From positions 1-40,247 of the forward strand of contig CAMNOS010000010.1 in the NCBI GenBank assembly GCA_946546925.1: a DNA stretch of 40,247 nucleotides, read 5' to 3'. Source of the DNA: an uncultured Butyrivibrio sp. GTDB taxonomy: Bacteria; Bacillota; Clostridia; Lachnospirales; Lachnospiraceae. The notes under the pieces are model-generated. The model saw only the letters and a list, made by a program, of their open reading frames with translations, was not told where the DNA came from and made no database searches. Below are positions 1 through 40,247 of this stretch, one piece after another (the first letter of the stretch is position 1; every line of letters begins with the position of its first letter). A program made the position numbers and the translations under genes.

Positions 1-1696
1 CCTCAATTTCCTTGTATGTAGCCTTCGACTCAGCACTTGTAGCATCAATCTCATCAAGATTAATTTCTATCTCGATATGATCATCAGGCTTTTGTTGGGA
101 CAGAAGAACAACAGTCTCCACATGTCCGCTCCAGGGGAACATATCGCAGGGGCGCACTTTTTTAAGCTCATACCCTCCATCGCACAGGATCCTGAGGTCC
201 CTGGCTAAGGTAGCAGAGTCGCAGCTGACGTAGACAATGCGGGTTGGCGCCATCCTGAGCATGGTATCAAGGCATTTCTCATCACATCCCTTTCTGGGCG
301 GGTCAACCACGATGACGTCGGGGTGGAGAGCAGAGCTGCTGCTTAACATATGCATGTCACCTATCGCATCTGCAGTTCCGGCCCCGGACTCAGAAGCCGG
401 GTCTTCGGCTGCCACAGCTGCAGATTCTGAGCCATCAGTTGCCACAGCTGCAGATTCTACGACACCATCAGGCATGGCTCCAGCCTTGGCTGCTTCCGCT
501 TCCCGTTCATAGAACCCGGGCAGTACCTCCTCGGCCTTGCCGCACATGAAGGTGGCATTGTCTATGCCGTTGCGCAACGCATTCTTTTTAGCATCCTCGA
601 TGGCCTCGGGGATGATCTCGACACCGTATACGCTTCCTGCGCTCTTTGCCATTGAAAGCGTTATGGTACCGATGCCGCAGTAAAGGTCCCAGACCGTCTC
701 CTTTCCCGTAAGTCCTGCATATTCAAGGGCCTGTCCGTAGAGTTTCTCTGTCTGAGCGGGGTTAACCTGATAAAAAGACAGGGGTGATATCTCAAACTCA
801 AGTCCCCTGAGGGTGTCCCTGATGACGGGTTCTCCCCAGATATTGTGTATCTTGAGCCCCATTATCACATTGGTCTTTTGGGTGTTAATGCTGACAGAGA
901 TTGATGTCATTCCGGGGATCTTAGAAAGCGCACTCACCAGCTCCTGCTGCCCGGGTATAAATTCGGTGAATGAATTTTTCCCGCTGATGTGACCTTTTTT
1001 ACCTTCAACGTAATTCACTACAAGGCACACCATGATCTGCCCGCTCTCAAAACCTTTGCGGATCAGCAAATGACGGACCAATCCAAGTCCGGTAGTCTCA
1101 TCATATGCGCTGACATGGAACTTATCCATGTGCTGCAGGAGAATATCCAGGATCTCCTTATTCTCCTCTACTCCGATAAGACAGTCTTCAACAGGAATGA
1201 TGCTATGGGTCCTTCCTGCGTAGAAACCTGCCACGATCCTGCCGCTCTTATCCCGCCCGATGGGGTACTGGGCCTTGTTCCTGTATCTCCAGGGTTCATC
1301 CATTCCGATGACCGGCTCTATTATCCCGTCGATAAAGTCCCCGTCAAAGCCTCCAAGCCTCACGATATTGTTCCGGACCTTGTTCTGTTTGAACTCGAGC
1401 TGCCTTGCATAGGTCATGTTCTGAAGCTGACATCCGCCGCACTGTCTGGCGATTGGACACAAAGCCTTTTGCCTGTAAGGCGATGGGGCGATGACCTCCT
1501 CCAGGTGCGCGTAGGCATAGTTCTTTTTGGCCTTCATGATCTTGGCCCGAACCTCATCCCCGATAACCGCATCTTTAATAAAGAGGGTATAGCCATCAAC
1601 CTTGCCTATGCCCTCTCCGTCATTTCCTATATCTGTAATTTCCACTGTCAGTATCTGATCCTTGCTGTACTGACTTAGAGACTTTTCTTTTCCCAT
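1..1696 (-). CDS. rlmD: 23S rRNA (uracil-5-)-methyltransferase, RlmD/TrmA family (3' end beyond window)
   Basis: This SAM-dependent enzyme makes 5-methyluridine in 23S rRNA. The ORF track misses it because the stop lies outside the window; I translated it from the ATG at 1696, which follows a strong ribosome binding site (AAGGTGAGG). It has an N-terminal TRAM domain (about residues 8-68), then an iron-sulfur cluster motif, CPIARQCGGC, with Cys80, Cys86 and Cys89 and a fourth Cys in VEDCLIG. The methyltransferase core follows, with VWDLYCGIGT (SAM binding), VDPPRKGCD, and YVSCDSATLARDL carrying the nucleophilic Cys. Two things are odd. An Ala/Ser/Glu-rich insert of about 50-60 residues precedes DPPRKG. 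After the usual end, HVETVVLLSQ, a C-terminal extension begins; such extensions are familiar to me from Lachnospiraceae homologs. It lies 72 nt downstream of trmL. The family is certain; the exact target uridine is not. Confidence 0.93.
   Translation of the reverse strand, partial: MGKEKSLSQYSKDQILTVEITDIGNDGEGIGKVDGYTLFIKDAVIGDEVRAKIMKAKKNYAYAHLEEVIAPSPYRQKALCPIARQCGGCQLQNMTYARQLEFKQNKVRNNIVRLGGFDGDFIDGIIEPVIGMDEPWRYRNKAQYPIGRDKSGRIVAGFYAGRTHSIIPVEDCLIGVEENKEILDILLQHMDKFHVSAYDETTGLGLVRHLLIRKGFESGQIMVCLVVNYVEGKKGHISGKNSFTEFIPGQQELVSALSKIPGMTSISVSINTQKTNVIMGLKIHNIWGEPVIRDTLRGLEFEISPLSFYQVNPAQTEKLYGQALEYAGLTGKETVWDLYCGIGTITLSMAKSAGSVYGVEIIPEAIEDAKKNALRNGIDNATFMCGKAEEVLPGFYEREAEAAKAGAMPDGVVESAAVATDGSESAAVAAEDPASESGAGTADAIGDMHMLSSSSALHPDVIVVDPPRKGCDEKCLDTMLRMAPTRIVYVSCDSATLARDLRILCDGGYELKKVRPCDMFPWSGHVETVVLLSQQKPDDHIEIEINLDEIDATSAESKATYKEIE
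411..458. repeat. 30-bp-period tandem repeat inside rlmD
   Basis: The 18-mer gccacagctgcagattct occurs at 411-428 and again at 441-458. The period is 30 bp, or ten codons, so the reading frame is kept. On the minus strand it encodes two copies of an ESAAVA-containing decapeptide inside the low-complexity insert of RlmD. Confidence 0.9.
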
Positions 1697-1768
1697 ATAT
1701 AACCTCACCTTCCGAAACCACTTCCCTCTAAGGCGCTAACTGTGGCCAAATGGCATAGCCCGTTCCTG

Positions 1769-2266
1769 TCACTTTTCATTCCACTTGAGTCTGTGCAGCT
1801 CGCCTTTTTTCTCAAGACCGGCGAAATCGTTCTGCCTCAGGGCTTCGTAAAGCACTATGGCCACGGAGTTGGACAGATTAAGGCTCCTGATGTCCTCTCC
1901 CATGGGAATCCTTATGCAGAACTCCTCGTTGTCCACAAGGATCTCCTCAGGTATCCCGGCGCTCTCCTTGCCGAACATGATGTAGTCATCCATGGCAAAA
2001 GAGACATCGCAGTAGCTCTTCTTCGCCTTGGTGGTGGCGTACCAGATCCTTGCTCCGGGGTGCTGCGCCTTAAAATCCGCGTAGTCTATATAGCGGGTTA
2101 CGTCAAGCTTCTCCCAGTAGTCCATGCCCGCGCGCCTAAGTTCTTTTTCTCCAAGGCGAAACCCCAGAGGCTCTATGAGGTGTAGGGGTGTTCTCGTGGC
2201 TACGCAGGTTCTTCCTATGTTTCCGGTATTCTGTGGTATTTCAGGCTGATGCAAAACTATATTCAT
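1769..2266 (-). CDS. trmL: tRNA (cytidine(34)/uridine(34)-2'-O)-methyltransferase TrmL
   Basis: This 165-aa SPOUT-class methyltransferase modifies the ribose of the wobble nucleotide in tRNA-Leu isoacceptors. It opens with the family signature NIVLHQPEIPQNTGNIGRTC. Near the middle is MFGKESAGIPEEIL, and near the C-terminus IPMGEDIRSLNLSNSVAIVLYEAL; together these form the trefoil-knot SAM site. The length is normal for the family. It lies upstream of rlmD in the same direction, so two RNA methyltransferases are neighbours. The only purine-rich ribosome binding site (AGAAGG) is rather far from the ATG. A perfect 63-bp palindrome starts 48 nt upstream, so a hairpin could fold in the leader of any transcript that reads in from the kinase. 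Confidence 0.95.
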   Translation of the reverse strand: MNIVLHQPEIPQNTGNIGRTCVATRTPLHLIEPLGFRLGEKELRRAGMDYWEKLDVTRYIDYADFKAQHPGARIWYATTKAKKSYCDVSFAMDDYIMFGKESAGIPEEILVDNEEFCIRIPMGEDIRSLNLSNSVAIVLYEALRQNDFAGLEKKGELHRLKWNEK

Positions 2267-2313
2267 TGAAAATCATTAACCTTCTAAATTCTGTATGCTC
2301 AAAAGTGGCACCC

Positions 2314-2376
2314 TGACCCCTGGGGACGGAGTCGAGGGGACAAATTTTGTCCCCTCGACTCCGTCCCCAGGGGTCA
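2314..2376. repeat. Perfect 63-bp palindrome (REP/MITE-like element)
   Basis: A 31-nt left arm starting tgacccctggggacgg and ending ggggacaaa is followed by one central t and then by its exact reverse complement (2346-2376). The last three bases of the right arm are the stop codon (TGA on the minus strand) of the histidine kinase gene. The sequence lies between kinase and trmL. It resembles the short GC-rich palindromes scattered in Firmicutes genomes. There is no U-run directly after the stem, so it is not a canonical terminator, though the hairpin would be very stable. Confidence 0.9.
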
Positions 2377-3810
2377 TTCGTCTTCGTCCGCATCCATGGC
2401 GGCGGACTTGGGAAGGGAGAAGATGAACTCCGTTCCGACTCCAGGTGTGCTTATGACGTTGATGTTCTCGTCGTGGGCCTTGATTATTTCTTTGACGATG
2501 GAAAGGCCGAGTCCTGTGCCCTTCTTGTCCTTGCCCCTTGAAAGGTCGGACTTGTAGAACCTGTCAAAGATAAGCTTCTGGTCCTCCTTGGGGATTCCTA
2601 TTCCGGAGTCCTTGACGGAGACAAAGACCTTGCTGTGTTTCTCGGTGGTCTCGATCTTGATTGAGGAGTCATGGTGACTGAACTTAATGGCGTTGTCCAC
2701 CAGATTGTAGAGCACCTGCTGAATTTTGCTGACATCTGCGCTCACCAGCATCTTCTCATCCGTAAGTACAAGCTCTATGGAGATATTCTTCTCAATACAG
2801 GTTCCGCCGAAGGACTCGGCAACCTTTCTTATAACGCCGTTTATGTCAAAGTCGCTCTTATCAAGAAGCATTCCCTTGGTGCTCATGTTGTTGAGAGTCA
2901 GCATCTCGTTGGTGAGCTTTGTGAGCCTGTCTGTCTCATTGATGACTATACCGAGATACTTCTCGTACATCTCGGGTGGGATCGTCCCGTCCTGCATCGC
3001 CACTAGATATCCTCTGATGGATGTCAGCGGCGACCTGAAGTCATGCGAGACGTTGGCTATAAACTTCTTCTGGTCATCTTCCTGCCTTGCGATCTCTCCC
3101 GCCATATATGCCAGCGACGCGGCAAGATAACCCATCTCGTCCTCTGACTCCACAGAAAACTCGTAGCTCATGTTCCCTGCAGCATACTGCTCGGTGGCAG
3201 TTGTGATCTTGCGAAGCGGCACATATACCAGCTCCGTGAAGAATATGAGGATTATCATGGACAGCAGGAAAAGAACTATCAGCATCAGATAGGAGATGTT
3301 CAGAAACGTATTGGCCTTCTCCTGAATGGCTGCGATCGGAGTATGTATCACCACGTAGGCCTGCACCTTGTAATCCGCAGTTATCGGTGCAAAGACGCTG
3401 AGCATCTCGCGGTTAAAAGAGCCCCAGAAGTCGCCTGTTGTGTAGTATGAGCTTCCGGTGACCGTGGGATCAAATCCATCGATCACTATCTCATCTTTTG
3501 GTCCGATGCTCCTTGCAGAGTCAAGAACAAGTCTCCCTGAAGGGTTGACTATCCATATGGGGGAGCCGTCCATGTAAACAGACAGAGATGAGAGCTCTCC
3601 GTACACCGTCTCAAGAGAAGTCTCTGCATTATATAGATCCGCAGCATATGTGTTGGCTATCTGGGTCGCCATCCGGTACATGCCATCTGCCTTGTCACGC
3701 CGTAGTCTGTCATATGTCATGCCATAGACAAAGGTCGCCACAACAATAAACCCAAATATGCCAAACAAAAGATATGCCAGCAGAAATTTCAGGTAAAGAG
3801 TTCTTTTCAT
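2374..3810 (-). CDS. Membrane sensor histidine kinase (HAMP-HisKA-HATPase)
   Basis: This is a 478-aa two-component sensor. Transmembrane helix 1 is near residues 8-30, an extracytoplasmic sensor region of about 130 residues follows, and transmembrane helix 2 is near 170-192. Next come a HAMP linker (VPLRKITTATEQYAAG), the HisKA box VSHDFRSPLTSIRGY with the phospho-accepting His, the N box LYNLVDNAIKFS, and the G boxes DSGIGIPKEDQ and [13 protein letters not shown]. The architecture is that of the PhoR/WalK-like class. The gene begins immediately after the stop of the response regulator at 3811, so the two form a cognate pair made from one message. Its signal cannot be deduced. The C-terminus is acidic (DADEDE), and its stop codon lies in the arm of the 63-bp palindrome, so the original end may have been altered. 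Confidence 0.93.
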   Translation of the reverse strand: MKRTLYLKFLLAYLLFGIFGFIVVATFVYGMTYDRLRRDKADGMYRMATQIANTYAADLYNAETSLETVYGELSSLSVYMDGSPIWIVNPSGRLVLDSARSIGPKDEIVIDGFDPTVTGSSYYTTGDFWGSFNREMLSVFAPITADYKVQAYVVIHTPIAAIQEKANTFLNISYLMLIVLFLLSMIILIFFTELVYVPLRKITTATEQYAAGNMSYEFSVESEDEMGYLAASLAYMAGEIARQEDDQKKFIANVSHDFRSPLTSIRGYLVAMQDGTIPPEMYEKYLGIVINETDRLTKLTNEMLTLNNMSTKGMLLDKSDFDINGVIRKVAESFGGTCIEKNISIELVLTDEKMLVSADVSKIQQVLYNLVDNAIKFSHHDSSIKIETTEKHSKVFVSVKDSGIGIPKEDQKLIFDRFYKSDLSRGKDKKGTGLGLSIVKEIIKAHDENINVISTPGVGTEFIFSLPKSAAMDADEDE

Positions 3811-4512
3811 TTACTGCTGTACCTCAAACTTATAGCCTATGCCCCAGATGGTTGCGAGCTTCCACTTGTCATGGTCACTAAGCTTCTCCCTGAGGCGCTT
3901 TATGTGGACATCAACGGTTCTGGTATCGCCAATGTACTCATAGCCCCATATCTGGTCAAGCAGCTGCTCCCTGGTAAATACATGGTTGGGTGAAGATGCA
4001 AGGAAGTACAATAGTTCCAGCTCCTTGGGAGGCATATCCACCCTCTCGCCCATATATGTAACCGAATAATTGGTCATATTGATCTCGAGATCCGGATATC
4101 TTACCACCTTGTCATCAGATTGCTGTATCTCTGCCACCTGAGGCTTGTATCTCCGAAGAACAGCCTTGACTCTTGCAACCAGTTCTTTTGAATCAAAGGG
4201 CTTCTCCATGTAGTCATCAGCTCCCATCTCAAGGCCGAGCACCTTGTCAAACACCTCTCCCTTTGCAGAGAGCATGATGATCGGAACCTGTGACCTGGTC
4301 CTTATCTCGCGGCAGACCTGATAGCCGTCGATTCCCGGAAGCATCAGATCAAGCAGCACAAGGTTGGGTCTGAAGCTGTCAAAGGCTCCTATGGCCGTCT
4401 CCCCATCGTTGCATATCCTGGTCTCAAAGCACTCTTTAACAAGGTAAAGAGATATCAGCTCTGCAATATTGTTGTCATCGTCCACAATTAAAATCTTCTG
4501 TTTGCTAACCAT
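3811..4512 (-). CDS. OmpR/PhoB-family response regulator
   Basis: This 233-aa transcription factor pairs with the kinase encoded directly downstream. The N-terminal receiver opens with ILIVDDDNNIAEL, has the phospho-acceptor Asp in LVLLDLMLPGIDG, the conserved Thr/Ser position in PIIMLSAKG, and Lys in YMEKPFD. The C-terminal winged-helix DNA-binding domain has ELELLYFLASSPNHVFTREQLL and GDTRTVDVHIKRLREKL. The start is the ATG at 4512, preceded by GGAG in the short gap after mutS2 (10 nt). That gap implies co-transcription with mutS2, and regulation as part of that operon. Confidence 0.95.
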   Translation of the reverse strand: MVSKQKILIVDDDNNIAELISLYLVKECFETRICNDGETAIGAFDSFRPNLVLLDLMLPGIDGYQVCREIRTRSQVPIIMLSAKGEVFDKVLGLEMGADDYMEKPFDSKELVARVKAVLRRYKPQVAEIQQSDDKVVRYPDLEINMTNYSVTYMGERVDMPPKELELLYFLASSPNHVFTREQLLDQIWGYEYIGDTRTVDVHIKRLREKLSDHDKWKLATIWGIGYKFEVQQ

Positions 4513-4522
4513 TTCCCCACTC

Positions 4523-6913
4523 CTACTTTATAAATGTAACTATTGTAACCCCTGCGTCCCCTTCGCCGAACTCCCCAAGCTTAAAGGACTTGACATACGG
4601 AACCCCCTTCAGATACGTATGAACCGCCTGTCTGAGCGCCCCTGTGCCTTTTCCGTGCACCACCCTGACGCTGCCAAGATGTGACATGTACGCGTCATCA
4701 AGGTACTTATCAAGGGCAGCCACCGCATCATCCGAGTTCTTTCCTATAAGATTGATCTCAGTCCTGATATTGGCTGCTCTTGTGAGATCCATCTTCCCGG
4801 AAGAATTGTTCCTTCCGTAGAATTTCTTCATCGCAGCTTTAGGATCCTCATCCCCTATGAGAACCAGGTCTTTGATGTTGGCCTTGGTCTTCATTATGCC
4901 GCACTGTATAAAGAGATTGCCGTCCTTGTCAGGCTTTGAGCTGATCGTACCCTTAAGCCCCATCGACACGATCCTGACGCTCTCGCCCAGTTTAAGCTGT
5001 GACTCCTTGAGGATCGGATGAGTCTCCTTTGGCTGCTCCTTTTTGGCTGCTGCCTTATTCCTGTCTGAAATCCTGTTGCTGAGCTTTGTCCTCTCGCGCT
5101 CAAGGTCCTGCATAGAAGCACCGGGACCGGCCTTCCTGAAGGCTTTTATCGTCTCATCCGCAACTTCCTTGGCTTCCATCAGGATCTCTCTGGCCTCTTC
5201 ATTGGCCTTTCTAAGGATCTCATCCCTCTGGGAATCTAAACGGTCAGTCTTTTTCTCCAGTTCACTCCTCAGCTCTGCGGCCTCTTTCTTGTACTGCTCA
5301 ATCTCAAGGCGCTCATTTTCTATGATCTTGCGGCTCTTCTCAAGGTCCGCTAAAAGGTCCTCAAACTTCCTGTCATCTGTACCGATCTGCTGCCTCGCCG
5401 CTTCGATGATGCGGTCCGAGAGCCCAAGCTTTGAGGATATGGCAAAGGCGTTGCTCTTACCCGGAAGCCCTATGAGAACCCTGTAAGTAGGCCTTAGGGA
5501 TTCCACATCAAACTCGCAGCTGGCATTTTTTACGCCCTTTGTATTGAGGGCATAGACCTTGAGCTCGCTGTAGTGTGTGGTTGCCATTGTGCGTATCCTT
5601 CTCTGATGAAGGTCATTGAGGATCGCGATGGCAAGGGCCGCACCCTCTGTGGGGTCCGTTCCCGCGCCAAGCTCATCAAACAGACACAGTGAGTTCTCAT
5701 CGGCATTGTCCAGTATAGAAACAGTGTTTGTCATATGGGACGAGAACGTGGACAGAGACTGCTCTATGCTCTGCTCGTCTCCGATATCCGCATAGACCTC
5801 TTCAAACACTGAAAGTTCCGACCTGTCGCCGGCAGGAATCGCCAGCCCCGCCTGTCCCATAAGGGTCAAAAGACCTACAGTCTTAAGTGTGACTGTCTTA
5901 CCACCGGTATTGGGTCCCGTTATTATCAGCATATCAAAATCACGACCCACGTATACATCTATAGGAACCACTTTTTTCTTATCTATAAGAGGATGCCTTG
6001 CCTTCTTGAGATCTATTGCGTGATGCTCATTGAATATAGGCGTTATGGCATTTATCTCAAGCGCATAGGAGGCCTTGGCAAATATAAAGTCAAGGTCCGT
6101 CATGATATCACAGTCATATCTGATGGACTCGATATACTCTCCCGCCCTGAGACTGAGTTCCGAGAGTATCTTGTCTATCTCAGCCTTCTCCTGAAGTGCC
6201 ATCTCCCTGAGCTTGTTGTTCAGTTCCACAATTGCCGAAGGCTCTATGAAAAGAGTTGACCCCGATGATGACTGGTCGTGAACGATACCGCTTATCTGTG
6301 ACTTGTACTCTGCCTTAACAGGAATGCAATATCTGTCCCCTCTCATTGTGACAACCGCATCCTGGAGATAAGATCTCATGCTGCCACTCAGCATCCTGCC
6401 CAGCTGGTCGTGGATCCTGTCGTTGGTGAGCATGATCCCCCTCCTTATGTGCCGTAGCGCAGGACTTGCATCCGGGCTCATCTCATCCTCGGAAACTATA
6501 CACCTTCTTATCTCAGTTGAAAGAGGGGTCAGCGGTTCAAGAAGGTCAAAACTCTCAGCCAGCGAATCCTTCTCATCATCTTCCCTGGCACTTCTTCCGT
6601 AGTTTTTAACCCTTCCCACATTTTCAAGGAAGGCCGCCAGCTGCAAGAGTCCTCTCATATCCAGTGAGCTGCCTATCTTAAGCGCCTTGAGGGTTCCATC
6701 AAAATTCCTGTTGTCGCCGAAATTAACGGATCCTTTTTTGAATATCCTGGCTATAGCATCTCCGGTTCTTGTCTGATCCGCTCTTATCTGCCTTATGTCA
6801 GTCGAAGGAAGAAGATCCCGGCAGAGTTTCCTTCCCGGATCTGATGTTGCATGCTCTGAGAGCCTTTCTATTATCTTATCGTACTCAAGTACGTGAAGAG
6901 CTTTTGCATTCAT
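4523..6913 (-). CDS. mutS2: MutS2 family ATPase with C-terminal Smr domain
   Basis: At 796 aa this is full length for MutS2/RqcU. Family members act on branched DNA to limit recombination, and in Bacillus they also act on collided ribosomes. The sequence shows the N-terminal clamp/lever region, Walker A TGPNTGGKTVTLKTVG (about residue 335), a Walker B region with LCLFDELGAGTDP, and the ABC-type His in TMATTHYSELK. A charged coiled coil spans about 520-640, and the Smr domain fills roughly the last 85 residues with HGKGTGALRQAV. At the usual LDLRG position of the Smr domain it reads INLIGK, so the proposed nuclease motif is not canonical. The RR-HK pair follows downstream. Confidence 0.95.
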   Translation of the reverse strand: MNAKALHVLEYDKIIERLSEHATSDPGRKLCRDLLPSTDIRQIRADQTRTGDAIARIFKKGSVNFGDNRNFDGTLKALKIGSSLDMRGLLQLAAFLENVGRVKNYGRSAREDDEKDSLAESFDLLEPLTPLSTEIRRCIVSEDEMSPDASPALRHIRRGIMLTNDRIHDQLGRMLSGSMRSYLQDAVVTMRGDRYCIPVKAEYKSQISGIVHDQSSSGSTLFIEPSAIVELNNKLREMALQEKAEIDKILSELSLRAGEYIESIRYDCDIMTDLDFIFAKASYALEINAITPIFNEHHAIDLKKARHPLIDKKKVVPIDVYVGRDFDMLIITGPNTGGKTVTLKTVGLLTLMGQAGLAIPAGDRSELSVFEEVYADIGDEQSIEQSLSTFSSHMTNTVSILDNADENSLCLFDELGAGTDPTEGAALAIAILNDLHQRRIRTMATTHYSELKVYALNTKGVKNASCEFDVESLRPTYRVLIGLPGKSNAFAISSKLGLSDRIIEAARQQIGTDDRKFEDLLADLEKSRKIIENERLEIEQYKKEAAELRSELEKKTDRLDSQRDEILRKANEEAREILMEAKEVADETIKAFRKAGPGASMQDLERERTKLSNRISDRNKAAAKKEQPKETHPILKESQLKLGESVRIVSMGLKGTISSKPDKDGNLFIQCGIMKTKANIKDLVLIGDEDPKAAMKKFYGRNNSSGKMDLTRAANIRTEINLIGKNSDDAVAALDKYLDDAYMSHLGSVRVVHGKGTGALRQAVHTYLKGVPYVKSFKLGEFGEGDAGVTIVTFIK

Positions 6914-6997
6914 GAAAACATAATTACCTTTTCTTTTACCTATTAATCCAAATTACAGTTTATCATTTATAAACAGGCATGGCTAGTGCGCTTTGCT

Positions 6998-8536
6998 TCA
7001 ATACGCCCCCTTCTTTACAACTCTTGCAGCCTCTTCCTGTATGTTTCTGTCATAAGAAAGTACAGGTTCAGTATCCCTGCCACGTATCCTTCTGTCTATG
7101 TAGTTGCGGGTAATGCGGACCACAAGAGGTGTAAGCATCAGTATTCCCACAAGGTTCGGTATCATCATAAATCCGTTAAAGGTATCTGAAATGTCCCAGG
7201 CAAGCGAAGGTTCAAGGACAGCTCCAAGAACGATGATCAGTATGAACAGTACTCTGTAAAGCTTGGCCCAGAACACTCCGAAGAGGTACTCAACCACCTT
7301 GGAACCGTAGTAGGACCAGCAGACTACCGTTGTAAAGGCAAACAGTGTCACTGCCATGACTACAAAGATTTCACCCGGATATCCCAGTGTATCGCCGAAG
7401 ACCTTGGCCACCAGAGTGGCATCATCAGTTCCTGCAGCAACCGCGCCGCTCTCAAGGTCGATAGCACCTGAGCTTAAGACGACAAACGCAGTCATGGTAC
7501 AGATCACGATGGTATCAAGAAACACCTCTGCAATTCCCCACAGCCCCTGCTTGACGGGTTCTCTTGCACAGGAATTGACGTGAGCCATAACAGAGGAGCC
7601 AAGCCCCGCCTCATTGGAGAAAACACCCCTTTTGCACCCGCTTTTTATGGTGTTCATGGCCACCTGCACAGCAGTACCTGCAGCACCTCCCCGAAGTGCA
7701 TCAGGCCCCAGGGCGAATCTGAATATCGAAGCTGCAACAGCCGGGAGCATCTTAACATGAAAGATGATGACAACCAGGCACCCGGCAATATAGACAGCAG
7801 ACATCACCGGGATGATCTTTTCCGAAAAATAAGAAAGACGCCTGAATCCGCCCATGATGATAACAGCGCCTGCCAGCATTAAAGCGACGCCTATCCCCAG
7901 ATCAACCATGGATGCCCCGGCAAAGGTCCCCATGTCAATGCCCTCAAAAAACGTCGCATGGACATTTAGCGTGATCTTGTTAATCTGTCCCAGATTGCCG
8001 ATACCGAATGATGCAAATATGGTAAATACACAGAACATCACCGCCAGTACTTTCCCCAGCCTTTTCGTGCTCTTTTTTGCCCCAAGTCCGTCTTCGAGAT
8101 AATACATTGCACCACCTGACCAGGCTCCTTCCTGATTCCTTCTCCTGTAATAGATGCCAAGGACATTCTCAGAGAACTTGATCATCATTCCCAGTATGGC
8201 TGCGATCCACATCCAGAAAACCGCGCCCGGACCGCCTATGCATATGGCTGTAGACACTCCGGCAATATTGCCGGTTCCTATAGTGGAAGCCATGGCAGTG
8301 CAGAAAGCCCTGAACTGCGATATCGCGCCGGCATCGTTGATGACTCTGCCCTCGCCCTTAACACTTCCAAAGGTATTCTTCCACCAGTGCCCCCCATGTC
8401 TTATCTGAAATGCTCCCAAAGAAACCATGCAGACAAGTCCGGTTCCCAGAAGCAGTATGAGACCAAAGGTTCCCCAGACAAAAGAATTCAGCGAACTATT
8501 TACTTTTTCAACAACCCGAAATAAAGATTCGATCAT
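6998..8536 (-). CDS. Sodium:alanine/glycine symporter (AGCS family)
   Basis: This 512-aa inner-membrane protein imports alanine or glycine with Na+. It matches the AGCS family over its whole length: FQIRHGGHWWKNTFGS near the N-terminus, then ISQFRAFCTAMASTIGTGNI, which carries the family substrate-site signature, then GGPGAVFWMW, KRGVFSNEAGLGSSVMAH and CWSYYGSKVVEYLFG. About ten or more hydrophobic helices are visible. Its ATG overlaps the stop of the upstream DegV-containing hybrid kinase by 4 nt, so translation is probably coupled. It is the last gene of a four-gene operon that otherwise encodes signalling proteins. A role as co-sensor or as output of that system is inference. The substrate within the family cannot be fixed from sequence. 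Confidence 0.93.
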   Translation of the reverse strand: MIESLFRVVEKVNSSLNSFVWGTFGLILLLGTGLVCMVSLGAFQIRHGGHWWKNTFGSVKGEGRVINDAGAISQFRAFCTAMASTIGTGNIAGVSTAICIGGPGAVFWMWIAAILGMMIKFSENVLGIYYRRRNQEGAWSGGAMYYLEDGLGAKKSTKRLGKVLAVMFCVFTIFASFGIGNLGQINKITLNVHATFFEGIDMGTFAGASMVDLGIGVALMLAGAVIIMGGFRRLSYFSEKIIPVMSAVYIAGCLVVIIFHVKMLPAVAASIFRFALGPDALRGGAAGTAVQVAMNTIKSGCKRGVFSNEAGLGSSVMAHVNSCAREPVKQGLWGIAEVFLDTIVICTMTAFVVLSSGAIDLESGAVAAGTDDATLVAKVFGDTLGYPGEIFVVMAVTLFAFTTVVCWSYYGSKVVEYLFGVFWAKLYRVLFILIIVLGAVLEPSLAWDISDTFNGFMMIPNLVGILMLTPLVVRITRNYIDRRIRGRDTEPVLSYDRNIQEEAARVVKKGAY

Positions 8537-11500
8537 TCTTCATCAAGCCTCTGCAATATCCCGCTGTAATCAAAACCATCTGCCAGTTTCTTAATATCTT
8601 CATACTTCTTAAGGTGCTTATCGGGAACTGCATAATCAGACAATTCCTTCAGAGCAGCTTCTATGACATCTGAGTCCATATCATCCGCGCCTTTTGCAAC
8701 CGCCTCATAAACCCTCCTTATCAGGTCATCATCTGCAACCGGCAGGTCCTCTGCCCCGTCCCTTGCGCTGTCTTTTTCCGCATACAAAGGAGCCAGGATC
8801 TCCTTATATTCAAGGAAGTGCTCCATGCAGCTTTGATGGTGCTCTCTGATAAAGTCATAATCCCCGGTCTTGCCTGCCGTTTCCAGCTCTCTGGCCTCAT
8901 CCGATACAGACAGTGCACCGATAAGCCTTGCGGAACTCTTCAAGGCATGTACTTTTATCGTGTAGTCTTTCCAGTTCTCATTGTCATAAAATCCCTGTAT
9001 TTCCTCTGCCTTTTCGTCGATCGCTTCATAGAACAGCTTAAGCACAACGGCAAAGGACTCCGCCGAACCACTGTTTTCTATCCCTGTCTGATAGTCAATT
9101 CCCTCAATGTTCTCATACCAGGCGCCCTGTGAGGAAACCGCACCGTCTTTGGATCCTTCCGAAAGACCTCTGCCAGCGGACTGTCTGTTCTCATCTGCGC
9201 TGTCAGATGCGCCGCTGTCTCCGGTTCTGTTCATATCACGAAGTTCCGAATCGGTGACAGGGAGGATGGAGGAAATATTAAAGAACTTGTTACCTTTTAC
9301 AAAGTACAGTATTCCGAAAGCTCCGGGACCGCAGTTTGATGCAACGGCGGCGGAAGCTTTCTGGAAGATTACCCGCTCAAAATATGCAATCTTACTGATC
9401 TCTTCCTTAACCCAGAGGAGAGTTTCCTCCGGTACATCCACGTAGGTGATAAATGCCACCTCAGAGTCCGGAATGATGTCCACAGGAAAGGCCTTTCTGA
9501 TGTACTTGCGATATGCATGTTTCCTGTCACCCATCCATATGCCGCCTATCATCGACCGGTCATTGCTGAATATAATTCCGGGTCTTAGATCAAGCGCGCC
9601 CGCTATGGCATTTACCCTTCTGCTCACAAGGCCTTTTTTGGCCATGAACTCAGTGGTGTCCATTACAAAGCTGCACCTTAACCTCTTTTTCACCGACTCC
9701 AGCTCAGACACCATCTGCTCGACGGAAATGTCCTGCTGCGCCAGCTTGCACGCTATCAGTGTAAGTATGCCCATGGCACTTGATACACATTCCGAGTTTA
9801 TAACGGATACGCTTTCAAATGACCTTGATGCCTCCAGCGCTCTGTTGTAGTCCTCGCTCAGACTTGTTGAGAGAGCAATATATATCAGATGTCTTGCGTT
9901 CTTTAGATTCTTAGCAAAAAAGTCCCTGTATTCCACTACGCTTGGCGGGGAAGAAACAGCATTTTTGCCGCTCTTAATGTACCTTAAAAGTTCATCCGAC
10001 TCCATCTGGTACGTATCCTTGAACTCTCCCTCCTCCGTGATGATCTTAAACGGGAGTATCGGAAGATACGGGTTATTCACTATCTGATCGGGCATATCAC
10101 ACATACTGCTCGTGGTGATGACAAAAGGAATCCTCTTCCTGTAGCTGTCCAGAGTATCAAACTCCCTGCTCATCTGCTCGGAATTGTTCTTAAGAAGAAT
10201 CTTGTCAACTGAAATGTGGTTGATAAGCGCGTTCTCCAGCTGTTCTCCGGAAACAGGCTTTACCAGATACCCGTCAAAGCCGGAGCGCATGTAGAACTCG
10301 CGGTTTTCAGAGCCGGCATTGGCCGTGAGCACAATGACAGGTGTTGTATTGTTGAGACCTCCCGTCTGTCTGCGCAGCAGCTCAAGGCACTTTATACCGT
10401 CCATCTCGGGCATGAGGTGATCCATGAGAACAGCATCATATTTGGTACTCAGCGTCCGCTCCAGTGCCTCCTTGCCGCTCTTTACAGTATCAATACGCAT
10501 TCCAGTCTGCGACAGAAGTCTCTTTTCCACATCCAGATTGATCTCGTTGTCATCAACAATGAGCACACTTGCTTCAGGCGCAGAAAACCTGCTCTCATAG
10601 GATGATTTTCTGGCACTTCCGTAATTCTGAATATGTAGATCTCCGATTTCTGTGGCATCAGCAATGCTCTGCTTCAGGACAACGTTAAAGGTAGAGCCCT
10701 CTCCGTACACACTGTTTACTGTAATATCGCCGCCCATCAGGTTTACAAGCTGCCTGACTATACTAAGTCCAAGGCCTGTCCCTTCTATGTGACGGTTCTT
10801 TTCCTCATCCACACGCTTGAATGCATCAAAAAGATACGGAAGGGTATCATTCTTAATGCCTATTCCGGTGTCAGTGACGCTGAACCTCAGAAGAACTGTG
10901 CCCTCTTCCACGACCTCACTCTCTAAGTGAAGTCCCACCTTGCCTTCTCTTGTATATTTCACGGCGTTGTTAAGAAGGTTTATGAGTATCTGCTTTATCC
11001 TGACCTCATCGCCGTACAACACCGCAGGGACATTCGGATCGACGCTGACATCGAGCTCAAGCCCCTTCTCCTGTGCCCTTATCCATATCATGCCAACTAT
11101 CTCGGAAAGAAGCTCTGCCACGGAGTAGTCCTCCGAAACCAGGTCCATGCTTCCGGCTTCTATCTTGGAAAAATCGAGGATGTCGTTGATCAGGGCAAGA
11201 AGCATCTTACCGGAACCTGCTATACCGTTGGCATCCTTTACAATCTCCTCAGTTGCGTCAGGGTCCCTTAAGATCAGCTCGTTAAGCCCCAGTATGGAGT
11301 TGATGGGTGTCCTGATCTCATGGCTCATGCTGGAAAAGAATCTGTTCTGAGCGCGGTTGAGCTCCTCAGCCCTGTCCGCCTCTTTTTTGGCTATCATATT
11401 CTCTATCTTAAAAAGCCTGTTCTGGAAGATGACCATGACAAGGCACACTATTCCAACCAGTATCATGGATATGAAGGAGTCCACGAAGAACATGCTCCTT

Positions 11501-11967
11501 GAATGCTTAAATACCAGTTCAGGGTAGTAGTATGCAGCAAGATAACAAACCGTAGTCATAATGAAGAGAAGTACAAGCATTACCGTGCGCCATCTGCCTG
11601 ACAGAACAAGACCGGCGTAAAGAAATGCAAATATAAACCATAGGGCACCGCCGCCCTCTACACCTCCGCCGAAGAAAAATATGGCGGGGAGGATCAGAAA
11701 GATCAGCCCTATGATCACCAGCCTTACCGCTATCTCGACCCTGTTAAAATAAATCCCCACGTAGGTAAGCACGGGAACAATGATGAGAGTAGCAATGAGC
11801 GTTGCTATCTCAACAATGCTCTCGCCAAAGATGATGTCACATATCAGCGCTGTAATAACCGCCAGCGAGCTTATAAAAGTCAGCAGCACAAAGACACGGT
11901 CCGCAAAATTTCTCTTCGGATCCTTGATAAGACTGACTGTATTTTTTATGATCCTTATCAGCCTCAT
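8533..11967 (-). CDS. Hybrid histidine kinase with receiver, DegV-type lipid-binding and Hpt domains
   Basis: At 1144 aa this is a multi-step phosphorelay in one chain. Six hydrophobic segments lie at about 25-182. HisKA has [16 protein letters not shown] with His216. HATPase follows with [11 protein letters not shown] (about 328-338), DTGIG (366-370) and [12 protein letters not shown]. The receiver spans about 467-585 with Asp516 in [11 protein letters not shown]. Residues of about 613-892 form a complete DegV (EDD-fold, fatty-acid-binding) domain: [35 protein letters not shown] and [11 protein letters not shown] correspond to the four hallmark DegV motifs. After a polar linker, an Hpt-like domain carries [13 protein letters not shown] with His1008, and about 80 further residues follow. 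The gene overlaps both neighbours by 4 nt. Fatty acyl ligand sensing is inferred from the DegV family; the ligand and the final output are unknown. Confidence 0.9.
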
Positions 11968-14015
11968 TTGCCATCACCTCCCCCGGTCTTTCTGATCTTC
12001 GGAAGCAAACGAGCCATTACTCTTTCAAATTCATTTATGTTGATAGGCTTTCCAACAAATCCGTCAAATCCCTCTCTTATAAACATCTCTTTTGCCCCGG
12101 ATACCACATTTGCAGTCAGTGCGACAAACACGGTTCCGTGCTCGGGAACCATCCCTCTTGTCTTGAGAATTCTCATTGCCTCGACGCCATCCATCTCCGG
12201 CATCATATGATCCATGAAAATGACATCATACCGCTCCTTGAGGCACATTTCTATTGCCTGTTTTCCGCTTCCGGCTGTTTCTGTAACAATGCCGTAATCT
12301 TTGAACAGACCGCAGGCAACCACCAGGTTCATAGGCTCATCATCCACCACAAGAGCCCTTATTCCCGCAAGGTCCGGCCTCTCGACACGATCCGCAAGCT
12401 CCAAATTTCCTGCATTACTGCCCTCATTGATGACGCTGATCACAGGATAGGCATAAAGAGGTTTGGGCATGACAATCACCTTGCTGCCATCTCCTGTCTT
12501 AAAGCCCTCCGACGCAGACACCGCCACCACAACGTCGTTCGTGCTGATCTCATCAAAGAATCCGGCATTATCCAGATACTCTTCCTCACCCATAAAAATG
12601 TATTTAACACTGAGCTTTTCCATAAGGCTCTTAACTTCGCCTATACTGTCAGCCTGATACAGCGGCACACGCAATCCCGCAGCCAGGTTTAAAGCCATGG
12701 TCCTGTAAAAATCGCGAAGCTTCGGAATCTTGTACTTATCAGGTCTTACATGGAAAAGGATATCGCCATCACAAAAGCTCCTGAGCTTAAGGCACGGCGT
12801 GGAGTCAACCACCCTCTGCGGTATCGTGATCTTCACAACAGTTCCTTCACCTCTTGTACTCTCAAGTTTTACAAAGCCTCCCATACTGTGGACAAAGCCG
12901 TATACTATTGAAAGCCCAAGACCTACGCCTCCGGAACTTCTGTCCCTTCTTTTGTTGGCCTGATACAGCCCGAGAGAGGCCATATAGATGTCCTTGCGGC
13001 TCATTCCGCTGCCGGTATCCTTAACTTCAATGCACAGATTCACTCCGTAGTCCTTATTCTCGGTATAGACCCTTAAAAGTATTCCTCCGTGTCTGGTGAA
13101 TTTAACTGCGTTGGAAAGGACATGTCTGAATATCTTATGTATCTTTTTTATATCGCCTCTCATCACAGAGGGGACTGCCGCGTCAATATCTACCACAAGC
13201 TCAAGCTCGTCATTGTCGTGATTCATCCGGAAGCTTTTTACCACGTCCCTGATGATCCTGGTGCTTGAATAATCCTCTTCCTCCAGGAAAACATCTCCCG
13301 ACTTGACCTCAGTGTAATCCTGTATATCATCTATCTGTCCGGTAAGCCTTAGGCCCGCCTCTTTTATCGCATATGCCTCGTCGAACTGTCCCTTCTTTAT
13401 CAGAAGATCAGACATTCCGCTCACCACATTGACCGGAGTTCGCAGCTCATGCGAAATATTTGAGAGGAAATCATCCACGTTATTGGCATTGGCTTCAAGG
13501 AGTCTGTCTTTTTCCTTCGCAGACTCCATCAGCTCCCTTCTTATCTGTATTACTCTTATGCTTGAGAGATAGATAAAGAACATGACGATCACATGCAGAA
13601 TGATTCTTGAAACAGACAGACGGTCAGACCACAGATTGTCTTTCCGATGAATATAAAAGAGCTGGACAATGAGTATTACATAGTACTCCAGCATAAACAG
13701 ATTCATCATGTAAATATGATCAAGGAATGAAAACGCAAAAAGAGCCAGTGCCACTATCGCTACCGAGTCAAAAAGGCTGGTGGCGTGGATTCCATGGAAA
13801 AGAACCGTGAACATGGTAAATACACAGTAGTATACTTCCCTTATATCCTCGGAGGGACTTCCGGTGATGTGCATGATCCAGATAGATACCGTTCCAATGA
13901 TGATAAGTGGTGGCACCCAGAATTCCCATCCCATAAGAATGCTTTCTATTATAAGTCCCAAACACGAAAGACTTATAAGCGTGATAATAAACTGGTTTAT
14001 TTTCGATCTTTCCAT
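11964..14015 (-). CDS. Hybrid histidine kinase with degenerate and canonical receiver domains
   Basis: This 683-aa protein has about six hydrophobic helices in residues 8-155. HisKA has SNISHELRTPVNVVSG (His189), and the HATPase has VLSNAVKFT, DTGSGMS and GVGLGLSIVYGF. The segment of about 400-540 looks like a pseudo-receiver, because no phospho-acceptor Asp motif is visible. The C-terminal receiver opens with ALVVDDEPMN, has Asp602 in IFMDHMMPEMDG, and ends with FVGKPI. There is no Hpt domain, so the phosphate may pass to the Hpt of the DegV-containing partner kinase, whose start overlaps this gene's stop by 4 nt. That relay is inference. No periplasmic sensor domain of note is visible, so sensing is probably in the membrane or through a partner. 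Confidence 0.92.
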   Translation of the reverse strand: MERSKINQFIITLISLSCLGLIIESILMGWEFWVPPLIIIGTVSIWIMHITGSPSEDIREVYYCVFTMFTVLFHGIHATSLFDSVAIVALALFAFSFLDHIYMMNLFMLEYYVILIVQLFYIHRKDNLWSDRLSVSRIILHVIVMFFIYLSSIRVIQIRRELMESAKEKDRLLEANANNVDDFLSNISHELRTPVNVVSGMSDLLIKKGQFDEAYAIKEAGLRLTGQIDDIQDYTEVKSGDVFLEEEDYSSTRIIRDVVKSFRMNHDNDELELVVDIDAAVPSVMRGDIKKIHKIFRHVLSNAVKFTRHGGILLRVYTENKDYGVNLCIEVKDTGSGMSRKDIYMASLGLYQANKRRDRSSGGVGLGLSIVYGFVHSMGGFVKLESTRGEGTVVKITIPQRVVDSTPCLKLRSFCDGDILFHVRPDKYKIPKLRDFYRTMALNLAAGLRVPLYQADSIGEVKSLMEKLSVKYIFMGEEEYLDNAGFFDEISTNDVVVAVSASEGFKTGDGSKVIVMPKPLYAYPVISVINEGSNAGNLELADRVERPDLAGIRALVVDDEPMNLVVACGLFKDYGIVTETAGSGKQAIEMCLKERYDVIFMDHMMPEMDGVEAMRILKTRGMVPEHGTVFVALTANVVSGAKEMFIREGFDGFVGKPININEFERVMARLLPKIRKTGGGDGK

Positions 14016-14058
14016 GCGTGCTCCTTATGACAGTTAAGGCGAAACTATCTTCCCGGCA

Positions 14059-15384
14059 TCAGCACTCGTCCATGACGTATTCCACTTCGCACCATTCAGA
14101 TTCCGGACAGTTCTTCCACTCTTCCATAATACGGTTTACAACTCCGTCAATGTTTGTCTCATCCAGCATTGACAGTACCGCCAGATATTCATTGGCTTTG
14201 TTCTTCATAACGATATCGCTCCTGCTGAGGTTCTTTTTCAGATGCTCGCCGAAGGCGTTCATTATGTTGTCCAAAGACACCTCGTTCTCATTTTGAGGCG
14301 ACAGCAGGAACAAAACCTTCATGGCCTTGCAGCCATACTTTTTGTTGAACCTGATGAGAAAGTGATATACAGCCGAAAAAGACTCAATGCCAAGCACAAG
14401 GGCCTGTCTGCCCTCGTTCCTCTCCTCAAGGATCTTGGATATGCGCTCCATTTCTCCAACGGCCGAAAGCCCGTCCTCTTCTGATGTTTTCTCTCCGCTA
14501 TATACACAGCAGCAGTGCTTTCCGTTTTCTTTTGCTTTGTACAAAGACTCATCTGCAAGCCCAAACAGATCCTCATATACCCTGCCGTATTCGGGAACCA
14601 TTACAGCTCCCGCAGATATACCAAGGGGAACACCATGGTCTGCTCCCATGAGCCTTATGGCCATCTCCGCGAGCTGGTCATTGAGGCGCGATGTCAGAAG
14701 ACATGCAGCATCCTCTTCCTCCATTCCTGTCAGAAAAGCCAGGAACTCATCTCCTCCGATCCTGCATACCAGGTCCACGTTTCGGGTATTGTTCCTCATA
14801 ATGTCAGCAAATGCCACAAGAACATTGTCTCCCATCTCGTGTCCAAACAGATCATTGACCAGTTTAAAATTATCCAGGTCAAGAATCGTAAGAGCTCCGT
14901 TCATCCTGCTGCACATGTCAGTGACCTTCTCAATGCCGCTGGCCTTATTGAGAAGTCCTGTAAGCTTATCAATAGTCGCATTTTCCGTGAGTATTTCTAT
15001 TTTTCTGCTGTTCTGTATTGTGTTCTGTATACGCCTTATAAGCAGATCTTTGTTGAAGGGTTTGTGGATATAGTCCGAGGCTCCAACCCCTAGCCCCCGA
15101 TGCTCCGTCTCGTCGTCAGTATCCCCCGTGAGGAAGATGACCGGAGTCTCAAGTCTTCCCATGGCACTCTCCTGCCTGCGCAGTGCATCCAGAGTCTCAA
15201 AGCCATCCATCTCGGGCATCACAACGTCAAGAAGTATCAGATCCGGATTATTTTTCTCCATAAATCGGAGCAGATCCGGGCCAGACCTAAGGCAGCTTAT
15301 CTTTAAATCTTCAGAACCAAGAAGAGTCTTGGCACTTGTAAGGCTCAGTACTTCATCATCAACAACAACAATCCAGTTACCCAC
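14059..15384 (-). CDS. Response regulator with diguanylate cyclase (REC-GGDEF) and C-terminal degenerate GGDEF-like domain
   Basis: This 441-aa protein should make cyclic di-GMP when phosphorylated. The receiver covers about residues 4-122, with the phospho-Asp at 53 in LILLDVVMPEMDG. The GGDEF domain covers about 135-296; the active site RIGGDEF (210-214) is intact. The upstream RNVD at 201-204 matches the RxxD inhibitory site, so product feedback is expected. The last 130 residues (LGIESFSAVYHFLIRF to the end) look like a second GGDEF fold without a GGDEF motif, a tail I recall from Lachnospiraceae cyclases. Translation starts at GTG. It lies first in the operon, 43 nt ahead of the two hybrid kinases, which are its likely phosphodonors. 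Confidence 0.92.
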   Translation of the reverse strand: MGNWIVVVDDEVLSLTSAKTLLGSEDLKISCLRSGPDLLRFMEKNNPDLILLDVVMPEMDGFETLDALRRQESAMGRLETPVIFLTGDTDDETEHRGLGVGASDYIHKPFNKDLLIRRIQNTIQNSRKIEILTENATIDKLTGLLNKASGIEKVTDMCSRMNGALTILDLDNFKLVNDLFGHEMGDNVLVAFADIMRNNTRNVDLVCRIGGDEFLAFLTGMEEEDAACLLTSRLNDQLAEMAIRLMGADHGVPLGISAGAVMVPEYGRVYEDLFGLADESLYKAKENGKHCCCVYSGEKTSEEDGLSAVGEMERISKILEERNEGRQALVLGIESFSAVYHFLIRFNKKYGCKAMKVLFLLSPQNENEVSLDNIMNAFGEHLKKNLSRSDIVMKNKANEYLAVLSMLDETNIDGVVNRIMEEWKNCPESEWCEVEYVMDEC

Positions 15385-15425
15385 CTAAGATCATCCTCAC
15401 TCAAATCAACAAACAATTGGCAATA

Positions 15426-15455
15426 AATATACTTAATATCATAATATCATGTAAA
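15426..15455 (-). promoter_or_regulatory. Candidate sigma-A promoter for the REC-GGDEF/hybrid kinase operon
   Basis: On the minus strand TTTACA (15450-15455) is followed after 18 nt by TATATT (15426-15431), about 42 nt upstream of the GTG start. The stretch is AT-rich with repeated atatcat motifs. It would drive the whole signalling operon down to the symporter. The match is moderate and not tested. Confidence 0.45.
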
Positions 15456-15511
15456 ACTGTACCCCCACAACAGGCATATAATAAAGCTGTCTTCAATATG
15501 TGCGGTCGTTG

Positions 15512-15541
15512 TTGGCAGTTTTTGAGGTGATATACTATAAT
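15512..15541 (+). promoter_or_regulatory. Candidate sigma-A promoter for the HtrA-like gene
   Basis: TTGGCA (15512-15517), an 18-nt spacer and a perfect TATAAT (15536-15541) lie 33 nt upstream of the start codon. An overlapping alternative is TTGTTG with a 16-nt spacer and TATACT. The promoter diverges from that of the signalling operon within one 190-bp intergenic region. Confidence 0.6.
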
Positions 15542-15574
15542 ATTAAGTAAAATTCACAGAAAAAGAGGTCAGAC

Positions 15575-16921
15575 ATGCCACTTGGATCAGATGAAAACAA
15601 AGAAAAACTAGCCGATACAGGCTTTATAAGTGAAAAGATAAAACAGCGCCCGATTAATAGGAAGAAGCTCTTTCGTCGAACAGTCATCACCTTCTTTCTT
15701 GCTATTGTATTTGGTATCGTTGCCTGTTTCACTTTTCTTTTGCTTCAGCCCGTCTTTTCCGACAGGCTCTATCCGGAAGCGGAACCTGAAGAGATATCTT
15801 TTCCTGAGGAAAACGTTCTTAACGAGCTGACTCCCGAGGAGATGTATGCAGATGACAACGCCATCGCTGCAGAAGAGGCAGAGAACCTGGAAGCCACGCA
15901 GAAGGATCAGATAGCTGCGGCAATTTCCAACTACCCCTTTGCTGCCAAGGACTATGGCAAGATGATGGCCTCACTTAAGGCTGTCGCAACAGACGTCACT
16001 AAGAGCATGGTCAAAGTCACTGCCGTGTCCAATGACACCAACTGGTTCAGTGATTCTTTTGAGAGCAGCGGTTCTGCCTCAGGGGTAATAATCGCCAACA
16101 ACGGCACCAGCTATTACATCACAGTTCCATCGGCGGCAATTGCAGATGCTGAGAGCATTCGTGTCACTTTCTTTGACGGTTCAGTAGCATCTGCTGAACT
16201 TAGCCTCTCGGATGACATCACAAACTTAAGCGTCATAAGCGTAAAGAGGACGCTTCTTAACGAATCGACGCGGGAAAAGGTTTCCACCTCAACCCTTGGC
16301 AGTTCCAATGCAGGAACCCTGACCGGACTACCTGTAATTGCTGTGGGGAGCCCCCTTGGAATTCAGGACTCCATAGCCTATGGAATAGTCACTTCCGAAA
16401 AAACAGCTCTCGGCCTTGAGGATTCCTACTACAAACTCCTTACAACCGATATATACGGCAGCACTCTCGGAAGCGGTGTGATAGCCAACTTAAACGGGCA
16501 GGTCATCGGAATAATCGATATGTCCTACAACACAGAAGATCTTCAGAATCACATCTGCGCCATCGGTATCACAGAGCTCAAGTCTCTTTTTGAAGATCTG
16601 TCCAACGGCAGGGACAGGGCTTATATGGGAATTCACGGAACAACCATTCCGACAGACATCCAGATATCCCAGAATATCCCCGCAGGCGCTTACATAACAC
16701 AGACAGAGCTCAACTCCCCCGCCATGATGGCAGGCATCCAGAGCGGAGATATCATCACGAACGTCGCGGGAACAGAGATCGCATCCTATGAACAGCTTGT
16801 GTCAAGGCTTGCACAGTGCTCTCCGGATGATATAATAACAGTTACTGTCCTTAGACAGGCACCAAACGACTATGTTGAGCTTGAACTTGAGATCACACTC
16901 ACAAGCTCGACACACAGCTAA
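15575..16921 (+). CDS. Membrane-anchored HtrA/DegP-like protein with PDZ domain, catalytic triad lost
   Basis: This 448-aa protein has a cytoplasmic N-terminus of about 35 residues, one transmembrane helix (about 36-58) and an extracytoplasmic acidic linker. A chymotrypsin-like domain spans about 140-325 and a PDZ domain about 345-442 (GAYITQTELNSPAMMAGIQSGD). The order is that of Firmicutes HtrA/YyxA, but the triad is not there. The usual TNxHV is YYITVPSAAI, the TDLAV aspartate is replaced in ITNLSVISV, and the GNSGGP serine loop reads STLGSGV. The flanking VGSPLG and LNGQVIGI that mark the fold are kept. It is therefore probably a non-proteolytic scaffold or sensor of exported proteins; that role is inference. 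RBS AGAGGT precedes the ATG. YhaM follows 20 nt downstream. Confidence 0.88.
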   Translation: MPLGSDENKEKLADTGFISEKIKQRPINRKKLFRRTVITFFLAIVFGIVACFTFLLLQPVFSDRLYPEAEPEEISFPEENVLNELTPEEMYADDNAIAAEEAENLEATQKDQIAAAISNYPFAAKDYGKMMASLKAVATDVTKSMVKVTAVSNDTNWFSDSFESSGSASGVIIANNGTSYYITVPSAAIADAESIRVTFFDGSVASAELSLSDDITNLSVISVKRTLLNESTREKVSTSTLGSSNAGTLTGLPVIAVGSPLGIQDSIAYGIVTSEKTALGLEDSYYKLLTTDIYGSTLGSGVIANLNGQVIGIIDMSYNTEDLQNHICAIGITELKSLFEDLSNGRDRAYMGIHGTTIPTDIQISQNIPAGAYITQTELNSPAMMAGIQSGDIITNVAGTEIASYEQLVSRLAQCSPDDIITVTVLRQAPNDYVELELEITLTSSTHS

Positions 16922-16941
16922 ACAGAATCGAGGTTTTTTAC

Positions 16942-17886
16942 ATGAAATTCATCAAAGATTTTAAACCCGGAGACAGGATCGCAGACATATACATGTGCAA
17001 GCACAAGCAGTCTGCCACCACCAAGAACGGCAAGGAGTACTTCTCAGTTATACTTCAGGACAAGACAGGTACTGTCGATGCCAAGATCTGGGAGCCTGCC
17101 GGTGCGGGAATAGAAGAATTCGAAGCCACAGACTGCATTGATGTGTTCGGTGAAGTCACAAGCTTTAACGGCGCTCTTCAGGTCAATATAAAAAGAGCAA
17201 GAAAATGCAGGGAAGGCGAAACTGACCTGTCCAATTATCTTCCTGTTTCTTCCAAGGACAATGATGAGATGTACAGACAGCTTCTTGGGATAATAGGAAC
17301 CATATCAAATCCCTACCTCAAGAAGCTTTTGGAGGAATTCTTTGTTCACGACACCGCTTTCATCGAGCTCTTCAGGAAATCAAGTGCCGCCAAAACAGTG
17401 CACCACGGCTTTATAGGCGGTCTTCTTGAGCACACCTTAAGTGTAACAAGACTCTGTGACTACATGGCAGGTGCTTATCCAATGCTCAAGAGGGACCTTC
17501 TCCTGACAGCCGCTATCTGCCACGATATAGGTAAGACCAGGGAACTGGCTCTTTTCCCCATTAATGACTACACAGACGAGGGGCAGTTTCTGGGGCACAT
17601 CGTCATGGGCTGCGAGATGGTAGGCGAGAAGGCAAGGAACATTGAGGGCTTTCCCGAACTCTTAAAGCAGCAGCTCCAGCACTGCATTCTGGCCCACCAC
17701 GGCGAATTTGAATACGGCTCTCCCAAAAAGCCTGCGATCATGGAAGCAGTTGCACTCAACCTTGCGGACAACACCGATGCCAAGATGGAGACCTTCACCG
17801 AAATTCTTTCAAACACAGTCAATCCGGGCTGGCAGGGCTTTAACAAGTTCTTTGAATCAAACATATACCAGACCAAAATAGACTAA
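16942..17886 (+). CDS. yhaM: 3'-5' exoribonuclease YhaM family
   Basis: This 314-aa protein matches YhaM/CBF1. An N-terminal OB-fold nucleic-acid-binding domain (about 10-95) contains FSVILQDKTGTVDAKIWEP. The C-terminal HD phosphohydrolase domain has the metal-binding residues in KTVHHGFIGGLLEHTLSV, AAICHDIGKTRE, LGHIVMGCEM and CILAHHGEFEYGSPKKP. YhaM degrades RNA and single-stranded DNA 3'-5' in the cytoplasm and takes part in mRNA turnover in Firmicutes. It starts 20 nt after the HtrA-like gene and probably shares its transcript. The rearranged arabinan locus starts about 100 nt after its stop. Confidence 0.93.
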   Translation: MKFIKDFKPGDRIADIYMCKHKQSATTKNGKEYFSVILQDKTGTVDAKIWEPAGAGIEEFEATDCIDVFGEVTSFNGALQVNIKRARKCREGETDLSNYLPVSSKDNDEMYRQLLGIIGTISNPYLKKLLEEFFVHDTAFIELFRKSSAAKTVHHGFIGGLLEHTLSVTRLCDYMAGAYPMLKRDLLLTAAICHDIGKTRELALFPINDYTDEGQFLGHIVMGCEMVGEKARNIEGFPELLKQQLQHCILAHHGEFEYGSPKKPAIMEAVALNLADNTDAKMETFTEILSNTVNPGWQGFNKFFESNIYQTKID

Positions 17887-17983
17887 ACCACGTCCCGGTC
17901 TTTTATACTTTAAAAAAACAACTTTAGTTTTTTGTATAAAACGGCAAATATTTAAAATATTTAAGATAAATCTAAAATAACTA

Positions 17984-18151
17984 TTGACGCAGGCAGCCTT
18001 TGCCAAGATGGATTTCAGAGGTAAGAACGCACTGTTTCTTGCACTTCTTGCAACAATCATGATTCCCTTTGCGGTTGTCATGATCCCGCAGTACATGCTC
18101 TTTACCAAGCTCCACTGGACCAACTCCTTAGCGCCCCTTATCATCCCCGGG
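17984..18151 (+). pseudogene. Fragment of a carbohydrate ABC transporter permease (MalG-like)
   Basis: The plus-strand frame reads QAAFAKMDFRGKNALFLAL, then IMIPFAVVMIPQYM and KLHWTNSLAPLIIPG. This is the internal segment of a CUT1-family sugar ABC permease of the MalG/AraQ type. Only about 55 residues remain of some 280. The N-terminal membrane segments and the downstream EAA loop are missing. At about position 18152 the frame switches abruptly to antisense of the ArsR-type regulator. It is a relic of a sugar importer, presumably for arabino-oligosaccharides, left by a rearrangement. Confidence 0.8.
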
Positions 18152-19057
18152 GCTGTAGGCCATCTTGACGTTGATGTCCTGATTGTAGTTGCCAAAGCCT
18201 CTTCCGAAGATGGTAAGACCTCCCACATGCTCTGCGCTGTCGGGCACCTCAAGCTTGAGCTTTAGCTGGCTCTTGGAGGTGAGCCCGAACTGGTCGATAT
18301 TCACATCCGAGATCTGAAGACCGTCAATGTAGGTGCCCTTGTGATTGATCACTAGCATCTTGAGAAGTCCGTACTGATTCCAGTTGGGGAACCACCAGTC
18401 AGGTGTAAAGATACCCTTTACATCACCGAAATCGCCCGGAGATGTCCAAGTGCCAAGAAGCACCTCGTTCAGGTAAAAGTATATGTCAGAGGGCCACACG
18501 TTGTTGACTCCGGGCGCCTCGGAGCTTAGCTCCAGGGAGACGCAGATCTCATCAATCTTCTGATTGGCGGGAACAAAGTTGGGAATGGCATACTCCACAT
18601 ATCCCTTGGTAAACCACAGTATATCGGCCTCGTACCTGTCCGGATGGGCAAAATACCTGGTGTCATCCACCTCTCCGATTAGCCTTCTGCTGTTGGCAAG
18701 GCCGCAGGTCGGGAACACTTTGTAATCCGAGAACAGGCCCACCTTGATGTCAGTGGTGTAGATGTTCTCGTTCTGGGGCTTATCCTGCAGCTCTATAAGG
18801 ATCTTGTCCAGATGTACAGAGCACATCTTCTGGTTGCCGTGGCCTGAAGCCTCAGAGGATACAGTCACAACTCCGCACTCCTCCAGCTTCTTGATATGGC
18901 TGGTAAGCGCTCCGTTTGTGATATTAAGGCGCCCTGCCAGTTCGTTCATGTTCATGGAATTCTCATTCAGAAGAATCTTGACGATCTCTACTCGTATATC
19001 GGAACCAAGGGCCTTAAAGAGCTCAAGTCCCTCGTCCAGTGTCTTAATGTGTAACAT
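18128..19057 (-). CDS. ArsR-type regulator with large C-terminal domain, companion of arabinofuranosidase
   Basis: The protein is about 309 aa from the ATG at 19057. I chose that start over the upstream ORF start because AGGGGAG lies just before it and the wHTH domain begins there (MLHIKTLDEGLELFKAL). Residues of about 8-90 form an ArsR-like winged helix (NMNELAGRLNITNGALTSHI). The remaining ~200 residues are Trp/Tyr/Asp-rich (EVDDTRYFAHPD, FTPDWWFPNWNQYGL, HVGGLTIFGRGFGNYNQD). They look like a ligand-binding beta-rich domain that I associate with regulators beside GH51 genes. The last ten or so residues (AYSPGDDKGR) are read from the antisense of the permease fragment, so the native C-terminus is altered. 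It lies downstream of abf in the same direction. A role in arabinose-polymer control is inference. Confidence 0.8.
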   Translation of the reverse strand: MLHIKTLDEGLELFKALGSDIRVEIVKILLNENSMNMNELAGRLNITNGALTSHIKKLEECGVVTVSSEASGHGNQKMCSVHLDKILIELQDKPQNENIYTTDIKVGLFSDYKVFPTCGLANSRRLIGEVDDTRYFAHPDRYEADILWFTKGYVEYAIPNFVPANQKIDEICVSLELSSEAPGVNNVWPSDIYFYLNEVLLGTWTSPGDFGDVKGIFTPDWWFPNWNQYGLLKMLVINHKGTYIDGLQISDVNIDQFGLTSKSQLKLKLEVPDSAEHVGGLTIFGRGFGNYNQDINVKMAYSPGDDKGR

Positions 19058-19080
19058 GTTACTCCCCTGTGTAAACCTGT

Positions 19081-19124
19081 TTAAAAAGCCGGACACAAAA
19101 TCCCAAGTATTTCTGTCCGGCTCT
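19081..19124 (-). terminator. Rho-independent terminator after arabinofuranosidase gene
   Basis: On the minus strand AGCCGGACA and TGTCCGGCT form a perfect 9-bp stem (19114-19122 with 19087-19095) with an 18-nt loop, followed by TTTTT. It lies between abf and the regulator, so the regulator is made by read-through or from its own promoter. Confidence 0.85.
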
Positions 19125-19146
19125 GTCTTATTTTCACATTATACAA

Positions 19147-20649
19147 TTATTTTAGTCTTATCTCAACCACACTTGCAGCCGGAACAGTTACCTTAAGGCC
19201 GCCATCAAGGCTGTAGCCATCAAAGCTCTTTTCTGTAACCTTTGAAGGCTCGTCAAAGGTATTGTGATCCTTAACATCTGCACTGCTGAGGATATTGGCT
19301 TCAACAACCTCAAAACTCTTCTTCTCGGTAAATACGACATCAAGCTCCTTAGCCTCAGTAAGTGACAGGTTGTTGAGTGTGATGGTGTAGATGCCTTCCT
19401 TCTCAGATACTGACTCAGTAACCTCAGGAACCATGAACTCGCCCGTTCCGGTCTCGCCTGTGCCTGTGATGTTGCTGTCCACAAGGTTTGCGCCCTGGTG
19501 ATGACGGAACATGTGGAAGACATGGTAGGTAGGAGTCTTTAACATCTTCTCGCCCTCTGTGAGGATCACGGACTGAAGAACGTTGACCATCTGAGCTATG
19601 CAGGCAAGCTTAACCCTGTCGCAGTGCTTGTTGAAGATGTTCAGTGTTATTCCAGCAACAAGAGCATCCCTAACGGTGTTCTGCTGGTAGAGGAATCCGG
19701 GATTTGTTCCGGGCTCAACATTGAACCAGTTGCCCCACTCATCCACAGAAAGTCCGATCTTCTTGTCAGGATCATACTGGTCGATTATTGCAGAGTGCTT
19801 CCTTATGAGCTCCTCCATCAGATATGCCTTCTTAAGAGTCTTGTACCACTCCTCATCATCAAAAGCTGTGGCACTTCCCTTGTCGCTCCAGGGTCCTGGA
19901 ACAGTGTAGTAGTGGAGGGAAATCAGATCCATAAAGCCGTGCTGCTCCTCGGGCACATGGTCAAAGCAGGTCTTCATAACTGCTTCCGTCCAGTGATAGT
20001 CACCTGAGTTAGGTCCGCAGCAGACCTTCTTTATTGGCTTTTTGGAGTTGTAGTTGCGAACGTAGGTCTGATATCTTCTGTACTCGTTGCCGTAGTACTC
20101 AGGAGTCATGTTGCCGCCGCATCCCCAGTTCTCATTGCCTACGCCGAAGTAATCGACCGTAAAGGGCTCCTCATGGCCGTTTTCTTTTCTGAGGTCAGCC
20201 ATTGGTGATACCCCGTCAAAGGTCATGTACTCAACCCACTGGCTCATCTCCTGAACAGTGCCGCTTCCAAGATTGCCGTTTACGTAGGTCTTGCAGCCAA
20301 GCTGCTTGCAGAGTTCCATGAACTCATGGGTTCCGAAGCTATTGTCCTCCATAACTCCGCCCCAGTGAGTGTTGATCATCTTCTTTCTCTTCTTTTTGTC
20401 ACCTATGCCGTCCATCCAGTGGTACTCGTCGGCAAAGCAGCCCCCGGGCCAGCGAAGAACAGGAACCTTGATCTCTTTGAGCGCTTCAACAACGTCCTTA
20501 CGCATTCCGTTGACGTTGGGGATGTCTGAATCCTCGCCTACATAGAGTCCCTCATAGATGCATCTTCCCAGATGCTCGGAGAAATGTCCGTAGATCTCCG
20601 GTGCTATCTCTCCCAATACTTTTGTTTCGTTGATAACAAGTTTAGCCAT
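19147..20649 (-). CDS. abfA: Alpha-L-arabinofuranosidase, GH51
   Basis: This 500-aa enzyme removes terminal alpha-L-arabinofuranosyl groups from arabinan and arabinoxylan fragments. It has no signal peptide and is intracellular, so it acts on imported oligosaccharides. The family-51 fold is evident from [34 protein letters not shown], the acid/base Glu in [12 protein letters not shown] and the nucleophile Glu in [10 protein letters not shown], and from [11 protein letters not shown]. The C-terminal beta-sandwich reaches the end ([14 protein letters not shown]). The length is normal for the family. An RBS, GAGAGGGAAG, lies 5' of the ATG. It is the only intact enzyme in a locus with broken permease and GH43 pieces. 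The exact substrate is not readable from sequence. Confidence 0.95.
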
Positions 20650-20670
20650 TTTCTTCCCTCTCTTTTGCTT

Positions 20671-20999
20671 TTACTCATTAACGTCTTCTGCGTCCTGCAG
20701 ATACTTAACACCCCATATCGAGTGGTTGTTGTCACCGACCGCGCAAAACACAGGGTATTGTTGCCCGCTTCATCGGTCATTGATACAAGAACTGCGTAGT
20801 AGATGTACCAGGCGCCGTCCAGATAAGGGAGCTCCGGTGCCCAGATATGTATGCTCATAGGTCCGGACTCGTGTTTGTGCCAGATTTCCGTCTCTGGAAC
20901 TGAAGGGAGCTCCTCAAGGCTTTTAGCTTTTCTTAAAACAATCCGGTCGTACTCCGGAACAGAAGCAGTGAAATAATTTGAATCATTACATAATAAATT
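20671..20999 (-). pseudogene. Remnant of a GH43 glycoside hydrolase, truncated and frameshifted
   Basis: Minus-strand translation gives NYFTASVPEYDRIVLRKAK, then a stretch ending in IWHKHESGPMS, then IHIWAPELPYLDGAWYIYYA. This is typical of the GH43 five-bladed propeller, blades 1-2. The N-terminus with the catalytic-base Asp is missing; a stop lies just upstream and the promoter is fused to it. After YIYYA the reading departs from GH43. A 2-nt (cg) excess at about 20740-20744 shifts the frame; if it is removed, the end reads DNNHSIWGVKYLQDAEDVNE followed by TAA at 20671. I do not recognise this C-terminal piece. The remnant lies directly upstream of abf, so a GH43-GH51 operon probably existed here before deletion. 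Confidence 0.78.
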
Positions 21000-21025
21000 C
21001 TAAAATGCAGGGGTGGCAGTGTCAA
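20997..21025 (-). promoter_or_regulatory. Near-consensus sigma-A promoter upstream of abf
   Basis: On the minus strand a perfect TTGACA (21020-21025), a 17-nt spacer and TAGAAT (20997-21002) form a near-ideal vegetative promoter. It reads through the GH43 remnant into the arabinofuranosidase gene about 350 nt downstream. No other good promoter is visible between it and abf. Confidence 0.82.
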
Positions 21026-21067
21026 CAATCATTTTAGATGTATTTGAAGTATTTTAGATGATTGTTG
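21023..21067. promoter_or_regulatory. Operator-like inverted repeat with internal direct repeats
   Basis: caacaatcat (21023-21032) and atgattgttg (21058-21067) are perfect inverted repeats. Within them attttagatg recurs at 21031 and 21051, exactly 20 bp, or about two helical turns, apart. The left arm overlaps the -35 box of the abf promoter, which is where a repressor or an activator would act. Confidence 0.65.
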
Positions 21068-21075
21068 TATTTTGC

Positions 21076-21124
21076 AAAAAGCTCCTGCTTTTTGTGCAAT
21101 TTTCCCACAAAGCAAGAGCTTTTT
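21076..21124. terminator. Bidirectional hairpin terminator after the aminotransferase gene
   Basis: aaaaagctcctgctttttgtg pairs with cacaaagcaagagcttttt around a short loop, with A/T runs at both ends. It lies 46 nt after the stop of the minus-strand aminotransferase and upstream of the abf promoter. The region 20650-21169 therefore holds the GH43 remnant, the promoter, the repeat and this terminator, and no intact gene. Confidence 0.75.
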
Positions 21125-21169
21125 AACATAATTCCAAGAAATATTTAAACTATTTTATTAAAGAAAACA

Positions 21170-22327
21170 TCAAAGCCTGCTGATGAATCTCTCAAATCTC
21201 TCCATGGCTGCCTTTAGGTTCTCCAGTGAATATGCATAAGAGATCCTGATATAGCCCTCTCCGCAGTCGCCAAAAGCGGTTCCCGGAACGACTGCCAGCT
21301 TCTCTTCCTTGAGGAGCCTTGTGCAGAATTCGTCACTGCTCATACCGAATTTCCTGATGCACGGAAATACATAGAACGCGCCGAACGGTTCGAAGCAGGG
21401 AAGACCTATCCGTTCAAATTCACTGAGAAGATACCGTCTTCTGTGGTTGTACTGCTCTCTCATCTTCCTGACATCTTCATCGCCGTTCCTCAAAGCCTCG
21501 ACGGCTGCGTACTGACTGGTTGTCGGAGCGCACATGATTGCGAACTGATGGATCTTGACCATCTGAGCCATGATCTCCTCGGGTCCGCAGGCATAGCCCA
21601 GACGCCATCCCGTCATGGCATATGCCTTGGAGAAGCCGTTTATCAGAATCGTCCTCTCCTTCATGCCGGGGACGGAAACGATGGACACATGCTTGCCGCT
21701 ATATGTCAGTTCGCCGTAAATCTCATCCGATATGACATAGAGGTCTTTTTCCAGAACCACTTTGGCTATCTGTTCCAGATCACTCTTTTCCATGATCGCC
21801 CCGGTGGGGTTATTGGGGAAAGGAAGAACCAGAATCTTGGTCTTGTCAGTAACTTTCTCAAGGATCTCTTCTGCAGTAAGTCTGAACTGGTTCTCCTCTT
21901 TAAGTTCAATAATTACAGGAACAGCATCCGCAAGGATCGCACACGGCTCGTAGGAGACGTAGCTTGGCTGCGGGATAAGGACTTCATCACCGGGATCCAC
22001 CATGGCTCTTAGCGCCAGATCGATGGCTTCCGAACCTCCAACCGTTATGAAGACCTCTTTTATCGGATCATAAGATACGCCCTGAGATCTCTTTATATAT
22101 TCAGAAACCTCTGTCCTTAGCTCCTTAAGTCCTGAATTGGAGGTATAAAACGTCCTTCCTTTCTCGAGGGAATATATGCCTTCATCCCTTATATGCCAGG
22201 GAGTATCAAAATCAGGTTCTCCAACGCCCAGCGATATTGCCCCTTCTGTCTCAAGGACTATGTCAAAAAATTTTCTTATTCCGGACGGCTTGATGTCGAC
22301 CACCTTTTTTCCGATAGGACTTCTCAT
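21170..22327 (-). CDS. Class I/II PLP-dependent aminotransferase
   Basis: This 385-aa protein is a fold-type I aminotransferase close to the aspartate/aromatic aminotransferases and to PatA. Visible motifs are LGVGEPDFDTPWHI near residue 38, YTSNSGLKELR, ITVGGSEAIDLALRA, FPNNPTGA, VISDEIYGEL, and the PLP-lysine loop INGFSKAYAMTGWRLGY. The C-terminal substrate Arg region is GEGYIRISYAYS. It probably moves amino groups between glutamate and another amino acid in the cytoplasm; the substrate is not clear. It overlaps the Lrp/AsnC gene upstream by 4 nt. This suggests it is co-made with, and possibly controlled by, that amino-acid-responsive regulator. Confidence 0.93.
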   Translation of the reverse strand: MRSPIGKKVVDIKPSGIRKFFDIVLETEGAISLGVGEPDFDTPWHIRDEGIYSLEKGRTFYTSNSGLKELRTEVSEYIKRSQGVSYDPIKEVFITVGGSEAIDLALRAMVDPGDEVLIPQPSYVSYEPCAILADAVPVIIELKEENQFRLTAEEILEKVTDKTKILVLPFPNNPTGAIMEKSDLEQIAKVVLEKDLYVISDEIYGELTYSGKHVSIVSVPGMKERTILINGFSKAYAMTGWRLGYACGPEEIMAQMVKIHQFAIMCAPTTSQYAAVEALRNGDEDVRKMREQYNHRRRYLLSEFERIGLPCFEPFGAFYVFPCIRKFGMSSDEFCTRLLKEEKLAVVPGTAFGDCGEGYIRISYAYSLENLKAAMERFERFISRL

Positions 22328-22812
22328 GGTGAAACTATCTCCCTTGTATCTTCATATTGTTTGGTAAGTATTGTTCCGTGATCCTTGTACTTCTTAAGAA
22401 TGAAATGTGTGGCTGTACTTAAGACCGTATCAAGAGTCGAGAGTTTATTGCTGACAAATCCCGCCACCTCCTGAAGGGTCTTGCCCTCGAGGATCACCAT
22501 GAGATCGAAGCCTCCGCTCATCAGATATACGCTGGTAACTTCGGGGTACTTGTAAATCCTCTCCGCTATGCTGTCAAATCCAAGACCCCTTTGAGGTGTA
22601 ACCTTTACCTCGATCAGAGCGTTGACCTTCTCTATACTTGTCTTGGACCAGTCTATCATGGTGTGATAACCGCATATTACACCCTGCTCCTCCAGAGCCT
22701 TCAGTTCATTGGCAACAAGCAGCTCATCCGCACCAAGCATCACGCTCAGATCGTGCACACCAATCCTGCTGTTCTTCTCAATAAGATTCAGTAACTCTTC
22801 TCTTGTACTCAT
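22324..22812 (-). CDS. Lrp/AsnC-family transcriptional regulator
   Basis: This 162-aa protein has an N-terminal helix-turn-helix (REELLNLIEKNSRIGVHDLS, then ELKALEEQGVICGY). The C-terminal RAM/ligand domain has VKVTPQRGLGFDSIAERIY and VYLMSGGFDLMVILEGK. Members bind amino acids and often control nearby metabolic genes and themselves. Its stop overlaps the start of the aminotransferase by 4 nt (ATGA), making the pair one translational unit. An imperfect palindrome about 50 nt upstream (22861-22885) is a candidate self-operator. Confidence 0.93.
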   Translation of the reverse strand: MSTREELLNLIEKNSRIGVHDLSVMLGADELLVANELKALEEQGVICGYHTMIDWSKTSIEKVNALIEVKVTPQRGLGFDSIAERIYKYPEVTSVYLMSGGFDLMVILEGKTLQEVAGFVSNKLSTLDTVLSTATHFILKKYKDHGTILTKQYEDTREIVSP

Positions 22813-22860
22813 ATGATTCTCCCGTTTAATCTGTCAAATAGTCATATTCATGGAATGTAA

Positions 22861-22885
22861 GTCTGATGCGTTATCGCATTAAGAC
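22861..22885. promoter_or_regulatory. Palindrome upstream of the Lrp/AsnC gene (candidate operator)
   Basis: gtct-gatgcg, a ttat centre, and cgcatta-agac form a hyphenated imperfect palindrome with a perfect core, atgcg-ttat-cgcat (22866-22879). It lies 49 nt upstream of the regulator's ATG. Its length suits a dimeric HTH protein. Confidence 0.45.
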
Positions 22886-22963
22886 CTTTTGCCCTGTCAT
22901 CTTTCTATGATACTACATAAAGCATCTCTTCGTACACAAAATATAGCTCTATGTCTCAGTGAT

Positions 22964-23980
22964 TCAAGTCATTACCCTGACCAGCTCATCTGCCTTGGGC
23001 ATGTCGAGAAATCTCATCTCATCGTCATTTTTGAGGATTCTCTCGTTGCCTTCCTTAAGATGACCGATAACAGCTGCATTTATGCCTCTTTCAGAGAGCT
23101 TTTGCAAAAGAGCTTCCTCATCGTCGCAGGCTATAAGCGCAGAGCCCGCGGATGTCAAAAGATAGGGATTAACTCCAAGAAATTCACAGACCTCTATCGT
23201 CTCCTGGCGTATGGGAATCGCCTTCAGATCCGCCTCAAGGCCGCACCCTCCCCTCTCAGCCATCTCCCAAAGGGCTGCAAATATCCCTCCTGATGAGATG
23301 TCGTGGACTGATATTCGCACCTTACCATCTTCAGGGCTCCCTGCTTCGGATCGGTTTGCAAGCTCTGACAGAACTTCGGCTTCCTTCCTCAGATCAAGAC
23401 GCTCTTTAAAAGCAACGGCATCTTCAATAAAAGGAACAGGGTATCTGCTCACCAGTTCCTCCTTCTTCTCCCGAGCGAGAATTGCAGTGCCCTCAAGTGC
23501 GATCCACTTGGTCACAACAAGTGCCTGCCCGGCCTCTGGTCTGACATCAAATAACGAAGCTGCATTCCCATCAGCATGGCCCGCCGCATGTGCTATGACC
23601 ACTGGCCTCGTCACTGCAGTTGTGACTTCGGTATGTCCGCCCGCATAGGGAACATCCATTATCTTTCCGGCGCAGCAGGCATCCTTCACTATAGTTTTGA
23701 GAAGCGGCTCCTCTGTATCAGGCGGAAGAAGGACGGTAAGCGTAAAGTGATCTGCTCTTATCCCCTGGCAGACAAGAGCGTTTACAGCCTTTACCACAGC
23801 GTAGTAGGCTCCATCCGAGACGCCTGCCGTCATAGGAGATGCTGCGCTAAAGCACCTCTCATCATTAGAAAAAGCGCAGTCTGACCCTACAGCTGCGCTC
23901 TTTACATCCTTAAATTCTGTTCTGATAATTTTCAAAACCGACCGCTTAAGGGCGTTCTCGGTTATTTTCCCAATTCTCAT
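22964..23980 (-). CDS. AIR synthase-related (PurM/HypE-like) protein
   Basis: This 338-aa protein has the two-domain PurM fold used by HypE, ThiL and SelD to bind ATP and act on a carboxamide or phosphate. The sequence begins MRIGKITENALKRSVLKII and continues with YYAVVKAVNALVCQGIRAD, YAGGHTEVTTAVTRPVV (as in HypE-like proteins) and VRISVHDISSGGIFAALWEMAERGG. The GGG-loop Asp and the Glu are visible. No hyp, thi or pur genes adjoin it, and no HypE C-terminal Cys is seen, so the substrate is unknown. It follows the VanW gene by 15 nt on the same strand, so the two probably share a transcript. Confidence 0.85.
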   Translation of the reverse strand: MRIGKITENALKRSVLKIIRTEFKDVKSAAVGSDCAFSNDERCFSAASPMTAGVSDGAYYAVVKAVNALVCQGIRADHFTLTVLLPPDTEEPLLKTIVKDACCAGKIMDVPYAGGHTEVTTAVTRPVVIAHAAGHADGNAASLFDVRPEAGQALVVTKWIALEGTAILAREKKEELVSRYPVPFIEDAVAFKERLDLRKEAEVLSELANRSEAGSPEDGKVRISVHDISSGGIFAALWEMAERGGCGLEADLKAIPIRQETIEVCEFLGVNPYLLTSAGSALIACDDEEALLQKLSERGINAAVIGHLKEGNERILKNDDEMRFLDMPKADELVRVMT

Positions 23981-23995
23981 GCATTCTCCGGTTGA

Positions 23996-25636
23996 TCAGT
24001 TAGTCTGTACGGTTTCCGCTGTATCCTGACTCTCGGCATCTGCAATTACTGCCGCAACCTCAGCCTGCTGCTGCGCTTGTTCCTGTTGCTGCTGAGCTTG
24101 CTCCTGTTGCTGCTGCAACTGGGCCTGAGCTGCATTCACCGCATCATTTACCGCCTGGGCTGCTGCCGCCTCATTTTCTGTTCCAACTGAACTCTGAACT
24201 GAGGCAAGGGCTGCTGCCACAGCCTTAACGGTTCCAACATCACCGGTTGCCATCGCCGTCTGGAGCTGTGCCATTGCTGTGCCGTCAGCTCCACCTGTGC
24301 CTATCGTGATGATCCTCGGAACCATCTTGTAGTTGCTGGTGTTGACCACCTCCTTTGTGGTCTGACCATTCTCAGTAACCACCTTCATCAGCCTCGCCTT
24401 GTAGCCAAGATGTGCCGACTGTGTTCCCACGTATCCTATCGCATGCGAGGGATCCTGTACATACTGATCCGCAGAAGCAGGAGTTGTCTCAAGTACCTCA
24501 CTCTCATAGGAAACCCTGCGGGAAGGATCTCTCTGCTCAACTCCGTAGATAGTAAAGGTGATATGTTTGTCTGAAGTAGTGTAACCGTCTATATAGATCG
24601 GATAATCCGTGCTGTTAACAAACCTGAAGTTCTTACCGCCCGACTCAGCGATGGCAGCGTCCGCAGAAGGATCCACATAGTTGACGATCATCGAATGGTT
24701 GTGTCTCTCCGTCACTTCAAGTTCCGATAAAAGGACTGCATTGTAGAGCGTTGTCGAAACCTGACAGATTCCGCCGCCTATACTCTCGACAACAAGGCCG
24801 TTTAAGTATGAGCCCGCCGGAAAATATCCGTTTTCTTCCGTAAAAGGTGTGATCGTATCAAGGACCGAGAACTCCTCACCCGGATATATGGTAGCACCGT
24901 TTATGAGCCTGCATCCATTTGCGACATTGGCACTTCTGGATGCACCTGAAGACTTATAGCTTGTGGTAAAAGTCCCGAGAACATCCTTAACCATTGCAAG
25001 CTCCTGAGCACTTCCCTCAGGCTCATCAGCTTCCACAGTCAGGCTGATAAGGTTGCTCTCATCTCCAAGTCCGTTCTGGATAAAGCTTTCTATAGTAGAA
25101 ACAGACTTATCTCTGTCAACGAGGTACCCCGTCTGACCGTCTGTTACTTCAAACCCGCTTTCTGTCTTTTTCAGGGTGTAGTTCTTTTTCTCCTGGTCAA
25201 ATTCTCTGGCACAATCTGCCACTATTTCCTCTATGGCATCTTTCTCATAGCCGTAGACTATATCAAAGACATAATTGTTCTTCTTAAGGTCTTTTAAAGC
25301 CTTGTATCTGCGGATTATGTTGCCCTGATGTCCGAGAGCATATGCATCCTCCACAATTCCCGTGTTGCTCCAGTACAGGCCGATATCCCATCCGTTAAAC
25401 GTCCTGCTCCTCCCATCGTCTACAGAGAGTGTGATTTCTTCATCGGAGAGCTTGTCCACATATTTCGAAACAGCTTCCTCAGCATCGGCGAGATTCATTC
25501 CGGAGACGTCCACACCACCTATAAATACGCCGTCCGCAATAGTTCTGTGGTCCGTGTCCCCGGCAAAAGACCTGTTCCCCGGGATCAGCACTCCCAAAAT
25601 AAGTGCCAGCACAAGACCTCTAAAAAATTTTTTCAT
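23996..25636 (-). CDS. Exported VanW-family protein with peptidoglycan-binding-like N-domain and Gln-rich tail
   Basis: At 546 aa, this is a YoaR/VanW-type cell-envelope protein. A signal peptide or anchor occupies residues 1-25 (KKFFRGLVLALILGVLIPG). Residues of about 35-210 match the PG_binding_4 module. The VanW domain spans about 230-370 with GCRLINGATIYPGEEFSVLD, GGGICQVSTTLYNAVLL and ERHNHSMIVNYVDPS. A G5-like stretch (about 380-440) precedes an Ala/Gln-rich tail with repeated QQQEQAQ units. The VanW function is not known biochemically; the domains point to cell-wall association. It diverges from the 214-aa gene at 25696, with only 59 nt between starts. Confidence 0.9.
   Translation of the reverse strand: MKKFFRGLVLALILGVLIPGNRSFAGDTDHRTIADGVFIGGVDVSGMNLADAEEAVSKYVDKLSDEEITLSVDDGRSRTFNGWDIGLYWSNTGIVEDAYALGHQGNIIRRYKALKDLKKNNYVFDIVYGYEKDAIEEIVADCAREFDQEKKNYTLKKTESGFEVTDGQTGYLVDRDKSVSTIESFIQNGLGDESNLISLTVEADEPEGSAQELAMVKDVLGTFTTSYKSSGASRSANVANGCRLINGATIYPGEEFSVLDTITPFTEENGYFPAGSYLNGLVVESIGGGICQVSTTLYNAVLLSELEVTERHNHSMIVNYVDPSADAAIAESGGKNFRFVNSTDYPIYIDGYTTSDKHITFTIYGVEQRDPSRRVSYESEVLETTPASADQYVQDPSHAIGYVGTQSAHLGYKARLMKVVTENGQTTKEVVNTSNYKMVPRIITIGTGGADGTAMAQLQTAMATGDVGTVKAVAAALASVQSSVGTENEAAAAQAVNDAVNAAQAQLQQQQEQAQQQQEQAQQQAEVAAVIADAESQDTAETVQTN
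24075..24116. repeat. 21-bp tandem repeat in the VanW-family gene
   Basis: Two nearly identical 21-bp units (gcttgttcctgttgctgctga and gcttgctcctgttgctgctgc) follow one another at 24075-24095 and 24096-24116. Each encodes seven residues of the Gln-rich tail, so units can be gained or lost without a frameshift. Confidence 0.85.
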
Positions 25637-25695
25637 AATACTTCCTCTATGTTATTATTGAATTATAACCCCGATTTTCTGAAAGGATATTATAG

Positions 25696-26340
25696 ATGAA
25701 ATTCCCCTTTTTAGCAAGTTTCATACTGCTCATCATATTCTTCAACATACGCAGCCGCAGCGTGTCCAGAAAGATGGAACAGAACGAACAGGACTTCTGG
25801 GCAAGGGAATCAGCATCCAACAGCGTCAGAAAAAAAAGTCTGGACACTCTTGAGTACATACACATTCCCTTCGACCTGCTCCCCTTTGGAACAGCAGGCG
25901 ATAATGCCATTTTGCAGCAGGCTGAAGATGACCTCACAGCCCTTAAAGATGAAAAGATCGTCAACCTGACAGGTATCTCCAATACCGACTTAAAGCTCGA
26001 ATACGGAACAGCCAACATAACGCCCCTCACCCAGTATGACCAGAACTACACTTCACTGGTATGTGCACTTCAGAACTGGGGGCAGGAGCTGTACAATCAG
26101 GGCAGATATGAGGATGCCGCCAAAGTACTCGAATTCTCCGTCAGGACAAGAAGCGATATCACCGCAACATACAGGCTGCTGACAGACCTTTACAGAACCA
26201 AGCTCGGCTACAGTGAGAGCGAGATAAACAGAAAGATCGACGGACTCATCCCCATTGCCAAAAATCTCAACTCCTTGAGCCGCATGACTATCTTAAAACT
26301 TCTTGAGCCCCAAAACAGCTCCGAAGATAAGGAAATCTAA
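25696..26340 (+). CDS. Membrane-anchored TPR-like protein of unknown function
   Basis: This 214-aa protein has an uncleaved N-terminal membrane helix (PFLASFILLIIFFN, residues 4-17). A basic, coiled-coil-like stretch follows, then a conserved core, EKIVNLTGISNTDLKLEYG. Helical repeats resemble tetratricopeptides (LVCALQNWGQELYNQGRYED and AAKVLEFSVRTRSDITATYR, about 127-166). I recall similar short proteins in Lachnospiraceae but no known role. A TPR-like fold suggests a protein partner at the membrane. RBS GAAAGGAT precedes the ATG. It is divergent from VanW and ends in a strong terminator; it is a single-gene unit. Confidence 0.8.
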   Translation: MKFPFLASFILLIIFFNIRSRSVSRKMEQNEQDFWARESASNSVRKKSLDTLEYIHIPFDLLPFGTAGDNAILQQAEDDLTALKDEKIVNLTGISNTDLKLEYGTANITPLTQYDQNYTSLVCALQNWGQELYNQGRYEDAAKVLEFSVRTRSDITATYRLLTDLYRTKLGYSESEINRKIDGLIPIAKNLNSLSRMTILKLLEPQNSSEDKEI

Positions 26341-26341
26341 A

Positions 26342-26391
26342 AAATATGCTCATCTCCCCAGATACTGCACAGGAGATGAACATATTTTTTT
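26342..26391. terminator. Bidirectional rho-independent terminator
   Basis: aaatatgctcatctcc (26342-26357) pairs with ggagatgaacatattt (26372-26387) with one mismatch around a 14-nt loop. A T-run follows on the plus strand and an A-run precedes it, so it can end both the plus-strand TPR-like gene and the minus-strand galT. Confidence 0.88.
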
Positions 26392-26394
26392 GTT

Positions 26395-27936
26395 TTATTT
26401 AAGTCCCAAAGTACTTATGAATCTGTCGAAAGCCTCCCGGCCCTCTTTGGTCCTCTTGTACACTCCTGCATCTTCAAGGACGTGCATGAATACTTTACCT
26501 ATCTCGTTCTTTAATATCTCATCAATATTATTCTCGTTGATATCAGAATATTCAGATCTGAAAGCATCCACCCAGTCGGCATGCTTTTCAAGATCGGCAT
26601 CAGCCCTTAGATCCCTGCCGTTTAATATAGCATCCTTAAGTTCTGCCATCTCACCCTTCAGGCGGGCAGGCAGAACAGCAAGTCCCATAACTTCAATAAG
26701 TCCGATGTTCTCCTTCTTGATGTGATGGAGCTCTGCATGGGGATGATATACTCCAAGGGGGTGCTCATCAGTCGTAATATTGTTCCGAAGGACAAGGTCA
26801 AGCTCAAAGTTTTCTCCGCGCTTTCTTGCGATAGGAGTGATGGTATTGTGCGGAACCCCATCCGTAAAGGCATAGATAAATGCAGCTTCATCGGTGTAAG
26901 ATCTCCACTTTTCAAGTATCACATCTGCCAGTTCAATGATCCTCTCATATGAGGGAGCAGAGAGCCTTATGACAGACATGGGCCACTTCACGATACCGCT
27001 CTTTACATCCTCAAAACCTTTCACGGTAAAGCTACTCTCAACCTCCGCCTTTGCCATGGCAAAGGTGTAATGCCCGCCCTGGAAGTGATCATGGCTGAGG
27101 ATCGAACCTCCTACAATCGGAAGGTCTGCATTGGATCCCACAAAGTAGTGAGGAAACTGTTTTACAAAGTCAAAGAGCTTGCAGAAGGTATCATGCTCGA
27201 TCTTCATCGGGATGTGCTTCGAGTTGAAGACGATGCAGTGCTCATTGTAATAGACGTAAGGAGAATACTGAAATCCCCACTTTGAATCCTGAATAGTCAC
27301 AGGAATAATCCTGTGGTTCTCTCTTGCCGGATGATCAACTCTTCCCGAATATCCTTCATTCTCCCAGCACAGCTGGCATTTCGGATAGCCGCTCTGCCTG
27401 GCATTTCTTGCTGCAGCAATTGCCTTGGGGTCCTTCTCAGGTTTGGAGAGATTGATCGTAATATCAAGGTCACCATACTCAGTTGGCGCAACCCACTTCA
27501 TGTCCCTGGCAATCCTGTATCGCCTTATATAGTCTGTGTTCTTGGAGTATTCATAATAAAAGTCCGTTGCTTCCTTGGGGCTTTCTTTATACTTATCCCA
27601 AAACTTCCTTATGATGCTGCTGGGACGCTCTGTCATTGTTCCCATAAGCTTTGTATCGAAAAGATCCCTGTACACAACGCTGTTACTTTCCAAAAGACCC
27701 TTTTGGGCAGCGTAGTCGCACAGTTCTTTGAGGACTTCTTCAAGGTAGGCGGCGAGCTCTTTTTCATCGGTGGGAACCTCCCCTGCCATAGCCCTTATAA
27801 GATCCGTATCATACTCGGCGCTGTCAAGCCCCAGCTCTATGAGTAATGAATTGACGGTATAGATTATGTCCTCTTCTTCTATGAGACCTGTGGAAAGACC
27901 ATAGGCAACAAGTCTGTTAACTGCTTCCATATCCAT
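26395..27936 (-). CDS. galT: UDP-glucose--hexose-1-phosphate uridylyltransferase, class II
   Basis: This 513-aa class-II GalT exchanges UMP between UDP-glucose and galactose-1-phosphate in the Leloir pathway. It shows the Firmicutes-type family features: CQLCWENEGYSGRVDHPARE, WGFQYSPYVYYNEHCIVFN, ILSHDHFQGGHYTFAMA and LGVYHPHAELHHIKKENIGL. HxH motifs are present, and the length is typical of this class rather than the ~350-aa class I. It begins 6 nt after galK, so the two are co-transcribed. No galE or galM is in the window. Confidence 0.96.
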   Translation of the reverse strand: MDMEAVNRLVAYGLSTGLIEEEDIIYTVNSLLIELGLDSAEYDTDLIRAMAGEVPTDEKELAAYLEEVLKELCDYAAQKGLLESNSVVYRDLFDTKLMGTMTERPSSIIRKFWDKYKESPKEATDFYYEYSKNTDYIRRYRIARDMKWVAPTEYGDLDITINLSKPEKDPKAIAAARNARQSGYPKCQLCWENEGYSGRVDHPARENHRIIPVTIQDSKWGFQYSPYVYYNEHCIVFNSKHIPMKIEHDTFCKLFDFVKQFPHYFVGSNADLPIVGGSILSHDHFQGGHYTFAMAKAEVESSFTVKGFEDVKSGIVKWPMSVIRLSAPSYERIIELADVILEKWRSYTDEAAFIYAFTDGVPHNTITPIARKRGENFELDLVLRNNITTDEHPLGVYHPHAELHHIKKENIGLIEVMGLAVLPARLKGEMAELKDAILNGRDLRADADLEKHADWVDAFRSEYSDINENNIDEILKNEIGKVFMHVLEDAGVYKRTKEGREAFDRFISTLGLK

Positions 27937-27942
27937 TCTCCT

Positions 27943-29121
27943 TCAGATGACCTCAGGGCCGCCGCCAATCTCAACTGTATAGAAGGTTGCATCGTACCCG
28001 ATTTTCTTTTTGTAGTTCTCGCCTACCGTCTTCTTGAATTCCTCTATGGCCTCGTCTCTTACGATGGATACCGTACAGCCTCCAAAGCCGCCACCGGTCA
28101 TCCTTGATCCGATGACTCCGGGAATCTTCCAAGCTTCCTCAGCAAGGGTATCAAGCTCAACTCCCGTCACATCATAGTCGTCCCTCAGGGACTCGTGTGA
28201 CTGCCTCATAAGCTCTCCAAAGCGGTTTATATCACCGTCCTTAAGCGCCTTAACAGCCTGTATCGTACGCTGGTTCTCATATACTGCATGCTTTGCCTTC
28301 TTCTGCATATCAGGATCTTCAAGGAGATGTTTGTTCTTCTCAAACTCCTCTATTGTGAGGTCACCCAAGGATTTGATATCAAGGCTCTTTTTGAGGATAG
28401 CAAGAGCTGCCTCACAGGTGCTTCTTCTGGCATTGTACTGAGAGTCGGTGAGCTTGTGCTTTTTGTTGGTGTTGGCGATTATTATCTTGGCGCCGTCAAG
28501 CTTTATGGGTGCATATTCAAAAGAAAGGTCGGCTGTATCAAGGAAGATCGCACTTCCCTCCCTGCCCATGGCAACCGCGAACTGATCCATTATTCCACAG
28601 TTACAGCCGTTATAATTGTTCTCAGAGTACTGACCGATGAGGGCAAGATCCTGATTGGTGGTATCAAATCCATATATATCCCTGAGGATAAATCCCGTGA
28701 GGACTTCCAGGGACGCAGATGAAGACAGGCCTGATCCGTTGGGAATGTTGCCGTAGATGACCATATCAAATCCGGTATCGAGCCTCATTCCTCTCTTTTC
28801 AAAAGCCCACACGACTCCCTTGGGATAGTTGGTCCATCCGGCCTTGTCGCTGGGATTAAGATCATCCAGAGAAGTTTCCACAACTCCGAGTCTGTCCTGG
28901 TTTACAGAGTAGAAGCGCATCTTCCTGTCGTTTCTTCTGGCTGCCGCCCCGTAGGTTCCGATTGTAAGTGCACAGGGGAATACATGACCTCCGTTATAGT
29001 CAGTATGTTCTCCGATGAGGTTGACTCTGCCGGGTGCAAAGTAAGCCTTCACATTGTCGTTTGATCCGAATACCTTCTCAAAATTATCAAGAACCGCCTT
29101 CTTCATCTCCTGATCGATCAT
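27943..29121 (-). CDS. galK: Galactokinase
   Basis: This 392-aa GHMP kinase phosphorylates galactose at C1 with ATP, the first step of the Leloir pathway. Motifs: the galactokinase signature GRVNLIGEHTDYNGGHVFP, the ATP loop IPNGSGLSSSASLEVLTG, NGCNCGIMDQFAVAMG with the catalytic Asp, and GVIGSRMTGGGFGGCTV near the C-terminus. The length is normal. The AAGGAGG ribosome binding site lies just before the ATG. galT follows by 6 nt. The promoter should lie in 29122-29275, but I could not pick one box pair with confidence. Confidence 0.97.
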   Translation of the reverse strand: MIDQEMKKAVLDNFEKVFGSNDNVKAYFAPGRVNLIGEHTDYNGGHVFPCALTIGTYGAAARRNDRKMRFYSVNQDRLGVVETSLDDLNPSDKAGWTNYPKGVVWAFEKRGMRLDTGFDMVIYGNIPNGSGLSSSASLEVLTGFILRDIYGFDTTNQDLALIGQYSENNYNGCNCGIMDQFAVAMGREGSAIFLDTADLSFEYAPIKLDGAKIIIANTNKKHKLTDSQYNARRSTCEAALAILKKSLDIKSLGDLTIEEFEKNKHLLEDPDMQKKAKHAVYENQRTIQAVKALKDGDINRFGELMRQSHESLRDDYDVTGVELDTLAEEAWKIPGVIGSRMTGGGFGGCTVSIVRDEAIEEFKKTVGENYKKKIGYDATFYTVEIGGGPEVI

Positions 29122-29275
29122 ATTGCCTCCTTCTGAAATATTAATTGTCTTTCATTTGATAATAATCATATCCCAAAAAAGTCATAATATCCATGACTCA
29201 TTGTTTATGGTATCAGTCAAAATGTTATGTTGTACAACAGACACTGCGCCCTTTAGTGCGTGCACATTGCGTGCA

Positions 29276-29314
29276 TACAAAAAGGCTGCTGCACCAAAAG
29301 CGGTGCAACAGCCT
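29276..29314 (-). terminator. Rho-independent terminator after telA
   Basis: On the minus strand AGGCTGTTGCACC pairs with GGTGCAGCAGCCT (one mismatch) around a short loop, then TTTTTG. It lies about 30 nt after the telA stop. The stem shares AGGCTGTTGCA with the glgP terminator. Confidence 0.88.
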
Positions 29315-29343
29315 GTATCCACGCATTTCAGTTCTCTGTATGA

Positions 29344-30495
29344 TCAGCTCTTTGCTGCCTCTAAAAGCTTGTCCTTGAGCTGATTCTCTATCTGAGCAAG
29401 CTCTGCCTCTGCTTCGTGACGCTTCTGCTTGCCCTCTGTCTGGATCTTGAGGACCTCATCGAGAGTAGTGATAAGTGACTCGTTGGTGTGCTTGAGTGTC
29501 TCAATATCAACAATACCTCTCTCTGCTTCCTTGGCTGACTCAACGGTTGCAACCTTGAGCGCATCCGCATTCTTACGAAGCAGCTGATTGGTCATGTCGT
29601 TGACTTCACGCTCAGCCCTTGCAGCCTGTGTGGCATGCTCAATGCCCATTGCAATGACCATCTGGTTCTTCCAGAGAGGAATTGTGTTGACGATGGTCGA
29701 CTGAATCTTCTCAGCCATCATGGTATCTGAAGACTGCACCATGCGGATCTGAGGGCCTGTCTGCATCGCAATCGTCCTTGTAAGTTCAAGGTCATACAGC
29801 TTCTTTTCAAATCTGTCGCACTTATTGGCAAAGTCTTTGGCTGCCTCAGCATCCTCAGGAAGTCCTGATGCTGCCGCCTTGTTCTGGAGCTCAACAAGTG
29901 TTGTTGCTCTCTCCTGCTCCAGTCTCTTCTTACCTGCAAGGATGTACATCGTAAGTTCCTTGTAATAATTGAGGTTGAGGTCGTACATCTTATCAAGTAC
30001 CTCAACATCCTTAAGAAGTGTGACCTGGTGCTTCTCAAGTTCATTGGAGATGGTCTGAACATTGGTCTCTGCCTTGGCATACTTGGCCTTGAGTCCCTCC
30101 AGCTTGTTGGTGCTCTTTTTGAAGAGGGCTCTTATGCCCTTCTCATCCTCGTCGATCTCAAATCCCTTGAGCTCTGTGACAAGGTTAGTGATCATATTAC
30201 CCACTTCGCCCATATCCTTGGTGCGGACGTTCTCAATGGCCTTCTCGGAAAAATCTGCCAGCTTCTTCTGGGTTCCTACGCCGTAGTTCATTACACCGGT
30301 GGTGTTGGAGATATCGATCTGCTGGCTGAAGTCCTCAACCTGCTTGAGTTCCTCAGGTGTGAGCTGCGCTTCCATTGCCAGATTGCCGTTGGACTCTTCC
30401 TTGGCCGGCTCTGCAGGTGCCTCCTGTGCCTGCGCTGCTCCAAATTCAAGTGATGGTGCTGCCGGAGCCGCACCGAATTCTAATTCTGCTCCCAT
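29344..30495 (-). CDS. telA: TelA/YaaN-family toxic anion resistance protein
   Basis: This 383-aa cytoplasmic, largely alpha-helical protein belongs to the TelA (tellurite resistance/YaaN) family. It has an Ala/Pro/Glu-rich N-terminus with a twice-repeated LEFGAA, then long heptad-like helices. Conserved blocks include YDLNLNYYKELTMYILAGK, ALTRTIAMQTGPQIR-like ELTRTIAMQTGPQIRMVQ and TIVNTIPLWKNQMVIAMG. The family confers resistance to tellurite and some antibacterials when overexpressed, but its basic role is not settled. It follows xpaC by 35 nt with a strong TAGGAGG ribosome binding site; this xpaC-telA pairing is common in Firmicutes. Confidence 0.94.
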   Translation of the reverse strand: MGAELEFGAAPAAPSLEFGAAQAQEAPAEPAKEESNGNLAMEAQLTPEELKQVEDFSQQIDISNTTGVMNYGVGTQKKLADFSEKAIENVRTKDMGEVGNMITNLVTELKGFEIDEDEKGIRALFKKSTNKLEGLKAKYAKAETNVQTISNELEKHQVTLLKDVEVLDKMYDLNLNYYKELTMYILAGKKRLEQERATTLVELQNKAAASGLPEDAEAAKDFANKCDRFEKKLYDLELTRTIAMQTGPQIRMVQSSDTMMAEKIQSTIVNTIPLWKNQMVIAMGIEHATQAARAEREVNDMTNQLLRKNADALKVATVESAKEAERGIVDIETLKHTNESLITTLDEVLKIQTEGKQKRHEAEAELAQIENQLKDKLLEAAKS

Positions 30496-30530
30496 ATTGA
30501 CCTCCTAAATACTTTTATAGAAAATTCTTC

Positions 30531-31742
30531 TTATTTGGGCTGAGTAAGAACCTGTCCCTGAGACTGTCCCGCCATCTGAGCTCCGATTCCCTGCCCCTCA
30601 ACGGTAAGTCCGTCCTGAGCCATCATAGTCTTCATAACAGAGATGTCAGAAGAAATATCCCATGCCATATCCTGGAACATGTTGTCCAGAAGGCTCTCAA
30701 ATGCCATGTTGATGGTATCCATGGCTGCGTCGATCTCTCTCTTGGTCTGGGTTATGTTCTCTCCCACTTCAGGCTGCTTGTCAAGCTCCACATAGGCGCT
30801 CAGAAGCTTCTTGGTTGTGGGAAGATAATAGTTCATCAGCTTATGGAGCTCGTCAGCGCTTGACGGATCCTTTTTGACCTGCGCAAAGATCCTGTTCATG
30901 ATCTCCTCAAGCCTGTAGAGCTTGTTGCTCATCTCCTCGGTGTCAGGGATCACATCGTTGATCTGCCTCACGAAAGTAATATATTCCTTGCCCTCTTCGA
31001 GTATCTGAACCGCGTTGGCGGGAAGATTCTTATACTCGGCATTCTCAGCACGAACCTTCTCAGCCTGCACTCTCTTCTCTTCCTGCTGCCTCTGCTCCCT
31101 GGCAATCCTGTCGCTCTCGGCCCCCAGATACTGTTCATATGCCCTGTCGGTAACCATGCAGACAGTCTCAGTATTGTCGAGTCTTGCTCTTGGAAGGAAT
31201 CCTTCCTTAATCATGGCCTTAATGTCCCTTAGAACCGACTTGTCGTTCTTGAGCGTAGCCTTTGCAAGGTCAGATATATTGAAATATTCAGCATCCTTGA
31301 GGATTGAGCCGTACTGGTAAAATTTCCTGGACAGTTCATACTTGTGCTTGCCCCGGAAAAAGAAATATCCGCAGGCTGCCACAATGAGCCCCAGCACAAT
31401 CGATCCGGGAACCGATGAGCTAAGAAGCGCTCCAAGAAACGACAGGAAGAGAAAAGCTCCGATTGAGCCCGCCACAGCCATCTGCGGAACCCCAAGATAT
31501 TTGCTGACTCTCTTTTGAAGGAAAGGGAAAACTCTTTGCTGAGTCCGCACCTGAGCGCTGTTGCCCGGCTGCTGTCCCCTCATCTGGCTTGAGTAATTGA
31601 CCTTCCTGTCGATACTCACCGACTTAACAACTCTTGCCACATCTGCATGGAGCGTGCTGTAATCATTCCTGTCTATGGCACTTGACACACTGTTCAGTAT
31701 TTCATTGCCCGCTTGTAAAAAATCCTGTATATCCTTTTGCAA
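30531..31742 (-). CDS. xpaC: XpaC-like 5-bromo-4-chloroindolyl phosphate hydrolysis family protein
   Basis: This 403-aa partner of TelA has a short N-terminal region. Two hydrophobic helices lie at about 90-130 (AVAGSIGAFLFLSFLGALL and PGSIVLGLIVAACGYFFF). A winged-helix-like segment, ISDLAKATLKNDKSVLRDIK, comes next. A charged coiled coil and the XpaC core (LPTTKKLLSAYVELDKQPE, then LDNMFQDMAWDISSDISVM) complete it. The name comes from a phenotype in Bacillus; the biochemical role is unknown, probably at the envelope with TelA. The start codon is TTG, preceded by AAAGGA at correct spacing; the nearby ATG is out of frame. It is divergent from the AraC-type gene. Confidence 0.92.
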   Translation of the reverse strand: MQKDIQDFLQAGNEILNSVSSAIDRNDYSTLHADVARVVKSVSIDRKVNYSSQMRGQQPGNSAQVRTQQRVFPFLQKRVSKYLGVPQMAVAGSIGAFLFLSFLGALLSSSVPGSIVLGLIVAACGYFFFRGKHKYELSRKFYQYGSILKDAEYFNISDLAKATLKNDKSVLRDIKAMIKEGFLPRARLDNTETVCMVTDRAYEQYLGAESDRIAREQRQQEEKRVQAEKVRAENAEYKNLPANAVQILEEGKEYITFVRQINDVIPDTEEMSNKLYRLEEIMNRIFAQVKKDPSSADELHKLMNYYLPTTKKLLSAYVELDKQPEVGENITQTKREIDAAMDTINMAFESLLDNMFQDMAWDISSDISVMKTMMAQDGLTVEGQGIGAQMAGQSQGQVLTQPK

Positions 31743-31783
31743 AACATTTTCCTTTCACATTTATAATTCAAAATGCAACTTAC

Positions 31784-31812
31784 ATTTTACAGTAAATCCC
31801 GCGAAAACACAA
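31784..31812 (-). promoter_or_regulatory. Candidate promoter of xpaC-telA
   Basis: On the minus strand TTGTGT (31807-31812), 17 nt, then TAAAAT (31784-31789) lie about 42 nt upstream of the TTG start. The fit is reasonable but the -35 box is weak. Confidence 0.45.
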
Positions 31813-31825
31813 TTGTTTCGAAGTC

Positions 31826-31855
31826 TTGTAAAAGTGATATTCAGCATATTAAAAT
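31826..31855 (+). promoter_or_regulatory. Candidate promoter of the AraC-family regulator
   Basis: TTGTAA (31826-31831), an 18-nt spacer and TAAAAT (31850-31855) lie 24 nt upstream of the start codon. It sits back to back with the xpaC promoter, the two -35 boxes being 13 nt apart, so one regulator could affect both. Confidence 0.45.
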
Positions 31856-31879
31856 AATGAGAAGGAGACAAGTACTGAT

Positions 31880-32794
31880 ATGGAAAAGGCATACAAACTA
31901 CTTTTTAATACTGAAGAATCAGATGATCTGTACGTATACTGCTGCGGTCTGTCACAGACCCTCCCCGGTCATAGCTTCGGTCCCGCGCTGAAGCCTCATT
32001 TCATGATCCACTACTGCCTGAGCGGCAAGGGTACTTTCTCCATTGGAGGCAAGACCTATCCCTTAAGACAGGGCTACGGTTTTCTCATTGTTCCCGAGGA
32101 GCTTGCCTATTACATAGCTGATGAACACGATCCCTGGACCTACACCTGGATAGGTTTCGGCGGCAAAAAAGCTGCGGAAGTGGTGTCGCAGCTTGGCCTC
32201 TCCCTCCAGCAGCCGGTGTTCAAGAGTGGGGATCAGAATGAAATCTACAATATCGTCAAAGACATGATGGATCACAACACCTTCAGCGTTGAGGATGTCC
32301 TGAGGCGCAATGGCCTTTTGTCCATGTTCCTGTCAGTCATTGCATCCGGAATCAGCGTCACTGCAAGGTCAGACTCGGGCAGTGCCAACAACTACGTGAC
32401 AAAAGCCCAGGCATTTGTAAGGAGCAATTACTGCAACCCCATAAAGGTAACGGACATAGCGGACTATGTCTGCATCAACAGAAGTTATCTGTACACTCTT
32501 TTTGAAAAGACCCTCGGCATATCCCCGCAGCAGTATCTGACAAGTTATAGAATAGCCAAGGCCACGGAACTGCTACAGCTTACTCAGCTCCCAATAGAAT
32601 CAGTGGCAATCTCCTGCGGCTATACCGATCCTCTGGTATTCTCCAAGGCCTTCAAGCAGGAAAAGAAAATGTCTCCATCCTCCTACCGCAAGTCCCTTCC
32701 CAAAAGCGACACCCCCGCAGGCAGCAAGGAGAACCTTCTTAAGGTAGAAAAACTCATTGCGGAGAGGCACAGCGAGTCCAACGATCCCAACTAA
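31880..32794 (+). CDS. AraC-family transcriptional regulator with N-terminal cupin domain
   Basis: This 304-aa regulator has an AraC-type sugar-binding/dimerisation cupin at about 25-150 (FGPALKPHFMIHYCLSGKGTF is the start, then YPLRQGYGFLIVPEELAYY). The C-terminal double helix-turn-helix at about 185-285 contains VTDIADYVCINRSYLYTLFE, GISPQQYLTSYRIAKATELL, and the second helix motif SVAISCGYTDPLVFSKAFKQ. The family usually activates nearby carbohydrate genes in response to a sugar. The target is not clear here: neighbours are xpaC-telA (divergent) and glgP (convergent). AGAAGGAGA precedes the ATG. Confidence 0.93.
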   Translation: MEKAYKLLFNTEESDDLYVYCCGLSQTLPGHSFGPALKPHFMIHYCLSGKGTFSIGGKTYPLRQGYGFLIVPEELAYYIADEHDPWTYTWIGFGGKKAAEVVSQLGLSLQQPVFKSGDQNEIYNIVKDMMDHNTFSVEDVLRRNGLLSMFLSVIASGISVTARSDSGSANNYVTKAQAFVRSNYCNPIKVTDIADYVCINRSYLYTLFEKTLGISPQQYLTSYRIAKATELLQLTQLPIESVAISCGYTDPLVFSKAFKQEKKMSPSSYRKSLPKSDTPAGSKENLLKVEKLIAERHSESNDPN

Positions 32795-32804
32795 AATACA
32801 TGCA

Positions 32805-32849
32805 TGGCAAGTCACGTGGACGGTTCTTTTGACTTCCCGTGACTTGCCA
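32805..32849. repeat. 12-bp perfect inverted repeat after the AraC-type gene
   Basis: tggcaagtcacg (32805-32816) and cgtgacttgcca (32838-32849) are exact complements around a 21-nt loop. No T-run follows on the plus strand, so it is a weak candidate terminator for the AraC-type gene. It lies directly beside the glgP terminator. Confidence 0.7.
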
Positions 32850-32851
32850 CG

Positions 32852-32886
32852 AAAAAAGAGGCTGTTGCAAAATCTGCAACAGCCTC
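32852..32886 (-). terminator. Rho-independent terminator after glgP
   Basis: A perfect 12-bp stem, gaggctgttgca (32858-32869) with tgcaacagcctc (32875-32886), has a 5-nt loop. Six Ts follow it on the minus strand (32852-32857). It lies 15 nt after the glgP stop. Confidence 0.93.
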
Positions 32887-32901
32887 GAATTTTCTGTATC
32901 T

Positions 32902-35373
32902 TTACAGTTGTAATTTATCCAGGTGCCATACCTCATCCACGTACTCCTGGATTGTTCTGTCTGATGAGAACTTACCGCAGGATGCAGTATTGAGAAGTGA
33001 CATCTTGGCCCAGCGCTTCTTGTCGGCATAAGCATCAGAGATTCTTCTCTGTGCATCGAGATATGCCTCAAAGTCCTTAAGGATGAAGTACTGATCTGCC
33101 TTGTTGGAATTGATCGTATTGAGCAGGCAGTTGTAAAGCGGTCTGAAGAGTTCTCTGTCCTGAGAGAAGGTTCCGTCTACAAGACTGTCAAGAACCTGCT
33201 TGACGTTGGGATCAGAGTTGTAGATATCCATCGGATTGTATCCGCCGTGCTTCTCATAGTCCATAACTTCCTGAGATGTCAGACCAAAGATAAAGGCGTT
33301 CTCCTCGCCGACTTCATTTACGATCTCCACATTGGCTCCGTCAAGTGTTCCAAGAGTAACCGCACCGTTAAGCATCATCTTCATGTTGCCGGTTCCGGAA
33401 GCTTCCTTACTTGCTGTGGATATCTGCTCAGAGATATCTGCTGCCGCAAAGATGAGCTCTGCGTTTGAAACCTTGTAATCCTCAATGAATACAACCTTGA
33501 GCCTTCCCTTGATATCAGGGTCGTTGTTCACGACATCGGCAACTGAGTTGATAAGCTTGATCGTAAGCTTCGCTGTCAGATATCCTGCTGCCGCCTTGGC
33601 TCCAAAGATGTATGTCTTCGGATAGAAATCATTACCCGGATGAGCCTTGATCTCTTTATACTTGTGTATAACCTGAAGGATGTTGAGGAGCTGCCTCTTA
33701 TACTCATGAAGCCTTTTTACCTGCACATCGAAGATGGACTTTGGATCAACCTCAATCCCATTGTGCTCCTTGATGTAGGCAGCCAGGCGCTTCTTGTTCT
33801 TGTACTTGATATCCATGAACTCCTCAAGGGCCTTCTTGTCATTGACAAGGCTCTTGAGCTTGTCCATCTCGGAGAGATCTGTTATCCAGCCATCGCCGAT
33901 CTTGTCTGTAACCCAGTCAGCAAGAAGCGGATTGGCGTGAAGCAGGAATCTTCTCTGTGTAATACCGTTGGTCTTGTTGTTAAACTTCTCCGGCATCATC
34001 TCGTAGAAGTCCTTGAGTTCTCTCTTTTCAAGGATCTCGGTGTGAAGCTTTGCAACACCGTTTACCGAGTGTCCGCCGACAATCGCAAGATGAGCCATCT
34101 TGACCTGATTGTCATAGAGGATCGCCATGCTCCTTATCTTGGCCTGAACATCGATTCCTGCAGAACCTGTGTACTGGCGCATGATCTGGTCAACGAATCT
34201 TCTGTTGATCTCGTCAACGATCTGATAGATTCTCGGAAGGAGCCTCTGGAAAAGATCTACAGGCCACTTCTCAAGAGCCTCTGCCATAATTGTGTGATTG
34301 GTGTAGCAGCAGGTCTTAAGTGTTACATCCCACGCCTCGTCCCAGGTGAGATAATACTCGTCCATGAGGAGTCTCATGAGCTCAGCAACCGCAACCGTAG
34401 GATGTGTATCGTTGAGCTGGAATACAGCCTTCTCGTAGAATTTCCTGATATCGTCGTGCTTCTTGAGATATCTCTTAAGAGCAGTCTGAACAGAAGCGGA
34501 GATAAAGAAATACTGCTGTTTGAGACGCAGCTCTTTACCTGCAATGTGGTTGTCATTTGGATAGAGCACTTCACAGAGCTGGCTTGCAAGATTCTCCTGC
34601 TCAACAGCCTTCTGATAGTCACCCTTGTCAAAAGAATCCAGCTGGAAGCACTGAACAGGCTCCGCATCCCAGATCCTTAGTGTGTTGACAACGCCGTTGC
34701 CGTATCCAACAACCGGGAGATCATAAGGAACAGCCTTAACTACCTGATAGCCTTCCTGCTTGAACACGGTTCTGCCGCGGTCATCAGTGTACATATTGAC
34801 ATATCCGCCAAACTTAACTTCCTTGGCATATTCATTTCTTCTAAGCTCAAAGGGGTTGCCGTTGTCCAACCAGTTGTCCGGCACCTCAACCTGGTAGCCG
34901 TCCTTGATCTTCTGGCGGAACATTCCGTATTTGTAGCGGATTCCGCAGCCGTAAGCCATATATCCGAGTGTTGAAAGAGAATCCAGGAAACATGCAGCAA
35001 GTCTTCCGAGGCCTCCGTTTCCAAGGGCGGGGTCCGGCTCCTGGTCCTCAACCATGTTTACATCGATACCAAGCTCATCGAGTGCCTCTTTAACCGGCTT
35101 GTAAGCCTGGAGATTAATAAGGTTGTTGCCGAATGCTCTTCCCATGAGGAATTCCATGGACATGTAATAAACAATCTTGGGATCCTGCTCGTCTGCAGCC
35201 TTCTGGGTAGTCATCCAGTGATCAACGATTGCATCCTTGATGGCATAGGCACAAGCCTGATACAGCTCCTGCTCCGTAGCTTCATCCATTGTCTTTCTGT
35301 ACAGCGTCTTGACGTTGTACTGAACGCTCCTCTTGAACAGGTCCTTATCAAAAGATAACTTCTTTTTTTTCAT
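32902..35373 (-). CDS. glgP: Glycogen/starch alpha-glucan phosphorylase
   Basis: This 823-aa GT35 enzyme releases glucose-1-phosphate from alpha-1,4-glucans by phosphorolysis. It matches the family from start to end: YYMSMEFLMGRAFGNNLINL, DPALGNGGLGRLAACFLDSL, YGIRYKYGMF-type GCGIRYKYGMFRQKIKDG, VQLNDTHP-type FQLNDTHPTVAVAELMRLL, NGITQRRFLLHANPLL, VKRLHEYKRQLLN, and the PLP-lysine site EASGTGNMKMMLNGAVTLGT. The length is typical. A strong GAGGAGG ribosome binding site precedes the ATG. It is a single-gene unit with its own terminator. It would mobilise stored glycogen; no other glg gene is visible here. Confidence 0.97.
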   Translation of the reverse strand: MKKKKLSFDKDLFKRSVQYNVKTLYRKTMDEATEQELYQACAYAIKDAIVDHWMTTQKAADEQDPKIVYYMSMEFLMGRAFGNNLINLQAYKPVKEALDELGIDVNMVEDQEPDPALGNGGLGRLAACFLDSLSTLGYMAYGCGIRYKYGMFRQKIKDGYQVEVPDNWLDNGNPFELRRNEYAKEVKFGGYVNMYTDDRGRTVFKQEGYQVVKAVPYDLPVVGYGNGVVNTLRIWDAEPVQCFQLDSFDKGDYQKAVEQENLASQLCEVLYPNDNHIAGKELRLKQQYFFISASVQTALKRYLKKHDDIRKFYEKAVFQLNDTHPTVAVAELMRLLMDEYYLTWDEAWDVTLKTCCYTNHTIMAEALEKWPVDLFQRLLPRIYQIVDEINRRFVDQIMRQYTGSAGIDVQAKIRSMAILYDNQVKMAHLAIVGGHSVNGVAKLHTEILEKRELKDFYEMMPEKFNNKTNGITQRRFLLHANPLLADWVTDKIGDGWITDLSEMDKLKSLVNDKKALEEFMDIKYKNKKRLAAYIKEHNGIEVDPKSIFDVQVKRLHEYKRQLLNILQVIHKYKEIKAHPGNDFYPKTYIFGAKAAAGYLTAKLTIKLINSVADVVNNDPDIKGRLKVVFIEDYKVSNAELIFAAADISEQISTASKEASGTGNMKMMLNGAVTLGTLDGANVEIVNEVGEENAFIFGLTSQEVMDYEKHGGYNPMDIYNSDPNVKQVLDSLVDGTFSQDRELFRPLYNCLLNTINSNKADQYFILKDFEAYLDAQRRISDAYADKKRWAKMSLLNTASCGKFSSDRTIQEYVDEVWHLDKLQL

Positions 35374-35525
35374 TTTGCCTCCTCAAAGAAAATCTACTTG
35401 TGATATGCGGTTCTTTATTTCACATAAGACACCATATACGTAATTATTTTACAGCAAAAGCATACACAATTCTATAAAATATCCCTAAATTCTGCATTCA
35501 TCGGCATGCTCTGTCCTTTGCAATT

Positions 35526-35560
35526 AAAAAGCCCCCTCTGAGCATGGTCCAAAGGGGGCT
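35526..35560 (-). terminator. Rho-independent terminator after the flagellin gene
   Basis: On the minus strand AGCCCCCT (35553-35560) pairs with AGGGGGCT (35530-35537) around a 15-nt loop, then TTTTTAATT. It lies about 40 nt after the flagellin stop. Confidence 0.9.
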
Positions 35561-35601
35561 GATGCAAAAAATACGTCATAAATCATTTGTCTCATTCTCA
35601 T

Positions 35602-37533
35602 TTACTGAAGAAGTGACAATACTCCCTGGCTGGTCTGATTTGCCTGTGCCATCATCGACTGACCTGCCTGGGCCAGAATGTTGAGATTGGAGAACCTGAC
35701 CATCTCTGCTGCCATATCCGTGTCCCTGATGATGGATTCAGCACTCTGTGTATTCTCAACCACATTGCCGAGGTTATTGTAGGTATGTTCCATTCGGTTC
35801 TGGTATGCTCCGAATACAGCTCTCTGCTCGTCCACTATCCTCGCGGCATTCTTTACTTTGGAAAGCCCATTCTGGGAGCTTTCCACCGTGAGAGTATTCA
35901 GATCATTTATCTTCAGGGAGTGATTATTGAGGATGTCATATATAATAGGAATCCTGTTGTCCTGCGTTCCGTCAGCTCCGGCCTGGATCTCAACCCTCAT
36001 CGTGCCGCCGTAGATATTGCCCTCAAATGTCTGATACGCATAATTTCTCATGTTCACAGAATTTCCGCCGCTTGAAGAGAGGTCAAGTCCGGTAATACTG
36101 TTTATCCTGTCAATGACGTCCTGAGCACTCTCGGTTGAATTAACATCTACTCTCAGCGTGATATTTGCAAAATTATTCGGCAGCTGACTTCCTTCTGTAG
36201 TGCCTTCGGAACCTGTAAAACTGTATTTAACCTCCTCATTGGGGCTTATATTAAATCCTATAAACAGACTGCCGCCGACTTCGCTGTCATCTATGACAGA
36301 GTTAGCTTCATCTTCAAGTGCCATCCTTATTGAATCCGCAAGGCCGCTTCCGGAAAAAGTATGGGAAATTAAAACCTTTGATCCATATATATTATAGTTC
36401 CACCACTGCCCTTGTTTCTCAGGCCTTAAATCTGACGCATTCGTCGAAACATAGATATTGCTTGTAGCAGTCGCTGTAAAAGTATTCGGGGATGCCGGAA
36501 GTGCGTCCTCATCCTTGGTCATGGTAAAAGTAAAACTCATCGTGTCGGCAGTATCACCCGCCGGACTTTTATTATCCCCCGTTCCCACAATATGATCCGT
36601 ATCTGATGAAGCGCCCACAGTTCTTCCGCTCACAAGCCCGCCAAGATAGCTCATATGCCCCGTGTTCACAGTTATTCTGGGATTACTCATGGATGAATAC
36701 ACTGTTCCGGTCAGGCTATGTGATGAAGTGGCCGATACTACCGCATTATTGATCGCAGATACGACATCTGACATTGTGGCATCTTCATCCACGGTGAGTG
36801 ACAGCTTCGGATTTATCCCTTCAGCACTCGGATACCTGCCGTAGTCCATCGTCTCGCTGTTCAGGTTCAGATTAAGCCCGTTCTCTTTAAGGTCTTCCAA
36901 TGAAGGCATTGCAATCTCATTGCTTTCATAGTCAACCCCGTCGTATCCTTTCCATTTTACCTTCACGCCGCTGCTTGTGGCTTCAAATTTGAACTGACTG
37001 TTCCCCGGCCATGCGCCTTTATTGGTGTCTGTAATTGTTCCGCTGTAAGAACTTGTGCCGGTGTTCCAGTTGATAACCGGTCTTGTCTCTTTTCCAATTA
37101 TCTTTCGGCCCTTGGAATTTTCGTCCCAGATCGGCAGATCATTGAATGTAGTGGTCTTAAAAGTCCTGTTGCTCTCAAGTTTAAGCTGCTGTATCTCCTG
37201 ATCGATATATTCCCTGTCCTCGTCAGAAAGTGTCTCTGTAGCAGCTTTGACACAAAGCTCTGTCATTCTTGCAAGAATATCATCAATCTCAGCAAGGGCG
37301 CCATCTGCTATCTGTACATAGGAGATGCCGTCCTGAACATTGTCCTCGGCCTGGGTAAGTCCGCGGATCTGTCTTCTCATTTTTTCACTGATTGCGAGTC
37401 CTGCCGCGTCATCTGCTGCGCGATTGATCTTGTATCCTGAAGACAGCTTTTCAGACGACCTGGCTCTGGCGCCGGTCGTTATTCCAAACTGCCTGTTAGA
37501 ATTCATTGCTGTCAGGTTGTGCTGAATTACCAT
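35602..37533 (-). CDS. Flagellin with large hypervariable surface domain
   Basis: Flagellin forms the flagellar filament. I start it at the ATG at 37533, 18 codons inside the ORF given, because flagellins begin MVIQHNLTAMNSNRQ and an AAGGA site lies 7 nt upstream. This gives 643 aa. Residues of about 1-140 are the D0/D1 helices (SSEKLSSGYKINRAADDAAG, then AEDNVQDGISYVQIADGALA), and about 555-643 the C-terminal ones (AESIIRDTDMAAEMVRFSNL, ending QGVLSLLQ). In between, about 410 Ser/Thr/Asn/Gly-rich residues form the exposed D2/D3 region. This is much larger than the 275-aa minimal flagellin. A flagellin_IN-like stretch (NITLRVDVNSTESAQDVIDR) is visible. It is transcribed alone from a sigma-28-type promoter. 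Confidence 0.95.
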   Translation of the reverse strand: MVIQHNLTAMNSNRQFGITTGARARSSEKLSSGYKINRAADDAAGLAISEKMRRQIRGLTQAEDNVQDGISYVQIADGALAEIDDILARMTELCVKAATETLSDEDREYIDQEIQQLKLESNRTFKTTTFNDLPIWDENSKGRKIIGKETRPVINWNTGTSSYSGTITDTNKGAWPGNSQFKFEATSSGVKVKWKGYDGVDYESNEIAMPSLEDLKENGLNLNLNSETMDYGRYPSAEGINPKLSLTVDEDATMSDVVSAINNAVVSATSSHSLTGTVYSSMSNPRITVNTGHMSYLGGLVSGRTVGASSDTDHIVGTGDNKSPAGDTADTMSFTFTMTKDEDALPASPNTFTATATSNIYVSTNASDLRPEKQGQWWNYNIYGSKVLISHTFSGSGLADSIRMALEDEANSVIDDSEVGGSLFIGFNISPNEEVKYSFTGSEGTTEGSQLPNNFANITLRVDVNSTESAQDVIDRINSITGLDLSSSGGNSVNMRNYAYQTFEGNIYGGTMRVEIQAGADGTQDNRIPIIYDILNNHSLKINDLNTLTVESSQNGLSKVKNAARIVDEQRAVFGAYQNRMEHTYNNLGNVVENTQSAESIIRDTDMAAEMVRFSNLNILAQAGQSMMAQANQTSQGVLSLLQ

Positions 37534-37539
37534 GCCAAG

Positions 37540-37595
37540 ATCCTTCTCAATATCCCACATAATGCGGGATTTCCATAAGTGATGCATCCTTGCAT
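37540..37595 (-). promoter_or_regulatory. Candidate CsrA-binding leader of flagellin mRNA
   Basis: On the minus strand ATGCA-AGGA-TGCAT (37582-37595) makes a 5-bp stem that presents GGA in a tetraloop, and CAAGGATG matches the CsrA site consensus. A second AAGGAT at 37540-37545 is the ribosome binding site itself. In Bacillus hag the same two-site layout lets CsrA block flagellin translation. No csrA or fliW is in this window, so the role is inferred from the pattern. Confidence 0.6.
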
Positions 37596-37623
37596 GTAAC
37601 GCGCTTCCCTGCGGTCAATAATA

Positions 37624-37651
37624 ATATCGGCATTGGGGCTGGATTATTTTA
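37624..37651 (-). promoter_or_regulatory. Sigma-28 (SigD/FliA)-type promoter of flagellin
   Basis: On the minus strand TAAAATAA (37644-37651), 12 nt, then GCCGATAT (37624-37631) fits the sigma-28 pattern (TAAAGTTT, 11, GCCGATAA) with seven of eight bases in the -10 element and one extra spacer base. It would start transcription about 85 nt before the flagellin ATG. Confidence 0.78.
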
Positions 37652-37701
37652 GCTTTTGTGAAAATATGTTTCAGATCCGGCAAAAAGACGGATTCATGAA
37701 T

Positions 37702-37776
37702 AAAAACACCCTGCGACAAAGAAAATTGCGCTGAGCACTTTCAGCCAGTCATTCCTTTACGCAGGGCATTTTTTTG
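37702..37776. terminator. Terminator hairpin after ileS
   Basis: ccctgcg (37709-37715) and cgcaggg (37760-37766) pair around a 44-nt loop that can fold further. T-runs lie on both sides (TTTTTA on the minus strand, ttttttt on the plus strand). It separates ileS from the flagellin promoter. Confidence 0.75.
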
Positions 37777-37800
37777 TTTATATATTTAATTACTGTGTTT

Positions 37801-40247
37801 TTATACTTTCTCTACGCCGATTGTAACCTTCTGTCCGTTGATATCCCACTCTTTTGCATTGGCAACATCTGCGCCGTATACGATCTCGTTGGCAAGAACC
37901 TTGGTTGAGATGCTGCTCTCATTGGCCTTAACGATATCGGCGAGCTTGTCATTGCCGTTTAAAGACACTTTGATGTGGTCCATAACTTCGAATCCGGAGT
38001 CCTTACGCATGGTCTGAACCTTGCTGATGACCTCGAGCACAAAGCCTTCATTGATGAGTTCCTCTGAGAGGTTGGTGTCAAGGACAACAGTGATGCCCCA
38101 GTTCTCCTGAGAGACGAAGCCTTCCTTCTGAGTCATCTCGATAAGAAGGTCATCCTTAACAAGCTCTACATCAACGTCGTTGACAGTAAACTTTATGGAA
38201 CCCTTTGTGTTCAGCTCGTCCATGGTGGCGTTGCCATCCAGAGTCTCAAGGTAGCCCTTGATGGCGCCGATGTTCTTGCCGTACTTAGGTCCCAGGGTCT
38301 TGAGCTGAGGCTTGAAGCTGTAGCTGGTAAAGTCTCTTACGTCATCGGTAAATGCCACGTTCTTGACGTTGAGCTCCTCCCTGATGATATCTGTATAAAA
38401 CTCACCAACAGTCTCTTCTGCCTTGACATACATCTGGCCGATGGGCTGACGGTTCTTGATATTGGCTGCATTTCTTGCTGCACGTCCCAGAACAACGATG
38501 TCAAGAACCTCTTCCATGTCTTTTTCAAGCTTCTCATCGATGAGAGACTCATCCACTGCAGGGAAGTCGCAGAGGTGGATACTCTCAGGAGCATCCGCAA
38601 AGCTGTTTCTTACAAGGTTCTGGTAGATCTCCTCTGTCATGAAAGGAACCATAGGCGCTGCTGCCTTGGCAACGGTTACGAGAGCTGTGTAAAGAGTCAT
38701 GTAAGCAGATATCTTGTCCTGCTCCATGCCCTTAGCCCAGAATCTCTCACGAGATCTTCTTACGTACCAGTTGGACATCTCGTCAACGAAGTTGTCAAGG
38801 GTCTTGCCTGCCTCAGGGATCCTGTAGTTACCCAGGTTCTCGTCAACTGCCTTCACGCAGCTGTTAAGCTTTGACAGAAGCCACTTGTCCATGACTGTGA
38901 GCTTGTCCAGCTCAAGCTTATAGTTGGCAGCATCGAATCCGTCGATGTTTGCATAAAGTACAAAGAATGCATAGGTGTTCCAGAGTGTTCCAAGGAACTT
39001 GCGCTGTCCCTCCATAACCGCATCGCCTGAGAAGCGGGAAGGAAGCCAGGGTGCTGAGTTGGTGTAGAAGTACCACCTGATGGCATCTGCTCCGTATTTG
39101 GCAAGGGCGTCAAAAGGATCAACGGCATTGCCCTTACTCTTACTCATCTTCTGTCCGTTCTCATCCTGGACAAGGCCAAGAACTATTACGTTCTTGAATG
39201 CAGGCTTATTGAAAAGAAGTGTTGCCTCTGCATGCAGTGAGTAGAACCATCCTCTTGTCTGGTCCACAGCCTCTGAGATGAACTCAGCGGGGAACTGCTT
39301 CTCAAAGAGCTCCTTATTCTCAAATGGGTAGTGGAGCTGTGCAAAAGGCATTGCTCCTGAGTCGAACCAGCAGTCGATAACCTCTTTTACCCTGTGCATC
39401 TTCTTGCCGCACTTGGGGCAGGTGATCTCAAATTTGTCGATGTAAGGTCTGTGAAGCTCGCAGGTCTCAGCCGCGGGATCTCCTGAGAGTTCTGCAAGCT
39501 CTTTTCTCGAACCAACGGAGAGCTGGTGGCCGCAGTCATCACACTCCCAGATGTTAAGAGGTGTTCCCCAGTATCTGTCACGGGAGATACCCCAGTCCTG
39601 AATGTTCTCAAGCCAGTCGCCGAATCTTCCCTTACCGATGGACTCGGGAACCCAGTTGATCTCCTTGTTGTTGCGGATAAGGTCGTCCTTGACCTCAGTA
39701 ACCTTGATGAACCAGGAAGATCTTGCGTAGTAAAGAAGGGGTGTGGAGCATCTCCAGCAGTGAGGATAGTCGTGTTCCATCTTGGGTGCGGAGAAGAGGA
39801 GCTTTCTTGAATCCAGGTCCTTAAGTACCTCTGGATCCGCGCTCACTGCGCCCTCATCCATCTCCTTCTGAGTGGGCTTGCATCTGTAGCCTGCAAAAGG
39901 AGTCTCAGGCTTAAGTCTTCCCTCTGAGTCAACCATCTGAACGAGAGGAGCGTCATACTTGCGCCCTACTCTTGCGTCATCTTCACCGAAGGCGGGAGCG
40001 ATGTGTACGATACCTGTACCATCTGACATGGTTACGTAGTTGTCGCAGTAGATAAAGAAGGCCTTCTTGTGCTGCTTGTCTGCCTCATCCTTGGCGCACT
40101 GGTAAAGAGGTTCGTACTCCTTGTACTCCAGGTCTGTTCCGACGTAAGTCTCAAGAACCTCGTAGGCTTTCTGACCCTCTTCCCTGGCAAGACCGCCAAG
40201 AACTGTATCTGCAAGAGCCTCTGCCAGGTAATATGTGTAGCCGTCTG
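37801..40247 (-). CDS. ileS: Isoleucyl-tRNA synthetase, type 2 (N-terminus beyond window)
   Basis: This class-I synthetase charges tRNA-Ile. The ORF list starts at an internal Met (40029), but the frame is open to the window end and reads DGYTYYLAEALADTVLGG upstream, so the gene is cut by the window. About 815 residues are visible. The editing (CP1) domain has GTGIVHIAPAFGEDDARVG. The catalytic core has WGISRDRYWGTPLNIWECDD, CPKCGKKMHRV, VIDCWFDSGAMPFAQ and KMSKSKGNAVDPFDAL. The anticodon domain has NWYVRRSRERFW, and the C-terminal extension has no zinc-binding Cys motif. These features fit the eukaryote-like type 2 (IleS2), which in other bacteria tolerates mupirocin. The HIGH motif and any T-box leader lie outside the window. 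Confidence 0.95.
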   Translation of the reverse strand, partial: DGYTYYLAEALADTVLGGLAREEGQKAYEVLETYVGTDLEYKEYEPLYQCAKDEADKQHKKAFFIYCDNYVTMSDGTGIVHIAPAFGEDDARVGRKYDAPLVQMVDSEGRLKPETPFAGYRCKPTQKEMDEGAVSADPEVLKDLDSRKLLFSAPKMEHDYPHCWRCSTPLLYYARSSWFIKVTEVKDDLIRNNKEINWVPESIGKGRFGDWLENIQDWGISRDRYWGTPLNIWECDDCGHQLSVGSRKELAELSGDPAAETCELHRPYIDKFEITCPKCGKKMHRVKEVIDCWFDSGAMPFAQLHYPFENKELFEKQFPAEFISEAVDQTRGWFYSLHAEATLLFNKPAFKNVIVLGLVQDENGQKMSKSKGNAVDPFDALAKYGADAIRWYFYTNSAPWLPSRFSGDAVMEGQRKFLGTLWNTYAFFVLYANIDGFDAANYKLELDKLTVMDKWLLSKLNSCVKAVDENLGNYRIPEAGKTLDNFVDEMSNWYVRRSRERFWAKGMEQDKISAYMTLYTALVTVAKAAAPMVPFMTEEIYQNLVRNSFADAPESIHLCDFPAVDESLIDEKLEKDMEEVLDIVVLGRAARNAANIKNRQPIGQMYVKAEETVGEFYTDIIREELNVKNVAFTDDVRDFTSYSFKPQLKTLGPKYGKNIGAIKGYLETLDGNATMDELNTKGSIKFTVNDVDVELVKDDLLIEMTQKEGFVSQENWGITVVLDTNLSEELINEGFVLEVISKVQTMRKDSGFEVMDHIKVSLNGNDKLADIVKANESSISTKVLANEIVYGADVANAKEWDINGQKVTIGVEKV

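Follow-up and report, generated by a model that had tools for sequence, protein, structure and literature searches.

Deletion scars of an arabinan-utilisation operon pair beside an intact GH51 gene in an uncultured Butyrivibrio

The window analysed here, a 40,247-nucleotide stretch of DNA from an uncultured Butyrivibrio-type gut bacterium, carries at 20671-21025 what we read, with a probability of roughly 0.88, as the deletion scar of an arabinan-utilisation operon pair, left by a recent, locus-specific loss of the use of arabinan, a plant polymer. On the minus strand the scar runs from a promoter through residues ~31-91 of a GH43_26-type protein to the last ~37 residues of a second GH43 protein, an endo-arabinanase, followed by an intact GH51 gene. 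It is ordinary gene decay in a known kind of locus, and the only mildly surprising part is a parallel loss that spared GH51 and a putative regulator.

Results

The orthologous locus is intact, and at the same place, in G105 (the closest relative), XPD2006, G031, G003, and G056. In G105 an HD-nuclease gene is followed by an operator/promoter and SBP-permease-permease, and then on the other strand by winged-HTH (wHTH), GH51, AbnB-like GH43 lipoprotein, and GH43_26 genes, a second operator/promoter, and a gene for an aspartate-type aminotransferase (AspAT); read from the AspAT side, intact relatives thus have AspAT, a 322-aa GH43, a 521-aa lipoprotein GH43, GH51, and wHTH. Compared gene by gene with the segment shared with G105, the window lacks only the SBP, the two permeases, the AbnB-like GH43, and GH43_26, and the relics correspond, in both order and strand, to the genes expected there. 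The earlier note had proposed that a deletion removed GH43 and left a relic leader before GH51, and had named intact GH43-GH51 loci as the comparison to make; the intact relatives bear out both the deletion and the leader (~340 nt), but loss of a single GH43 gene is too narrow, as a second GH43 gene and an ABC transporter ~3 kb away have also gone.

Locus structure varies elsewhere in the window and among the relatives. About 8 kb of the window (6998-15384), with ORFs of 512, 1144, 683, and 441 aa (the 441-aa product is a GGDEF-containing response regulator), have no counterpart at this place in G105; in G009 (L061, L191) the locus is rearranged, with PDZ protease and HD-nuclease genes separating GH51 from the transporter and the whole array on a single strand; and G040 (L072) exhibits the reverse pattern of loss, having dropped GH51 from its place in the locus but kept wHTH and the two GH43 genes.

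The first scar is composite. GH43 codons (NYFTASVPEYDR..., from 20978, minus strand) begin ~18 nt 3′ of TAGAAT, and the window sequence has neither an in-frame start codon nor a ribosome binding site (RBS) between them and the promoter, so that the headless GH43 next to a promoter described in the earlier note is indeed there; the piece matches Pfam Glyco_hydro_43 (E 6.5e-11, profile positions 24-84). When the scar was used as a protein query against related genomes, residues 2-62 matched a ~320-aa GH43 gene and residues ~58-100 matched the end of a ~525-aa gene ~2 kb further on. By comparison with the relatives' intact genes, 20793-20978 (minus strand) is the relic of a GH43_26-type exo-arabinofuranosidase gene, residues ~31-91 of ~322, lacking the start, the RBS, and all three catalytic residues; its 61-62 residues share 75-87% identity with the intact genes of 10 relatives. 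Alignment to relatives assigns 20671-20792 (minus strand) to an AbnB-like GH43 endo-arabinanase lipoprotein gene, of which the last ~37 codons remain, down to the stop at 20671-20673. Two genes contribute, and a single GH43 gene can be ruled out as the origin of the whole remnant; the view of the remnant as GH43 interior holds for 20793-20978 and fails for 20671-20792. The frameshift claimed for the GH43 remnant exists, but lies in this second piece, and instead of a cg excess the alignment has a net -1 relative to G105, G031, G003, G009, and G002 near 20740-20748. The -1 may be a sequencing indel, a doubt that is immaterial because the reading frame lacks a start and both gene bodies.

For the GH43_26 relic, pN to relatives is 0.10-0.15, compared with 0.09-0.13 for the intact G105 gene and the same relatives. 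No non-synonymous excess is seen in the relic, either because the piece is short or because the loss is too recent; since its non-synonymous divergence does not exceed that of the intact gene, the deletions are probably recent relative to the species split.

The intact homologues identify the lost enzymes. The 322-aa protein is closest by sequence to 9NXJ (E ~1e-114) and 3AKF (~1e-109), both GH43_26 exo-1,5-alpha-L-arabinofuranosidases (PMC12493170); the members of GH43_26 that have been characterised have arabinan or arabino-oligosaccharides as substrates, and the catalytic residues of SaAraf43A are D20, D135, and E196 (PMC12493170), so that a piece spanning residues ~31-91 holds none of the three. 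The 521-aa lipoprotein matches the AbnB endo-arabinanase model, although below the curated cut-off, and the structures 3LV4 and 2X8T; the G105 orthologue has a GH43_C domain.

A second scar, at 17951-18150, lies ~3 kb from the first and consists of the transporter operator and a 155-bp permease piece. The operator of the lost ABC-transporter operon (17951-17978, plus strand) is recognisable as the conserved block with 1 mismatch, followed by TATTGAC (-35), with the -10 absent; in G105, XPD2006, and G031 this block is found ahead of SBP-permease-permease. By alignment, 17996-18150 (plus strand) derives from the second permease gene: ~50 codons survive as an island fused without a gap to the 3′ end of wHTH, with an identity of 85% to G105 and of 91% to G031. 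In G105 the SBP and both permeases occupy this place over ~3.4 kb, preceded by the operator. The island is thus nearer to G031 than to the sister G105, and its pS to G031 (0.28) is far below the 0.58-0.78 of flanking genes; an exchange before the deletion is possible.

The promoter of the first scar occupies 20997-21025 (minus strand), with TTGACA from 21025, a 17-nt spacer, and TAGAAT to 20997. The near-ideal character ascribed to it stands: it matches the consensus at 11 of 12 positions, dinucleotide shuffling of the region gave a match this good in 9 of 1000 cases, and the element is conserved, the sigma-70-type -35 and -10 hexamers aligning at the same 17-nt spacing in G031, G003, G056, and G002. 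Just 5′ of the -35, at 21031-21058 (minus strand), lies a tandem operator, TCTAAAAT-12-TCTAAAAT with a 20-bp period, which is conserved 5′ of GH43_26 in G105, G031, G003, G009, G056, G050, G008, and G040, and is also kept at the decayed G002 locus. The larger block, ATCTAAAATA-n10-ATCTAAAATA followed by TTGAC and a -10 17 bases on, is at the same place in 9 relatives, with GH43_26 behind it in 8 of them. A genome-wide motif count finds 21031-21058 to be the only exact operator copy in its own genome; allowing ≤2 mismatches there are 2 real sites and 3 for a reversed-pattern control, and the case for the operator therefore rests on where it lies and how well it is conserved rather than on how rare it is. 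Across Butyrivibrio the tandem TCTAAAAT operator with its 20-bp period stands before both arabinan operons (window 21031-21058 and 17951-17978; L067 1605-1632; L068 9698-9725).

Upstream of the operator, a terminator hairpin after the AspAT gene (21066-21117, minus strand) separates AspAT from the scar promoter; the fold of 21058-21130 reaches -26.3 kcal/mol (z -6.5), and the hairpin region is kept upstream of intact operons in relatives. The earlier note left open whether the deletion had preserved or created the promoter. Since intact operons of related Butyrivibrio genomes have the same promoter/operator block ahead of them, creation by the deletion can be rejected, and the scar promoter is, as judged from this conservation, the old, native operon promoter kept through the deletion.

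Immediately behind the scar, at 19147-20649 (minus strand), is the GH51 alpha-L-arabinofuranosidase gene, now promoter-proximal and, as the earlier note said, intact with its own RBS. The full-length frame encodes 500 aa after a GAGAGGG before the ATG, is 86% identical to the G105 GH51, and is assigned by profile match and by motifs read from the sequence, GNENWG (acid/base) and VDEWGNWF (nucleophile), from which the activity is predicted. Its distance to the putative transcription start would have shrunk from ~2.6 kb in the intact order to ~340 nt in the window. The low dN/dS of GH51 mostly reflects time before the loss and, the loss being recent, is no proof of present selection; selection may nonetheless account for its retention.

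The neighbouring gene (18128-19057, minus strand) encodes an ArsR-type winged-HTH protein (Pfam HTH_24/HTH_5) and putative regulator whose residues 1-303 share 95% identity with the G105 protein, its last residues having been replaced at the deletion edge by a new short C-terminus. The TCTAAAAT operator is found before both operons and also beside wHTH variants in G005, G021, and G028, and the protein is a possible candidate binder of the tandem operator. In G049, G052, and G011 the wHTH gene adjoins AspAT with the arabinan genes absent between them, which could be either the ancestral state or a complete loss.

The same locus has been lost independently in another species, a point absent from the earlier note. 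G002 lacks the same five genes, although its sister XPD2006 (L108/L192), at ~6% DNA difference, is intact; relative to XPD2006, the G002 assembly, which is fragmented and ~60% complete, has lost ~2.35 kb, within which a 30-bp island is left, and another ~3.5 kb. Trees of GH51, AspAT, and wHTH require two changes, which well-supported branches force. Given the intact sister and breakpoints that differ between the window and G002, the sequences indicate that the loss happened at least twice, and both lineages kept GH51, wHTH, and the operator/promoter.

Elsewhere in the metagenome-assembled genome (MAG), which is 80.6% complete, no AbnB homologue was found at E ≤1e-15 and no orthologous permease (the best match is 38%), and the lost genes could sit on missing contigs. 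No L-arabinose isomerase (AraA_N, PF02610) was found in any of eight genomes (G000, G002, G105, G101, G003, G031, G009, and G056); absent even where arabinan loci are intact, it makes arabinose catabolism unusable as a marker of the loss, and these genomes may have another isomerase or route for arabinose. We found nothing directly relevant in the literature on the loss of arabinan operons in this group.

Discussion

We propose that the window lineage once had the relatives' two-operon cluster, a sugar ABC-transporter operon and a convergent GH43_26/AbnB-like/GH51/wHTH operon, with the same tandem operator on both. Deletions with little or no junction homology took the transporter, the 5′ end of GH43_26, and all that lay between GH43_26 codon ~91 and the final ~37 endo-arabinanase codons; GH51 and wHTH have stayed open, and GH51 now follows the native promoter after an untranslated relic of ~340 nt, as counted from the putative transcription start. 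Expression of GH51 from the scar promoter is plausible on the evidence of sequence, in which case its transcript would begin at the old promoter and carry the relic leader, and the enzyme would still be made under the old operator, with the wHTH protein perhaps controlling both operators. The lineage most likely no longer cuts arabinan outside the cell or imports the fragments by this system, and GH51 would act on the arabinofuranosyl groups of sugars that reach the cell in other ways.

Could the real genome be intact, and the binned contig either chimeric or a collapsed strain variant? The source is a 260-contig MAG, and the other decayed case, G002, is an incomplete assembly too, but the pieces are all unique in sequence, have diverged from all of the relatives, and stand in syntenic order and strand, the junctions share too few bases for an assembler overlap, and the shared segment otherwise contains every G105 gene; we consider an artefact of this kind improbable. 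Still harder to credit is that the remnant was retained as a functional element, whether it encodes a short peptide or acts as a leader RNA controlling GH51. The GH43_26 piece does remain open for ~60 codons and keeps conserved protein sequence, yet it has no start codon or RBS, the remnant is frameshifted, relatives have no conserved leader, and that of G002 is quite different. The stretch that contains a terminator-like stem at 20942-20958 has a fold no more stable than those of its shuffled versions (z 0.09), and a leader attenuator there is rejected.

Loss by deletion could also have been selected, an extension of the deletion reading rather than a true alternative to it. Arabinan degraders would then have been converted repeatedly, in at least two Butyrivibrio lineages, into scavengers of other arabinosyl sugars: the costly secreted endo-arabinanase, the exo-enzyme, and the transporter would have been dropped, GH51 would have moved from third gene to a position directly behind a regulated promoter, and the regulator and operator would have stayed in service. 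The identical outcome of the two losses speaks for such streamlining; there are, however, only two cases, both in incomplete assemblies, the deletions look recent enough that GH51 may simply not have decayed yet, and G040 instead lost GH51. We regard selected streamlining as possible but unlikely.

The deletion reading offers a clear snapshot of a polysaccharide-use locus being dismantled, in which secreted enzymes and transporter go while GH51, the putative regulator, and the promoter stay, an outcome reached twice; it also yields a candidate operator, the tandem TCTAAAAT, for a Butyrivibrio arabinan regulon.

Arabinan-utilisation clusters of Firmicutes comprise abn/abf genes with GH43, GH51, and an ABC transporter. 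The intact relatives resemble these in holding endo-arabinanase, exo-arabinofuranosidase, GH51, SBP-dependent transporter, and putative regulator together, whereas in the window everything except GH51 and the putative regulator is relic. Similarly, the relatives' intact homologue strongly matches the GH43_26 enzymes SaAraf43A and AtAbf43C, but the window piece covers only residues ~31-91 and lacks all three catalytic positions; and the second intact homologue resembles AbnB/Abn2-type GH43 endo-arabinanases with GH43_C in its model match, its likeness to 3LV4 and 2X8T, and the GH43_C domain in G105, but of this gene the window retains only the last ~37 codons, frameshifted.
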